64,000 nt of DNA from positions 434,001-498,000 of the forward strand of contig CP103908.1 of assembly GCA_024970065.1 (NCBI GenBank), written 5' to 3'. Source of the DNA: Pediococcus acidilactici (GTDB lineage Bacteria; Bacillota; Bacilli; Lactobacillales; Lactobacillaceae). Below are positions 1-64,000 of the stretch, one piece after another. The first letter of the stretch is position 1, and each line of letters starts with the position of its first letter. The notes below the pieces were generated by a model that did not search any database, had not been told where the DNA came from, and saw only the letters and a program-made list of their open reading frames with translations. The translations under genes and the position numbers were made by a program.

Positions 1-1
1 T

Positions 2-265
2 GATCCGCTAAGTTCTGGTAACCCGTATGGTATAATTGAAGCGATTTTGAAGATCCACGAGGAGTGTGCGATTAATTCGTGTGTTGTGTTAACTAATGTC
101 GCGCATTATTTAACGGCAACCCAAATTGAAGAACTTACCCAGCTAGTAAGTCAAACGAATCAAGCACTCTTACTAATCGAATTCACAGAAATAGGCAATC
201 AGGAGGCCTATGGAAATAGCGAATTCTACTACATTGACAATGACTTTGTTGATTGGCATCGATAA
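2..265 (+). CDS. csn2: Csn2, C-terminal part (gene cut by window edge)
   Basis: This is the last 87 codons of an open frame that enters from the left edge; the start is outside the window. The end reads ..YYIDNDFVDWHR, matching the C-terminal style of Csn2 proteins as I remember them, and the frame stops 28 bp before the first CRISPR repeat. Csn2 is the ring-forming, DNA-end-binding adaptation protein of type II-A systems and works with Cas1, Cas2 and Cas9 in spacer capture. Family knowledge predicts cas9-cas1-cas2 just upstream, out of view. The downstream array with 36-bp repeats and 30-bp spacers supports the call. No internal stop is seen in the visible part. The TTG at position 47 is not a real start, because the frame is open upstream of it. 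Confidence 0.85.
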   Translation, partial: DPLSSGNPYGIIEAILKIHEECAINSCVVLTNVAHYLTATQIEELTQLVSQTNQALLLIEFTEIGNQEAYGNSEFYYIDNDFVDWHR

Positions 266-293
266 TTGATGAAATTTTAGTTAGAAAATAACG
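266..293 (+). promoter_or_regulatory. Leader-proximal junction of the CRISPR array
   Basis: Only 28 AT-rich bases separate the csn2 stop from the first repeat, ending GAAAATAACG. Family knowledge places the adaptation signal in the last few leader bases next to repeat 1. A good sigma-A promoter is not evident: TTGACA at 234-239 sits 21 bp from GATAAT at 261-266, too far for a standard spacer. Leader function may therefore extend into the csn2 3' end; this is inference. Confidence 0.45.
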
Positions 294-2309
294 GTTTCAG
301 AAGGATGTTAAATCAATAAGGTTAAGATCTTGGAATCATGTAAATTGTGGTGATAATCCGTTTCAGAAGGATGTTAAATCAATAAGGTTAAGATCAAAAA
401 TGGTTAGCAAAGGAAATTGGGATAAGTTTCAGAAGGATGTTAAATCAATAAGGTTAAGATCTACGGATAGCATGTTTGAATACACTCCAGAGTTTCAGAA
501 GGATGTTAAATCAATAAGGTTAAGATCGTTCCAATTGTTCAATTTCGGTCATGTCGTGTTTCAGAAGGATGTTAAATCAATAAGGTTAAGATCACTAAAG
601 CCGTGAGAAGCTCCACATCGGCTGTTTCAGAAGGATGTTAAATCAATAAGGTTAAGATCAAGTTGTTTTGGTAGATATTGGATTTTGATGTTTCAGAAGG
701 ATGTTAAATCAATAAGGTTAAGATCTTAGTAATGATGTTCCTAGTGAACATGCTAGTTTCAGAAGGATGTTAAATCAATAAGGTTAAGATCTTTTTATTG
801 TTTATAGATAAGATAAAGTCTGTTTCAGAAGGATGTTAAATCAATAAGGTTAAGATCTTGAGTGTTGCTCGTAAACTTTATACTGTGGTTTCAGAAGGAT
901 GTTAAATCAATAAGGTTAAGATCAGGTTGGAACACCGCGTAAACGGTCTGAAAGTTTCAGAAGGATGTTAAATCAATAAGGTTAAGATCGTAATCGACTA
1001 TAAGTCGGCAGAATGGAAAGTTTCAGAAGGATGTTAAATCAATAAGGTTAAGATCCGTTCACCTTCAGCGCCATCTACCTTTGGCGTTTCAGAAGGATGT
1101 TAAATCAATAAGGTTAAGATCTTTGTCATAGCTTGATAAGCTAGGTTTACAGTTTCAGAAGGATGTTAAATCAATAAGGTTAAGATCCGTTCACCTTCAG
1201 CGCCATCTACCTTTGGCGTTTCAGAAGGATGTTAAATCAATAAGGTTAAGATCTTTTAATAACGGTTCATTGCTCTCGTTGTCGTTTCAGAAGGATGTTA
1301 AATCAATAAGGTTAAGATCTGGATGAACTACACATTGATTATACTGATGGTTTCAGAAGGATGTTAAATCAATAAGGTTAAGATCATTATTTAGTTGGGG
1401 AGGAGGGATTAGATGGTTTCAGAAGGATGTTAAATCAATAAGGTTAAGATCACATTTCTTAACACTGATAATTGTATATCGGTTTCAGAAGGATGTTAAA
1501 TCAATAAGGTTAAGATCACATTTCTTAACACTGATAATTGTATATCGGTTTCAGAAGGATGTTAAATCAATAAGGTTAAGATCACATTTCTTAACACTGA
1601 TAATTGTATATCGGTTTCAGAAGGATGTTAAATCAATAAGGTTAAGATCCGTCCTTTCATCACGTCGGTGTAATCGCCAGTTTCAGAAGGATGTTAAATC
1701 AATAAGGTTAAGATCCAGAAAGGCGACTATCAAGCTTTAAAACAAGTTTCAGAAGGATGTTAAATCAATAAGGTTAAGATCTTCACTTTTTCTATAAATT
1801 CCATCGCTTCAGTTTCAGAAGGATGTTAAATCAATAAGGTTAAGATCAATCTTGACCATGTTATAGTTTTATCTTGGGTTTCAGAAGGATGTTAAATCAA
1901 TAAGGTTAAGATCTCCGTTTCGCAGTCAGAAAAGGAATCATCCGTTTCAGAAGGATGTTAAATCAATAAGGTTAAGATCTAATTACAATGAATAACGCTA
2001 ATTCGGGTGGTTTCAGAAGGATGTTAAATCAATAAGGTTAAGATCCCCAAAATTGTGGGCTGTTAATTGCAATGAGTTTCAGAAGGATGTTAAATCAATA
2101 AGGTTAAGATCTACCAATTAGCGATTTAGAGAGGTTTATTGGTTTCAGAAGGATGTTAAATCAATAAGGTTAAGATCGAACGGCTCTGGAAGGATGTCGC
2201 CAACGATGTTTCAGAAGGATGTTAAATCAATAAGGTTAAGATCGATCAGCAAGAAACGTTCGCTGATTATTTTGTTTCAGAAGGATGTTAAATCAATAAG
2301 GTTAGGATC
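294..2309 (+). CRISPR. Type II-A CRISPR array, 31 repeats and 30 spacers
   Basis: A 36-bp repeat beginning GTTTCAGAAGGATG and ending GGTTAAGATC recurs with an exact 66-bp period from 294 to 2309, so every spacer is 30 bp. Repeats appear identical by eye except the last (2274-2309), which reads GGTTAGGATC; a degenerate terminal repeat marks this as the leader-distal end and puts the leader beside csn2. Spacers 12 (1056-1085) and 14 (1188-1217) are identical, and spacers 18, 19 and 20 (1452-1481, 1518-1547, 1584-1613) are identical. Repeat length, spacer length and adjacent csn2 agree with type II-A. Several spacers translate without stops as phage-like coding sequence (for example spacer 29 as ERLWKDVAND); their origin is inference. 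No tracrRNA with the expected bulged anti-repeat was found here. Confidence 0.98.
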
Positions 2310-2382
2310 ATAATGGCGAAGAGCGACGTTTTTGGTAAAGAGAACTGTATAGTGATACGAAGATAAAATCGAAAAGTTGAGG

Positions 2383-2628
2383 ATGCAGAAGGGTGTCGGA
2401 CTAAAGGGCTTAAGTACGCATACTGTCGAGAAAATATATCAAAGGTGTACGTACAATGATAAAATTGTTAAATCAGTAAAAACAATGTACATTGAAGATA
2501 GCTCTAGAAAGAATAGCGAAACGCTTCTATAAGAAAAGCAAGCTATTGTAATTTTCAACCTTGAAACTGGAAAAATCATAATAGTGTTCAAAATTAACAA
2601 GTGTGTAAGGAACGATAATGAAAGTTAA
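2383..2628 (+). pseudogene. Broken toxin-like reading frame (possible polymorphic-toxin C-terminal domain)
   Basis: An ATG at 2383 opens 49 codons to a TAA at 2530-2532; the same frame then continues for 31 more codons to a TAA at 2626-2628. Across the stop the residues include KGLSTHTVEKIYQR, KSVKTMYIEDSSRK and, after it, VIFNLETGKIIIVFKI. A strand-rich tail with a tGkii.v.. pattern before the terminus is common in C-terminal toxin domains of polymorphic toxins, but this is a resemblance from memory, not a match. The last 11 bases overlap the start of the next gene (ATG at 2618), the usual toxin-immunity geometry. No delivery domain precedes it: stops lie at 2350-2355. It could instead be a decayed phage or recombinase fragment. 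A single base change would restore the frame. Confidence 0.35.
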
Positions 2629-2830
2629 AGACGTTTATTCTGAAGCTGAATTAGAAGCTTTATTAAAGTTCATTCCAGATATTGATATTGGCAGTGAGTA
2701 TACTGATGATGATTGGTGTATATTAGACGACAAGCTACATGACATTCTAGTTTTAAAGGGCCGTACATCTAACGACGAACTGAACGACATTGGGTTATTA
2801 GTTGAAAAATTAATAGATTTCATTCCCTAA
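2618..2830 (+). CDS. Small acidic protein, candidate immunity protein
   Basis: A 70-codon gene starts at ATG 2618 with AAGGAA six bases upstream. The product is strongly acidic, about 18 Asp/Glu against 7 Lys/Arg, including a TDDDWCILDD stretch, and looks helical without signal peptide or membrane segment. I do not recognise a family. Its start overlaps the end of the broken toxin-like frame, it is short and acidic, and it sits in a strip with no housekeeping gene, so a cognate immunity protein that outlived its toxin is a reasonable inference. Small acidic proteins near CRISPR loci can also be DNA mimics or anti-CRISPRs; nothing here decides between these. The antisense frame 2635-2823 is a shadow. 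Confidence 0.6.
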   Translation: MKVKDVYSEAELEALLKFIPDIDIGSEYTDDDWCILDDKLHDILVLKGRTSNDELNDIGLLVEKLIDFIP

Positions 2831-2896
2831 TTTGTTTCAAAAGGGGACGAAAACAAACAATGAGGCTGAACATTAACGACCGAGGTCCTATTAATA

Positions 2897-2930
2897 GTTT
2901 CGAAGGAACACTAGATCATAAGATTGATAC
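2897..2930 (+). repeat. Decayed CRISPR-repeat-like element
   Basis: The sequence starts GTTTCGAAGGAACAC and ends GATTGATAC. Aligned by eye to the array repeat with a few single-base gaps it shares the 5' GTTTC.GAAGGA block, an A.ATCA block and a TAAG block. It is in the same orientation as the array but not in its 66-bp register. It may be a relic of a longer array or a degenerate solitary repeat; chance similarity is not excluded. Confidence 0.35.
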
Positions 2931-3032
2931 TATAATGTAAATTTTGTGTAGTTTTGTTATAATTCATAATAACAATTAGGAACGGATTTTATTAGATACG
3001 CATTTACACTATAAAAATAAGTTACCTTTATT

Positions 3033-3070
3033 GTTTCAGAAGGATGTTAAATCAATAAGAATAAGGTTGG
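3033..3070 (+). repeat. Solitary CRISPR repeat outside the array
   Basis: Bases 3033-3059 match the first 27 bases of the 36-bp array repeat exactly. The 6-mer AATAAG is then duplicated in tandem, followed by GTTGG instead of GTTAAGATC. No second repeat is nearby, and it lies about 720 bp past the array end. Downstream on the plus strand, AATAAGG can pair with CTTTATT (3060-3082) and a strong hairpin follows at 3091-3128, so a plus-strand RNA would be a repeat followed by two hairpins. On the minus strand TTGCAA and TATTCT lie 17 bp apart and could drive a transcript complementary to the repeat. Confidence 0.85.
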
Positions 3071-3085
3071 AAAGCTTTATTTGCA

Positions 3086-3128
3086 AAAATAAACGCTCCT
3101 ATAGTTTGCTTTAACTTTAGGAGCGTTT
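3086..3128 (-). terminator. Intrinsic terminator of the 35-aa peptide gene
   Basis: An 11-bp perfect stem (3091-3101 with 3118-3128) closes a 16-base loop. On the minus strand it is followed by a T-rich tail running leftward (TTTATTTTT), the better of the two orientations; on the plus strand TTTTG follows. It lies about 60 bp past the peptide stop. Confidence 0.75.
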
Positions 3129-3188
3129 TGTGTATCTGGAGTATTAAATAATTGAAAAGATGTGTACCATATTAGATGATAAACAACG

Positions 3189-3296
3189 TTATTTAAAATT
3201 AAAGATGAAATTAACATCAATTTTTGAGCACCCCTCAAAGAAAAATAGGAGAAAGATAAGTTTATTTGCAAATCCTAATTTAAAATGTTTTTTCAT
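3189..3296 (-). CDS. 35-aa hydrophobic cationic peptide
   Basis: A 36-codon frame starting at ATG 3294-3296 with AAGGAG ten bases upstream (3307-3312). The product has a basic N-terminus (MKKHFK), a very hydrophobic core (LIFLLFFF), then EGCSKID and a phenylalanine-rich tail. A promoter with 17-bp spacing stands upstream and a strong terminator follows, so it forms a complete single-gene unit. Candidate roles are a type I toxin-like membrane peptide, a short hydrophobic signalling pre-peptide (some carry Glu-Gly after the core), or a small lipoprotein, since EGC is only a weak lipobox. No partner regulator, exporter or antisense RNA is recognisable nearby. The longer 73-codon frame starting at 3410 includes this peptide but lacks a ribosome site. 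Confidence 0.5.
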   Translation of the reverse strand: MKKHFKLGFANKLIFLLFFFEGCSKIDVNFIFNFK

Positions 3297-3351
3297 AATA
3301 AGTTGTCTCCTTAGTAAATTCCTAATAAAGGTAAACATCATTTTAATTGTT

Positions 3352-3380
3352 AGTATACCCTTTAAACTAAAAAACCGCAA
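3352..3380 (-). promoter_or_regulatory. Promoter of the 35-aa peptide gene
   Basis: On the minus strand TTGCGG (3375-3380) and TATACT (3352-3357) are separated by 17 bases. The start would fall about 45 bases before the peptide ATG. Confidence 0.6.
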
Positions 3381-3512
3381 TAAAGTGAGTGTAGCAACTT
3401 TATATTTCATTTAGTAGATCGTGATCGAACCATAACTAAAAGCAAGAACCCCCTACAGACAATAAAAAACAGCCCAACCGAATCCCAATCCAGTCAGACC
3501 GTCTAAAATTTC

Positions 3513-4160
3513 CTACATCACCAGCGGCAATACCACTAGGCCGTTCATCAAAATGTGCGCAATCATTGAAGTTTGGATGCGTCCCGTTTTATGGTACAGC
3601 CAGCAAAATAGCAGCCCAATCGCGGCGTACAAAAAGATGTGGCTGTCGTTATGCATAAATGCGAACGCTAAGCTAGAAATAATCGCCATGATCGTCAAAC
3701 CTAAGTTCGAGCGCATCCCGAACAGAGTACTTAAATTGCCAAACAAAACTTTCCGAAAAACTAACTCTTCCATAATGGGAGCCCCGACGGTGATTGCCAA
3801 CACAAAAAATGGATTGATTTTCGCTAGGGTAACTAACGTAGCCGTGTTTGCGGAAGCAGGGTTTTGCCCAAGGACGAAGGTAAGGTAGCTAACTGCAAAT
3901 TGAAGCACAATTACTAACGCAGTTCCGATGATTCCCCACGCAATTGCTCGGAAAAAGGGAATTCGCCGGGTTTCAATTTGATTGATTTCGCTATTTTTTA
4001 GGTTAATGATCACCAGTAGGGCAGCTCCGACAAGGTAATCGATAGTTTCCACCCAAATGAATGATGCTCCTAATCGAACGAACAGGTTGATGATGCTCGG
4101 TAGCAAGAAAATTGCTAAATAAGTGATTAAAGTTAATAAAGAACTTTTACTAATTTTCAT
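3513..4160 (-). CDS. CPBP family intramembrane metalloprotease
   Basis: The product is a multi-spanning membrane protein with the three signature motifs of the CPBP (CAAX protease / bacteriocin-processing) family: EELVFR at about 132-137, FMH at about 169-171 and HILMN at about 203-207 (numbered from the upstream Met). These Glu, His and Asn residues form the metal site within the membrane. In lactic acid bacteria relatives are linked to bacteriocin self-immunity or envelope peptide processing, but the substrate here is unknown. Two ATG codons (4161 and 4158 side) stand in tandem; the second is spaced seven bases from GGAG and is preferred. It is transcribed alone and divergently from groESL. 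No bacteriocin precursor was seen next to it. Confidence 0.85.
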   Translation of the reverse strand: MKISKSSLLTLITYLAIFLLPSIINLFVRLGASFIWVETIDYLVGAALLVIINLKNSEINQIETRRIPFFRAIAWGIIGTALVIVLQFAVSYLTFVLGQNPASANTATLVTLAKINPFFVLAITVGAPIMEELVFRKVLFGNLSTLFGMRSNLGLTIMAIISSLAFAFMHNDSHIFLYAAIGLLFCWLYHKTGRIQTSMIAHILMNGLVVLPLVM

Positions 4161-4241
4161 CATGACACTCCTTTATTTCCTGTAAGTATAGCATATTTGA
4201 ACGGTTGTTATATTTGATTGGTTAATATTGGTCAAAAACAC

Positions 4242-4269
4242 TTGCATTCTATTAAAAACATGATATAGT
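4242..4269 (+). promoter_or_regulatory. groESL sigma-A promoter
   Basis: TTGCAT (4242-4247) and TATAGT (4264-4269) are spaced 16 bp, directly upstream of the CIRCE operator. Confidence 0.75.
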
Positions 4270-4280
4270 TATCAGTGTAG

Positions 4281-4307
4281 TTAGCACTTAGGGTTAACGA
4301 GTGCTAA
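4281..4307 (+). promoter_or_regulatory. CIRCE operator (HrcA site)
   Basis: TTAGCACTT, nine bases, then GAGTGCTAA: an inverted repeat matching the CIRCE consensus TTAGCACTC-N9-GAGTGCTAA with one base off in the left arm. It lies at the expected start-site position between promoter and groES, so HrcA repression of groESL is expected. Confidence 0.95.
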
Positions 4308-4349
4308 ATCAATCATGCATTTAATTATCAGAAATTTGGAGGGATTCAC

Positions 4350-4634
4350 GTGTTAAAACCTTTAGGAGATCGCGTTATTTTAGAAGCTAAAGACGAAGAA
4401 GAACAAACTGTCGGAGGCATCGTTCTGGCAAGCAATGCTAAAGAAAAGTCCCAAACCGGTAAAGTTGTCGCTGTAGGTAACGGTCGCGTTTTAGATGACG
4501 GAAAGACATTACCAATGAACGTTAAAGTAGGCGACACAGTAGTTTACGATAAATATGCAGGAACAGAAGTAACATACGAAGACCAAAAATATTTAGTTGT
4601 CCATGAAAAGGACTTAGTTGCAGTTGTTGAATAA
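4350..4634 (+). CDS. groES: Co-chaperonin GroES (10 kDa)
   Basis: A 94-aa protein of normal GroES length with the typical N-terminus LKPLGDRV and the mobile loop region [12 protein letters not shown]. GroES heptamers cap the GroEL chamber and drive ATP-dependent folding in the cytosol. The start is GTG at 4350 with GGAGG eight bases upstream. It is the first gene of the groES-groEL pair behind a sigma-A promoter and CIRCE site, and groEL follows after 22 bases. The antisense frame 4346-4537 is a shadow. Confidence 0.98.
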
Positions 4635-4638
4635 TTAA

Positions 4639-6279
<1,641 letters not shown>

Positions 6280-6370
6280 TCAAACTTTCGTGACTGATGG
6301 AGATGCTTACCGAAAATGGTAAACCATCCCCGCAATTAATCACTGAAGGCAACTGAATAATCCAGGAAAA

Positions 6371-6394
6371 GACGCGAATTTCGCGTCTTTTTTT
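6371..6394 (+). terminator. groESL terminator
   Basis: Stem GACGCGA / TCGCGTC with a three-base loop, followed by seven T. Confidence 0.93.
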
Positions 6395-6504
6395 GTGTCC
6401 AAATGCCGGGATAGAGGACTATCGCAAAATCTCCTCAAAAGTTAATCAGGAATTTTGTTTTATTTGCCTAAATTCTGTTATTATCAGTATATGAGTGAGA
6501 ATCC

Positions 6505-6560
6505 AAAAATATGCTAGCTAATTTACTGGTTTTGGAGTAGAATTTCACTTGCATATTTTT
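6505..6560 (+). promoter_or_regulatory. Long-range inverted repeat in the leader of the KimA-like gene
   Basis: AAAAATATGC at 6505-6514 is the exact reverse complement of GCATATTTTT at 6551-6560, enclosing 36 bases. The right arm lies 18 bases before the start codon and its U-rich end would resemble a weak terminator in RNA. KimA-type genes are often controlled by a c-di-AMP (ydaO) riboswitch, but I do not see that consensus here, so this may be a different leader structure or an operator. Confidence 0.4.
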
Positions 6561-6578
6561 AAAAACGGAGAGTAAAAA

Positions 6579-8411
6579 ATGTTTTCGTATTTGAAACGTA
6601 TTTTAATTGGTAAACCACTGAAGACGTTAGATGAAAGTGGCCAAGCGTTAACGAAATTTAAGGCGCTCGCTCTGCTATCTTCAGATGCTTTATCATCTAT
6701 CGCATATGGTACCGAAGAAATTCTTTCGGTTTTAATTGTTTTATCAGCTGCGGCAACTTGGTATTCAATCCCGATCGCAGCAATTGTGTTAGTGCTATTA
6801 TTTGCAATTACGGTGTCATATCGTCAGATTATTAAGGCGTATCCTTCGGGAGGCGGTGCTTACGTAGTTGCTAGTAAGAACTGGGGGACTTCAGCCGGGC
6901 TAGTCGCCGGGGGGTCACTGTTAGTTGATTACATGCTGACGGTGGCCGTAAGTGTGACTTCCGGGACCGAAGCGATCACTTCGGCAATTCCGGCGTTGCA
7001 GAAGTACCACGTGGCCATCGCGGTGCTGATTGTTCTCGGAATTATGGCCCTGAACTTGCGGGGGTTACGGGAATCGGCAAGTTTCCTTACCATCCCGGTT
7101 TACCTGTTCGTAGTGGTAATCTCGATAATGATTATCGTAGGGTTATATAACATCGTTACCGGACAAGTTACTTATCACGCGGCGGCAGCAATTGGCTCGA
7201 CCGTGCCGGGAATGACCTTCGTGCTCTTCATGCGGGCGTTATCTTCTGGTTCTTCTTCCCTGACTGGGGTGGAAGCGATTAGTAACGCGGTGCCTAACTT
7301 CAAGAAACCCCGGCGGAAAAATGCGGCAGCTACTTTGGCAATCATGTCGTTGATTTTGGCTTCGTTCTTCGCGGGAATCACGTTCTTAGCTTACTACAGC
7401 GGAATTACGCCGATGAGTTCGCAAACCGTGCTTTCCCAAATCGGGGTTACGGTCTTCGGCCACGGGATTTTCTACTATATCCTACAATTGTCAACCGCGT
7501 TGATTTTGGCGGTAGCCGCAAACACCGGGTTCTCGGCCTTTCCAATGTTGGCCTACAACTTGGCCAAGGATAAGTTCATGCCCCATGCTTATATGGATCG
7601 GGGCGACCGACTCGGCTACTCTAACGGAATCATTTCGTTAGCGGCGGGTGCAATCGTGTTGATCTTGATCTTCGGTGGACAAACCGGACTCTTAATCCCT
7701 CTTTATGCAATCGGGGTTTTCGTACCGTTCACACTGTCACAATCCGGAATGATCGTGCATTGGAAACGGGAAGGCGGCGCTCATTGGTGGATAAACGCTT
7801 CTGCTAACTTATTAGGAGCGCTACTATCGGCAGTCTTAGTAGTCTGCTTGCTATTCCTACACTTTAGCAACGTTTGGCCATACTTCGTGGTTATGCCACT
7901 ACTATTACGGATGTTCTACAAGATCCGTAAACACTACGACGAAGTTGCTGATCAACTGCGGGTTGTGGAAAAGGGCAAGGTTAACTTACACGACTACGAT
8001 GGTTCAACCGTAATTGTGTTGGTTAGCAACGTTACCCAAGTGACTTCGGGTGCAATCAACTACGCTCGGTCAATCGGGGACTACGTAATCGCCATGCACG
8101 TTTCGTTTGATGCTAACCCAGAAAAAGAGCATAAAACGGCAATGGAATTCAAAGCCGAATATCCGGATGTGCGGTTTATCGATATTCATTCGTCATACCG
8201 TTCGATTACCAATCCGACACTTCGTTTCTGTGACGTAATCGCTAAGCGGGCGGCAGAACGAAATTACACCACGACGGTATTGGTCCCACAATTCGTCCCA
8301 CGCAAGCCATGGCAAAACATCTTGCATAACCAAACTGGTTTACGGTTACGGGCAGCATTAAATTCACGGGAAAATATCATTGTTTCTACGTATAATTATC
8401 ATTTGAAATAA
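6579..8411 (+). CDS. KimA/YdaO-like potassium importer (APC superfamily permease)
   Basis: A 610-aa protein with about twelve membrane segments in the first ~470 residues and a ~140-residue soluble C-terminal domain. The N-terminus (MFSYLKRILIGKPLK.. ..SSDALSSIAYGTEE) follows the pattern of Bacillus KimA (formerly YdaO), a high-affinity K+/H+ symporter inhibited by c-di-AMP; overall length also fits. Many databases label such proteins only as APC family amino-acid permeases, so the substrate is inferred. ATG 6579 has GGAGAG eight bases upstream. The gene is monocistronic between two terminators, with an inverted repeat in its leader. The frame 7175-7381 on the other strand is a shadow. Confidence 0.8.
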   Translation: MFSYLKRILIGKPLKTLDESGQALTKFKALALLSSDALSSIAYGTEEILSVLIVLSAAATWYSIPIAAIVLVLLFAITVSYRQIIKAYPSGGGAYVVASKNWGTSAGLVAGGSLLVDYMLTVAVSVTSGTEAITSAIPALQKYHVAIAVLIVLGIMALNLRGLRESASFLTIPVYLFVVVISIMIIVGLYNIVTGQVTYHAAAAIGSTVPGMTFVLFMRALSSGSSSLTGVEAISNAVPNFKKPRRKNAAATLAIMSLILASFFAGITFLAYYSGITPMSSQTVLSQIGVTVFGHGIFYYILQLSTALILAVAANTGFSAFPMLAYNLAKDKFMPHAYMDRGDRLGYSNGIISLAAGAIVLILIFGGQTGLLIPLYAIGVFVPFTLSQSGMIVHWKREGGAHWWINASANLLGALLSAVLVVCLLFLHFSNVWPYFVVMPLLLRMFYKIRKHYDEVADQLRVVEKGKVNLHDYDGSTVIVLVSNVTQVTSGAINYARSIGDYVIAMHVSFDANPEKEHKTAMEFKAEYPDVRFIDIHSSYRSITNPTLRFCDVIAKRAAERNYTTTVLVPQFVPRKPWQNILHNQTGLRLRAALNSRENIIVSTYNYHLK

Positions 8412-8415
8412 AAGT

Positions 8416-8456
8416 AAACGGATCGAGAAGGGCAACCTGCTTGGTCCGTTTTTTTG
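8416..8456 (+). terminator. Terminator of the KimA-like gene
   Basis: AAACGGATC pairs with GGTCCGTTT around an 18-base loop, followed by a T run. Confidence 0.85.
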
Positions 8457-8634
8457 TGCAAAGACTCCGGGAAAAGCTTCGTTGAAGTGAATAGATGTTG
8501 TTTTTCTGGGGGAAACGTTGTCGTTTTAAAATGAAAAATACCGTTAAATTATGTGAGTTTTCAGTGAAGTTACTGTATAAGGCATGCGAATTTCGGTATA
8601 ATGAACTTATTATGAACATAAAAGAGGACAAATT

Positions 8635-9810
8635 ATGCGATTTGAAATAGTGGTCAGTTTGTTTGCAACCATGATCATTTCGGCGATTTTAACACCATTT
8701 GTCCGAAGAATTGCTTTTAAAATTGGGGCGGTTGATAAGCCGAATGCTCGACGGGTTAATAAAGTGCCGATGCCAACGATGGGCGGGTTAGCAATCTTTA
8801 TGGCGTTTAATTTTTCACTTTTCTTCTTGTTAAGAAATCAAATTCCTAACCCGCAATTTTACGGAATCTTCTTCGGCGAATGTATAATTATGTTAACCGG
8901 AATTATTGATGATATTTTTGAATTAAAACCTTCGCAGAAAATGATTGGAATCTTACTCGCGGCTTTGGTAGTGTATTGGTTCGCGGAAGTGCAAATGACG
9001 ACCTTGACCTTACCGTTTATCGGGATCGTTAGCTTAGGATGGCTATCGCTTCCAATTACTTTGCTATGGATTGCGGCGATTACTAACGCAATTAACCTGT
9101 TGGACGGCCTGGACGGTTTGGCTACCGGGGTCACCATCATTGCGCTATTTACGACCGGGTTCACCGGCCTGTTCTTTTTACCATCCACAAATATTTACAT
9201 CGTAATTATGATTTTTACGTTAGTTGCTGCAGAAGTGGGCTTTTTACCTTATAATTTCTTTCCGGCTCGCATTTATTTGGGAGATACCGGGGCACTATTT
9301 ATTGGATTTATGATCGCGGTCTTTTCACTTTCAGGATTAAAAAACGCCACCTTCATTTCGGTATTGATTCCGGTAATGATTTTGGGAGTACCGTTGACCG
9401 ATACGATATACGCGATTTTAAGGCGGTTGTTAAATAAACAGTCGATTGCTCACGCCGACAAACGGCATCTACACCACCGCTTAATGCAAATGGGGCTCAC
9501 CCATCGACAAACTGTATTGGTGATTTATGGCATTTCAATGATTTTTTCCTTCATCGCGTTACTTTATCCACTTTCCACATTGTGGGGCTCGGTACTGCTA
9601 ACGGTGGGAATTTTAGTTGGAATTGAATTATTTGTTGAAGCAATTGGCCTAGTGGGAGAAAATCGGACCCCAATGTTAAGTTGGATCAAACGGCTCGTCC
9701 GAACGACCACTTCTAAAACTGCCAGCAATGAATTTAAAGAAGAAGATACTTTAAAAGACCGGGTGCGTTCGCGTAGTGAACGGCACCACCAAAAAAAGCA
9801 TCACGATTAA
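8635..9810 (+). CDS. tagO: Undecaprenyl-phosphate GlcNAc-1-phosphate transferase TagO
   Basis: A 391-aa polytopic membrane enzyme of the MraY/WecA family. Visible motifs are DD at 92-93, NAINLLDGLDG at 151-161, YLGDTGALF at about 214-222 and the cytosolic HLHHR motif at 278-282. It moves GlcNAc-1-P from UDP-GlcNAc to undecaprenyl phosphate, the first step of wall teichoic acid and related polymer synthesis. The C-terminal ~50 residues are charged and probably cytosolic. ATG 8635 follows AGAGGA closely; a TATAAT box lies at 8597-8602 without a clear -35. The stop codon is inside the loop of the downstream terminator. Confidence 0.92.
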   Translation: MRFEIVVSLFATMIISAILTPFVRRIAFKIGAVDKPNARRVNKVPMPTMGGLAIFMAFNFSLFFLLRNQIPNPQFYGIFFGECIIMLTGIIDDIFELKPSQKMIGILLAALVVYWFAEVQMTTLTLPFIGIVSLGWLSLPITLLWIAAITNAINLLDGLDGLATGVTIIALFTTGFTGLFFLPSTNIYIVIMIFTLVAAEVGFLPYNFFPARIYLGDTGALFIGFMIAVFSLSGLKNATFISVLIPVMILGVPLTDTIYAILRRLLNKQSIAHADKRHLHHRLMQMGLTHRQTVLVIYGISMIFSFIALLYPLSTLWGSVLLTVGILVGIELFVEAIGLVGENRTPMLSWIKRLVRTTTSKTASNEFKEEDTLKDRVRSRSERHHQKKHHD

Positions 9811-9826
9811 GTCGTGATGCTTTTTT
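9798..9826. terminator. Bidirectional terminator between tagO and the YigZ gene
   Basis: GCATCACGA / TCGTGATGC with loop TTAAG, T6 on the plus strand and T7 on the minus strand. The loop contains the tagO stop codon. Confidence 0.93.
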
Positions 9827-9836
9827 AGTTAAGTAA

Positions 9837-10475
9837 CTATTGGGGTTGATACGGGACTTGAACCCGTTGTTGCCCGCCGTCTTTAAAACTAACGTTGCCG
9901 CTAAAGAGTCCGGTTAATTCTTTCTTCAAATTAGTCACTTGATCCTGGTCCACCGCGACGGTAGTAATCACTTGGGTGGTATATTCATGATCTACCTGGG
10001 TAATTTGATGTTGTTCTAAATAGTAAGTTAATTGGTCGTTATTTTGGTAATCAACGGTAATTATTAGCAATTCTTGGTCTACCGACTCCATTAGGGTAGC
10101 GGCTTGTACGGCAAGGGACGTGCTTGAACCATAAGCCCGAATTAACCCGCCGGCGCCTAACTTAATTCCACCGAAGTACCGGGTGACCACCACCAACACG
10201 TTAGTAAGGTGTTCACGTTTTAAAACTTCCAGGATGGGAGCGCCCGCCGTACCAGAAGGTTCACCATCATCGGAAGCGCGTTGAATATCCTGGTGGTCGC
10301 CAAGCACGTAAGCAAAGCAATTATGGGTGGCTTTAGCTTCGGTTTCTCGGATAGCCGCAATTTTAGCTTGGGCATCTTCTTCGGTTTTTACCGGAATGAT
10401 CCGGCTGATGAAGCGCGATTTTTTTATATCTTGTTCGGTAATAACCGCTTCTTTGACGGATAAAATTAATTTCAA
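9837..10475 (-). CDS. YigZ/IMPACT family protein
   Basis: A 212-aa protein of the UPF0029/YigZ family, related to the eukaryotic IMPACT translation regulator. Characteristic residues are KKSRFI near 18-23, THNCFAYVLG, ASDDGEPSGTAGAPIL and VTRYFGGIKLGAGGLIRAY, the family's conserved core; the ~75-residue C-terminal part is the DUF1949-type domain. Its molecular role is not settled. The start is TTG at 10475 with AAGGAG eight bases upstream. It is transcribed convergently with tagO and divergently from comFA, with only 32 bp between the two starts. Confidence 0.9.
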   Translation of the reverse strand: MKLILSVKEAVITEQDIKKSRFISRIIPVKTEEDAQAKIAAIRETEAKATHNCFAYVLGDHQDIQRASDDGEPSGTAGAPILEVLKREHLTNVLVVVTRYFGGIKLGAGGLIRAYGSSTSLAVQAATLMESVDQELLIITVDYQNNDQLTYYLEQHQITQVDHEYTTQVITTVAVDQDQVTNLKKELTGLFSGNVSFKDGGQQRVQVPYQPQ

Positions 10476-10507
10476 GAAAAGGTCTCCTTTTTAAGTATCT
10501 TTATAGT

Positions 10508-11824
10508 ATGGAAGCAAATCTTAAAGAAAAGTATTATGGCCGGCTAGTACCGGTTAACCGGGCGGAGGCTACCGATCCGACGTTGAATTATTTTCCCGCG
10601 GTTATCGTGCAAAAGCAACGCATCCAGTGTCAACGCTGCGGGGCTACCACTTCGTTAAAGGAGGGCAGCTTACCTAATCAACAGTATTATTGTCGACATT
10701 GTCTAAACCTCGGCCGGATGTCTACATTAGTGCAATTAGGGACTTTACCCGAACCGAACCATTTTCCTGCGGGGCGGTCGTATTTGAAGTGGAAAGGTCA
10801 GTTAACCAAAGCGCAACAACGCTGTGCCAATGAAATTATTGCGTCGATCACCCAAAAAAATGACCGCTTATTATGGGCGGTAACGGGGGCCGGAAAAACT
10901 GAGATGCTTTTTCCGGGAATTGATTTTGCCTTAAAAAAGGCACTTCGGGTCGCAATTGCATCACCGCGTATTGACGTGGTTCTGGAGCTCTACCCACGAA
11001 TCCAAGCGGCCTTCCCGGAAGTTGCCATTGCGTTGTTGCACGGTCGCACCACGGCTCCGTATACGTATACGCAGCTAGTCTTATGTACCGCGCACCAGCT
11101 ACTTCGATTTTACCACGCCTTTGATGTTTTAATCATTGATGAGGTGGATTCGTTTCCTTTTGCGATGAATCCGGAGCTACATTATGCGGCTCGCCACGCA
11201 CGCAAGCAAGCGGGCACCACCGTCTACTTAACGGCCACGCCAGACGGGCAATTGTTAAAGGATAGTCGTGCACACCGGCTGCCCACGAGTTATTTGACTC
11301 GCCGGTTTCACGGACACCCGCTTCCTAAAATTAAGGTGGATAGTGGACGAGACTGGTTAAAATTAATGCATCAACAACGACTCCCGCAACGATTACGGCA
11401 GTTTTTAGCTGCTCAAGTTAGCGCCCAGCACCAGTTTTTGCTGTTTGTTCCGCGAATTGAACAGTTACCCTTGGTTTTGAAAGCCGTGCAAAAGCAATTT
11501 CCAGACCTTAAACTAGCAACGGTGTACGCGGAAGATCCCGAACGCCTTGAAAAGGTTTCGGCAATGCGAGAAGGGCGGTTGACCGGCTTAATTACGACGA
11601 CAATTCTAGAGCGGGGGGTTACCTTTCCAGGAATCGACGTAGCGGTTTTGGGAGCTGACGACGAGGTCTTTTCAATGGCAGCCCTTGTGCAAATCGCCGG
11701 TCGGGTAGGACGGAGTCCCCAACGGCCAACGGGGACCGTTTTGTTTATCTGTCAAATGCTCACTCGTCGAATTAAAAGGGCTCAGCGGCAAATTAAATTT
11801 ATGAACCGGCAGGCTTTTAAGTAA
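10508..11824 (+). CDS. comFA: ComFA, competence DNA-uptake helicase
   Basis: A 438-aa superfamily 2 DEAD/DEAH-type helicase. An N-terminal zinc-binding region has two Cys pairs (CQRC, CRHC), then Walker A TGAGKTE near residue 130, the DEVD box and the C-terminal helicase motif QIAGRVGRS. ComFA powers transfer of single-stranded DNA into the cytosol during transformation, together with ComFC, which follows with an overlapping stop/start. ATG 10508 has no Shine-Dalgarno and is directly preceded by TATAGT (10502-10507), so initiation may be leaderless or use a downstream codon. With comFC it suggests at least a partial competence system, probably under an alternative sigma factor (inference). 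Confidence 0.93.
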   Translation: MEANLKEKYYGRLVPVNRAEATDPTLNYFPAVIVQKQRIQCQRCGATTSLKEGSLPNQQYYCRHCLNLGRMSTLVQLGTLPEPNHFPAGRSYLKWKGQLTKAQQRCANEIIASITQKNDRLLWAVTGAGKTEMLFPGIDFALKKALRVAIASPRIDVVLELYPRIQAAFPEVAIALLHGRTTAPYTYTQLVLCTAHQLLRFYHAFDVLIIDEVDSFPFAMNPELHYAARHARKQAGTTVYLTATPDGQLLKDSRAHRLPTSYLTRRFHGHPLPKIKVDSGRDWLKLMHQQRLPQRLRQFLAAQVSAQHQFLLFVPRIEQLPLVLKAVQKQFPDLKLATVYAEDPERLEKVSAMREGRLTGLITTTILERGVTFPGIDVAVLGADDEVFSMAALVQIAGRVGRSPQRPTGTVLFICQMLTRRIKRAQRQIKFMNRQAFK

Positions 11825-12498
11825 TGCAACAGTGTTTATTATGTAACCGGCGGCTTAACTCGCGGGTCAATTTGTCCTTTATCCTTAGCTTTCGACGAGC
11901 TAAGCCACGGGTGCTCTGTCAGGACTGTCAAGAACAGTTGGTAGATTTGCGGGGACGGAAGGTGTGCGTAAGTTGTGGCCGACTGGCTAATCAGTTACAG
12001 TGTGCCGATTGTCAAAAATGGGCTGATCAATTTACTAATCACGCTCTTTTTCAGTACAATGCGATAATGAAGGAATATTTTCAACGTTATAAATTCCAAG
12101 GAGACTATTGGTTACGGCGCGCGTTTTGCAACGAATTTGTCAATTTTATTCAAAGTTTAGTTAAAGAAGACGAACATTTAGTACCAATTCCCGTTGATCA
12201 AGGTACAATGAGGGTGCGGGGATTTAACCAGGTGATTGGTCTAATTGAAGGCTTGAAATTTGAGCCGGTTTTAACCAGTCATCGCTCTGAAAAAGCCCGC
12301 CATCAATTCCAGCGCAACCGGCAGGAACGACTTCAACGGGAAAATCCTTTTCGGGTCGTTGAGCCGCAAAAAATTGCGGGAACTAAATGGGTAATTATTG
12401 ATGATATTTACACTACCGGTGTGACCGTCCGCCAGGCGGGAGCAGTGCTTAGCAGCCATGGGGCCCGCCACGTCCGCTCGATTACGCTTTGCCGATAG
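11824..12498 (+). CDS. comFC: ComFC, competence phosphoribosyltransferase-like protein
   Basis: A 224-aa protein with N-terminal zinc-binding Cys pairs (CLLC, CQDC, CVSC, CADC) and a C-terminal phosphoribosyltransferase fold with the PRPP loop WVIIDDIYTTGVT. It is the usual partner of ComFA in DNA uptake; some relatives are annotated as amidophosphoribosyltransferases, but catalysis in competence is uncertain. The start overlaps the comFA stop by one base (TAATG), implying translational coupling. Length is normal for the family. Confidence 0.92.
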   Translation: MQQCLLCNRRLNSRVNLSFILSFRRAKPRVLCQDCQEQLVDLRGRKVCVSCGRLANQLQCADCQKWADQFTNHALFQYNAIMKEYFQRYKFQGDYWLRRAFCNEFVNFIQSLVKEDEHLVPIPVDQGTMRVRGFNQVIGLIEGLKFEPVLTSHRSEKARHQFQRNRQERLQRENPFRVVEPQKIAGTKWVIIDDIYTTGVTVRQAGAVLSSHGARHVRSITLCR

Positions 12499-12514
12499 AT
12501 TTTGAGTGTATCAA

Positions 12515-12543
12515 TTGTTTATTATAGCGTTTTCATTTATAAT
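12515..12543 (+). promoter_or_regulatory. hpf promoter
   Basis: TTGTTT (12515-12520), 17 bases, TATAAT (12538-12543). The ~75-base leader contains an 8-bp inverted repeat, CAGAAATA / TATTTCTG (12553-12560 and 12577-12584), which may shape the mRNA 5' end. Confidence 0.8.
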
Positions 12544-12626
12544 ATAAGTGTACAGAAATACATGAAGTAAAACTTATATTTCTGCACGTGGACGCACTTT
12601 GTTCACAGTTGAAAGGAGAGAGTCTT

Positions 12627-13181
12627 ATGCTTGATTTTAATGTACGTGGTGAAAATATTGAAGTAACAGAATCAATTCGAGATTACGTTGAAAAGAGAAT
12701 TGGTAAAATCGAAAAGTACTTTGATCAAGGTGCTAATCCAAAAGCACACGTAAATTTGAAGGTATACCAAGATCGGACAGCTAAAGTAGAAGTTACCATT
12801 CCATTACCATACTTGGTATTACGAGCAGAAGAGACATCGCCTGATTTGTACGCTAGCGTAGATTTAGTGACGGACAAATTGGAACGACAAATTCGTAAAT
12901 ACAAAACTAAAATTAATCGCAAGTCACGGGAAACGGGTTATAAGGGTGTTGAAATCCCTCAAGAAGACACTCGCGAAGACGAAGAAGAGACCAATGAATT
13001 TGACATTGTGCGGACTAAGCAAGTATCCTTGAAACCAATGGGAGCTGAAGAAGCAATCTTGCAGATGGACATGTTAGGTCATAACTTCTTTATTTACGAA
13101 GACGCTGATACAGGATCGGTTGACATTGTTTATCGGCGTCACGACGGTCGCTATGGTTTAATTGAATCCGCTAACGAATAA
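12627..13181 (+). CDS. hpf: Ribosome hibernation factor HPF, long form
   Basis: A 184-aa long-form hibernation factor: an N-terminal RaiA/YfiA-like domain of about 100 residues (start MLDFNVRGENIEVTESIRDY) and a C-terminal dimerisation domain of about 55 residues (KQVSLKPMGAEEAILQMDML..HNFFIYED) joined by an acidic linker. It occupies the 30S decoding site and pairs ribosomes into inactive 100S dimers in stationary phase. ATG 12627 is chosen because GAAAGGAGAG lies just upstream; the frame extends further 5' without a ribosome site. It has its own promoter and a strong terminator, upstream of secA, an order common in Firmicutes. Confidence 0.96.
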   Translation: MLDFNVRGENIEVTESIRDYVEKRIGKIEKYFDQGANPKAHVNLKVYQDRTAKVEVTIPLPYLVLRAEETSPDLYASVDLVTDKLERQIRKYKTKINRKSRETGYKGVEIPQEDTREDEEETNEFDIVRTKQVSLKPMGAEEAILQMDMLGHNFFIYEDADTGSVDIVYRRHDGRYGLIESANE

Positions 13182-13206
13182 TTGTAAATGTTAAAAAATA
13201 AGGATT

Positions 13207-13243
13207 GCTTAATAGACCACACAAGGTTTGTTAAGCTTTTTTT
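13207..13243 (+). terminator. hpf terminator
   Basis: GCTTAATAGACC pairs with GGTTTGTTAAGC (12 pairs including G.T) around a 6-base loop, followed by T7. Confidence 0.9.
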
Positions 13244-13271
13244 GATGAACTTTGATAATATAGAAAAAAAT

Positions 13272-13293
13272 GATAAACTTAGACAAGTTTATC
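13272..13293. promoter_or_regulatory. Perfect palindrome upstream of secA
   Basis: GATAAACTT-agac-AAGTTTATC is a perfect 9-bp inverted repeat with a 4-base centre. An AT-rich stretch with TAATAT/TATAGA (about 13255-13266) lies just upstream, so this could be an operator at the start site or a 5'UTR hairpin. No T run follows, so it is not a terminator. I do not recognise the cognate regulator. Confidence 0.55.
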
Positions 13294-13330
13294 GTGGATA
13301 CGATTTAAAAGAGTACGGAAGGAATTATAC

Positions 13331-15691
13331 ATGGCAAACATTTTAAAAAAATGGGTTGAAAGTGATGCCCGTGAAATCAAACGGCTGGGAAAGAAAGCCG
13401 ACAAAATTGATGCCCTTAAGGACCAAATGGCACAATTAAGTGACGAAGAATTAAAGGCAAAAACGCCAGAATTTAAGGAACGTTTAAAAAACGGGGAAAC
13501 CCTTGATGATATTTTAATTGAAGCCTTCGCGGTCGCACGGGAAGCCGCAAAACGTGTGTTAGGGCTCTTTCCTTTCCGGGTTCAGTTGATTGGTGGAATG
13601 GTTCTTCACGGTGGGAACATTGCCGAAATGAAGACTGGTGAAGGAAAGACTTTGACCGCTACGTTGCCAGTTTACCTAAATGCCCTAGGTGGCGAAGGGG
13701 TTCACGTAGTTACTGTTAACGAATACTTGGCGGAACGGGACTCCACTGAAATGGGTGAATTGTACAAGTGGCTTGGTTTGACAGTCGGAGTGAATACTGC
13801 CGATATGTCTCCTGACGAAAAGCGGGCAGCCTACAATTGCGACATTACCTACTCCACTAATAGTGAAATCGGGTTCGACTACCTACGGGATAACATGGTT
13901 GTATATAAGGAAGATATGGTACAACGACCATTAAACTTCGCGTTAATTGATGAGGTCGACTCGGTATTGATTGATGAGGCGCGGACTCCGTTGATTATTT
14001 CTGGACAGACCGAACCCTCAGTTAACCTTTACCAACGTGCAGACCGGTTTGTAAAGACGCTTACTGACGGCGACTACACGATTGATTGGGAATCTAAGTC
14101 AATTTCATTAACCGAAAACGGAATTCGGCGCGGGGAAAAGTACTTCAACACGGATAACTTATATGACGTGGAAAACAGTGCTTTAAATCACCATATTGAC
14201 CAAGCACTCCGGGCCAACTACATTATGACCAAAGATAAGGACTACGTAGTTTCCGACGGGGAAGTGTTGATCGTTGATTCATTTACCGGACGGGTAATGG
14301 AGGGCCGGCGTTTTTCTGACGGCCTTCACCAAGCAATTGAAGCTAAGGAACACGTTGAAATTCAAGATGGTTCTAAGACCATGGCTAACATTACCTACCA
14401 AAACTTGTTTCGGATGTACAAGAAGTTGTCCGGGATGACTGGTACGGCGCAAACCGAAGCGGAAGAATTCCGCGAAATCTATAACATGGAAGTAGTTAGT
14501 GTGCCAACTAACCGGCCAGTGGTTCGGGATGACCGTCCTGACTTACTTTACCCAACTTTGGAAAGCAAGTTTAAAGCCGTAGTTAAGGAAATTAAAAAAT
14601 TGCACACTAAGGGACAACCAGTGTTGGTTGGTACCGTAGCGGTTGAAACTTCCGAATATCTATCGCGGTTGCTAGACCGTGAACGGATTCCTCACGTAGT
14701 TTTGAACGCGAAAAACCATGCTCGGGAAGCTGAAATTGTTGCCAATGCGGGTCAAAAAGGTGCCGTAACCATCGCGACTAACATGGCTGGTCGGGGAACC
14801 GATATTAAATTAGGACCTGGCGTAGTTGAACTAGGCGGGTTAGCCGTAATTGGTACCGAACGTCACGAATCTCGCCGGATTGACAATCAGTTGCGGGGAC
14901 GTTCTGGACGTCAAGGGGACGTCGGGATGTCACAATTCTACCTTTCCCTAGAAGACGACTTGATGATTCGGTTTGGTTCTGAACGAATCAAAGATTTACT
15001 TTCCCGGATGAAGGTTGCGGACGAAGATGCGGTTATCCAAAGTCGGCTAATTAGTCGGCAAGTGGAATCAGCCCAAAAACGGGTTGAAGGTAACAACTAC
15101 GATGCCCGGAAGAACGTTTTACAATATGATGACGTAATGCGGGCACAACGGGAAGTTATCTACGCGGAACGGCAACAAGTGATTATGGAAGAACATAGTC
15201 TAAAAGATGTGTTAATGCCAATGGTTTACCGGACGATTGACCGGGTAGTGGACGCACATACGGCCAAGACGAAGAAGAGCTATGACCTAGACACGATTGT
15301 GGAATTTGCTCGGACCACCTTAGTAAACGAAAATGACATTAAGCGTGAGGATTTGGAAGGCAAATCGGCTAACGAAATCAAGGATTACTTGAAGCAGTTG
15401 GCGGACCAAATGTACAAACAAAAGGAAGACGCGTTGTACGCTCCTGAACAAATTCTTGAATTTGAAAAGGTAGTTATTTTACGAGTGGTTGACCAACACT
15501 GGACCGACCACATTGATGCGATGGATCAATTGCGTCAATCAGTTGGGCTACGGGGTTACGGCCAATTAAACCCACTAGTTGAATACCAACAAGAAGGTTA
15601 CCGGATGTTCAACGAAATGGTTACGGATATTGAATACGAAACTACCCGACTATTCATGAAGTCAGAAATTCGACAAAACCTTGAACGATAG
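13331..15691 (+). CDS. secA: Preprotein translocase ATPase SecA
   Basis: A 786-aa SecA with Walker A MKTGEGKT near residue 100, [19 protein letters not shown] (Walker B and DEAD-like region), the [14 protein letters not shown] helicase motif and [10 protein letters not shown]. It couples ATP hydrolysis to export of unfolded proteins through SecYEG; secG lies further down in this window. It ends shortly after the helical wing/scaffold region and lacks the Cys-rich zinc tail of E. coli SecA, as in other lactobacilli. GGAAGG lies nine bases before ATG 13331. A terminator separates it from prfB. Confidence 0.98.
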
Positions 15692-15706
15692 TAGCTTTAT
15701 AATATA

Positions 15707-15741
15707 AACTGGGGAGGCGGCAAAGCTGACCCAGTTTTTTT
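15707..15741 (+). terminator. secA terminator
   Basis: AACTGGG / CCCAGTT around a 16-base loop, then T5 or more. Confidence 0.85.
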
Positions 15742-15768
15742 AGTTAAACGAAAAAAGGAGTAGATGAA

Positions 15769-16885
15769 ATGGAGCTAACGGACGCAAAACATCAAATTGA
15801 AGATATGCAAAAAGAGGTCGCAGACTTCGGGAGGTCTCTTTGACTTAGATGCGTTGAACGAAAGCATCAGTGTTAACGAGGCTAAGATGGCAGAACCTGA
15901 TTTCTGGAATGATCAGGAAAAAGCCCAAAAAATAATTAACGAAACCAATGTATTAAAAGCGAAGTATGATAATTTTAAAAATTTAACTGACCATGTGGAA
16001 AACTTAGAGGTAACTCTGGAACTGTTAGAAATGGAAGCAGACGCCGACGTGCAGGCAGAATTTGAAGATGAGCTTACGCAAACGGCTAAACTATTACGCG
16101 ATTACCGACTAGGATTATTGTTAAACGGAAAGTATGACGCCAATAACGCTATTTTGGAAATCCATCCGGGAGCGGGCGGAACCGAATCTCAGGATTGGGG
16201 GTCCATGTTACTACGGATGTACACCCGTTGGGCAGAACAACACCAGTTTAAGGTACAAATTGAAGATTACCAAGCCGGCGAAGTTGCCGGAATTAGTAGT
16301 GTTACAATTCGGGTGATGGGTCATAATGCCTACGGATACCTTCGCTCGGAAAAAGGGGTGCACCGTCTCGTACGGCTATCACCATTTGATTCAGCTGGCC
16401 GACGGCACACCTCGTTTGCTTCGGTAGACGTAATGCCCGAATTGGACGACTCGGTAGAAGTTAACATTAACCCGGATGACTTACGGGTGGACGTTTACCG
16501 CTCTAGTGGGGCTGGTGGACAGCACATTAATAAAACTTCTTCAGCCGTTCGGATTACCCATTTGCCAACCGGAATCGTGGTCGCTAGCCAAGCAGAACGC
16601 TCCCAATTGCAAAACCGGGTTACCGCAATGAACATGTTGAAGGCTAAGCTGTTCGAATTAGAAGAACAGAAGAAAGCTGAAGAAAAGGCTAAGTTAGAGG
16701 GCACCCAGCTAGAAATCGGCTGGGGCTCTCAAATCCGTTCTTACGTTTTCCATCCGTATTCGATGGTCAAGGATCACCGAACTAACCTAGAAACCGCGAA
16801 CGTTCAGGGCGTGATGGACGGTGATTTAGATGACTTTATTAACGCGTATTTACAATGGAAGTTGCAGAAACGTAATCCTAAATAG
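15769..16885 (+). CDS. prfB: Peptide chain release factor 2 with programmed +1 frameshift
   Basis: RF2 is encoded in two frames. ATG 15769 (AAGGAG eight bases upstream) opens 24 codons ending CTT-TGA (15838-15843); reading resumes at GAC 15842 in the +1 frame and runs to 16885, giving about 371 aa. An internal Shine-Dalgarno GGGAGG (15829-15834) stands three bases before CTTTGAC, the conserved layout of the prfB autoregulatory site, where low RF2 favours shifting at the UGA. The peptidyl-tRNA hydrolysis motif [10 protein letters not shown] is present; RF2 releases peptides at UGA and UAA. The +1-frame portion starts being open at 15797, upstream of the true junction. Confidence 0.97.
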
Positions 16886-16896
16886 GAGATTTTTTC

Positions 16897-17601
16897 ATGG
16901 CAATGACAATTTTAGTGGTCGATGATGAACCGGCAATCGTTACGCTCTTAACGTATAATTTAAAGCAGGCTAATTACCAAGTGATCAGTGTAGATAACGG
17001 AGTTGATGCCGTTAAAGAAGTGCAACACGGGAAGGTTGACTTTGTAATCATGGATTTGATGTTGCCCCAACTGGACGGGGTCGAAGCCACCAAACAAATT
17101 CGTAAGTTCAATGAACAAATCCCCATAATTATGTTGACGGCTAAATCTAGCGAAGTGGACAAAATTTTAGGGTTAGAGTTAGGAGCGGACGACTACTTAA
17201 CCAAGCCGTTTAGCCCACAAGAATTGATTTCGCGGATTAAAGCTATTTTGCGGCGCACTAACCGGGCGGTTGATTTAAAGGAAATCGCCCCTGAATTACC
17301 CGCGACGGGGATTACGATTGACTTTAAGCGACTAACGGTACAAAAAAATGGGCAGCCGGTGGCTTTAACGCCTAATGAATTTCGATTACTGAAATTTTTG
17401 TTTCAAAATAGTAACCAAGTTTTATCACGGGATCAAATCCTTGAACAAGTTTGGGGATATGAGTATGGCGGACAAACGCGCATTGTGGATATGCACATTA
17501 GCCATTTACGCGATAAGCTAGAAGACGATCCAAAACATCCACGGCTGATTAAAACTATTAGGGGGTTCGGTTATGAGTTCTTCACAAAAGAAGGGCATTA
17601 G
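16897..17601 (+). CDS. phoP: PhoP-type response regulator
   Basis: A 234-aa OmpR-family regulator: receiver domain (Asp 9-10, phospho-acceptor Asp53 in MDLMLP, Lys in TKPF) and a C-terminal winged helix (LTPNEFRLLKFLF.. TIRGFGYEF). A sensor kinase overlaps its 3' end and the pst-phoU operon follows behind a Pho box array, so the phosphate-responsive regulator is the best assignment. WalR is similar but normally travels with walK-yycHI, absent here. AGGAG is part of the prfB stop region, so translation may be coupled. Confidence 0.9.
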   Translation: MAMTILVVDDEPAIVTLLTYNLKQANYQVISVDNGVDAVKEVQHGKVDFVIMDLMLPQLDGVEATKQIRKFNEQIPIIMLTAKSSEVDKILGLELGADDYLTKPFSPQELISRIKAILRRTNRAVDLKEIAPELPATGITIDFKRLTVQKNGQPVALTPNEFRLLKFLFQNSNQVLSRDQILEQVWGYEYGGQTRIVDMHISHLRDKLEDDPKHPRLIKTIRGFGYEFFTKEGH

Positions 17602-18961
17602 AAAAACCATCCAGTTTGGGCTAGCAAGTTTGATTGGAAATGCATTCATGGCCTTTCTGGTTTATAAGTTAATTGTCAAGGAAAATCCGCGGGTTACCCG
17701 GGTCGACATGACTTTGATGATTGCGGTAATTTTACTGATTACCGTAATTGAAGTGATTGTTTTTTGGAGTAACCAAAAGAACATCATTGAACGGCAACAC
17801 CAATTCCGGATTAATCTGGAAGAAACCATTAAGGGAAATAAGGTTCCTAAAATCTACTTGGACCCGGACGACCCGTTTTATAAATTATCGAAGGCTGTTA
17901 ATGAGATTAGCAAACACGAGCGCCACCAAATTCACGAGCTGACCAATCAGCAAAACGAATTGAAGGCGATTATGGATAACCTGCCGGTAGGGGTGTTAGT
18001 AATTAACCGGCACCGGGAATTACAAGTGGCAAATACGTACGCCATTAACCGGTTGGGCATCACGGGATTAGACATTCCGCATCCCTATACGCTGGATGTC
18101 CGAAACCAGGAGTTAAGAAACCTAGTTGACCAAGTTTTCCAGAGTCGGCAAAGCGTCACCAAAACGCTTGAATTAGAAGACGGCGGTCAATCGTATATTT
18201 TTGAAACTAACGTGGTTTACAGCCCCAAGGTGCACCACAAATTTGAAATTATCGTGTTACTTTATGACGTAACTGAAAGCGTACGGTCCAAACGAATTGA
18301 ACAAGACTTCGTTAACAATGCCTCTCATGAACTACGGACCCCAATTACCTCAATTGCCGGATTTGCGGAAACGTTGTTGGAAGGTGCCAAGGATGACCCC
18401 GAAACGCTGGATAATTTTCTACACATCATCAAATCTGAAAGTGATAAATTGGTGCGTTTGGCAGATGACATCCTAACCATGTCACAGGTTAAAAACGAGC
18501 CGAAAACGTGGAAAAAGGTTAACTTGTACGCCTACGTGGAACAGCAATTCCACATGTTACAAAACAATTTACAAGAAATGCAGTTGACGGTGGAAAATAA
18601 AATTCCGGAAACGGCAATGGAAACCGTGGTAGAAAACGACCTTTTCCAAATTACCAAGAACTTAATTACTAACGCGATTAGTTACAACCGTCATGGTGGA
18701 AAAATTAAGGTCGAATACGCTTCGCACCATGATAGTTGGGAATTGTCGGTCAGTGATACCGGGATTGGTATTCCATTAGACCAGTCCGAACGGGTCTTCG
18801 AACGCTTTTACCGGGTTAACAACGCGGTGAAGGGCGGTACCGGCCTCGGGTTAGCAATTGTCAAGGAAGCCGTTGTAGATATGGGCGGTAGCGTACGGAT
18901 TGAATCGGGGGATGACGACAATGGTACTACCGTCGTGGTTCGGTTTAAGCGACGAGTTTAA
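17573..18961 (+). CDS. phoR: PhoR-type sensor histidine kinase
   Basis: A 462-aa membrane kinase with two N-terminal membrane segments (about 10-28 and 44-63) and a very short loop between them, a linker, a PAS-like domain (about 125-225), the HisKA dimerisation domain with phospho-accepting His near 252 (SHELRTPITS) and a HATPase domain (NLITNAISYN, DTGIGIP, GGTGLGLAIVKE). The start overlaps phoP by 29 bp. The near absence of an extracellular domain suggests sensing through the Pst/PhoU complex rather than direct ligand binding; that is inference from family behaviour. A strong terminator follows. Confidence 0.9.
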   Translation: MSSSQKKGIRKTIQFGLASLIGNAFMAFLVYKLIVKENPRVTRVDMTLMIAVILLITVIEVIVFWSNQKNIIERQHQFRINLEETIKGNKVPKIYLDPDDPFYKLSKAVNEISKHERHQIHELTNQQNELKAIMDNLPVGVLVINRHRELQVANTYAINRLGITGLDIPHPYTLDVRNQELRNLVDQVFQSRQSVTKTLELEDGGQSYIFETNVVYSPKVHHKFEIIVLLYDVTESVRSKRIEQDFVNNASHELRTPITSIAGFAETLLEGAKDDPETLDNFLHIIKSESDKLVRLADDILTMSQVKNEPKTWKKVNLYAYVEQQFHMLQNNLQEMQLTVENKIPETAMETVVENDLFQITKNLITNAISYNRHGGKIKVEYASHHDSWELSVSDTGIGIPLDQSERVFERFYRVNNAVKGGTGLGLAIVKEAVVDMGGSVRIESGDDDNGTTVVVRFKRRV

Positions 18962-19025
18962 TGCAATAATTAGTGCCATTAAAGCGTTGGAAAATTCCGA
19001 CGTTTCTTATAAAAAATGCAAAATT

Positions 19026-19071
19026 AGTGCTTCTCAAGAATCTAAAAAATTTTTGAGGAGCGCTTTTTTTG
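19026..19071 (+). terminator. phoPR terminator
   Basis: AGTGCTTCTCAA pairs with TTGAGGAGCGCT (12 pairs, two G.T), loop 15 bases, followed by T7. Confidence 0.9.
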
Positions 19072-19204
19072 TTTTTGTACGGCCAAAATGGGGAAAAACT
19101 AGTTGGTGCTGGTTATCCCTCCAATTTGGGGCAATTCCGATTAAACGGATGCTAGCTAAGTATTCGTACTCGTTAAAATTTTCGGCTTTCCCCCTGCTAA
19201 CATC

Positions 19205-19252
19205 TTTACATAATCTTTACATTACCCATATCGAACCTTTACCTAGTTTACG
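19205..19252 (+). promoter_or_regulatory. Pho box array upstream of pstS
   Basis: TTTACA at 19205 and 19216 (11 bp apart), TTTACC at 19238 (22 bp further) and TTTACG at 19247. Direct TTTACA-type repeats in helical register are the PhoP binding pattern of Firmicutes (TTAACA-like repeats in Bacillus). They lie about 47-94 bp before the pstS start, in the 337-bp gap that otherwise holds only the phoPR terminator, and link phoPR to the pst operon. Confidence 0.85.
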
Positions 19253-19298
19253 TAAGCTAATCATGTAAGCAAGGAACAGGAAAACGGGAGGTTCGCTA

Positions 19299-20180
19299 AT
19301 GAATAAATGGCTAAAATTGCTGCTTAGTTGCGGATTGATTTTGGGGATCGGGTTACTTGCGGGTTGTCAAAATAAGGATGCAACCCAAAAAGTGACGATT
19401 GTTGGTTCGACCGCGTTGCAACCTTTAGTGGAAAAGGCGGCGGCCGACTACCAAGTCACCCACCCAGAAGCACAAATTACCGTGCAGGGCGGGGGCTCAG
19501 GAACTGGTCTGGGACAAGTGCAACAAGGTGCAGTACAGATTGGAAACTCTGACGTTTATGCCGGACAACAAGATGGAATCCGGGCTAGCCAATTAAAGGA
19601 CCACCGGGTGGCAGTGGTTGGTGTGGCACCGGTAGTCAATAAGGACGTGGGGATCAAGAACCTTACCATGTCCGAGCTGCAAAAGATTTTTACCGGAAAG
19701 CTAACGAACTGGAAGCAGTTGGGCGGGCCGGACGAAAAGATTGTGGTAATTAACCGGGCGCAAGGTAGCGGAATTCGAAAGACTTTTGAGCAGACGGTCC
19801 TACCTAATGGCGGAGCGGTAAATGCTCAAGAACAGGATGCTAACGGTACCGTACAAAAGGTGGTACAAGCAACTCCCGGAGCCATCAGTTACCTATCCTT
19901 TTCGTATTTCAACAAGCAATTACAACCGGTAGCGATTGACGGAGTCCAGCCCACCGCGGCAAACGTGCAAACGAACCGGTGGAAGATTTGGTCTTATGAG
20001 CACATGTATACGCAGTTAAAGACCAATGCAGCGACTCGAGACTTTCTTAAATACATGACGTCCCAACCGGTGCAAAAGAATTTGGTGAGTGATTTAGGGT
20101 ATATTTCGATTCATGATATGCAGGTAAAACGAACCATGGACGGAAAGGTAATTCCAGTCAGGGGGGAGCAAAATGATTGA
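19299..20180 (+). CDS. pstS: Phosphate-binding lipoprotein PstS
   Basis: A 293-aa lipoprotein: basic N-terminus, hydrophobic segment and lipobox LLAGC with the lipidated Cys at 23, then the PBP-like domain beginning VTIVGSTALQPLVEKAA with GGGSGTGL near 65-72 and NRAQGSGIRKTF. It captures phosphate outside the membrane for PstCAB. GGGAGG is eight bases before ATG 19299. It is first in the pst operon after the Pho boxes and overlaps pstC by 8 bp. The frame 18900-19268 upstream is spurious. Confidence 0.96.
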   Translation: MNKWLKLLLSCGLILGIGLLAGCQNKDATQKVTIVGSTALQPLVEKAAADYQVTHPEAQITVQGGGSGTGLGQVQQGAVQIGNSDVYAGQQDGIRASQLKDHRVAVVGVAPVVNKDVGIKNLTMSELQKIFTGKLTNWKQLGGPDEKIVVINRAQGSGIRKTFEQTVLPNGGAVNAQEQDANGTVQKVVQATPGAISYLSFSYFNKQLQPVAIDGVQPTAANVQTNRWKIWSYEHMYTQLKTNAATRDFLKYMTSQPVQKNLVSDLGYISIHDMQVKRTMDGKVIPVRGEQND

Positions 20181-21087
20181 TGAAATCCAAAAAGAATTGA
20201 CGCAAAAGTCGCGGGCGGCGCGGCAAGATCAAGTTGGCAAGTTGATTGCGCGGATTTGCGTCGGGGTAATCATGCTAGTAGTGTTAGCCATCCTGTTTAT
20301 GATTACTTCCAAAGGTTTAGCCACCTTTTCAGAAAATAAAATTAGCGTGGGGGAATTTTTCACTAAAACGATTTGGAATCCCACGGCTAAACCAACGCCG
20401 TTAGTCGGAGCGTTACCAATGATTGTGGGCTCTTTTGCGGTTACCCTAGGGTCGGCGCTTTTAGCAGCCCCTTTAGCAATGGCAACGGCCATCTTTATGG
20501 TAGAAATTGCGAACAAACGCCGCCGCGGACTACTTCAAGCGGTGATTGAACTATTGGTAGGAATCCCATCGGTAGTTTACGGATTCGTGGGCTTAACGGT
20601 GGTGGTGCCCGCGCTGCGTAGCATTTTTGGTGGAACCGGTTTTGGGATTTTAGCCGGCGCCTTAGTTTTATTAGTGATGATTTTGCCGACCGTAACCGCA
20701 ATGTACGTGGATAGCTTACAAGCCGTTCCGCGGCACTACCGAGAAGCCTCGCTAGCGCTAGGAGCAACCCGGTGGCAAACAATTTCTAAAGTGGTGGTCC
20801 GGGCTTCCTTACCCGGGTTGTTGACGGCGATTATTTTTGGAATGGCGCGTGCTTTTGGGGAAGCGCTCGCGGTCCAAATGGTAATTGGGAATGCTGCGGT
20901 TTTGCCAAAGGACGTTCTTACTCCAGCGGCTACCTTAACCAGCGTTCTAACCACCGGAATCGGAAACACGGTATTAGACACTTTGCCAAATAACGCCTTA
21001 TGGTCCTTGGCACTGGTACTGTTGATAATGTCACTAATTTTCAACCTGTTAATTCGGTTGATTGGTAAAAAGGGGGCGTTTAAATGA
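20173..21087 (+). CDS. pstC: Phosphate ABC transporter permease PstC
   Basis: A 304-aa inner-membrane permease with a cytosolic N-terminus, a first membrane segment near 23-45, an extracytoplasmic loop (KISVGEFFTKTIWNP) and the binding-protein-dependent transport core (EASLALGATRWQTISKVVVRASLPG, the EAA motif contacting PstB). It pairs with PstA as the phosphate channel. Start overlaps pstS and the end overlaps pstA by 4 bp (ATGA), so the operon is translationally coupled. Several long minus-strand frames here are shadows. Confidence 0.95.
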   Translation: MIDEIQKELTQKSRAARQDQVGKLIARICVGVIMLVVLAILFMITSKGLATFSENKISVGEFFTKTIWNPTAKPTPLVGALPMIVGSFAVTLGSALLAAPLAMATAIFMVEIANKRRRGLLQAVIELLVGIPSVVYGFVGLTVVVPALRSIFGGTGFGILAGALVLLVMILPTVTAMYVDSLQAVPRHYREASLALGATRWQTISKVVVRASLPGLLTAIIFGMARAFGEALAVQMVIGNAAVLPKDVLTPAATLTSVLTTGIGNTVLDTLPNNALWSLALVLLIMSLIFNLLIRLIGKKGAFK

Positions 21088-21971
21088 AGGCGAAACGTAT
21101 TGACCGAATTGCGACCGGCGTGATTTACGCAATGGTGGGATTGGTGGTTTTGATTCTAATCGGGTTGCTAGGCTTTATCTTAGTGACGGGATTGCCACAC
21201 GTTTCGTGGCGGTTCTTAACCTCTTCGGCAACCGCGTTTAGTGCGGGTGGCGGCATTGGCGACCAACTATTTAACTCGTTTTACTTGTTAGTATTGACCC
21301 TCATACTATCCCTCCCAATCGCATTAGGGGCGGCAATTTATTTGAATGAGTACGCTCCCCAAAATAAAATCACCGAAATTATGCGAATTATGATCGAAGT
21401 TTTAAGTTCGCTACCTTCAGTGGTGGTGGGATTGTTTGGGTTTTTACTTTTCGTGGTGCACTTTCAGTTAGGCTTTTCCATCCTTTCAGGCGCAATTGCC
21501 CTAACGCTTTTCAATCTTCCGTTGTTAACCCGAAGTATTGAAAACGCCCTGGCGGGGGTGCCCGATTTGCAACGGGAAGCTGGATTGGCGTTAGGAATTT
21601 CCCGGTGGCACACGATTACTAAGGTGATCCTTCCAGCTGCCTTGCCCGGAATCTTAACCGGCGTGATTCTAAGTGCGGGACGGGTGTTCGGTGAAGCAGC
21701 CGCGCTAATCTTTACCGCCGGACAAAGTGCGCCAAGCTTAAATTACGCAGATTGGAATCCACTCAGCAGTACTAGCCCGCTGAACATTTTTCGCCCGGCA
21801 GAAACCCTCGCCGTTCACATTTGGAAAATTAACACGGAAGGAATTATGCCCGATGCTAGTCAAGTTTCAGCGGGAGCTTCCGCAGTCTTGATTATCGTGG
21901 TACTGATCTTTAACTTCAGTGCCCGTCGTATAGGAAATTGGGTATACCGGCGGATTACCGCGAGCCGATAG
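21084..21971 (+). CDS. pstA: Phosphate ABC transporter permease PstA
   Basis: A 295-aa polytopic permease with about six membrane segments and the EAA loop ([26 protein letters not shown]). It forms the membrane channel with PstC and is driven by PstB. ATG 21084 overlaps the pstC stop. The C-terminal [23 protein letters not shown] stretch, shortened here to its landmarks NPLSS and LAVHIW, is typical of PstA. The next gene starts 11 bp downstream. Confidence 0.94.
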
Positions 21972-21982
21972 GGGGAAACAGA

Positions 21983-22780
21983 ATGCAAACAAACGTAAAT
22001 GAAAACTCAATCTTGAAGTTTCCAACTGACCGTGAAATTGCGTTGGAAACACATAGCTTAGAAGTGTTCTATGGTGATAAGCAGGCACTTTTCGACGCTT
22101 CGTTGCAATTCCCGCGATATTCGATTACCGCGTTGATCGGTGCGTCTGGTTCGGGAAAATCGACTTACTTGCGTAGTTTAAACCGGATGAATGATGGGAT
22201 TGCGCGGGTGACTGGAAGCATCATGTACCGGGGGTTAGACATTAACACGGATAACGTCGATATTTACCAAATGCGGCGGCGAATCGGGATGGTTTTTCAG
22301 CGACCGAACCCGTTTGCCAAGTCAATTGAACGTAACGTTACCTTTCCATTACGCGAACATGGAGTGCGAGATTCTGCGCAATTAGCTGAAGTAACTGAAA
22401 CGAGCTTACGGCAGGCCGCATTGTGGGATGAAGTGCAGGACCGGTTAAACGGGAGCGCCTTAGCCCTTTCGGGAGGACAGCAACAACGTTTGTGCATTGC
22501 CCGGGCGTTGGCGATGAATCCCGACATTCTATTGTTGGATGAGCCGGCTAGCGCGCTGGATCCGGTGTCGACGGCTAAGATTGAGACCACGCTGCGGGAA
22601 TTGAAAAAGCGGTATACGATCATCATCGTCACACACAGCATGGAACAAGCTTCGCGGCTAAGCGACTATACGGCGTTCATGCATTTAGGTAAAATCGTGG
22701 AATTTGATACCACTAAAAATATTTTTACCAACCCCCGCGAAAAATTGACGGAAGATTATATCTCAGGAAACTTTGGTTAA
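21983..22780 (+). CDS. pstB: Phosphate ABC transporter ATPase PstB (copy 1)
   Basis: A 265-aa ATPase with Walker [10 protein letters not shown], signature LSGGQQQR, Walker [13 protein letters not shown] and the switch His in VTHSM. It powers PstCA. ATG 21983 is chosen because AGGGGGAAA precedes it; the frame is open upstream into pstA but has no ribosome site. A second pstB follows 12 bp downstream with clearly different sequence, so this is an old duplication, common in lactobacilli and streptococci. The N-terminus is extended by about 20 residues relative to copy 2. Confidence 0.94.
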
Positions 22781-22792
22781 AGGAGAAGGGTA

Positions 22793-23551
22793 ATGAGTAA
22801 TAACGTGGTGACTGCAAAAGACGTGCGCTTATCTTATGGGGAAACGGAGGCTTTGCACGGGATTAACCTTAACTTGCCACAAAACCAAATTACGGCGTTA
22901 ATTGGTCCGTCGGGAAGTGGTAAATCAACCTTTTTACGTTGCTTGAACCGGATGAATGATTTAATTCCAGATGTACGGGTGACTGGAACGATTCGGGTCG
23001 CGGGCAAAGACATTTACGATGCCCAAACTGACGAAGCGGATTTAAGACGACGGGTCGGCATGGTTTTTCAACAGCCTAACCCATTTCCGTTTTCGGTTTA
23101 TGATAACGTCACCTACGGCCTCCGACTTGCGGGAATCACCGACCCACAAGTTTTAGCGGAGCGGGTGGAGACGAGTTTAAAACAGGCAGCGGTTTGGCAA
23201 GAAACGAAAGACCATTTAAAAAGCAACGCCCTTTCTTTTTCGGGCGGTCAGCAACAACGGATCTGCATTGCCCGGGTGTTAGCGGTCCAACCAGAAATTA
23301 TTCTTTTAGACGAACCAACTAGTGCGCTAGACCCGATTTCGGCGGGGAAGGTGGAAGAAAGCTTGGTGGCTTTGAAAGAAGATTACACTTTAGCGATAGT
23401 GACCCACAATATGCAACAGGCTTCTCGAATTTCAGACCAGACGGCGTTCTTTTTAAACGGTCAGTTAGTGGAAGCGGGGCCGACTGCTAAACTATTTTTA
23501 AATCCAGACCAAACGGCAACGAATGATTACTTGAACGGTAAATTTGGTTAA
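22793..23551 (+). CDS. pstB: Phosphate ABC transporter ATPase PstB (copy 2)
   Basis: A 252-aa paralogue of the preceding gene, with Walker [10 protein letters not shown], signature FSGGQQQR (Phe replaces the usual Leu) and Walker [13 protein letters not shown]. Either copy could energise PstCA; whether they form homo- or heterodimers cannot be told from sequence. AGGAGAAGGG precedes ATG 22793. phoU starts 12 bp after the stop. Confidence 0.94.
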
Positions 23552-23563
23552 GGGGGAATTGGC

Positions 23564-24226
23564 ATGCAAGGAATTTTTAAAGAAGAACTCAAACGGTTGT
23601 TAGAACAGTTCACGGAAATGGGGCTGGACGTGGGGGAACAAATTTATCAGGCGACTAAATCTTTTATTGACCACGATCGCGAGCTAGCTCAATCCGTGAT
23701 TGATCACGATGAGCAGGTCAACGTTGCCGAAGTGCGGTTAGAAGACCAGGCAATTAATTTGATGGCCTTACAACAACCGGTTGCTAATGATTTTCGGCAG
23801 GTGATCGTAGTTTTAAAGGCAAGTTCGGAACTGGAACGAATCGGCGACCATGCAGTGGGGATTGCTAAGGAAACCATTCGAATCAAGGGCCATCAACGAG
23901 ACGCGATAATTGAAGCAGAGCTTGCGGAGATGACTCACTTAGTACGTGGAATGTTGGATGCCACGATTGACGCTTACGTTAAGGAGGATGGGCGGTTAGC
24001 TAAGGAAATTATTGCGGCTAACCACCAAATTGAAACGAGCTTTAAGAAAATACGTCAGAATATTGCTAGTAAAATGAAGAGCGATGCCAAAGTGGTTACC
24101 GGGGGAACCGGATACTTGATGGTTGCTAGCTATTTGGAACGGATCGGCGACCACGTAATTAACGTGGTGGAGTGGATCATGTACAACCAAACTGGAAGAA
24201 TTACAGAATTGTCTGGGGATAATTAG
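23564..24226 (+). CDS. phoU: Phosphate signalling regulator PhoU
   Basis: A 220-aa all-helical protein made of two PhoU repeats, each with the ELERIGDHAVGIAKE / YLERIGDHVINVVEW metal-binding motif. PhoU links Pst transport activity to PhoR signalling and limits phosphate uptake. It is the last gene of the pst operon (AGGGGGAATT before ATG 23564). A weak terminator follows. Confidence 0.95.
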   Translation: MQGIFKEELKRLLEQFTEMGLDVGEQIYQATKSFIDHDRELAQSVIDHDEQVNVAEVRLEDQAINLMALQQPVANDFRQVIVVLKASSELERIGDHAVGIAKETIRIKGHQRDAIIEAELAEMTHLVRGMLDATIDAYVKEDGRLAKEIIAANHQIETSFKKIRQNIASKMKSDAKVVTGGTGYLMVASYLERIGDHVINVVEWIMYNQTGRITELSGDN

Positions 24227-24240
24227 GCTTAAACGGGGTG

Positions 24241-24269
24241 GAAATTGCGATGGTGATTTCTGCTTTTTT
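24241..24269 (+). terminator. Probable pst-phoU terminator
   Basis: Short stem GAAAT / ATTTC with a 10-base loop, then TGC and six T. The stem is weak but the T tract and position after phoU fit. Confidence 0.5.
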
Positions 24270-24372
24270 ATTTTAGGTAAGAAAACTACCAACCATAATG
24301 GGGCGGTGTTCCCTTTAAAAGCAAATTAATTTAAAATTTTGGTAATACCCGTACTTTTTATGGGGATAAAGT

Positions 24373-24402
24373 TTGCTAATCGAAAGTGAAAAGCTGTAAA
24401 AT
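24373..24402 (+). promoter_or_regulatory. Putative promoter of the pspC-yvlD-hprK group
   Basis: TTGCTA (24373-24378), 18 bases, TAAAAT (24397-24402), 33 bases before the TTG start of the PspC-domain gene. Confidence 0.5.
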
Positions 24403-24435
24403 TACAGATAATTAAAAAGCTTAGAGGTGAAATGT

Positions 24436-24750
24436 TTGAAATCAGATTTCAAATCAAAGTTTACAAAGTCTAACGACCGTTTTGTTGCTGGAGTATGTGG
24501 CGGCATTGCGGAGCATTTTGGCTGGGATAAGTCCCTTACCCGAATCATTGCGTTAGTACTAATTTTACTATCACACGGGTTGTTGTTGATTCCGTACTTT
24601 ATTTTAGCTTGGTACATGCCAAGCCAAAATACGGGATTCTTTCAACAATTTGCCAACTGGACTGGCTTTTCGGGAAAAGCTCCCGGACAAAAGCAATCAC
24701 GGCAAAGAAAAGAAATTAAGGACGCCGAAGTACACGACGTCGATGAATAA
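24436..24750 (+). CDS. PspC domain membrane protein
   Basis: A 104-aa protein with the PspC motif (NDRFVAGVCGGIAEHFGWD) and one hydrophobic segment (about 44-63), then a basic and acidic cytosolic tail. PspC proteins take part in envelope stress sensing; here the gene precedes a YvlD-like membrane protein, an arrangement seen in the Firmicute liaIH/yvl-type envelope stress modules. TTG 24436 is chosen since GAGGTG lies six bases upstream; the GTG at 24427 is part of that ribosome site. The exact stimulus is unknown. Confidence 0.85.
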   Translation: MKSDFKSKFTKSNDRFVAGVCGGIAEHFGWDKSLTRIIALVLILLSHGLLLIPYFILAWYMPSQNTGFFQQFANWTGFSGKAPGQKQSRQRKEIKDAEVHDVDE

Positions 24751-24768
24751 AAGATTAGGAGAATGCAA

Positions 24769-25128
24769 ATGCGCTTTTGGCAACGAGTATTAGTGAATGG
24801 AATTTTATTTGTCGCTTTAACGGGATTTTTCCAAAATAGTGGAAATTTCTACGTTTCTAACATTTGGATTGCGTTAGCGGCAAGCCTCGTGTTGGCAATT
24901 TTAAATGCTAGCGTCCGGCCAGTTTTACAAATTATTTCGCTACCAATCACGTTATTGACCTTAGGATTTTTCAGCATCGTGATTAACGCGTTGATGCTGA
25001 CGTTTACGTCGGCACTGGTTGGTCCCGCTAACTTTTATTTTTCGTCATTCGGGATGACGATGTTGATATCGGTGATTTTGTCGATTTGTAACATGATTAT
25101 TTCAAATCATTTTTCCAATCGTTATTAA
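24769..25128 (+). CDS. YvlD/phage-holin-4 family membrane protein
   Basis: A 119-aa protein with four predicted membrane segments and the family core NASVRPVLQIISLPITLLT. Despite the Pfam label it is a chromosomal membrane protein (YvlD type), not evidence of a prophage. ATG 24769 is preferred over ATG 24763, which lies only two bases after AGGAG. It sits between the PspC gene and hprK with short gaps, so co-transcription is likely. The function is not established. Confidence 0.82.
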   Translation: MRFWQRVLVNGILFVALTGFFQNSGNFYVSNIWIALAASLVLAILNASVRPVLQIISLPITLLTLGFFSIVINALMLTFTSALVGPANFYFSSFGMTMLISVILSICNMIISNHFSNRY

Positions 25129-25143
25129 AGGAGGCCCATTGTA

Positions 25144-26082
25144 ATGGCCGATAGTGTTTCAATTACAGAATTAGTAAAAAAAATCAGGCTCGACGTGTTT
25201 TACGGGGAGGATCTGTTAGATAAAAAACAGGTTACGGTCAGCGATATTTCGCGTCCAGGGCTAGAATTAACTAACTACTTTAAGTTCTATCCGCGGGAGC
25301 GAATTCAGTTGTTCGGTCAAACTGAAATTTCGTACGCAAAGGATAGTATGACGAGTGCGGATCGCACGGTCGTCTACAGTCAAATGGCCGATAAGCAAAC
25401 CCCCGCCTTTGTAATTTCGCGGGGCCTGCCGGTTCCTAAGGAGTTAATTAAGGCGGCGAAGGACAACGGGGTGCCGATTTTAACGTCGACCCTGCCGACT
25501 TCCCGATTATTAAGTAACATGACCAACTACCTAGAGGATCGCTTAGCTGAACGGGATTCGGTGCATGGCGAACTCGTGGAAATTTACGGGTTAGGGGTCT
25601 TAATTACTGGTGATTCCGGAATCGGGAAGAGTGAAACGGCTCTCGACCTTATTAAGCGCGGTCACCGGTTGATTGCGGATGACCGGGTCGATATTTACCA
25701 ACAGGATGAACAGACCTTAATTGGGGAAGCACCCCGCATTCTGCGTCATTTGTTAGAAATTCGGGGAGTGGGAATTATCGACGTAATGAATTTGTTCGGG
25801 GCTAGTTCAGTTAAGAACAGCACCGATATTAACCTAATCGTCCACTTGCAAAATTGGGATAAAGAAACCCATTTTGATCGGCTCGGTAATGGTGAACAAA
25901 CCCGGCATTTCTTTGATTTAGACATCCCCAAAATTACGATTCCGGTTCGTGTTGGACGGAACCTCGGGGACATCATTGAAGCCGCTGCAATGAACTTTAG
26001 GGCTAAAAATATGGGTTACGACGCTACGAAAGTTTTCGACCAAAACCTTAACGCGTTGATTAAAGATAACTCGCAAGCATAG
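25144..26082 (+). CDS. hprK: HPr kinase/phosphorylase
   Basis: A 312-aa bifunctional enzyme that phosphorylates HPr at Ser46 and reverses the reaction, the central switch of carbon catabolite control. Walker A is GDSGIGKSE near residue 158, and the HPrK signature region is ILRHLLEIRGVGIIDVMNLF. The N-terminal domain (about 1-130) has the usual DRTVVYSQM-type core. AAGGAGG precedes ATG 25144. lgt follows after 12 bp, a conserved pairing in this family. Confidence 0.96.
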   Translation: MADSVSITELVKKIRLDVFYGEDLLDKKQVTVSDISRPGLELTNYFKFYPRERIQLFGQTEISYAKDSMTSADRTVVYSQMADKQTPAFVISRGLPVPKELIKAAKDNGVPILTSTLPTSRLLSNMTNYLEDRLAERDSVHGELVEIYGLGVLITGDSGIGKSETALDLIKRGHRLIADDRVDIYQQDEQTLIGEAPRILRHLLEIRGVGIIDVMNLFGASSVKNSTDINLIVHLQNWDKETHFDRLGNGEQTRHFFDLDIPKITIPVRVGRNLGDIIEAAAMNFRAKNMGYDATKVFDQNLNALIKDNSQA

Positions 26083-26094
26083 GAAGTGGATTTT

Positions 26095-26940
26095 GTGAAT
26101 TTAAGTGTCGGAGCTTTAAATCCGATTGCGTTTACGTGGGGGAGTCTCCAGGTGCATTGGTACGGAATTATCATTGCGTCCGCGGTAGTCTTGGCAACCA
26201 TTTTAGCGGTTCGGGAGGCACGACGACGGCGCGTCGACCCTGATCGCATTTACGATTTGATTTTGTGGTCGCTACCGGTGGCCATTGTTAGTGCACGCGC
26301 CTACTACGTGATTTTTGAATGGGGTTACTATCAAAACCACCTCTCCGAAATTATTCGGGTTTGGGATGGTGGAATTGCGATTTACGGCGCGTTGATTGGG
26401 GCCGGAATCGTGGTTTACCTATTTTGTCGGTACTACTGGATTCCGGTTTGGTTGATGTTGGATATCATCGCTCCGGTGTTGATCATGGCTCAAGGAATTG
26501 GGCGGTGGGGCAATTTTATGAATCAAGAAGCCTTCGGCCGGGTGACCAGCCTGGCTTTTCTACAAAGTTTGCACCTGCCGCACTTTATCATTCAGCAGAT
26601 GTGGATCAACGGTGCGTTTCGCCAACCAACCTTCCTGTACGAATCCGTATGGGACATTTTAGGCTTTATTGTGTTAATGAGTTTGCGTCACGTTCCAAAA
26701 CTTTTTAAACAAGGTGAAATCTTTTTGAGCTACGTGATTTGGTATTCTTTCGGACGGTTCTTCGTGGAAGGAATGCGAACGGATAGCCTTATGTTATTAG
26801 GAATTCGGGTTTCCCAGTGGCTGTCGGTAGCGTTATTTATGGGTGCAATTGTTCTATTAATTTGGCGTCGGACGCGGGTCCAAAACTCGGTCCCCGACTA
26901 CTTGGATGGAAACCAGTTCGCACCAAAAGACCTTGAGTAA
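26095..26940 (+). CDS. lgt: Prolipoprotein diacylglyceryl transferase Lgt
   Basis: A 281-aa membrane enzyme transferring diacylglycerol from phosphatidylglycerol to the lipobox Cys of prolipoproteins such as PstS in this window. The signature [13 protein letters not shown] is near residues 138-150, with the HWYGIII segment at the N-terminal side and YESVWD later; seven membrane segments fit. GTG 26095 is chosen because AGGAAG lies eight bases upstream; the GTG at 26086 overlaps that ribosome site. Confidence 0.95.
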
Positions 26941-26941
26941 A

Positions 26942-26980
26942 GTACCTTTATATACGATAATGAAGGGGTACATATTTTTT
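26942..26980 (+). terminator. Weak terminator after lgt
   Basis: GTACCTT can pair with AGGGGTAC (26962-26971 region), followed by ATATTTTTT. The AT-rich DNA after it may carry the gpsA promoter, but no clean -35/-10 pair is visible. Confidence 0.4.
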
Positions 26981-27016
26981 AATAATTATATTTTATAGAT
27001 TGTAAGGGGATTAATA

Positions 27017-28033
27017 ATGGCAAAAAAAGTTGCAGTGTTAGGAGCCGGTTCATGGGGCAGTATTTTAGCAAACATGTTGGTTCAAAATGGCAATGATGTA
27101 GTTGCTTGGACAAACATGGAGGCGCAAGCTCAAGAACTTAACGACCAACACACTAACGAGCATTACGTGCCAGGTTTTAAGTATGATGAACGTTTAGTAG
27201 CGACAACCGATTTGGAATTCGCGTTGAAGGATGTTGACGCGGTACTTTTCGTTGTTCCTACTAAGGTAATGCGCTTAGTTGCTCAACAAATGGTTGCCGT
27301 TTTAGAAAAAACAAAGCAACAACCAGTAATTATTCATGCAAGTAAGGGACTTGAGTTAGGAACTCACAAACGACTTTCCGAAGTTTTGGAAGAAGAAATT
27401 CCAAGTCAGTACCGGAAGGCGATCGTGGTCTTGTCTGGCCCAAGTCATGCCGAAGAAGTTGCTAAGCAAGACTTGACGTTGGTAACGGCGGCAAGTGCTG
27501 ATTTAGCAAGTGCTGAAATGGTCCAAAAATTATTTATGAACCATTACTTCCGTGTTTACACCAATGACGACATCATCGGCGTAGAGATGGGTGCGGCGTT
27601 GAAAAACGTCATTGCAATCGGTGCGGGTGCTTTACACGGCCTTGGTTATGGGGACGATGCTAAAGCAGCCCTTATTACCCGTGGGTTAGCTGAAATCTCA
27701 CGGTTAGGCGTTGCCTTTGGGGCTAAGCCACTGACCTTTATTGGTTTATCTGGGGTTGGTGATTTAATCGTTACGGCTACGAGTGTGCATTCTCGAAACT
27801 GGCGGGCTGGTAACGAGCTTGGTCAAGGAATGAAGTTGCAAGAAGTTATCGATACGATGGGGATGGTCATCGAAGGGATTCCTTCTACTAAGGCAGCTTA
27901 CGAATTGGCCCAACAAAAACACATTGAGATGCCAATTACTGAAGCCATCTACGATGTGTTGTATAATGAAAAAGGTGTTAAAGAAGTCATTGATGACCTT
28001 ATGCACCGGGATGGAAAATCAGAATTAGAGTAA
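27017..28033 (+). CDS. gpsA: Glycerol-3-phosphate dehydrogenase [NAD(P)+]
   Basis: A 338-aa enzyme reducing dihydroxyacetone phosphate to sn-glycerol-3-phosphate for phospholipid and teichoic acid backbones. The dinucleotide-binding motif [13 protein letters not shown] is at the N-terminus; the catalytic region [15 protein letters not shown] and the [17 protein letters not shown]-type helix (here SRLGVAFG) are present. GTAAGGGG precedes ATG 27017. galU follows after 22 bp, so both probably share one transcript. Confidence 0.96.
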
Positions 28034-28055
28034 ATATTTGGAGGTTTGAGTTTTT

Positions 28056-28931
28056 ATGACAAAAGTACGTAAAGCAATCATACCAGCAGCGGGATTAGGA
28101 ACCCGATTCTTACCAGTAACCAAGGCTTCGCCTAAGGAAATGTTGCCAATCGTGGATAAGCCTACGATTCAATACATCGTTGAAGAAGCACGGAAATCTG
28201 GAATCGAAGACATCTTGATCATTACCGGAAAAGGTAAACGGGCAATTGAAGACCACTTTGACGCGGTTCCTGAATTGGAAGCTAACTTAAAGGCAAAGGG
28301 CAAGAAGCAAATGTTGAAGATGGTTGAAGAAACCACCGGTCTGAACATGTACTTCAAGCGTCAAAGTCATCCCCGTGGTTTAGGGGACGCGGTTTTAACT
28401 GCGAAGACATTCGTTGGTAACGAACCATTTGTCGTTATGTTAGGTGACGATTTGATGGAAGACAAGGTTCCCCTAACTAAGCAACTGGTTGATTCGTTTG
28501 AAGATACTGGCGCTTCTACATTGGCTGTTTTACCAGTCCCACATGATGAAGTTTCGAAGTACGGGGTCATTGATCCATCTGAAGAAGTGGAAAAGGGCTT
28601 GTACAACGTTTCTAAATTTGTGGAAAAACCAGCAGTTGATGAAGCACCAAGTAACTTAGCGATTATTGGTCGCTACGTACTTACTCCAGAAATCTTTAAT
28701 ATTCTAGAAAACCAAAAACCTGGTGAAGGTAACGAAATTCAATTAACCGACGCAATCGATACGTTAAATAAGAAGCAACGGGTATTTGCTAAGGTATTTA
28801 ACGGGGACCGTTACGACGTTGGTAACAAGTTTGGTTTCTTAAAGACCAACATCGAATATGGCTTGAAGCATCCAGAAACTAAGGATGAACTTAAGGCCTA
28901 CATTAAGGATTTAGCTAAAACGCTCAAATAA
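28056..28931 (+). CDS. galU: UTP-glucose-1-phosphate uridylyltransferase
   Basis: A 291-aa nucleotidyltransferase with the sugar-nucleotide motif [20 protein letters not shown] near the N-terminus and [11 protein letters not shown] later. It makes UDP-glucose from glucose-1-phosphate (supplied by the pgm product downstream) for glycolipids, teichoic acid glucosylation and polysaccharides. GGAGG is nine bases before ATG 28056. Strong codon bias and a terminator right after the gene are seen. Confidence 0.96.
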
Positions 28932-28949
28932 AATTACTATACGTTATTT

Positions 28950-28990
28950 AAGGGAGGCTCGGACTTTTGGTCCCGGTCTCCTTTATTTAT
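28950..28990 (+). terminator. gpsA-galU terminator
   Basis: AAGGGAG..CGGAC pairs with GTCCCGG..CTCCTTT, a long imperfect stem, followed by ATTTATT. The T tract is interrupted. Confidence 0.7.
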
Positions 28991-29123
28991 TAGCAAAAGG
29001 TTGCTTGGTAACTTGCTGAGCATTAAAAATGTATTTTTTAAATTAGTGATTATAATACAGAACAATGGACAGTTATTAAAAGTAAGTGTATAGTGGATTC
29101 ATTATCAGATATGGAGGATTATT

Positions 29124-30047
29124 ATGGCAAAGCAATATGATGTGATAGTAATCGGTGCGGGACCAGCCGGGATGACGGCAGCTTTGTACGCATCGCGTGC
29201 TAATTTGTCGGTGCTAATGCTTGATCGTGGAATTTATGGTGGTCAAATGAATAACACGGCAGCCATTGAAAATTATCCGGGATTTAAGTCGATTTTAGGA
29301 CCTGACTTAGCGAAGGAAATGTACGAAAGTTCCACCCAATTTGGCGCAGAGTACGCTTACGGCAGCGTTGAATCAATTCGTGACGATGGGGCAACTAAAT
29401 TAGTAAAGACCGACATGGGCGAAGAATTTGTTGGAAAAGCCATCATCATTGGGACTGGTTCAGAATATAAAAAGCTGGGCGTGCCTGGTGAAGAAGAATT
29501 TAGTGGCCGGGGAGTTTCCTACTGTGCGGTATGTGACGGAGCCTTCTTTAAGGGGATGCACTTGATCGTGGTCGGCGGTGGTGACTCAGCGATTGAAGAA
29601 GGAATTTACCTAACTCAATTGGCTTCAAAAGTTACCGTTATTCACCGGCGGGACCAACTCCGGGCGCAAAAAATCAGCCAAGATCGGGCGTTTGCTAACC
29701 CCAAGATGGAATTTGTTTGGAACAGCAACGTAACCGAAATTGTGGGTGATGATAAAGTTACCGGCGTGAAGGTTAAAAATAACCAAACTGGTGAAGATTC
29801 CTTTATTGAAGCTGCGGGGGTATTTATCTACGTTGGGGTTAAGCCAATGACCGCACCATTCAAGGATTTAGGAATCTTAGACGAAAACGGCTGGATTCCA
29901 ACTGACGACTTGATGCATACCAAGGTTCCAGGAATTTTAGCAGTTGGGGACGTACGGAAGAAAAACCTTCGCCAAGTTGCTACGGCAGTTGGTGAAGGTG
30001 GTACGGCTGGACAACAGGCTTACGAATACATTCAATCGTTATCCTAA
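29124..30047 (+). CDS. trxB: Thioredoxin reductase
   Basis: A 307-aa low-molecular-weight flavoenzyme: FAD motif GAGPAGMTAALYASRAN at the N-terminus, redox-active CAVC followed by DG near 134-139, NADPH motif VVGGGDSAIEEG and the second FAD contact GILAVGDVR. It reduces thioredoxin with NADPH. TGGAGGA precedes ATG 29124. It is monocistronic between terminators. Confidence 0.97.
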   Translation: MAKQYDVIVIGAGPAGMTAALYASRANLSVLMLDRGIYGGQMNNTAAIENYPGFKSILGPDLAKEMYESSTQFGAEYAYGSVESIRDDGATKLVKTDMGEEFVGKAIIIGTGSEYKKLGVPGEEEFSGRGVSYCAVCDGAFFKGMHLIVVGGGDSAIEEGIYLTQLASKVTVIHRRDQLRAQKISQDRAFANPKMEFVWNSNVTEIVGDDKVTGVKVKNNQTGEDSFIEAAGVFIYVGVKPMTAPFKDLGILDENGWIPTDDLMHTKVPGILAVGDVRKKNLRQVATAVGEGGTAGQQAYEYIQSLS

Positions 30048-30082
30048 AAGTGTGAAGTCATTAACCATTTAAAAAAATTACG

Positions 30083-30127
30083 AAGCCTCCAGAAGCTAGG
30101 GAAGACCTTGGTTTCTGGAGGCTTTTT
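30083..30127 (+). terminator. trxB terminator
   Basis: AAGCCTCCAGAA / TTCTGGAGGCTT, 12-bp perfect stem, then T6. Confidence 0.93.
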
Positions 30128-30291
30128 TGGTGAGCTTGATTGGTTTAATAATTAAAAACTTTTTTATGGATTAGCTGTACTTTATAATTAGAGTTAACGA
30201 CAGAGTGCGATTTTGGGTAAAACGCTTTCTGAGTGACTAATCGTATTGTATAATAAAAATTAAGTTACTCACACCGAGGAGGAATTTTTGA

Positions 30292-32016
30292 ATGAACTGG
30301 GAAGATTCAGTTAAAGAATGGCAAGATTTTGCCGATTTAGATTTTAACTTAAAACAAGAACTAAAAGAATTAGCAAAGGATCCACAAGCGCTAAAAGAAG
30401 CTTTTTACGCACCAATGGAATTTGGTACTGCTGGAATGCGGGGGGTAATGGGCCCGGGGATTAACCGGATGAACATTTACACGGTTCGCCAAGCAACGGA
30501 AGGCTTAGCTAACTTCATGGACACACTAGCTCCCGAAGACAAGCAACGGGGAGTAGCAATTAGTTTTGACTCCCGTTACCATTCGCAAGAATTTGCTTTA
30601 GAAGCTGCGGGCGTTTTAGGCAACCACGACATTCCAACGTTCGTGTTCGATAGTATGCGGCCTACTCCAGAACTTTCTTTTACGGTTCGGGAATTAAATA
30701 CTTACGCTGGTATTATGATTACGGCTAGTCACAACCCTAAGCAATATAACGGGTATAAAATTTACGGTCCGGATGGTGGACAAATGCCACCAATGGAATC
30801 AGACCGGATTACCGAATACATTCGGAAAGTTACCGATATTTTTGGCGTAAAAGCTTTAACACAAAGTCAACTTCGTGAAAAGGACTTAATGACCTTGATC
30901 GGCGAAGATATTGACCAAAAATATCTTGCACAAGTAAAGACGGTTTCTATTAACCACGACCTTATTAAAAAATATGGCGCAGATATGAAGTTGATTTATT
31001 CACCACTTCACGGAACTGGAAAGGTAGTTGGCGGCCGTGCCCTTGAAAATGCGGGCTTCAAAGATTATACGATGGTTCCTAAACAAGCCATTGCGGATCC
31101 TGAATTTGGTACCACACCGTTCCCTAATCCAGAATTTGCCCAAACTTTTGACTTAGCCATCGAGTTAGGTAAAAAGCAACAGGCAGACCTGTTAATTGCC
31201 ACGGATCCCGACGCAGACCGGCTAGGAGCGGCCGTTCGTTTGCCAAGTGGCGATTATCAATTATTGACCGGAAATCAAATCGCGGCGGTAATGTTAGAAT
31301 ACATTTTAACTGCCCATGACGAAGCGGGAGATTTACCAAAGAACGCTGCAGCCGTAAAATCCATCGTTTCTAGTGAATTGGCAACCCGGATTGCGGAAGC
31401 TCACGGCGTAGAAATGATTGACGTTTTGACCGGATTCAAGTACATTGCCGATCAAATCAAACATTATGAAGAAACCAATGAACACACCTTCATGTTTGGG
31501 TTCGAAGAAAGTTACGGCTACCTTGTCCGGCCGTTTGTCCGGGATAAGGATGCTATTCAAGGGATTGTGCTATTGGCAGAAATTGCCGCTTATTACCGGA
31601 GTAAGGGTCAAACCCTTTATGATGGGGTGCAAAGCCTCTTCACAACGTACGGCTACCATGAAGAAAAAACCATTTCAAAAGACTTCCCTGGTGTGGATGG
31701 TAAAGCGAAGATGGCAGCAATTATGGAAAAAGTTCGTGAAGAACGCCCAGATCACTTTGACGACGTTGCGGTGGTTGAAACCCAAGACTTCTTAAGTCAA
31801 ACTAAGTACGCAGATAATGGCGAAACTTCACCAATTTCGCTACCAAAAGCGGACGTTTTGAAGTTTAAGCTGGCAGATGGCTCATGGATTGCAATTCGTC
31901 CATCCGGAACGGAACCAAAGATTAAGTTCTACATCGGAGCAGTGGGCGAAAGCGAAGAAGCAACCTTGAAGAAGATCGAAAACTATGAAAAGGCGATTGA
32001 TGGGTTGATAAACTAG
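30292..32016 (+). CDS. pgm: Phosphoglucomutase / phosphomannomutase
   Basis: A 574-aa alpha-D-phosphohexomutase with the phosphoserine loop TASHNPKQYNGYK, metal-binding DPDADRLG, sugar-binding GFEESYGYL and the phosphate-binding end RPSGTEPKIKFY. It interconverts glucose-6-phosphate and glucose-1-phosphate, feeding GalU. CGAGGAGGA is eight bases before ATG 30292, and TATAAT at about 30250 is a likely -10. A 640-bp non-coding stretch with four large hairpins follows before a terminator, so the mRNA probably has a long structured 3' end. Confidence 0.96.
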   Translation: MNWEDSVKEWQDFADLDFNLKQELKELAKDPQALKEAFYAPMEFGTAGMRGVMGPGINRMNIYTVRQATEGLANFMDTLAPEDKQRGVAISFDSRYHSQEFALEAAGVLGNHDIPTFVFDSMRPTPELSFTVRELNTYAGIMITASHNPKQYNGYKIYGPDGGQMPPMESDRITEYIRKVTDIFGVKALTQSQLREKDLMTLIGEDIDQKYLAQVKTVSINHDLIKKYGADMKLIYSPLHGTGKVVGGRALENAGFKDYTMVPKQAIADPEFGTTPFPNPEFAQTFDLAIELGKKQQADLLIATDPDADRLGAAVRLPSGDYQLLTGNQIAAVMLEYILTAHDEAGDLPKNAAAVKSIVSSELATRIAEAHGVEMIDVLTGFKYIADQIKHYEETNEHTFMFGFEESYGYLVRPFVRDKDAIQGIVLLAEIAAYYRSKGQTLYDGVQSLFTTYGYHEEKTISKDFPGVDGKAKMAAIMEKVREERPDHFDDVAVVETQDFLSQTKYADNGETSPISLPKADVLKFKLADGSWIAIRPSGTEPKIKFYIGAVGESEEATLKKIENYEKAIDGLIN

Positions 32017-32044
32017 AGAATGGAGGCCAGCGGGTAGTTTTTGA

Positions 32045-32108
32045 GGATTAACTGGATTTTAGGTTTGATCGTGGTTTGAGCGATCGAACCTAAAATTTGG
32101 TTAACCGG
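32045..32108 (+). repeat. Hairpin unit A1
   Basis: The left arm starts GGATTAACTGGATTTTAGG and the right arm ends AAATTTGGTTAACCGG, with loop TGGTTTGAG. About 26 pairs form with one bulge; the four non-Watson-Crick positions are all G.U-compatible on the plus strand. The flank 32109-32158 holds a second small hairpin, TTGACT / AGTCAA. Confidence 0.9.
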
Positions 32109-32158
32109 AGAAAATTGCTGGCCGGAATTCGTTTTGACTAAAAGGCAGTCAAGCACAA

Positions 32159-32222
32159 GGATTAACTGAATATCGGGACTAATCGCGTTTTGAGCGATTG
32201 GTTCCGATATTTGGTTAACCGG
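32159..32222 (+). repeat. Hairpin unit B1
   Basis: Starts 114 bp after A1. It has the same outer arms (GGATTAACTG and TTGGTTAACCGG) and a loop GTTTTGA, but a different inner stem (AATATCGGGACTAATCGC) that still pairs with its own right arm; the non-Watson-Crick positions are again G.U. Confidence 0.9.
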
Positions 32223-32272
32223 AGAAAACTGGGTGCCGGAGCACGTTTCGGCTATATAGCAGTGAAGCGTAA

Positions 32273-32335
32273 GTTTAACTGGATTTTAGGTTTAATCGCG
32301 GTTTGAGCGATCGAACCTAAAATTTGGTTAACCGG
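32273..32335 (+). repeat. Hairpin unit A2
   Basis: Starts 114 bp after B1 and is nearly identical to A1, including the following ~50-bp linker. One inner position becomes an A.C mismatch. Confidence 0.9.
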
Positions 32336-32385
32336 AGAAAATTGCTGGCCGGAATTCGTTTTGACTAAAAGGCAGTCAAGCACAA

Positions 32386-32449
32386 GAATTAACTGAATAT
32401 CGGGACTAATCGCGTTTTGAGCGATTGGTTCCGATACTTGGTTAACCGG
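32386..32449 (+). repeat. Hairpin unit B2
   Basis: Starts 113 bp after A2 and is nearly identical to B1 apart from a T-to-C change near the end of the right arm. A and B units alternate, so an A-B dimer of about 227 bp appears to have been duplicated. Confidence 0.9.
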
Positions 32450-32509
32450 AGAAATTTGGGTACCGGAGCACGTTTAAATCCAACAATCAATTTAATAACT
32501 CGATAAACA

Positions 32510-32537
32510 AAGATTCGGCTAACGGCCGGATCTTTTT
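32510..32537 (+). terminator. Terminator downstream of the hairpin array
   Basis: AAGATTCGGC pairs with GCCGGATCTT (one G.T) around a five-base loop, followed by T6. It probably ends the pgm transcript, which would place the hairpin array in the pgm 3'UTR. Confidence 0.85.
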
Positions 32538-32660
32538 TAGTTTTCAGCTGTTTTAAATGGGTTTGCTAAGCCAAGTTTGTTCCCCGGGGGAAAACTTTCA
32601 CATTCCAGTTTATTTGTGATAGTATGTTAACAATTTAAATTTATTTAGGGGGAATTTTTT

Positions 32661-33290
32661 ATGGGGATGCATCAATTTTTTAAGAGTTTAAGCAATTTAG
32701 AAACGATCTATCGGGCACCGGGCTTCTTTAAGTATCAGAAGCACTCGGTCGCAGAACATTCCTTTAAAGTGGCGGAAATCGCCCAATTTTTAGGTGACGT
32801 AGAAGAGCATGCGGGAAACCAAATTAATTGGCGTTTACTTTATGAAAAATCCCTTAATCACGACTATAACGAACGGTTCATCGGCGACATCAAGACGCCG
32901 GTTAAGTACGCGACGGCCGATTTACGCAAAATGTTGGCAAATGTAGAAGATTCAATGAAGGATAACTTCATTAAAAACGAAATCCCTGCTGAATTCCAAG
33001 ACGCTTACGAACGACGTTTATCAGAAGGCAAGGATGACACGATTGAAGGTAAAATTTTGGCAGTAGCGGATAAGATCGACTTGCTTTACGAGTCGTTTGG
33101 TGAAATCCAAAAGGGAAATCCGGAAGACGTTTATACTGACATCTATAAGGAAAGTTTAACCACGATTGTTAAGTATAAAAAGATGCCGAGCGTGCAATAC
33201 TTCCTCGAAAAAGTTTTACCCGAATTGTTAAATGAAGAGTTCACGGACCAACTGAAATTAGAAAAAATCAGCCGTACAATTATTCAATAG
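32661..33290 (+). CDS. YfbR-like HD-domain phosphohydrolase
   Basis: A 209-aa HD-superfamily protein with metal ligands in HSVAEHSFKVAE (about 29-40), LNHDYNERFIGDI and ADKIDLLYE, the layout of YfbR-type 5'-deoxynucleotidases that dephosphorylate dNMPs. Substrate is inferred. AGGGGGAA stands eight bases before ATG 32661. It sits between the pgm terminator and the uvrB SOS promoter and appears monocistronic. Confidence 0.8.
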   Translation: MGMHQFFKSLSNLETIYRAPGFFKYQKHSVAEHSFKVAEIAQFLGDVEEHAGNQINWRLLYEKSLNHDYNERFIGDIKTPVKYATADLRKMLANVEDSMKDNFIKNEIPAEFQDAYERRLSEGKDDTIEGKILAVADKIDLLYESFGEIQKGNPEDVYTDIYKESLTTIVKYKKMPSVQYFLEKVLPELLNEEFTDQLKLEKISRTIIQ

Positions 33291-33301
33291 CAAAAAAATA
33301 G

Positions 33302-33315
33302 CGAAAGTATGTTCG
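33302..33315 (+). promoter_or_regulatory. LexA (SOS) box upstream of uvrB
   Basis: CGAAAGTATGTTCG matches the Gram-positive SOS consensus CGAACRNRYGTTYG at all but one position. A -10-like TAGAAT follows at 33322-33327. uvrBA are classic SOS genes, so LexA control is expected. Confidence 0.85.
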
Positions 33316-33361
33316 GTGTGATAGAATAGTGGCAGTAACTCAAACGTTAATAATCAAATGG

Positions 33362-33401
33362 CTGAGAGCCAGAACCTAACGGGGTTCATCTCAGTTTTTT
33401 T
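33362..33401 (+). terminator. Terminator-like hairpin in the uvrB leader
   Basis: CTGAGA / TCTCAG encloses a second stem GAACC / GGGTTC and is followed by T7. It lies between the SOS promoter and the uvrB start with no promoter after it, so it either terminates the upstream HD-domain gene with read-through for uvrB or acts as an attenuator. Confidence 0.8.
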
Positions 33402-33421
33402 GTGTGAATGGGGGAAAAATA

Positions 33422-35425
33422 ATGATTGAACGCGAGGAAAATCGGCAGTTCGAACTAGTTTCTAAGTACCAGCCTACTGGGGACCAACCGACGGCGATTA
33501 AACAACTAGTTGACGGAATTCAGAAGGGTGAAAAAGAACAGATCCTTTTGGGTGCAACCGGAACTGGAAAGACTTTTACCATTTCAAACGTAATTCAGCA
33601 GGTCAACAAGCCGACGCTGATTTTATCACACAACAAGACGCTCGCTGGACAATTGTATGGTGAATTCAAACAATTTTTCCCAAATAACGCAGTTGAGTAT
33701 TTTGTTAGTTATTACGACTATTACCAACCCGAAGCATACGTACCTTCTAGTGACACTTATATTGAAAAGGATTCGTCCATCAACGACGAAATTGATGAGC
33801 TACGGCATTCGGCAACGAGCTCGCTATTGGAACGGAACGACGTGATTGTAGTGGCTTCGGTTTCCAGTATTTTTGGGTTAGGGGACCCGCGTGAATATCG
33901 CGACCAGGCGTTATCATTACGCGTGGGGCAAGAGATTGATCGTAATCAATTACTTCGAGAATTAGTTGATATTCAATATGAAAGAAACGACATTGATTTT
34001 CAACGGGGACGTTTCCGGGTGCACGGCGACGTGGTGGAAATCTTCCCAGCGGCTAACGAAGCCCACTCGATTCGGGTGGAATTCTTCGGCGATGAGATTG
34101 ACCGGATGCGCGAGATGGATGCCTTAACTGGAGAAATTATTGGTGATCGTGACCACATCACCATTTTCCCGGCGACCCACTTTATGACTAATGAAGACCG
34201 GATGGAACACGCTATCGAAGGAATCGAAGCGGAATTAAAGGACCGACTTGCGGAATTAGAAGGCCAGGGTAAGTTGTTAGAGGCGCAACGACTGAAGCAA
34301 CGGACCACTTACGATATCGAAATGTTGCGAGAAATGGGTTATACCAACGGAATTGAAAACTATTCCCGGCACATGGACGGCCGGAAGCCTGGTGAACCAC
34401 CGTATACGCTACTGGATTTCTTTCCAGACGACTTCCTATTGGTAGTTGACGAATCACACGTTACCATGCCACAGGTTCGGGGAATGTACAACGGGGACCG
34501 GGCTCGGAAACAACAATTAATTGACTATGGATTCCGGTTACCAAGCGCGTTAGATAACCGACCGTTGAAGCTTGAAGAGTTTGAAAAGCACGTTCACCAA
34601 GTAGTTTACATGTCCGCGACCCCCGGAGATTACGAAACCGCCCGGACGGATCACGTGGTACAACAAATTATTCGACCAACTGGATTATTGGATCCAACTA
34701 TTGAAGTGCGGCCAATCATGGGCCAAATGGATGATTTGCTTGGTGAAATTAACCAACGGGTGGAAAAAGACGAACGGGTCTTTGTAACTACCTTGACGAA
34801 AAAGATGGCCGAAGATTTAACCGATTATCTGAAGGATATGGGAATCAAAGTGGCCTACCTGCATAGTGACGTAAAGACGCTGGAGCGAACCCGGATTATT
34901 CGCGATTTACGACTGGGCAAGTACGACGTCTTGGTCGGAATTAACTTGCTTAGGGAAGGAATTGATGTTCCGGAAGTTTCGCTGGTGGCAATTTTAGATG
35001 CTGATAAGGAAGGTTTCTTACGTAACACTCGTTCCATGATTCAGGTAGCTGGACGGGCGGCCCGTAACGAACACGGGCACGTTATTATGTATGCCGACCA
35101 CGTTACTCAATCCATGAAAGAAACCATCGACGAAACTGCGCGGCGGCGTTCGATTCAGGAAGCTTATAATAAGGAACACGGGATTACCCCGCACACGATT
35201 AAAAAAGACATTCGTTCATTAATTTCGGCAACTACGGAAACGGAAGACGCGGGCAAAAAGGACGACTTTTTGGACGTGGACTTTGCGGATATGGATCGTA
35301 AGGATCAAAGAGAAATGATTGAAAGTCTGGAAGACCAAATGCGGGCGGCAGCTAAAGAACTTGATTTTGAACGCGCTGCTAATCTGCGTGATACGGTATT
35401 GGAATTAAAAGCCCAGATTGATTAG
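33422..35425 (+). CDS. uvrB: Excinuclease ABC subunit B
   Basis: A 667-aa nucleotide-excision-repair helicase with Walker A GATGTGKT near 40, the damage-verifying beta-hairpin region [10 protein letters not shown], helicase motif QVAGRAARN and the C-terminal UVR coiled-coil domain ([15 protein letters not shown]). It is loaded onto lesions by UvrA and recruits UvrC. ATG 33422 with GGGGGAAA before it is chosen; the frame is open back to 33404 without a ribosome site. uvrA follows 12 bp downstream. Confidence 0.98.
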
Positions 35426-35437
35426 GAGGAATTCCGT

Positions 35438-38281
35438 TTGGTAAATGATAAGATTATCATTCACGGTGCGCGAGCACATAATTTAAAAAATATTGACGTT
35501 ACCATTCCCAAAAATAAATTGGTGGTGGTGACTGGTTTATCTGGTTCAGGAAAGAGTTCACTTGCTTTTGATACGCTGTATGCGGAAGGCCAGCGCCGTT
35601 ACGTGGAAAGTTTGTCGGCGTACGCCCGGCAATTTTTGGGGCAAATGGACAAGCCTGACGTGGATTCGATTGACGGGTTGAGTCCGGCAATTTCAATCGA
35701 CCAAAAAACCACTTCGAAGAACCCCCGCTCTACGGTGGGAACCGTCACGGAAATTAACGACTATCTGCGCTTACTCTGGGCGCGGGTGGGGACTCCCGTC
35801 TGTCCAAACGATGGGACGATCATTACCAGCCAAACGGTTGAACAAATGGTGGATCGGGTCATGGAACTTCCTGAACGAACTAAAGTACAAATCATCTCCC
35901 CAATTGTGCGCGCTAAAAAGGGCCAACATAAAAAAGTGTTCGCTAGCATTAAGCGGGAAGGCTTTGTGCGGGTGCGGGTCGATGGTGAAACCATGGACGT
36001 AGAAGAAGTCCCGGAACTAGAAAAGAGCAAAGCGCACTCCATCGACGTGGTGATTGATCGCGTGGTGGTTAAGGAAGGAATCCATTCGCGGCTCTTTGAT
36101 TCATTTGAAGCAGCGTTACGGCTAAGCAAGGGATACGCAACTGCCGACGTAATTGGGGGCGACCCGATTTTATTTTCGGAACATTACGCATGTCCAATTT
36201 GCGGCTTTACGGTTGGTGAATTAGAACCCCGGTTGTTCTCATTCAACGCTCCGTTTGGTGCCTGCCCCGATTGTGACGGACTCGGAGTTAAGCTAGAAGT
36301 CGATATGGACTTAGTGGTTCCGGACCAAGACAAAACGTTGCGGGAAGGGGCTTTGGCTCCTTGGAACCCAATTAGTTCCCAATATTATCCAAAATTACTG
36401 GAACAGGCGGCGGAAAGTTTTGGAATTGACATGGATACGCCGTTTAAAGATTTACCTAAGGCAGACCAGCAGCTAATCCTATACGGCTCCAAGGGAAAAC
36501 AATTCCATTTTCACTATGAAAATGACTTTGGAGGCGTTCGGGACGTTGATACCGAGTTCGAAGGAGTTATCAACAACATTAACCGCCGTTACCAGGAAAC
36601 TAATAGCGACTTTACGCGTGACCAAATGCGGTCGTACATGCGCGAATTAACTTGCCAAACTTGCCATGGTTACCGACTTAATCGGAAGGCGCGAGCAGTT
36701 AAGATTGCCGGGCAACACATCGGCGAAGTTTCTGATTTACCAATTGACCGTTGCAGTGCCTTTTTTGAAAAACTGCATTTTTCAGAACAGGATACCGTCA
36801 TTGCGACACCAATCTTGAAGGAAATTCGGGATCGACTAAACTTCCTACGGAACGTTGGGTTGGAATATTTGACCTTAAGCCGGTCGGCGCGGACCCTTTC
36901 CGGGGGTGAAGCACAACGAATTCGTTTGGCGACCCAAATTGGCTCGAATTTATCCGGAGTGCTATATATCTTGGATGAACCTTCAATTGGGTTACATCAA
37001 CGTGATAATGATCGCTTGATTAGTTCTTTGAAAAAGATGCGGGATCTGGGAAATACGTTAATTGTTGTAGAACACGACGAAGATACCATGCGGGCGGCGG
37101 ACTATTTAATTGATATTGGTCCGGGCGCCGGAGAAAATGGTGGCGAAGTAATGGCTGCCGGTACCCCTAAACAAGTTGAACGTAGTCGTAAATCACTTAC
37201 CGGACAGTATTTAGCTGGTAAGAAGTCGATTCCGGTACCTACTGAACGGCGGGATGGCAACGGCTTGGCGATCCAACTAAAGGGTGTGCAAGAAAACAAC
37301 TTGAAAAACATCGACGTGAAATTTCCGTTAGGGAAGTTTATCGCCGTTACCGGTGTGTCAGGATCTGGCAAGTCTACCTTGGTAAACATGGTGTTGAAAC
37401 GAGTTTTGGCACAAAAACTTAACCGGAATTCGGAAAAGCCAGGGAAGTATAAGTCGGTTAGCGGGATCAAGAACATTGAAAAGGTTATTAACATTGACCA
37501 AACCCCAATCGGACGGACTCCCCGGAGCAATCCGGCAACTTACACAAGTGTGTTTGACGATATTCGGGGACTCTTTGCGCAAACTAACGAAGCTAAGCTA
37601 CGTGGATACACGAAGGGCCGCTTTAGTTTTAACGTAAAGGGCGGTCGTTGTGAGGCATGTAAGGGTGACGGGATTCTGAAGATCGAAATGAATTTCCTGC
37701 CGGACGTTTACGTTCCTTGTGAAGTATGTCATGGAACCCGGTACAACTCTGAAACCCTAGAAGTTAAGTACAAGGGCAAGAACATTGCGGAAGTTTTGGA
37801 TATGACCGTTGAAGAAGCCGCTAAGTTCTTTGCTCCAATTCCTAAAATTGCGCGGAAGCTTCAAACCATCATTGACGTTGGGTTAGGATACGTGCACTTA
37901 GGGCAATCCGCAACCACCCTTTCCGGGGGCGAAGCGCAACGGATGAAGTTAGCTGCTGAATTGCATAAAAAAGCTAACGGAAAGAACTTCTATATTTTAG
38001 ATGAACCAACCACCGGATTGCATACCGATGACATCAAGCGGTTGTTAGATGTTTTGCAGCGTTTGGTGGATAACGGCAACACCGTTTTAGTAATTGAACA
38101 TAATTTAGACGTTATTAAAACGGCAGATCACCTAATTGATTTAGGACCAGAAGGCGGCGACGGTGGCGGACAAATCGTAGCTACCGGAACTCCCGAAGAA
38201 ATTGCGGAAGTGGCCGAAAGCTATACGGGTCAATATTTGAAACCTGTTTTAGAACGAGATCGCAAGTTACAGAAAAATTAA
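35438..38281 (+). CDS. uvrA: Excinuclease ABC subunit A
   Basis: A 947-aa ABC-type damage sensor with two ATPase modules: Walker [10 protein letters not shown] near 31 and GVSGSGKST near 640, signatures [12 protein letters not shown] and [12 protein letters not shown], and zinc modules CPICGF..CPDCDG and [14 protein letters not shown]. UvrA dimers locate bulky lesions and load UvrB. The start is TTG 35438 with AGGAGG seven bases upstream. A strong terminator closes the uvrBA operon. Confidence 0.98.
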
Positions 38282-38295
38282 TTTTATCAAATCTT

Positions 38296-38339
38296 AAGCG
38301 GAAATGAGACCATTTGATTGGTTAGGTTTCCGCTTTTTT
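38296..38339 (+). terminator. uvrBA terminator
   Basis: AAGCGGAAA / TTTCCGCTT around a 22-base loop, then T6. Confidence 0.9.
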
Positions 38340-38467
38340 AGTAGTATCCCGGGGGATTTTGACGATGGTTTTTGGTGGTCGTCAAGTTTTCGTGGTATCA
38401 TTTAAAAAATGACACGCCCGGATGTGTTATACTGAGAAAGTTGTTACCTTGGAATGGGGGAATCATT

Positions 38468-39355
38468 ATGAACGAATCATTGAAATTGGTAGTGGTAACG
38501 GGAATGAGCGGTGCCGGAAAAACCGTCGCAATGCAAAGTTTTGAAGACATGGGCTTCTTTTGCGTTGATAACATGCCGTTAGCACTGTTACCAAAGTTTT
38601 GGGAACTAATTAAAGAAAATGGCAACATCACCAAGGTTGCTTTGGCGGTTGACTTACGGTCAGACGCATTTTATGAACAAGTGATTACGATGTTGACCGA
38701 TACCCAAGCGCTTACGGGAATTAATCGGGAAATCTTATTCTTGGACGCCACTAACGAAGAGTTAATTGCGCGTTATAAAGAAACCCGACGGGCTCATCCG
38801 TTAGCAATGGACGGTCGGGTAGCGGATGGAATTCGCAAAGAACGGGAACTGCTTGCCCCAATCAAATCGGAGGCCCAACTGGTGATTGACACTAGCAAAT
38901 TAACGCCCCGTGAATTAAGAAGTAAAATTTTTAACCAATTTTCAACTAATAAGACGGTTCCGAAGTTCCACATCGAGGTCGTTTCGTTCGGGTTTAAATA
39001 CGGTTTGCCAATTGACGCTGATATCACCATGGACGTCCGTTTTTTGCCCAACCCGTATTACGTGCCTGAACTAAAAAATCAAGTGGGGACTGATCAACCA
39101 GTTTACGATTACGTAATGAATCAACCGGCAACGGAGAAATTCTACCAAGCTTATCTCAAACTGCTGATGGACATAATGCCAGGGTATCAAAAAGAGGGAA
39201 AGTCGAATTTGACAATCGCAATTGGCTGTACCGGTGGACAACATCGTTCGGTAGCAATTGCGGAGCGGTTAGGAAATGACTTAGCTAAACACTACGTTAC
39301 TCACATTTCTCATCGAGATGTAAATAAGCGAAAGGAAACGGTAAATCGCTCATGA
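38468..39355 (+). CDS. rapZ: RNase adapter / nucleotide-binding protein RapZ (YvcJ)
   Basis: A 295-aa P-loop protein with Walker A GMSGAGKT near 13 and the C-terminal motif [16 protein letters not shown] typical of the RapZ/YvcJ family. In Gram-negatives RapZ controls GlmZ and glucosamine-6-phosphate synthase; in Firmicutes it binds nucleotides and its RNA role is unclear. ATG 38468 follows GGGGGAAT; the frame is open upstream to 38372 without a ribosome site. A TATACT -10 (with TG) lies at about 38429. It overlaps yvcK by 4 bp. Confidence 0.94.
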
Positions 39356-40353
39356 GTAAAATCAAAGGACCTAAGATTGTGGTAATTGGGGGCGGCACTG
39401 GTCTTCCGGTTATCTTAAACGAGTTACACAAGCGCAGTGCGGACGTGACCGCCATCGTAACGGTGGCGGATGACGGAGGTTCGTCAGGAATTATCCGGGA
39501 TTACGTCAACGTCGTTCCGCCGGGGGACATCAGAAACGTTATGGTGGCTTTGTCGGATATGGCGCCGGAACTCAAGGATATTTTCCAATACCGCTTTAAA
39601 AGCGAGGATAACTTCCTTGCTGGTCATGCGATTGGTAACTTAATTATTGCCGCACTTTCTGAAATGCGGGGCGGAATTGACCCGGCAATTCGGGAATTGT
39701 CGCAAATGCTTCAAATCGACGGGCATATTTATCCGGCAAGCGCAGAACCTTTAGTGCTGCACGCTAAATTTACGGATGGTACTAGCTTAGCGGGTGAATC
39801 AGAAATTACCGCGGCACACAAAGATGTTAAACAAGTATGGGTCGAAAACAACCCTTGGAGTGAACATAAAAAACCACGTGCAGTGCCCGAAGCCTTGGAA
39901 GCTATCGAAGCGGCTGACGAAATTATTTTGGGCCCGGGGAGTTTGTTTACCAGCATTTTGCCTAATTTAATGATTGAAGACATTCGCAAAGCGGTTCTGG
40001 CGACCCAGGCGGAGATCGTCTATATTTGTAATATTATGACCCAGAAGGGTGAAACCATTGGCTTTACCGATGCCGACCACGTGCGCGTGCTGAACCAACA
40101 TTTGGGCCGAAACTTTGTCGACACCGTGTTAGTCAACACTGAAAAAGTTCCCGAATCTTACATGGATTTCAACCGGTATGACGAGGTTTCACGGCAAGTA
40201 ATTCACAATTTCAAGGGATTACGGGAACAAGGTGTGCGGGTAATTTCGGATAACTTTTTGAAATTACGCGACGGCGGCGCTTTCCACGATGGTGAAAAAG
40301 TGGTCGACGAGTTAATGCACATCTGCAGTACCCCAATTAAGAAACAAGCATAG
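39352..40353 (+). CDS. yvcK: Gluconeogenesis factor YvcK
   Basis: A 333-aa CofD-like protein with the N-terminal nucleotide-binding stretch [30 protein letters not shown] and [12 protein letters not shown]. YvcK binds UDP-sugars and is needed for peptidoglycan synthesis and cell shape on gluconeogenic carbon. The start overlaps rapZ and whiA follows 11 bp later, the conserved rapZ-yvcK-whiA cluster. Confidence 0.95.
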
Positions 40354-40364
40354 GAGGTGCGATC

Positions 40365-41294
40365 GTGTCTTATGCCAGCGAAGTAAAAAAAGAGCTGACT
40401 AGTTTAGAAGTCCACGAACATAACGCGAAAGCCGAATTAATGGCGTTGATTCGTATGAACGGTTCGATTGGGATCAACAATCGACAACTAGTGCTTAACA
40501 CCCAAACGGAGAATCCGGCCATTGCACGGCGGATTTATTCCTTACTAAAAAATTTCTATCACTTAGAAGCAGAGTTAAGCGTGCGCCGAAAAATGAAGTT
40601 GAAGAAAAACAACCTATACATCGTTCGTTTACGGACGGGGGCACAGCAATTACTTAACGATTTATCAATTTTAAAGGACGATTTTCAAATCAATGAAACT
40701 GTTCCAGAAGGCCTTTTAGCGACGGAATCGGAGTTACGATCCTATTTGCGAGGCGCCTTCTTAGCCGGAGGGTCAGTTAATAATCCTGAAACCAGTCGTT
40801 ACCATTTGGAAATTTATTCGCTTTACGAAGCTCATAATCAAATGATTGCGGATTGGATTAACCAGTATCACCTTAACGCGCGGACTACGGAGCGCCGAAG
40901 TGGTTACATTGTTTACCTGAAGGAAGCTGAACACATTGCGGATTTTCTTCAGCTAATTGGCGCGACTAATTCCATGTTGAAATTTGAAGACGTGCGGATT
41001 ATGCGGGATATGCGTAATTCGGTTAACCGTTTGGTAAATTGCGAGAACGCCAACATGAACAAAGTGGCGAACGCTTCGATGAAGCAAATCAATAACATCC
41101 AATACATTGACGAAGTAGTGGGACTCGATGAGTTGCCACCCAAGCTTCGGGACATTGCCAAAACACGCTTAGCTCATCGGGAAGTTAGTCTGAAGGAGCT
41201 TGGTGAATTAGTACCTGGTGGACCGATTTCTAAATCGGGGGTCAACCACCGCTTACGAAAAATTAACCAGTACGCAGAAAAGTTGCGTGCGTAA
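40365..41294 (+). CDS. whiA: DNA-binding protein WhiA
   Basis: A 309-aa protein with an N-terminal LAGLIDADG-homing-endonuclease-like fold (about 1-200) and a C-terminal helix-turn-helix ([22 protein letters not shown]). Firmicute WhiA affects cell division and chromosome segregation. GTG 40365 with AGGAGGTG before it. Its terminator is 80 bp downstream. Confidence 0.96.
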
Positions 41295-41372
41295 AGATTT
41301 TTGCTGGTAAAAGTATCAATTAACAATCTTTGCATTGTTTAATAGAAGGACAATGAATATACAGATGCTTGA

Positions 41373-41419
41373 AATCTGTGCAGAATGGCAGAAAAACTGC
41401 TAACTGCGCGGATTTTTTT
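41373..41419 (+). terminator. rapZ-yvcK-whiA terminator
   Basis: AATCTGTGCAG pairs with CTGCGCGGATT (two G.T); an inner stem GGCAG / CTGC forms in the loop; T7 follows. Confidence 0.88.
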
Positions 41420-41562
41420 ATTTAGGTCAAAATGTGTCAAAAGCGCTACACTACGGACTTTGTAACTATACTGTAAAACGCTTTAAGAAGCAGATGTGCT
41501 ATTCTTAAGGGGATATATAAATCAACGCCGAAAAGGTTTGGATATAGGAGAGTAGTTAATAT

Positions 41563-44391
41563 ATGGAAATCAAAAAGCATTATAAGATGTTTAAGTCGGG
41601 GAAGAAGTGGGCATTTGCAAGTATTGCTACAGCTAGTTTGGGTTTGGTAGCGCTCAATACTAATGCTGAAAAGGCACATGCGGATAGTGATGCGCAAGCC
41701 AACACTAATTCCGCTAGCCAGCTTGATCAACAGACCAAGACGGCCCCGGTCAACGAAAAGCAAGTTACGTTGGCAAAGCCGGCAACTGTTAAGGCTAGTT
41801 CAGCTGCTGTTCAATCAGCAGCTCCTGCTAAGAGTGCGGCTCAATCCGCTGCTAAGAGCAACGTAGATAGTGCTGCTGCTAAGCCAGCACCACACTCTGA
41901 TGCAGTGAAGGTAGAGACTAAAGCAACTACTTCTTCAGCGGCACAACCAGCTAAAGCGGCTAAAAAGGCTGTATCTAGTGCAGCTAAAGAAGTTCCTGCT
42001 TCTTCAGCAGCCAAAAAAACGGTGGCAACCAGCGCAAACGTAGCTAGTTCGGCAGCTCCAAGCTCGGCAGCAAGTAAAAAAGCAGTTTCAACAACTGTGC
42101 AATCGAGTGCTGCAAAGCAAACAACTTCTTCAGCAGCGCAAGTAAACGCAAGTTCGGCAGCTGCTAAGTTTGCGGTTGATTCTAGTGCAGTTTCTCAAGC
42201 TGCTCAAAAAGATGCTAAGACAACTAAAACGGCTGAAAAGAAGAATGACAATTCTTCAAAGAATTACACAATCGATAATACATATCGGTTAGCTGAAAAC
42301 GAAGGTAGTGACCAAAAGACTAACAATAAGATTATTGTTGCTCACGCCGTTGGTCAATATTCATCTGCGCGCGACGTTGCTATTTACGAAAAACGTGAAT
42401 GGGATAGTAGTGAAACCTACGTACAATACATCGTCGGTGATGGTGGACGGGTATACGCCGTGGGTGACGAAGGATACGTTGCTTGGGGTGCTGGTAAATG
42501 GGCTAACGAAAATGCTCCTGTTCAAGTCGAATTAGCGCAAACTTACTCAGATAGCCAATTCAAGAAGGATTACGAGACTTACGTTAACTTACTCCGGGAC
42601 TCTGCAAAGAAATGGAACATTCCAACCACGTTAGATAGTGACGAATACACTGGAATCAAGTCTCACGTTTGGGTTACCGAACACGTTTGGGGCAACCACG
42701 TGGACCCATACGGTTACTTAGGCACTCACGGAATTACTAAGGAACAATTTGCACATGATTTGGCTTACGGCTTTGGTGATGACAATGCTGCCAACGATAA
42801 CAATGGTCAAAATAACCACCAAAACGATAACCAAAATAATAACCACCAAAACAACAATCACCAAAATGACTCTAATAACAATAACCATGGTGACCAAAAC
42901 AAGCAAACTTACCACGTTGGTGATAAGGTAACCATCAAGAATGGTGCATCCCACTGGGCAACTGGTCAGTCGATTTACAATGATGTCAAGGGTCATACTT
43001 ACAAGATTATCCAAACTAACGGACACAAACTATTGTTAGATCAAGTTATTAGCTGGATCAACGATAGCGACGTTTACATGGCGGGCTCTAATTCAGGTTC
43101 CTCTAACGGTAACCACCACAACAATAATAACCACTCTAATAATGCAGATATTAAAGTGGGTACCGTGGTTACTATCAACAATAATGCTAGTCACTGGGCA
43201 ACTGGCCAAAGCATCTATGATGGTGTTAAAGGCAAGAGCTATAAAGTTATCCAAACCAATGGCAACCGACTCTTGTTGGATAAGGTTATCAGCTGGATTA
43301 ACAAGGGTGACGTCCATGTTCCAGGTTCTAACTCTAATAATTCAGGCAACCAAAACCACAATAACAACAACAATAATAATCATAGCAACACGGAATCCAT
43401 TCACGTGGGCTCAAAGGTTACCATCAACAACAATGCCAAACGCTGGGCAACTGGCCAAAACATCTATAGCGGTGTAAAGGGCAAAACTTACACAGTTATT
43501 CAAATGAACGGTAGCCGGCTATTATTGGATAAGGTTATTAGTTGGATCAATAAGGGTGACGTTCACCTTCCTGGTTCATCAAATGGTTCACAAAATAACA
43601 ACCATAATAACAATAATAATGCCAATAATAACGACGGTACGATCCGGGTTGGTACAAACGTAACCATTAAGCAAACCGCAAAACGTTGGGCAACTGGTCA
43701 AAACATTTACAATGGTGTAAAGGGGAAGACTTACAAAGTTATCCAAATCAACGGCAACCGGCTCTTGTTAGACCGGGTTATTAGTTGGATCAATAAGGGT
43801 GACGTATACGTACCTGGCGCATCTAACAACAATGGCAATAATAACAATCATAACAACAACCAAAATAACAATGCGGGTAACTACCACTTCACTAACCAAC
43901 ACTGGACTGCTGCCCAAACTAACTTTGTTAACGGCATCGTGGCGGACGTAATGAGCGTTTGCCAAAGCAATAACTTGTACGCTTCCGTTGCAATGGCACA
44001 AGCAGTTGTTGAAAGTGCGTATGGTTCTTCCACATTAGCACAGGAAGCACACAACCTCTTTGGAATTAAAGCGGATAGCACTTGGCATGGTGCAACTTAC
44101 ACCAAGAACACCCAAGAAGTTATTAACGGTCGGACAGTAACTATTTCAGCTGCATTTAGAAAATACGATTCATTTAAAGACTCAATTGCAGACTACGCTA
44201 AGAAGTTAGAATCGCGGCCACAATACGCCAACGCCTTTTCTAACCACGCACATAATTACGTTGAATCAGTTAAGGCAATCAAAGCTGGCGGTTACGCAAC
44301 TGCACCTACTTACGTAAGCAGCATTGTTAATTGCATTAATAACTACGGTTTCTACAAATTAGACGGCTTGAACTCAGCAATTTCGTTGTAA
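41563..44391 (+). CDS. Secreted bifunctional autolysin (amidase + glucosaminidase)
   Basis: A 942-aa exported wall hydrolase. Residues 5-16 form a KxYKxGKxW-type signal start (YKMFKSGKKW), with likely cleavage after AHA at 40. A long Ala/Ser/Lys-rich low-complexity stretch (about 41-225) precedes an amidase-2 (PGRP-like) domain (about 235-405; IIVAHAVGQY, HVWVTEHVWGNHVDPYGYL). Four SH3-like repeats (about 451-752, each with WATGQ.IY..VKG and LLLD.VISWI) are joined by Asn/His-rich linkers. A C-terminal GH73 glucosaminidase (about 785-942) carries AQAVVESAYGSSTLAQ. It probably cuts both the stem-peptide and glycan bonds at division. Order and content resemble Atl-type autolysins with wall-binding repeats in the middle. 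GGAGAG lies nine bases before ATG 41563. Confidence 0.9.
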   Translation: MEIKKHYKMFKSGKKWAFASIATASLGLVALNTNAEKAHADSDAQANTNSASQLDQQTKTAPVNEKQVTLAKPATVKASSAAVQSAAPAKSAAQSAAKSNVDSAAAKPAPHSDAVKVETKATTSSAAQPAKAAKKAVSSAAKEVPASSAAKKTVATSANVASSAAPSSAASKKAVSTTVQSSAAKQTTSSAAQVNASSAAAKFAVDSSAVSQAAQKDAKTTKTAEKKNDNSSKNYTIDNTYRLAENEGSDQKTNNKIIVAHAVGQYSSARDVAIYEKREWDSSETYVQYIVGDGGRVYAVGDEGYVAWGAGKWANENAPVQVELAQTYSDSQFKKDYETYVNLLRDSAKKWNIPTTLDSDEYTGIKSHVWVTEHVWGNHVDPYGYLGTHGITKEQFAHDLAYGFGDDNAANDNNGQNNHQNDNQNNNHQNNNHQNDSNNNNHGDQNKQTYHVGDKVTIKNGASHWATGQSIYNDVKGHTYKIIQTNGHKLLLDQVISWINDSDVYMAGSNSGSSNGNHHNNNNHSNNADIKVGTVVTINNNASHWATGQSIYDGVKGKSYKVIQTNGNRLLLDKVISWINKGDVHVPGSNSNNSGNQNHNNNNNNNHSNTESIHVGSKVTINNNAKRWATGQNIYSGVKGKTYTVIQMNGSRLLLDKVISWINKGDVHLPGSSNGSQNNNHNNNNNANNNDGTIRVGTNVTIKQTAKRWATGQNIYNGVKGKTYKVIQINGNRLLLDRVISWINKGDVYVPGASNNNGNNNNHNNNQNNNAGNYHFTNQHWTAAQTNFVNGIVADVMSVCQSNNLYASVAMAQAVVESAYGSSTLAQEAHNLFGIKADSTWHGATYTKNTQEVINGRTVTISAAFRKYDSFKDSIADYAKKLESRPQYANAFSNHAHNYVESVKAIKAGGYATAPTYVSSIVNCINNYGFYKLDGLNSAISL
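42905..43830 (+). repeat. Four in-frame SH3-like repeats with Asn-rich linkers
   Basis: Tandem coding units of about 240 bp, starting near 42916, 43153, 43402 and 43642, separated by AAT/AAC-rich stretches. The units are about 70-85 percent alike by eye, so recombination could change the copy number between strains. Confidence 0.85.
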
Positions 44392-44426
44392 TTTCTGTAG
44401 ATAAAATTTAATATAGACGTATGATC

Positions 44427-44463
44427 GAAGAGGCTGAAACGTAAAGTTACAGTCTCTTCTTTA
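44427..44463 (+). terminator. Autolysin terminator
   Basis: GAAGAGGCTG.AAC pairs with GTT.CAGTCTCTTC with one mismatch; a short TTT follows. Confidence 0.75.
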
Positions 44464-44487
44464 ATAAGCGATGGGGGTGGAACAAGA

Positions 44488-44763
44488 ATGCGGTATAAAG
44501 AGTATCAATTTGTTCAGTTATGGGACGGCCGGATGGGTACAATTACTAAAACGTTATCCAGTGGCGGTTATTTAATTGAAGATAACTTTTGGGGTTGGTT
44601 AGAAATGAAGAGTAAGGAAGACCCTGAACACTATATTTTCCCTAACGCCGACGTGGAGCGCCGTTTTTCAGCGCTAGAAGAAGAGATCGAAGGTGAAGCT
44701 CAAATGGCCGAGGAATGGTATGAGTTTCGTTACAAGGTGATGGTCAGCGCTTTAGGAAATTAA
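44488..44763 (+). CDS. Hypothetical protein, 91 aa, acidic
   Basis: A small cytosolic protein starting at ATG 44488 with GGGGGTGG ten bases upstream. I do not recognise its family. The N-terminal half (YQFVQLWDGRMGTITKTLS, then GGYLIEDNFWG) looks like a small beta-barrel, and the C-terminal half is helical and acidic (ALEEEIEGEAQMAEEW). It lies between the autolysin terminator and a bidirectional terminator facing clpP, so it is transcribed alone or by read-through. There is no signal peptide or membrane segment. The function is unknown. Confidence 0.75.
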   Translation: MRYKEYQFVQLWDGRMGTITKTLSSGGYLIEDNFWGWLEMKSKEDPEHYIFPNADVERRFSALEEEIEGEAQMAEEWYEFRYKVMVSALGN

Positions 44764-44773
44764 TTAAAGTGCA

Positions 44774-44812
44774 AAAAAAGCTTGGAAATCAATTAGATTT
44801 CCAAGCTTTTTT
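44774..44812. terminator. Bidirectional terminator between the 91-aa gene and clpP
   Basis: AAGCTTGGAAATC / GATTTCCAAGCTT, a 13-bp perfect stem with a 5-base loop and T/A tracts on both sides. Confidence 0.93.
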
Positions 44813-44829
44813 ACGTTATCAACGCTTTA

Positions 44830-45432
44830 TTACTTGCCTGATTTGAGGCTGGCGTTCTTTTCCATAATGCCGTCGATCAAACCGTAATCAACTGCATCTT
44901 GAGCAGAGAGGTAGTTATCCCGTTCGGTATCAAGGTTTATTTTTTCAAGTGGTTGACCAGAATTTTCTGCCAAGATCTTGTTCAACTCTTTCCGGGTCTT
45001 CAAGATTTGTTCAGCAGCAATTTCAATTTCGGTTTGTTGACCTTGTGCACCACCAGAAGGTTGATGAATCATTACTTCCGAGTGCGGCAAAGCAAAACGT
45101 TTGCCCTTTGTACCAGAAGAAGCCAAGACACTGGCCATTGAAGCTGCCATTCCCATTACGATGGTTTGGACGTCAGCTTTGATGAAGTTCATCGTGTCGT
45201 AGATTGCCAAACCGGCAGTAACCACCCCACCAGGAGAGTTAATGTAAAGGTAAATATCTTTTTCAGAGTCTTGTGCATCAAGGAATAGTAATTGAGAAAT
45301 GATTGAGTTAGCCAAATCATCATCAATTGGACCTGATAACATAATAATCCGATCTTTTAATAGTCGTGAATAAATATCATAAGCACGTTCGCCACGTGAT
45401 GATTGTTCAATAACGGTTGGAACCAAGTTCAT
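44830..45432 (-). CDS. clpP: ATP-dependent Clp protease proteolytic subunit
   Basis: A 200-aa serine peptidase with the complete triad: Ser98 (GMAASMAS), His123 (MIHQPSGG) and Asp172 (TERD). It forms the tetradecameric chamber used by ClpX, ClpC and ClpE. AGGAGG lies eight bases before ATG 45432. A perfect CtsR box overlaps the -35 of its promoter, and a shared terminator follows, so it is a single-gene heat-shock unit. Confidence 0.98.
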
Positions 45433-45489
45433 AACTTAGTAGCCTCCTTTTCGGATAAAGATTTAGTATTAATTACTAACCATGGCTTT

Positions 45490-45519
45490 AGTTTATCTCA
45501 TTGGTCAAAAAAGGTCAAA
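45490..45519 (-). promoter_or_regulatory. clpP promoter with CtsR operator
   Basis: The plus strand shows GGTCAAA-AAA-GGTCAAA (45503-45519), an exact fit to the CtsR heptad repeat. On the minus strand TTGACC (45513-45518) and TAAACT (45490-45495) are 17 bp apart, so CtsR would cover the -35. The rest of the 391-bp gap up to the tRNA holds only the tRNA terminator; the minus-strand frame 45679-45870 runs into the tRNA and is spurious. Confidence 0.95.
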
Positions 45520-45718
45520 TGTTTTTGCTTATTCATCTTAATTAAATACAGAAAAGTGTTGATTAGGGAATGAAAGGCTAGAACAGCTTTAAGATTGGTC
45601 AAACGAGGCTTACCAAATTCTATGGAAGAATACTAAATGCGGCTTTATCATGGATAAAGCGCTATTACTAGTATATAATCAACGTAAAAGAAGGCTTATC
45701 AAAATGGTAAGTTGTTTA

Positions 45719-45769
45719 TAAAAAAATATCCGTCGCCAGCAATCACCTAGATTACTAACGACAGATATT
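45719..45769 (-). terminator. Terminator of the tRNA-Arg transcript
   Basis: On the minus strand AATATCTGTCGT pairs with GCGACGGATATT (two G.T positions) and is followed by T5AT. It lies about 55 bases past the tRNA 3' end; a small hairpin (ATTGCGA / TCGCAAT, 45774-45791) stands in the trailer. Confidence 0.8.
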
Positions 45770-45823
45770 GAGGATTGCGATTCTTCGCAATTACGATGTT
45801 TAAAGTTCCGGAATATTAAAAAA

Positions 45824-45895
45824 TGCGCCATCGGGGAGTCGAACCCCGATCTTGAGAACCGGAATCTCACGTGCTATCCATTACACTAACGGCGC
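45824..45895 (-). tRNA. tRNA-Arg (anticodon CCG)
   Basis: A full cloverleaf on the minus strand: acceptor GCGCCGT / ATGGCGC, T-arm CGGGG-TTCGACT-CCCCG, anticodon stem TGAGA / TCTCA with loop TTCCGGT, giving anticodon CCG for the arginine codon CGG. The discriminator is A and no CCA is encoded. A promoter TTGTTT-17 bp-TAAAAT lies just upstream on the minus strand (about 45911-45939). The rpoN frame is open into the tRNA but its true start is downstream. Confidence 0.95.
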
Positions 45896-45969
45896 TTAAC
45901 AAAATAAATTTTACATTATGTCAGCAAAAAAAACAAGCTAAAAATAATAGAATTACGGAGAAAAATTTT

Positions 45970-47295
45970 ATGGTAATGAAGCAAGGATTTACGCAGAACC
46001 AAACGCAGCAGCAAAAGCAAGTGCAGCGCTTGGCAATGACGCAAACACTACAGCAGTCAATCCAAATGCTGCAATATAACGCCGAAGAACTGCAAAATTT
46101 CTTAAAACAAAAGGAAATGGACAACCCGCTGATCACCGTGGAAATCGCTGCGGAACGACCACTAAGCAAGGTGTCGAAAAATTCCGACACGCACGAGACT
46201 TTTATGAACCAAATTGCTAGTGATACGGAACAGTCGTTATTTGATTACCTATTAGATCAGGTTCATTTAACCATGCGGGACACGCCTTTAAGGAAGTTAG
46301 TACTCTTTTTATTGGATTACGTCGACCAAAACGGTTATTTGCGGATTACGGAGGCCGAAATCAAGCAAAAAACGCAAGCTGATGACATTGCGATTATGGA
46401 TGCGGTCACGCTTTTGCAGCAATTGGATCCGCCCGGAGTTGGCGCACGGACCCTCCAAGAATCGTTAATGCTACAAACTGAAAACGATGAAGGTTCCCCA
46501 GAAATGGCGTACATGATATTAGAAGAATCGTTTGACGATTTAGTAGACCGAAACTGGGAAAAAATCGCCCAACGTTACGACATTACGATGGCAGAAGTAC
46601 AAGAAGTGTTTGACTATGTGCGGACTTTGACCCCCAACCCGGGAGCAGGCTTTGGTAAGCAAGATCGCGGGTATATCACGCCTGACTTGATTTTTAAGTT
46701 GGAAAATGGCGAGCCTCGCCTAATTCAGTCCAAAGCTTCGCGGCCCCGGGTGAGTTTTTCACAAGAGTACTTTGACCAATTGCGCCAAAAGGCTGATACC
46801 GAGGTTAATAGCTACGTGAATGAGAAAAAACGGGAGTACGATTGGATCGCTAAAAGTTTGACTCAACGACAGGACACCATCTTACGAGTGGGCAAGATGA
46901 TTTTTGAACGGCAACGGGATTTCTTCCTACAAAAGAGTAAGGAACTAAGTCCGTTGATGCTACGCGACGTCGCCAATAAGTTACATTTACACGAATCTAC
47001 GGTCTCTCGGGCAGTTAATGGAAAGTATATTGCAACGTCATTTGGCACCTTTGAATTGCGGTCCTTCTTTAGTAACGCCGTTAACCAAACTAGCGACGTC
47101 TCCGCCGATGCGGCCAAACAAAAGATTAAGGCGATTATCGATCAAGAAGATAAGGAAAAGCCCATTTCAGATGCTAAAATCGAAAAACAACTTAAAGCCC
47201 AGGGGGTGGCAATTTCACGGAGAACGGTTGCTAAATATCGGGAAGCCCTGGGAATCCCATCGTCTTCGAAACGAAAACGCTATCTCGAAAAATAA
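45970..47295 (+). CDS. rpoN: RNA polymerase sigma-54 factor
   Basis: A 441-aa sigma-54: a Gln-rich activator-responsive N-terminus (QTQQQKQVQRLAMTQTLQQS), the core-binding domain, a helix-turn-helix (RDVANKLHLHESTVSRAVNG) and the C-terminal RpoN box (SRRTVAKYREALG) that reads the -24 element. In lactobacilli it mainly serves LevR/ManR-type activators of mannose-family PTS operons; none is in view. ATG 45970 with GGAGAAAAA upstream is chosen; the frame upstream runs through the tRNA gene. cggR follows with its own promoter. Confidence 0.95.
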   Translation: MVMKQGFTQNQTQQQKQVQRLAMTQTLQQSIQMLQYNAEELQNFLKQKEMDNPLITVEIAAERPLSKVSKNSDTHETFMNQIASDTEQSLFDYLLDQVHLTMRDTPLRKLVLFLLDYVDQNGYLRITEAEIKQKTQADDIAIMDAVTLLQQLDPPGVGARTLQESLMLQTENDEGSPEMAYMILEESFDDLVDRNWEKIAQRYDITMAEVQEVFDYVRTLTPNPGAGFGKQDRGYITPDLIFKLENGEPRLIQSKASRPRVSFSQEYFDQLRQKADTEVNSYVNEKKREYDWIAKSLTQRQDTILRVGKMIFERQRDFFLQKSKELSPLMLRDVANKLHLHESTVSRAVNGKYIATSFGTFELRSFFSNAVNQTSDVSADAAKQKIKAIIDQEDKEKPISDAKIEKQLKAQGVAISRRTVAKYREALGIPSSSKRKRYLEK

Positions 47296-47330
47296 GCTCA
47301 AAATTAAATGGGATATTTAGGCAGGCATAT

Positions 47331-47359
47331 TTGCAAAATTATGGGGAGCTTGTTATAAT
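47331..47359 (+). promoter_or_regulatory. cggR-gap operon promoter
   Basis: TTGCAA (47331-47336), 17 bases, TATAAT (47354-47359). Confidence 0.85.
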
Positions 47360-47428
47360 TTGATTTGTAAGTGAGGTATGCAACAAGAATTATTTCTTAT
47401 GGTTGTGTGCCATTTATTTTTAAGTTGT

Positions 47429-47466
47429 TGGGTCGTTTTATGACACAGCTGGACAAATAAAGTCCC
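47429..47466 (+). promoter_or_regulatory. Candidate CggR operator
   Basis: Two adjacent half-sites: GGGTC-N6-TGACA (47430-47445) and GGAC-N7-GTCC (47451-47465). The arrangement resembles the tandem CGGGAC-N6-TGTC operator of Bacillus CggR. It lies downstream of the promoter and 16 bp before the cggR start, so autorepression by roadblock is likely. Confidence 0.7.
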
Positions 47467-47480
47467 ATACAGGAGATAAC

Positions 47481-48512
47481 ATGGATGATAATGAAATGGA
47501 TTTATTAGAGTCTGTTGTCCCGGGTTTAATCAGCGAGTTTCTACAGAGATTTGATATTTTGAAATCAATCGACTTGTTGGCTCCAGTTGGTAGGCGTGTT
47601 TTATCCGAACACTTACATCTAAGCGAACGGGTCTTACGGTCCCAGACGGACGTATTAAAGTCGCAAGGGCTGTTGAAGACCTCACCAGCGGGGATGTCAT
47701 TGTCGGACGAAGGGCGTCGGGTTATGAACGGATTGGAACCGGTGGCTAATAGATTCTTGGGCTTAACTAGCCAAGAAAAACAATTAGCGGAACGGTTAAA
47801 TATCGAGCGTTGCTTCATTGTCCGCGGGGATCAAGCGGAGAGCACGGTCGTTTCCAAGCAACTAGGCGTTGTCCTAAATGATGCACTTGCAAAATTATTG
47901 CCGGAGGGTAATAATACTATAGTGGTGATGGGCGGATCGACGATGGCGTCGGTAGCAACGAAGCTCAAACCAGAGCTTTCGCAGCACCGCCAGTTGATTT
48001 TTGTTCCCGGAAGGGGCGGCATTGGTGAGTCAGTTTCTAAGCAGGCTAATTCAGTAGCTGCCACGATGGCAAAGCAGACCGCAGGGGAAGCCAAGTCATT
48101 ATACATTCCGGAACAACTCAGCGAAAGCACATATCACCCGTTATTAAATGAACCAACGGTAAGGCCGGTGTTGGACTTGATTGTTCACGCGGGGGTCGCC
48201 ATCCACGGGATTGGCCGGGCCGACGTGATGGCTCAAAGACGCGGAGTAAATTCCGAGATTAAGAGTTATCTACGAAAGGCACGGGCCGTGGGGGAGGCAT
48301 TCGGTTCTTTCTATAACAAGGAAGGACGAATCTTATACCAGGTTCACCGCATTGGACTCCAATTACAGGACGTCCAGCATTTCAATCATGTATTTGCCGT
48401 GGCCGGTGGTCATGACAAGGCTCAAGCGATTGAGTCATACATGAAAATCGCACCCCATCAGACGATTTTAATTACTGATGAGGGTGCCGCAAACGTGATT
48501 TTAAAAAAGTGA
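47481..48512 (+). CDS. cggR: Central glycolytic genes regulator CggR
   Basis: A 343-aa SorC-family repressor with an N-terminal winged helix (about 15-75) and a C-terminal sugar-phosphate-binding domain (VVMGGSTMASVATKL, FVPGRGGIGESVS, GIGRADVM). It responds to fructose-1,6-bisphosphate and represses the lower glycolytic operon. It stands directly ahead of gap-pgk-tpi-eno. ACAGGAGAT is eight bases before ATG 47481. Confidence 0.94.
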   Translation: MDDNEMDLLESVVPGLISEFLQRFDILKSIDLLAPVGRRVLSEHLHLSERVLRSQTDVLKSQGLLKTSPAGMSLSDEGRRVMNGLEPVANRFLGLTSQEKQLAERLNIERCFIVRGDQAESTVVSKQLGVVLNDALAKLLPEGNNTIVVMGGSTMASVATKLKPELSQHRQLIFVPGRGGIGESVSKQANSVAATMAKQTAGEAKSLYIPEQLSESTYHPLLNEPTVRPVLDLIVHAGVAIHGIGRADVMAQRRGVNSEIKSYLRKARAVGEAFGSFYNKEGRILYQVHRIGLQLQDVQHFNHVFAVAGGHDKAQAIESYMKIAPHQTILITDEGAANVILKK

Positions 48513-48579
48513 GGCCAATTGTGACTGAACTTTTTAAAATAAATTATTTTTTTAGATTCCTAAAGGAGGAAATCTTAGT

Positions 48580-49602
48580 ATGACTGTAAAGATTGGTATT
48601 AATGGTTTTGGACGTATCGGTCGTTTGGCATTCCGTCGTATCCACGAATTGGGTGCAAAGTCAAATGATATCGAAGTAGTTGCTATCAACGATTTGACAA
48701 GTCCTGCATTATTAGCACACTTGCTCAAATATGATTCAACACATGGTACTTTCCCTGGCGAAGTTAGCGCAACAGATGACGCTATCGTTGTTGATGGTAA
48801 GAAGTACCACGTTTACGCAGAACCTCAAGCTCAAAACATTCCTTGGGTCAAGGAAGACGGCGTAGACTTCGTACTTGAATGTACAGGTTTCTACACATCA
48901 AAAGAAAAGTCACAAGCTCACTTAGACGCTGGTGCAAAACGTGTATTGATCTCAGCTCCTGCTGGTTCAGACCTTAAGACAGTTGTTTACAACGTAAACG
49001 ATGACGTTTTAACTGCTGACGACCGCATCGTTTCAGCTGGTTCATGTACAACAAACTGCTTGGCACCAATGGCATACTTCTTGAACAAAGAATTTGGTCT
49101 TGAAGTTGGTACAATGACAACAATCCATGCTTACACAAGTACACAAATGATCCTTGACGGCCCTGTTCGTGGTGGAAACTTCCGTTCTGCACGTGCTGCT
49201 GCAGCTAACACAATTCCTCACTCAACTGGTGCTGCTAAGGCTATCGGCCTTGTTATCCCAGAATTGAACGGTAAATTACAAGGACATGCACAACGTGTTC
49301 CTGTTGTTGACGGTTCATTAACAGAACTTGTTTCAATTCTTGACAAGGATGTTACAGCTGAAGAAGTTAATGCTGCAATCAAGAAGCATACAGAAGGCAA
49401 CGAATCATTTGGTTGGAACGAAGACCAAGTAGTATCAAGCGACATCATTGGTACAACTTACGGTTCAATCTTCGACCCAACACAAACAGAAGTTACAAAG
49501 GCTGGCGACAAGCAATTAGTTAAGACTGTTGCTTGGTACGACAACGAATACGGCTTCACTTGCCAAATGGTACGTACTTTATTGAAATTTGCTACTCTTT
49601 AA
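48580..49602 (+). CDS. gap: Glyceraldehyde-3-phosphate dehydrogenase
   Basis: A 340-aa enzyme with NAD-binding [15 protein letters not shown] and the catalytic Cys in [14 protein letters not shown]; it converts glyceraldehyde-3-phosphate to 1,3-bisphosphoglycerate. AAAGGAGGA precedes ATG 48580. Extreme codon bias points to very high expression. It is the second gene of the cggR operon; a strong hairpin terminator follows before pgk, so expression probably steps down there. An mRNA processing site between cggR and gap is known in Bacillus; here that spacer is only 67 bp and AT-rich. Confidence 0.98.
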
Positions 49603-49651
49603 GATTAAATTCTTAAATATTTGTAGATTTCAAACCGTCTAATCGGTCTTG

Positions 49652-49688
49652 GAGACGGAGGGAGGTCACTTCCTCCGTCTCTTTTTTT
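49652..49688 (+). terminator. Terminator between gap and pgk
   Basis: GAGACGGAGG / CCTCCGTCTC, a 10-bp perfect stem with a 10-base loop, then T7. It is a full-strength intrinsic terminator inside the glycolytic gene set. Confidence 0.9.
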
Positions 49689-49730
49689 AAGAAAAAATAA
49701 TTTATTGCTCACTTAAAAGGAGGAATTATC

Positions 49731-50933
49731 TTGGCTAAATTAACAGTTTCAGATTTAGATGTTAAAGGCAAGAAAGTTTTGATGCGCGTTGACTTCAACG
49801 TGCCAGTTAAAAATGGTGTGATCGGTGACGATAACCGTATCGTAGCCGCACTACCAACCATCAAATACATCATTGAAAATGGTGGAAAGGCAATCCTCTT
49901 CTCTCACTTAGGTCGGATCAAGAAGGAAGAAGACAAGAAGGAATTGACTCTTCGTCCAGTTGCACAACGTCTTTCAGACTTGCTTGGCAAACCAGTTACA
50001 TTTGTTCCCGTAACTCGCGGTGCACAATTAGAAGACGCAGTTAACGGTTTGAACGATGGTGACGTATTGTTATTCGAAAACACACGTTTCGAAGACCTTG
50101 ACGGCAAGAAGGAAAGTGGCAACGATCCTGAATTAGGTAAGTACTGGGCATCACTTGGCGACATGTTCGTTAACGATGCATTTGGTACAGCACACCGTTC
50201 ACACGCATCAAACGTTGGGGTTGCTACAGCAATGAAGGCAGAAGGCAAGAAAGTTGCTGCTGGTTTCTTAATGGAAAAGGAAATCAAGTTCTTAGGTGAA
50301 GCTGTTGACGATCCTAAGCACCCATTCGTTGCAATCTTAGGTGGTGCTAAGGTTTCTGACAAGATTGGTGTTATCGACCACTTACTTGACAAAGCTGACA
50401 AAGTTATCATCGGCGGTGGTATGACATACACATTCTACGCTGCAAAAGGCATGAGCATTGGTAACTCCCTTGTTGAAGCTGACAAGATTGACGTTGCTAA
50501 AGAAATCCTTGCTAAGGGTGGCGACAAGATCGTTCTTCCTGTAGACAGTGTTGTTGCTGAAAAATTTGACAACGATGTTCCTCACAAAGTTGTTGAAGGC
50601 GACATTCCTGACGGTTACATGGCCCTTGATATTGGACCTAAGTCAGTTGCTGAATTCAAGGACGTTCTTAAAGACGCTAAGACCGTTGTATGGAACGGAC
50701 CAATGGGTGTATTCGAAATGAGCAACTACGCTAAGGGTACTCTTGAAATTGGTAAGTTCTTAGGAACTCTATCAGACGCAACAACCATCGTTGGTGGTGG
50801 TGACTCAACTGCTGCTGTTAAGCAATTAGGCGTTGGCGACCAATTGACACACATCTCAACTGGTGGTGGCGCATCACTTGAATACCTTGAAGGTAAAGAA
50901 CTTCCAGGTATCGCTGCAATTTCTAACAAATAA
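49731..50933 (+). CDS. pgk: Phosphoglycerate kinase
   Basis: A 400-aa two-domain kinase with VDFNVP at the N-terminal substrate site, SHLGR, and the C-terminal nucleotide site [13 protein letters not shown]. It makes ATP from 1,3-bisphosphoglycerate. The start is TTG 49731 with AAAGGAGGA eight bases upstream. It lies 42 bp after the gap terminator with no obvious new promoter, so it depends on read-through or a promoter I cannot see. Confidence 0.98.
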
Positions 50934-50972
50934 TTAACTTGAATGGGGTCGGGAATCCATGGGGATTGCTAA

Positions 50973-51798
<826 letters not shown>

Positions 51799-51829
51799 GG
51801 TAACTGCATAAGCAGATTATAAAATGTGA

Positions 51830-53164
<1,335 letters not shown>

Positions 53165-53186
53165 TTCGTTTCGAGTGATCTAAAAG

Positions 53187-53217
53187 AAGGATGGACATTT
53201 TGTCCATCCTTTTTTTA
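53187..53217 (+). terminator. eno terminator
   Basis: AAGGATGGAC / GTCCATCCTT, a 10-bp perfect stem with a five-base loop, then T6. Confidence 0.93.
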
Positions 53218-53294
53218 TTGTTTAAATTGGAATTCACCCGTAAGTATGTTAAATTAATACTAGAACTTATTTAGAATACAAAGGAGGTCATCTT

Positions 53295-53531
53295 GTGTAC
53301 TCACTATTGATGACAATTCTATTGATTCTGTCAGTGGTCATAATCATTGCGGTTATGATGCAACCGGCAAAGACTGATAATGCGATGTCTTCATTGACAG
53401 GTGGGGCTGGTGACCTATTCTCAAAGCAAAAGTCACGTGGATTTGAAGCGTTCATGCAAAGAGTAACGGCAGTCTTGCTTTTCTTGTTTTTTGCTATCAC
53501 CATTGCAATGGTTTACGTATCGGCCCATTAA
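53295..53531 (+). CDS. secG: Protein translocase subunit SecG
   Basis: A 78-aa protein with two membrane segments (about 1-20 and 55-75) and the middle motif MQPAKTDNAMSSLTGGAGDLF, typical of SecG. It assists SecYE and SecA in export. GTG 53295 with AAGGAGG ten bases upstream. It precedes rnr-smpB, the usual Firmicute order, but a terminator intervenes. Confidence 0.94.
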   Translation: MYSLLMTILLILSVVIIIAVMMQPAKTDNAMSSLTGGAGDLFSKQKSRGFEAFMQRVTAVLLFLFFAITIAMVYVSAH

Positions 53532-53603
53532 AAGCGATCGTATCTAACAAAAAAAATTGCATTTAGCGAAGTCCTAAGGCATTTTTGGGACGGATTAGGA
53601 ATG

Positions 53604-53645
53604 GCTAAAGACAAAATCGAGCATGGTTTTGTCTTTAGCTTTTTT
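53604..53645 (+). terminator. secG terminator
   Basis: GCTAAAGACAAAA / TTTTGTCTTTAGC, a 13-bp perfect stem, then T6. Confidence 0.93.
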
Positions 53646-53676
53646 ATTTAATACTATGAATTTATAGAGGTAAGTA

Positions 53677-56028
53677 ATGGAATCAAGTAAACTTCAAGCT
53701 TCAATTATTAATTATTTGGAGCGACGGCCTACACAAAAATTCACCGCGGAAGAATTATTTAAGGGTCTTAGTTTAGAAAAAGCATCCGTATTCAACGAAC
53801 TAGTTAAGGAATTAACTTCGTTGGAACGGTCTCATAAAGTAGAAATTACGGCGGACGACAAGTTTAAAATTGCCCGTCCACAAAACCAATTGCTCGTTCA
53901 CGGAACCTTTCGGGCAAATGACCGCGGTTTTGGTTTTGTAGCGGTAGAAGACGATGAAATCCCTGATATTTATATCAGTGAAGAACACACCGCCTACGCG
54001 CTTAATTTAGATGAAGTCGATGTAAAAATCGTACGCCCTTCTAAAAAAGGGGACGACCGGGGCCCCGAGGGAATTGTTAAGAAAATTACCAAACGGCACC
54101 TTACTCAAGCTGTAGGAGAATTTGAATTCGCTCCAGACCCTGCTCATAACGTGCTCGGACACATTAACTTAAAAGATAAGAAGATGTCCAACTACGAGTT
54201 TGACGTGCTAGAAGGTGGCATTCAACCCGAAGACGGGGCAGTGATTACTGCACAGGTCACCCAATATCCAAAGCCCAACGCTCCTAAATTAATTGCAGGG
54301 ATTGCGGAAAAGACGATTGGGTACCGTGATGATCCAGGAGTAGACATTCTGGAGATTGTTTACCAACACGAATTGCCGACTGAATTTCCAGATGATGTTA
54401 AGGAAGAAATCGCCCAAATCCCAGACCACGTTACCGATGCTGAGAAGCAAGGCCGCGTGGACTTAACTGATGAAGTGGTGGTCACCATCGACGGCGATGA
54501 TTCGAAAGACTTTGACGATGCGGTTGGTTTGCAAAAATTGGATAACGGGAATTTCCGCTTGTTAGTTAATATCGCGGACGTTTCCCACTACGTTAAGGAA
54601 GGCTCCCCACTTGATAAGGAAGCATACCGGCGCAGTACCAGTGTTTATTTGACGGACCGGGTAATCCCAATGTTACCACGGAAGCTTTCTAACGGGATTT
54701 GTTCCTTAAATCCTAACGTGGAACGGCTAGCGATGACTTGTGAAATGGAAATCAGTCCGGATGGCGAAGTGTTAAGCCATAAAATCTACCCAAGCGTCAT
54801 TGAGTCCAACGCTCGGATGACTTATAACGACGTTAACAAAATCTTGGAAGCACGCGATAAGAAAACCATCGAGCGTTACCAAGATTTAGTGCCAATGTTT
54901 GAAATGATGGGCAAGTTGCACAAGTTGCTCTTGAAGCGGCGTAAACAACGCGGAGCCATTGAATTTGACGACAACGAAGCACAAATCATTGTCGACGAAA
55001 ATGGTCACCCAATCGATATTAAGGTTCGGGAGCGGGGAACTTCAGAACGGATGATTGAATCCTTCATGTTGGCGGCTAACGAGACGGTGGCAGAGCATTA
55101 CTACGATGCCCACGTGCCATTCCTATACCGGGTTCATGAAACCCCAGATAGCGAACGGATGTTAACCTTCTTTGAATTCTTATCAACCTTTGGTCACGTG
55201 GTTAAGGGAAGTACTAAGGACCTCAAACCGAAGATGCTGCAAAGCGTTCTTAAGAAAGTTGCGGGAACTCGGGAAGAGGCCATGATTTCGGTCATGCTAT
55301 TACGGAGCATGCGGCAAGCGAAATACGACGCTAGATCATTAGGTCACTTTGGGTTAGCAGCGAAGTACTACACCCACTTTACCTCGCCAATTCGGCGGTA
55401 TCCCGACTTGTTTGTTCACCGACTGATTCGCCACTACGCGGAAGATGGCACTGGAAAAGCTGCCCAAGAAAAGTATGCGGATATTATTCCAGAAATTGCG
55501 GAACATACTTCCCAACTTGAACGGCGGGCAATCGATACGGAACGCGACGTTGACAGCATGAAGAAGGCTGAATACATGGGCGACCACATTGGTGAACAAT
55601 TTAACGCCATGGTTAGTTCCGTAATGAAGTTTGGGCTTTTCGTTGAATTGGAAAACACCGTTGAAGGACTAATTCATATCAGTACCATGAAGGATGATTA
55701 CTACGAGTACGTAGAAAATCAAATGGCGCTAGTGGGCCGTAACACCCACCGAACCTTCCAAATTGGTTTACCAGTAGCGGTGAAGTTGATGCGGGTAGAA
55801 AAGGATCAAGCCGAGGTGGACTTTGAGTTGTTGCATCCGGAAAAAATGCCAACTAGCGAAATTAAGTTACCGCCGCGCCAGTCCTTTAACCGTAATAAGG
55901 GTGGTCAACGGAACGGTAACCGGAATCGCCGGCAAAATGGGCAACGTTCCAATAATTCGAACAACAAACCATTCTACAAAGACAAAAACGTCAAACGCTT
56001 TTCTAAGAATACTTCTCGCAAAAAATAA
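53677..56028 (+). CDS. rnr: Ribonuclease R
   Basis: A 783-aa 3'-5' exoribonuclease: N-terminal helix-turn-helix (about 1-65), cold-shock domains, the RNB catalytic domain with the metal-binding DSKDFDDAVG near 265, an S1 domain (about 625-705) and a basic Gly/Asn/Arg-rich tail. It degrades structured RNA and, with SmpB-tmRNA, non-stop mRNAs. ATG 53677 with AGAGGTAA upstream. smpB follows 15 bp later. Confidence 0.97.
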   Translation: MESSKLQASIINYLERRPTQKFTAEELFKGLSLEKASVFNELVKELTSLERSHKVEITADDKFKIARPQNQLLVHGTFRANDRGFGFVAVEDDEIPDIYISEEHTAYALNLDEVDVKIVRPSKKGDDRGPEGIVKKITKRHLTQAVGEFEFAPDPAHNVLGHINLKDKKMSNYEFDVLEGGIQPEDGAVITAQVTQYPKPNAPKLIAGIAEKTIGYRDDPGVDILEIVYQHELPTEFPDDVKEEIAQIPDHVTDAEKQGRVDLTDEVVVTIDGDDSKDFDDAVGLQKLDNGNFRLLVNIADVSHYVKEGSPLDKEAYRRSTSVYLTDRVIPMLPRKLSNGICSLNPNVERLAMTCEMEISPDGEVLSHKIYPSVIESNARMTYNDVNKILEARDKKTIERYQDLVPMFEMMGKLHKLLLKRRKQRGAIEFDDNEAQIIVDENGHPIDIKVRERGTSERMIESFMLAANETVAEHYYDAHVPFLYRVHETPDSERMLTFFEFLSTFGHVVKGSTKDLKPKMLQSVLKKVAGTREEAMISVMLLRSMRQAKYDARSLGHFGLAAKYYTHFTSPIRRYPDLFVHRLIRHYAEDGTGKAAQEKYADIIPEIAEHTSQLERRAIDTERDVDSMKKAEYMGDHIGEQFNAMVSSVMKFGLFVELENTVEGLIHISTMKDDYYEYVENQMALVGRNTHRTFQIGLPVAVKLMRVEKDQAEVDFELLHPEKMPTSEIKLPPRQSFNRNKGGQRNGNRNRRQNGQRSNNSNNKPFYKDKNVKRFSKNTSRKK

Positions 56029-56043
56029 AGAGGAGGGTTTCGT

Positions 56044-56511
56044 ATGGCTAAAAAACCACAGGTAAAGGATCAAGCTTTAGCCCAAAATAAAAAGGCTCGC
56101 CATGATTATTCCATTTTAAGTACGATGGAAGCGGGAATCGCGTTGACCGGAACGGAAATTAAATCGGTTCGGGAACGCCGAATTACCCTCAGAGACGGGT
56201 TTGTGCAAATTCGCCACGGCGAAGCAATCTTGATGAACGTGCAAATTAGCGAGTATTTGCAAGGTAACCAGTTTAATCACGACCCGTTGCGAAATCGGAA
56301 GCTTTTGTTGCACAAAAAAGAAATTCAAAAGTTACAAGAGGCTAGCCAAAATAAAGGAATCACGATTGTACCTTTAAAAGTTTACCTTAAGCATGGTTTT
56401 GCGAAGGTACTGATCGGGGTTGCTAAAGGGAAGCACGAATACGATAAACGAGAAACTTTGAAAAAACGTGACCAACAACGTGAAATTGAACGCGCGTTGA
56501 AGAACCGTTAA
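56044..56511 (+). CDS. smpB: SsrA-binding protein SmpB
   Basis: A 155-aa trans-translation factor with the OB-fold core ([35 protein letters not shown]) and a basic C-terminal tail ([20 protein letters not shown]) that enters the decoding site. GAGGAGGG precedes ATG 56044. tmRNA (ssrA) is not seen downstream within this window. Confidence 0.97.
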
Positions 56512-56551
56512 ACGGGTCGCGCTTGTTGATAAGTTGAATAATAAGAAATAT

Positions 56552-56598
56552 CTGTGGATAACCCACCCATCGAGGGGGATGATCCGCAGCTATTTTTT
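56552..56598 (+). terminator. rnr-smpB terminator
   Basis: CTGTGGAT pairs with ATCCGCAG (one G.T), with an inner CCC.CC / GG.GG pairing; TATTTTTT follows. Confidence 0.85.
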
Positions 56599-56665
56599 GT
56601 TTCCACCATTACTTAACAAGGTGATGAAAAGAAGGGGACAAAAATCCGATAATTTGTGAATTCCA

Positions 56666-56711
56666 ACTAAAAATCGACCATTATGCCTGAATTTGGCATA
56701 GTGGTCGATTG
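56666..56711 (-). terminator. Terminator of the minus-strand GNAT operon
   Basis: AATCGACCATTATGCC and GGCATAGTGGTCGATT form a 16-bp stem with one G.T and a 7-base loop. On the minus strand it is followed by TTTTAG. It lies about 130 bp beyond the GNAT stop. Confidence 0.7.
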
Positions 56712-56844
56712 GGGTTTAAGCGGAAAAAATGACTTTTGACTCCATTAAAGGTAACCCACCAAAACAAATTTCAATTTTGAAAAGGGTTTTTAGTTTTTTT
56801 CCACACTCTTTATTTTCAAAGATTTTAATAATGACTTGCGAAGA

Positions 56845-57405
56845 CTAAGCTTCCTTTTTTAAGTGTTGATAGTGGTGGCCAGAAACGATTTGCCGGTGGT
56901 CAAGTTGGAAACCAATCCGCCGGTAAAGGCGTTCTGCATCGGGATTTAAATCATCAACTAGTAGTCCCACCATTTTTAAATTACGCGCCCTTGCATATTC
57001 GGGAAGGGCGTTGAGCAACTTAGTACCAATTCCGCGGTTTTGAAAATTAGGGTTGACTACTAAGGAATCCAAGTACCATTCGTCATCGTCGGCTTCAGCT
57101 TCTTCATAGATTGGTTGAGGAGCGAGGGCAACCTGGTCAAAATGGTTTTGGAATTCGTCCTTGAGTTTATCTTCGTTGGCGCCGGGGTACCCAAAGGCAA
57201 CTCCCGCCACTTGATTATCTACCTTAGCGACAACCACGTCGGCAGCTTCTTGATACAAGGGACTTTGAAAAGTTGCTACGAATAGTTTAGTAACTTCTTG
57301 AGGATCGTTTTTCAAGTAAAAAGGCAGCTCCATTTCGTCGAGAATGATTTTGAGCAGCTCGACAACCTGGGGCATGTCTTCAGTAGTGGCTTTAGTGATT
57401 TGCAT
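56845..57405 (-). CDS. GNAT family N-acetyltransferase
   Basis: A 186-aa acetyltransferase with the acetyl-CoA binding region LVVNPNFQNRGIGTKLLNAL (motif A, Q/RxxGxG/A as QNRGIG) and NPDAERLYRRIGF near the C-terminus. The substrate cannot be predicted. ATG 57405 with AAGGAGAA is chosen; it overlaps the 3' end of the upstream gene by 14 bp, so translation is coupled with it. The frame's longer N-terminal extension lacks a ribosome site. Confidence 0.85.
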   Translation of the reverse strand: MQITKATTEDMPQVVELLKIILDEMELPFYLKNDPQEVTKLFVATFQSPLYQEAADVVVAKVDNQVAGVAFGYPGANEDKLKDEFQNHFDQVALAPQPIYEEAEADDDEWYLDSLVVNPNFQNRGIGTKLLNALPEYARARNLKMVGLLVDDLNPDAERLYRRIGFQLDHRQIVSGHHYQHLKKEA

Positions 57406-57961
57406 TAGAATTCTCCTTCGAAAAATTATTATAGCCAGCCGTGTCTGACTCAATCTTCCAAGTTCGAACTAGTTTAGGCTCCCGAAGTGGTGGGCGTTTT
57501 TGAATCCAGCGGTCGAGAATCGCCGCTAAACAAATAAACAACGGCGTATTGGATTCAACAAAAACGTTTAACTCAATATACGCACTGCCGTTGATTTGGA
57601 CCCGATTAACTTCAAGGATTTTAGTTAAGCCATGAAAAACCCTAAAGTGGCAGGTAACGGTATCTCCAATAATAATCCAACGAAGGTTATGAACATACAA
57701 AAGCCCGCGAATAAAGCCTACGGGAGTCGTCACCGTTCCCACTTCGTGATTAATTAAAAATAATTGGAACTTTGGTAATAGTCCTACCGCGATTTGCTTA
57801 AGCTCAGCGAGAAGCTGGCCTTGCATATCATAAACGGAAAGGGCATCACGCTTGATGCCCCATTTGCCAACTAAAAGGTACTTGGCATTGTGGTTTTCAT
57901 CGCTAACCGTGGTAGCACCTTTATTTTCTAGCCCTTGACTTTTTAGATAGAATCTCTGCAT
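57392..57961 (-). CDS. LURP-one-related (tubby-like) family protein
   Basis: A 189-aa cytosolic beta-rich protein. KYLLVGKWGIKRDALSVYD near residue 28 followed by LAELKQIAVGLLPKFQLF resembles the LURP-one-related/YxjI (DUF567-like) family, which folds as a tubby-like barrel; its biochemical role in bacteria is unknown. It ends inside the GNAT gene start and lies 19 bp after the HAD phosphatase, so the three minus-strand genes look like one operon. Family assignment is from memory of sequence style. Confidence 0.65.
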   Translation of the reverse strand: MQRFYLKSQGLENKGATTVSDENHNAKYLLVGKWGIKRDALSVYDMQGQLLAELKQIAVGLLPKFQLFLINHEVGTVTTPVGFIRGLLYVHNLRWIIIGDTVTCHFRVFHGLTKILEVNRVQINGSAYIELNVFVESNTPLFICLAAILDRWIQKRPPLREPKLVRTWKIESDTAGYNNFSKENSNANH

Positions 57962-57980
57962 CGGCTTAGCCTCTTTTTAA

Positions 57981-58853
57981 TTATTGTTGATTTTGGGCAA
58001 GCTGTTCCAGGATGGCTTTGCCCACCCCGTCTTCATTATTAGTTACGGTGAGGTGGTTGGCCAAGCGTTTGATTTCTGGAATTGCATTACCCATGGCATA
58101 GCTAACGCCCGCGACACGTAGCATGGACGCATCGTTGAGGTTGTCACCAATCGTCATCACTTGGGACATTGGAATCCCAAGTTGATCCGCAAAATTTTGT
58201 ACAGCAAGTCCCTTTTGTGCGCGGGGGCTGTTGATTTCGATGTTATTTTCAAACGACGATGAAATTGCTACGTCAACCTGTTGTTGGATAGCTTCCCGGA
58301 CGGGTTGTAAACCTTTTTGTCCGTTTTGACCAAACGCAACCAGCTTTAAAATTTGAATTTTCGGATCGTCAAGTAGCACTTGGTAATCATCTACGTACCG
58401 GATATTCATTAACTCTACCCGGGCAGATGACATAGCAACTGCAAGTTTAAATGGTGTATCCGGGTTAACGGTCTCTAAAAGGTGGGAGACGGTTTCAATT
58501 CGCCGGGTCCGGCTGTTAGAAACCACTCCTTGATTGGTGGTGATTTCATAGTAGAGTCCGCGTTTTTCCAGCTGGTGCATGATCAACTGGGCGTTAGGCT
58601 TGGTAATCGGAACTTCATCGAGAATTTTGCCTTCGGTATCGAAAATTGCGGCCCCATTAAGGGTGATGAGCGGTACTGAAAGCCCGTAAGTCTCTAGAAG
58701 GGGTTTCGCTTCACGGTATTCGCGACCCGTTGCCACGACGAAATGTACCCCGGCATCTTGCGCTTTCTTTATTGCTGCGGCATTTCCCGGAGAAATTTGC
58801 ATTTCTTCGTTGAGTAACGTTCCGTCCATATCTGAAGCAATTACTGAAATCAT
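57981..58853 (-). CDS. Cof-type HAD-IIB phosphatase
   Basis: A 290-aa HAD hydrolase: catalytic DMDGTLL near residues 8-14 (Asp nucleophile), motif II TLNGA, Lys in the QKGLAV region and motif III GDNLNDASML. Cof-type enzymes dephosphorylate small sugar phosphates or FMN-like metabolites; the substrate is unknown. ATG 58853 is chosen over a TTG five codons upstream; the ribosome site is weak in either case. It is first of the three-gene minus-strand operon. Confidence 0.92.
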   Translation of the reverse strand: MISVIASDMDGTLLNEEMQISPGNAAAIKKAQDAGVHFVVATGREYREAKPLLETYGLSVPLITLNGAAIFDTEGKILDEVPITKPNAQLIMHQLEKRGLYYEITTNQGVVSNSRTRRIETVSHLLETVNPDTPFKLAVAMSSARVELMNIRYVDDYQVLLDDPKIQILKLVAFGQNGQKGLQPVREAIQQQVDVAISSSFENNIEINSPRAQKGLAVQNFADQLGIPMSQVMTIGDNLNDASMLRVAGVSYAMGNAIPEIKRLANHLTVTNNEDGVGKAILEQLAQNQQ

Positions 58854-59260
58854 GTTAAGCACATCCAATCCATATATTTATCCTAATTTTAACATAATTA
58901 ATGTCGAGCATTACAAGCTGGACATATTAGTATTCTTTTCATTCGTGAGGATGATAAATAGTATTTTCAATGCGTTAATTTGTCTTCTGCTTTTGGGAGT
59001 GTATTCGGTAGGATATTCTTCAGGTCTTGATGAGGATGACGCGGTTTGGTTAAACGTGCACGTAATTAACTGAACGATCTTTATAGCTTTATTAAGGGGG
59101 GAACGTTTAAAAATATAAGCTGAGATTGGGTAAAACCTAACTTGTTTTCAATTTAGTTATTATTTATCGAAATTATCGGGGGACTTATTTTTGATACAAG
59201 CTAGATACATTTAATCCTTAAGATAGAACGGAGATTAAATGAACTGTGAGGCTTGCTAAA
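58854..59260 (+). other. AT-rich divergent intergenic region
   Basis: About 400 bases between the HAD phosphatase and the acetyltransferase gene. A 40-codon frame starting at ATG 58951 (to 59073) encodes a hydrophobic N-terminus and an acidic tail (GLDEDDAVW) but its only ribosome-site-like bases, GTGAGG, abut the ATG, so it is doubtful. No terminator or well-formed promoter is recognised. Confidence 0.5.
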
Positions 59261-61051
59261 ATGGAAAATACAAGAAATAAAACTAAATTATTAAAACAAC
59301 GTCCGTCGTATTTTACATACGTACCTGCGTTGGATGGGCTAAGGGCACTAGGTGTTCTGTTGGTCCTAGGATATCATTTTGGAATTAATGGGTTTAAGGG
59401 TGGATTTTTAGGTGTTAATTTGTTTTTTGCTTTATCGGGATTTTTAATGATGAAAACATCACAAAATGAGGCTTTGAGGCAACAATTTTCACTTGGAAGA
59501 TTCTACATAAAAAGAATTAAACGGATTTATCCCGCAATGATTATGATGGTCTTGATGAGTACAGTAATTGCCACAATATTTATGCGTTCGCGTTTGCAAA
59601 GTATTAAAGACCAATTTTTAAGCACATTAATTGGCTATAATAACTGGTGGCAAATCAATCACTCCGTTTCGTATTTTGACCAATTAAACCAACAATCTCC
59701 GTTTACCCATATGTGGTCTTTGGGAGTGGAACTTAATTTTTATTTGATTTGGCCAATTATTTTCATGATTGGTTATTATCTGATCAACTCGAAAATGAAA
59801 AGAGTATTTTTTGGTACGTTAGCTGGGGCGGCGCTCTTATATTACCTTAGCTTTGTATTCACAACTTTAGACTTTTCGAGGATTTATTATGGAACCGATA
59901 CAAGGATATTTAGTTTTTTATTCGGTACGTGGCTTGCTAGCTACGATCGTGAAATTGATATACTAGGTTATCGTTATTCAGACCAAAGTAAATTGATTAA
60001 GGCGCTGATTCAGCTAATTGTTTTAGGGCTGTCAATTTGGTGTGTAACTACTGCAGATGGCCAATCAGCAGTTACTTACCGCTTTACCATGGTGTTATTT
60101 ACATTTTTAACGGTGGGGTTGATTCAGTTAATAGTTACCCCCACCATTTGGCAAAAACTATTTAATTTTCCTTTACTAGTGTGGTTAGGAAAACGAAGTT
60201 ACGGTATCTACATTTATCATTACCCTGTTATTTTTTTCTGTACACGATTACTACACCTAAATAATCAATGGTTATTGATTGGAATTGAGTTGGTGATTAC
60301 CCTTCTTATTACTGAAATTTCGTATGGTTTTTTAGAACAACCTATTCTACATTTTAAACTTAATGAACCTTTAATGGAGCAAAGACGATTTAACAAACCA
60401 ATGGGAGTTTTATTAGCAAGCTTAATAGTTATCACTGCCTTTGGCTTATTAACTACCTCGAAACCTACCGAGGCTCCTTATCACTTAGCTTCAGCATTGC
60501 ATAAAAATCAGCACCAACTAAAAGAGCAAGATAAGTCGGATTTAATTATTAAAAATGCGCGATCAAAGGCGGGGAATCCAGCTGATCGTCCAACTTTATC
60601 CATTGGTGATTCCGTCATGTTGGGAGCCTCTCCAGCTTTAAAACAAGTATTTAAGCATAATTACGTTGATGCAGTTGAGTCTCGTCAGGCATTTGTTTTA
60701 CCAACTTTACTTGAAAAATATAAGAAGCAAAATCAGTTGCCTAACCAAATATTAGTAGGCTTAGGTACTAATGGATATATTACTGATAAAACGGTCGCAG
60801 AGACATTTAAAATTGTTGGTAAGAAGCGCACCGTGTATTGGTTAAACATGTATGCCCCTACGATTCAATGGTCGAACTCAATTAATCAAGAATTAAAGGC
60901 ATTTAGTAAAAAATATGATAACCTTGTCATCATTGATTGGCATAGTGAAGGTCAAAAACATCCGGAATGGTTTTATAGCGATGAAATTCATCTTAATGGA
61001 GATGGACAAAGTGGTTATGCTAAATTCATTCGTGACAGTATTAAAGGTTAA
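59261..61051 (+). CDS. OatA-type O-acetyltransferase (acyltransferase 3 + SGNH domain)
   Basis: A 596-aa membrane protein: an N-terminal acyltransferase-3 domain with about ten membrane segments (ALDGLRALGVLLVLGYHFG, the conserved His; FFALSGFLM) and a C-terminal extracytoplasmic SGNH esterase-like domain with GDSVMLGAS (Ser block), GLGTNG and DEIHLNGDG (Asp-His block). This is the OatA/Adr layout; it likely O-acetylates peptidoglycan (MurNAc or GlcNAc) and confers lysozyme or autolysin resistance. ATG 59261 with TGAGG nine bases upstream is chosen over an upstream GTG. A two-component system follows 37 bp downstream. The coding sequence is more AT-rich than the backbone, suggesting transfer. 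Confidence 0.9.
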   Translation: MENTRNKTKLLKQRPSYFTYVPALDGLRALGVLLVLGYHFGINGFKGGFLGVNLFFALSGFLMMKTSQNEALRQQFSLGRFYIKRIKRIYPAMIMMVLMSTVIATIFMRSRLQSIKDQFLSTLIGYNNWWQINHSVSYFDQLNQQSPFTHMWSLGVELNFYLIWPIIFMIGYYLINSKMKRVFFGTLAGAALLYYLSFVFTTLDFSRIYYGTDTRIFSFLFGTWLASYDREIDILGYRYSDQSKLIKALIQLIVLGLSIWCVTTADGQSAVTYRFTMVLFTFLTVGLIQLIVTPTIWQKLFNFPLLVWLGKRSYGIYIYHYPVIFFCTRLLHLNNQWLLIGIELVITLLITEISYGFLEQPILHFKLNEPLMEQRRFNKPMGVLLASLIVITAFGLLTTSKPTEAPYHLASALHKNQHQLKEQDKSDLIIKNARSKAGNPADRPTLSIGDSVMLGASPALKQVFKHNYVDAVESRQAFVLPTLLEKYKKQNQLPNQILVGLGTNGYITDKTVAETFKIVGKKRTVYWLNMYAPTIQWSNSINQELKAFSKKYDNLVIIDWHSEGQKHPEWFYSDEIHLNGDGQSGYAKFIRDSIKG

Positions 61052-61088
61052 ATAAAAATTTCGGATTACAAACGAAGGAGGTCAACTA

Positions 61089-61739
61089 ATGTATTCAATA
61101 TTAATTGTGGAAGATAGCCCACGAATTAATCAACTAATAAAAACGGGGTTAGTTGACCAATACAAATGCTATCAGGCTTTAGATGCAAACCAAGCTAATA
61201 AATGGATGGATCAGGTACCAATTGATCTAGTTATTTTAGATATTATGCTTCCACAAGTTAATGGGTACGAATTGCTTCCCGTATTCAAAGAGGAACAAAT
61301 CCCGGTGATTTTTCTGACGGCGAAAACAGAGGTCGATGACATTGTTAAAGGGCTCAGACTAGGGGCTGACGACTACATCACGAAGCCCTTTCATTTGGAT
61401 GAACTGGCTGCACGGGTGGAAGCAGTTTTACGTCGTCGTTACGGAGGAAGCAAAGAGCTTTCTTATGAAGATTTTACGGTTGATTTATCCAAAAAAAATG
61501 TTAAAAGCAACGGAAAAGACATCAAATTAACTCAAAAGGAATACGAGTTGTTTATTTACTTAGTTAAAAATCGAGGAATTAGTCTGAGCCGCGAAAAAAT
61601 TTACCAAGCAGTTTGGGATTTTGCAGGTGAGTTTTCTGAAACGAGAACGGTTGATCTACACGTACAAAGGTTACGAAAAAAGCTCAACTTAGATAATAAA
61701 TTAAAAACTATATACAAATATGGTTATCGATTGGAGTAG
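61089..61739 (+). CDS. OmpR-family response regulator
   Basis: A 216-aa regulator: receiver with phospho-acceptor Asp51 (LDIMLP), Lys in TKPF, and a winged helix (LTQKEYELFIYLVKN, VDLHVQRLRKKL, YKYGYRLE). AAGGAGG is eight bases before ATG 61089. The partner kinase starts immediately after its stop. Position after the acetyltransferase suggests it controls wall modification; the signal is unknown. Confidence 0.93.
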   Translation: MYSILIVEDSPRINQLIKTGLVDQYKCYQALDANQANKWMDQVPIDLVILDIMLPQVNGYELLPVFKEEQIPVIFLTAKTEVDDIVKGLRLGADDYITKPFHLDELAARVEAVLRRRYGGSKELSYEDFTVDLSKKNVKSNGKDIKLTQKEYELFIYLVKNRGISLSREKIYQAVWDFAGEFSETRTVDLHVQRLRKKLNLDNKLKTIYKYGYRLE

Positions 61740-63137
61740 ATGATGAAATTATCAATGAAAATATTTTTGGTAATCACATTTTTGACCTCAATGCTTTTGT
61801 TAATTAATGGGGGATTAATTGTGAATGATAGTTTCCAGCAAGAAGTGTTGGGAGCAAAACAAGCGGTGATTGCCACTAACAGATTGGTGGCGAATCAGCT
61901 TTGGCAAAGCGACCAGCAACAAAATCAAGGTTTAACCAAGGGGCAGATAATTAATTTGGCAACGGTGACGCATACGAGCGTGGTTATATCTGGTGAAAAA
62001 CGCGAACCTATTTACGAAAAGGGGGTTAAAGATCATGCTGGTAAAAAAATTTCGTTAAAGGATACTGATCGACAACAAGTTCAATTTCTGACTGGTAAAA
62101 GTAATTACGTGGTAGCTAGCTTGAAGGTCGAATTTAAAAAACATACTTACTACATATCTTCCTTGTCAAAAATAGATGCAATCATATTTAACCGAAATCA
62201 ATTGATTCAAAAAATTTGGTTATACCTAACAATTAGTGTGGGGGTCAACTTGTTGTTGACCTATTTTGTCATGCAACGAATGCTAAAACCAATCCGGTTG
62301 CTAAAGTCGTCAAGTCGCCTTTTCCAATTAAACAACCATGAATTTGTCCCTTTAAAAGTCACTGGGGATGATGAGTTAGCAGATTTAACTAAAGCCTATA
62401 ACTTGATGGCAATGACAATTAAACACAATTTGGAAAAAGCTGAAGAACAAGCCTTATTACAAAAACAGTTTTCCCGTAACTTAACCCATGAAATTAATAC
62501 GCCTTTAACAATTATCTTGGGTTATGCAGAATTGTTGCAACGTGACCAAATGGATAAGCACGAAAAGCAGGAGGCGCTAAATTATATAATTGAAGAGAGT
62601 AGTCGGCTACAAAAGTTAGGGTCTCGGCTGAAACAATTAATTCAATACGAACACGCTCAACCACATTGGGAAACTTATGCAACTGAAGATTTAGCAAGCA
62701 TGATTAAGCAAATGATTACGGGGATAAAGCAAAAAACCGATAAAGATTTTAAGTTCAAACTAGATTTGGCTGCTTCTAAACTCCAAATTGATCAAGCGTT
62801 ATTCAAAGAGCTGATGATTAACTTATTAGATAATGCGATTCAAGCGCTACCTGAAAATGAGGGGTGTTTAAAGGTGTCTGGAAGCCTTTTGCAAGATACA
62901 TATCAACTTCAGCTTGTTGATAATGGAAAAGGGATTGATACAGAAATGATGAACCGCGTTTTTGACCCGTTTGTTTCGGGACAGAAATATGAGGGCAATC
63001 ATCTAGGGTTAGGCTTGGCGATAACTCGTCAGATTGTGACTAGTCTAAATTGGCGTATTACGATTGGAAATACAAAAACCGGAGGCGCTAGGGTGAATAT
63101 AACCATACCAAGAGAGGTAAATGTTAATGAAGAGTAA
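61740..63137 (+). CDS. Sensor histidine kinase
   Basis: A 465-aa membrane kinase: membrane segment about 5-25, an extracytoplasmic domain of about 130 residues, a second membrane segment about 158-178, HAMP-like linker, HisKA with phospho-accepting His near 250 (LTHEINTPLT) and HATPase (NLLDNAIQAL, DNGKGID, HLGLGLAITRQ). The first ATG directly follows the regulator stop; a second ATG three bases later has better spacing to GGAG. It overlaps the next gene by 11-17 bp. Confidence 0.92.
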   Translation: MMKLSMKIFLVITFLTSMLLLINGGLIVNDSFQQEVLGAKQAVIATNRLVANQLWQSDQQQNQGLTKGQIINLATVTHTSVVISGEKREPIYEKGVKDHAGKKISLKDTDRQQVQFLTGKSNYVVASLKVEFKKHTYYISSLSKIDAIIFNRNQLIQKIWLYLTISVGVNLLLTYFVMQRMLKPIRLLKSSSRLFQLNNHEFVPLKVTGDDELADLTKAYNLMAMTIKHNLEKAEEQALLQKQFSRNLTHEINTPLTIILGYAELLQRDQMDKHEKQEALNYIIEESSRLQKLGSRLKQLIQYEHAQPHWETYATEDLASMIKQMITGIKQKTDKDFKFKLDLAASKLQIDQALFKELMINLLDNAIQALPENEGCLKVSGSLLQDTYQLQLVDNGKGIDTEMMNRVFDPFVSGQKYEGNHLGLGLAITRQIVTSLNWRITIGNTKTGGARVNITIPREVNVNEE

Positions 63138-63771
63138 GCGTAAAAATTTCATTTCACTTCTGGTATTTTTGCTTTTGTTAGGTTTAGGGGCTTTGGGCTT
63201 CTATTGTTGGATTGAAAGTAGTAGCCAACATTTTTATCAGCAACAGGCTCAAATAATTGATTACACAGTTAGCAAGGATACAGAAAAGCTAAGTCGCAGT
63301 CAGGTTATCCGATTGACGAGCCAAACAAAACCTGTTTTTTTAAATGATAGTCCTAAGCTTAACCCACACCAAGTTGATGAATTGATTACAAAAACCACTT
63401 CCATAGTTGGTCCCATTGATCACTTGTCTATTATTAGAGTTCAACCGAAAGTTTATTACGACAATACAGGAAAAGCAGTAACAACTTGGTTGGTACAAGG
63501 TTTAAGTGACGAAAGCGAGTTTGACTTTGAAATAAAAAAAGATATGCAACTGATTTTGAATTTCAATTGGACATCGGATAGCTTGACCCCTAAAGCTGAT
63601 TTAGGGAAAATAGCACAAAACTTTAATAAGCAGTTAGGGATAAAAATGAAGCAACAAAAGCAAATTAATAAAAATACCTTTGTAATGACGTATCCGCATC
63701 AAATTACCTATCAGGTACGGCGAAGTCAGACAAACATCTCAATTACTAACATTAGCAACACTGGTAGCTAA
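63127..63771 (+). CDS. Membrane-anchored extracytoplasmic protein of unknown function
   Basis: A 214-aa protein with a basic N-terminus, one membrane anchor (about 8-28) and an extracytoplasmic domain of about 185 residues. I do not recognise the family. The domain alternates strands and helices (WLVQGLSDESEFDFEIKKD), which might be a PepSY/YpmB-like fold, but this is speculation. It overlaps the kinase gene, so it may be an accessory sensor or modulator, by analogy with YycH/YycI of the WalK system. ATG 63127 is preferred to ATG 63121 by spacing from GAGAGG. Confidence 0.75.
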   Translation: MKSKRKNFISLLVFLLLLGLGALGFYCWIESSSQHFYQQQAQIIDYTVSKDTEKLSRSQVIRLTSQTKPVFLNDSPKLNPHQVDELITKTTSIVGPIDHLSIIRVQPKVYYDNTGKAVTTWLVQGLSDESEFDFEIKKDMQLILNFNWTSDSLTPKADLGKIAQNFNKQLGIKMKQQKQINKNTFVMTYPHQITYQVRRSQTNISITNISNTGS

Positions 63772-63861
63772 ATAACATCGGTTTCCTATGTAGGATAGTT
63801 TAATTGATTGGGCATTCCTATTTAATTTAGTAGTTCGCCTTCTTAAGGAGGCTTTCTATTC

Positions 63862-63912
63862 TTGGTAAGAAAGTTATTTTTAAGCAATCTTCGCTGGAAG
63901 ATTGTTTTTTAG
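63862..63912 (+). CDS. Possible 16-aa cationic peptide overlapping a terminator
   Basis: AAGGAGG (63845-63851) is followed ten bases later by TTG 63862 and a 17-codon frame encoding MVRKLFLSNLRWKIVF, stopping inside the T tract of a terminator hairpin. The strong ribosome site argues for translation; the overlap with the terminator argues against. It could be a leader peptide or a gene remnant. Confidence 0.25.
   Translation: MVRKLFLSNLRWKIVF
63885..63910 (+). terminator. Terminator after the acetyltransferase/two-component cluster
   Basis: CAATCTTC / GAAGATTG with loop GCTG, followed by T6. The last 90 bases of the window after it show no feature I can name. Confidence 0.85.
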
Positions 63913-64000
63913 TTATTAACGTAAATTTTGGACGAAATACCCTTTAACAATACGTTGGTAAACTTTCATCAAACGTTATCATTAGCGGCTATGAAACATT

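Follow-up and report, generated by a model that had tools for sequence, protein, structure and literature searches.

The hairpins that follow the pgm gene in the analysed window, a stretch of 64,000 nucleotides of the Pediococcus acidilactici genome, belong to a family of palindromic elements that is dispersed, anchored on stop codons, conserved in structure, polar with respect to strand and subject to turnover of its arrays. These elements probably correspond to a structured RNA at mRNA tails that has spread like a small mobile element; in our best reading, they form a dispersed, stop-codon-anchored family of 3'UTR hairpins. A 3'UTR RNA role combined with MITE-like spread of the family is given a probability of about 0.6, and the two components are compatible with each other.

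Four hairpins in the order A1-B1-A2-B2 lie between the TAG codon of pgm, whose product shares 98% identity with its counterpart in Pediococcus acidilactici DSM 20284, and an intrinsic terminator (Table 1). A first-pass annotation of this DNA had described four tandem hairpins alternating in two types and had placed them in the pgm 3' region ahead of a terminator. Both statements were confirmed, the former by the sequence, the folds and the recurrence of the A-B two-unit block (201 nt, 97% identity, spacing of 227), the latter by the sequence and by a terminator scan, which reported a single site on the plus strand of 32017-32540, at 32509. The core stems of A1 and B1 fold into 25 contiguous pairs and two more G-C pairs, with 7-nt loops; in A2, as in B2, the fold leaves a single position unpaired, which in the sequence is the A.C mismatch already pointed out. 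The proposed unit length of ~114 bp did not stand, as the outer and middle stems had been overlooked: since A1 has both of these stems, the complete unit begins at 32015, inside the TAG, and is ~121 nt long. By inspection, the 5' outer arm is missing from B1, A2 and B2, all three of which retain the 3' outer arm, and A1, B1 and A2 are each followed by a short tail that forms a stem-loop. The predicted fold of 32017-32540 reaches -218.4 kcal/mol (z = -11.6), a value equalled by none of 100 shuffles.

Table 1. Features of the pgm array (window coordinates)
Feature	Position	Strand	Basis and remarks
Upstream gene, named pgm in the first-pass annotation	30292..32016	+	ORF list; stop TAG at 32014-32016
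Unit A1, complete first unit	32015..32135	+	R1 match and fold; its AG closes the TAG stop
A1, 5' outer arm	32017..32031	+	Pairs with 32121-32135; fold; helix 1 covariation in 41 first units
A1, 3' outer arm	32121..32135	+	Fold
A1, middle stem, 5' arm	32033..32042	+	Pairs with 32110-32119; fold
A1, core hairpin (7-nt loop at 32073-32079)	32045..32106	+	Folds
Small tail stem-loop (GACT/AGTC) after A1	32136..32150	+	Sequence and array fold
Unit B1, core hairpin and 3' outer arm, without 5' outer arm	32159..32246	+	Folds, R1 match
Unit A2, core hairpin and 3' outer arm	32275..32362	+	R1 match at 32266-32382, E 1.6e-14
Unit B2, core hairpin and 3' outer arm	32383..32475	+	R1 match at 32383-32451, E 2.6e-14; 3' arm by inspection
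Intrinsic terminator 3' of the array	32509..32535	+	Terminator scan; fold of 32505-32540, -15.6 kcal/mol

Model R1 was built from alignment A2, which contains 41 complete first units of the window's genome (G000) and of its sister species (G004); 42 were found in these two genomes and one, L060:1794-1932, was left out. R1 matches A1 at 32015-32155 with 136.7 bits (E 2e-39, the A1 copy being among the training sequences) and B1 at G000:C1:466140-466269, that is, positions 32140-32269 of the window (E 1.6e-21). In the whole of G000, BLAST returned 68 matches (E up to 10) and R1, with 150 candidates scored, at least 138 (E up to 1), some of the latter being minus-strand echoes of the same hairpins. 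Merged by hand, with the echoes and three weak matches removed, the R1 matches correspond to 61 loci, type II elements (described below) included, so the pgm array is not a product of chance. R1 matches at E up to 0.01 are present in all 12 Pediococcus genomes, in numbers ranging from 1 (G008) to 134 (G004) per genome.

A broader model, R2, was used for the searches at family, order and class level, in which stricter filters were applied and at most 26, 21 and 16 candidates were scored per genome (Lactobacillaceae, Lactobacillales and Bacilli, respectively), so that per-genome counts are lower bounds. R2 matches were obtained in 61 of 121 Lactobacillaceae genomes, the window's own included, which represent 22 of 40 genera, and in 19 of 148 Lactobacillales genomes (15 of 49 genera), four of which are Lactobacillaceae and 15 lie outside this family. 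Among 200 Bacilli genomes, a class-level draw that includes some Lactobacillales, the window's own genome alone gave matches. In agreement with the first-pass annotation, which had recognised no known RNA family, a search of the whole window against Rfam 15 returned a single tRNA as its sole match, and over 31900-32700 the best E-value was 1.3, with scores far under the gathering thresholds. No description of the hairpin family was recognised in searches of the open-access literature, a scope outside which most subscription journals lie. Regarding extrachromosomal carriers, A1-B1 of the window gave no match to plasmids and phages, the L291 and L239 elements gave none to plasmids, and the L272 element matched three P. 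damnosus plasmids.

The position of the elements relative to genes was counted with ORFs that are mechanical calls. In G000 and G004, the nearest upstream ORF is on the same strand for 36 of the 42 first units and, under the cut-off used, on the opposite strand for the other six; 28 of the 42 start within -2 to +5 nt of a same-strand stop codon. Seventeen of these 28 start at -2, where a T and the AG of the element together form the TAG; pgm is one of them, its first unit being tabulated at 0 with a copy clipped by 2 nt (true offset -2). In a second set of 87 hits, which shares G004 copies with the first set and includes type II elements, 64 have an ORF end between -60 and +100, and 28 fall within -2 to +5, as against about 3 expected among these 64 under a uniform distribution. 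Beyond these two genomes, 55 loci were considered (22 from other Pediococcus and 33 from other genera), two of which, L194 and L274, had their strand misread. An ORF end lies in range at 40 of the 55 and at none of the other 15, and 26 fall within -2 to +5. A case annotated by NCBI is found on the P. damnosus plasmid pL21532-2, on which a CDS ends at 1485 and the element occupies 1485-1625 (E 1.3e-24). The proteins encoded upstream of the elements have varied functions (20 scanned, 19 with a Pfam match). Two subfamilies can be distinguished: (i) type I, the kind found at pgm, mostly adjoins the stop codon, and (ii) type II, which begins with AGAGTGGGACAAAA, is mostly located farther downstream or has no ORF end in range. 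The first-pass annotation had held that a merely dispersed DNA repeat would speak against an RNA; the copies are indeed dispersed, but they are mostly placed and oriented on genes.

Conservation of the structure is apparent in two alignments. In alignment A2, 91.3% of the cells are paired, as against 75.4% after shuffling, two-sided changes occur at 39 of 48 pairs, and sliding one arm by a single base brings pairing below 50%. The corresponding figures for alignment A3, a genus-wide set that includes type II elements and was fitted to the model (64 rows, 55 distinct), are 88.6% against 62.7%, with two-sided changes at 43 of 48 pairs; the UGAG/CGGA internal loop of the middle stem is conserved in this wider alignment. 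Between close relatives, 34 double changes from one Watson-Crick pair to another were counted, about 4 being expected if the arms were independent, and differences amount to ~5% at paired and 11% at unpaired positions. Homologous units bearing paired changes elsewhere, which the first-pass interpretation required, thus exist. A complete unit is ~120 nt long, typically starts at the stop codon or a few nt from it on the strand of the gene, and is predicted to fold into an outer stem, a middle stem interrupted by the UGAG/CGGA internal loop, and a core hairpin of considerable length, after which comes a tail that often has a small stem-loop. By inspection, the two ends of the element are unlike each other (AGAGUG and CACGUUU). 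At columns 8-10 of alignment A2, the outer stems occur in two main forms, one fully complementary and the other interrupted by a symmetric GGA/GGA internal loop. In L038:1492-1581 (G006), the core hairpin is nearly absent and the UGAG/CGGA internal loop and the outer stem are kept.

A plus-strand polarity, in which mismatched stem positions are compatible with G·U pairing, had been noted at pgm and holds across the family. Indeed, on the plus strand, G·T combinations outnumber A·C combinations by 169 to 25 in alignment A2 and by 450 to 119 in a set of 109 rows. As shared ancestry inflates such raw counts, changes were counted along a minimum spanning forest built on 174 core sequences, 106 of them with at least one partner to which they are 87% identical or closer; the forest comprises 83 edges, 25 of them within one locus, and the core pattern lets in some palindromes on both strands (eight reverse-complement overlaps). 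Along this forest, 50 changes lead from Watson-Crick to G·U pairs and 18 to A·C (p 1e-4), or 49 and 12 when the other partner is taken as the start. The excess is seen at A-T pairs (32 against 6) and at G-C pairs (18 against 12), so it is not explained by a simple strand mutation bias, which would push the two pair types in opposite ways; once such a bias is removed, a ~2.8-fold preference for G·U is left. At unpaired positions of the plus strand, A/G changes outnumber C/T changes by 80 to 12, uncorrected for composition, and a mutation asymmetry may contribute to part of the polarity.

The first-pass annotation had also interpreted the difference between the A and B stems as covariation inside the array. 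This interpretation was not upheld as it stood: the two types are better explained as two element lineages that were swapped and amplified in blocks. Among 31 ortholog pairs of first units between G000 and G004, 12 are at least 85% identical, and in these no compensatory excess was found (their 570 base pairs contain one double change, for an expectation of 1.1; 22 single changes keep pairing and 20 break it). The other 19 pairs, below 85% identity, show 196 double changes, of which 162 are still paired, and their flanks stay close. Furthermore, in 8 of 18 low-identity cases, the first unit of G004 shares 92-98% identity with a different unit of the corresponding array in G000, so that a good part of the variety corresponds to unit swapping; three of these eight have more bits and a longer match to another locus. 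The pgm array itself reads a-b-a-b in G000 and b-a in G004 (strings to which the parser adds some spurious marks), and the core of B1 is 97% identical over 70 nt to the first unit at pgm in G004. Arrays arise by tandem amplification, often of alternating types, the 5' outer arm usually being kept in the first unit alone. In 41 arrays with two or more marks (a few second marks not being true units), this arm pairs best with the 3' arm of the first unit in 32 cases and of the second in six, with two classed as same and one as a tie, so that it goes usually, but not always, with whichever unit comes first. Foldback copying of DNA, replacement of elements or selection may underlie this pattern. 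Of the six second-unit cases, L001, L258 and L263 are parser errors that favour the first unit, and L018, L243 and L244 look real. In L243:10709-10848 (G004), the partner of the 5' outer arm is the second unit (-21.5 kcal/mol) and not the first (-9.3 kcal/mol), as though an older element had taken up a unit in its interior.

The presence of elements was compared over 380 kb of G000 and 360 kb of G004. Of 40 elements in G004, 25 have a counterpart in G000, six have none and nine could not be placed; for 28 elements in G000, these numbers are 26, one and one. The seven absences comprise three clear type II elements (G004 offsets 3182, 165034 and 252012), two weak matches of the type II kind, one intermediate element with an imperfect 13-nt duplication and one element with a decayed remnant in the other species. 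By inspection, the empty site shows a terminator-like hairpin with a T run at four of the six G004-only sites. No element was present in the 420 nt after pgm in the eight other Pediococcus genomes inspected, so the lineage of P. acidilactici probably acquired the element at pgm. For type I, no signal of target-site duplication was detected at 57 loci (mean best match of 6.12, against 6.13 in controls; scores of 9 or more at 2 of 57 loci and 13 of 333 controls). The transposase domain Y1_Tnp was not found in G000 or G004, which carry the most copies, and is present in one of the 12 Pediococcus genomes.

Judged from these sequence comparisons, the element would be transcribed as part of the 3'UTR, and the stop-adjacent hairpin would act on the mRNA 3' end, most likely by protecting the coding sequence against 3' exonucleases or by being cut by RNase III; the family, type I copies included, would spread and turn over in a MITE-like manner. 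The RNA role is favoured by the location, the gene-strand orientation and the G·U preference, and the MITE-like spread by the variation in copy number, the presence or absence of type II elements and the turnover of units. A simple RNA story is weakened by the lack of compensatory excess in close orthologs and by the swapped and alternately amplified units, and DNA-level template switching can also keep palindromes perfect, which counts against an RNA reading. The family could be an inert selfish MITE-like repeat, with complementarity maintained by hairpin template switching at the DNA level and by copy exchange, and with the position after stop codons reflecting where insertions are tolerated. 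We regard this as possible, though appreciably less probable than the combination of RNA role and spread. Its copy number is high and variable between species, 19 of the 31 ortholog pairs diverge between close flanks, eight of 18 sister first units resemble another unit of the same array, presence and absence concern type II and intermediate elements with one imperfect 13-nt duplication, and the pgm copy is missing from eight other Pediococcus genomes, all of which such a repeat would account for, as it would for the close orthologs. However, it leaves unaccounted for the anchoring of most copies on stop codons in gene orientation across genera, the G·U polarity in A-T and G-C pairs alike, and the lower divergence of paired than of unpaired positions.

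Within the RNA readings, a translation-coupled switch on mRNA 3' ends is a tentative and rather doubtful proposal: since the stop codon contains the start of the 5' outer arm, each ribosome that terminates there would cover and open the outer stem, which would close only when translation is sparse. Through such a module, the machinery of mRNA decay would be informed about translation at dozens of genes unrelated to each other, and array length and first-unit exchange would tune the response. An auxiliary terminator or attenuator, in which the long hairpin helps RNA polymerase to stop after the gene, would fit the 3' location and the terminator-like hairpins with a T run at the empty sites of G004-only elements, but is unlikely: no T run follows any of the four units of the pgm array, this array is followed by a separate terminator, and a terminator-like site lies within 250 nt downstream of 11 of 35 arrays in G000 (1.4 in base-shuffled sequence). 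The hairpin form, the strand polarity, the tandem clusters and the missing duplication signal would also suit a REPIN-like single-stranded DNA element moved by an IS200/RAYT-type (Y1_Tnp) transposase; this origin is disfavoured and highly improbable, as Y1_Tnp was not found in either high-copy genome and occurs in one of 12 Pediococcus. Least probable of all is a pgm-specific RNA, either a riboswitch that senses a ligand or an sRNA that acts in trans, to which the elaborate conserved fold could point, against the 3' location, the 61 loci and the absence of a function shared by the 20 scanned upstream genes. A pgm riboswitch as such was rejected in view of the varied functions of these genes.

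Among known systems, judged by their descriptions, the present family comes closest to palindromic repeats of the MITE-like kind (ERIC, Yersinia and Enterococcus elements); as in MITEs, a small palindrome is dispersed in many intergenic copies, here with arms that are variable yet complementary. Of the kinds described so far, the Efa/EFAR elements of Enterococcus are the most similar, a likeness drawn from their descriptions, and they may be kin. A paper of 2007 on the E. faecalis EFAR elements reportedly describes an L-shaped form with two stem-loops and insertion into stem-loop targets. In the sections available of the respective reports, Efa-1 is a 163-nt element with 65 copies, typed as intergenic and forming a pair of adjacent stem-loops (PMC2267715), and Efa elements tend toward the 3' ends of CDSs, preliminary data having suggested that they stabilise the co-transcribed mRNA (PMC1590033). 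Two adjacent stem-loops, the long hairpin and the tail stem-loop, are likewise found here close to stop codons; unlike in those partial descriptions, the elements abut the stop codons and form alternating arrays. ERIC, YPAL and NEMIS are presented, in extracts of one account, as mainly intergenic repeats of ~100-200 bp with long stem-loop transcripts, for which an influence on the stability of mRNAs or on their cleavage by RNase III has been proposed and target-site duplications are listed (PMC2229807), whereas type I arrays have no duplication signal, a difference taken from that description. REPINs and BIMEs, according to portions of their description, are extragenic hairpin-forming repeats with many copies and some tandem clusters (PMC3116915), features shared by the present family; REPINs go with RAYT transposases, unlike the elements of the high-copy genomes, in which Y1_Tnp was not found. 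Pneumococcal BOX elements are modular, with a repeated middle module, and from description alone the present elements resemble them in this respect. Finally, the L17 downstream element (RF01708), a motif of potential 3'UTRs in Lactobacillales and Listeria, is described in excerpts of its report solely 3' of ribosomal protein L17 genes (PMC2864571); the pgm array, in contrast, has no Rfam match.

The family is either a widespread control element of mRNA 3' ends in bacteria of industrial importance or a selfish repeat with an unusual preference for translation stops. The variants that occur in nature (units alone or in arrays, units that were swapped, and sister genomes without the pgm copy) offer ready-made experiments on the effect of 3'UTR hairpins on mRNA decay. 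Several further observations concern the distribution of the elements. Between 790000 and 1310000 of contig C1 of G000 (520 kb), none of the 61 element loci is found and 15.9 would be expected (p 1e-8). In G004, L160:3183-3323, L172:12013-12153 and L168:5035-5175 are type II elements at sites where the sister genome has an ordinary terminator-like hairpin, and L171:8954-9092 is flanked by an imperfect 13-nt direct repeat, the site being empty in the window's genome. Pairs of elements facing each other on opposite strands, a few hundred bases apart, also occur in G004 (L239:7028/7265, L244:2629/2964 and L160:2946/3183).
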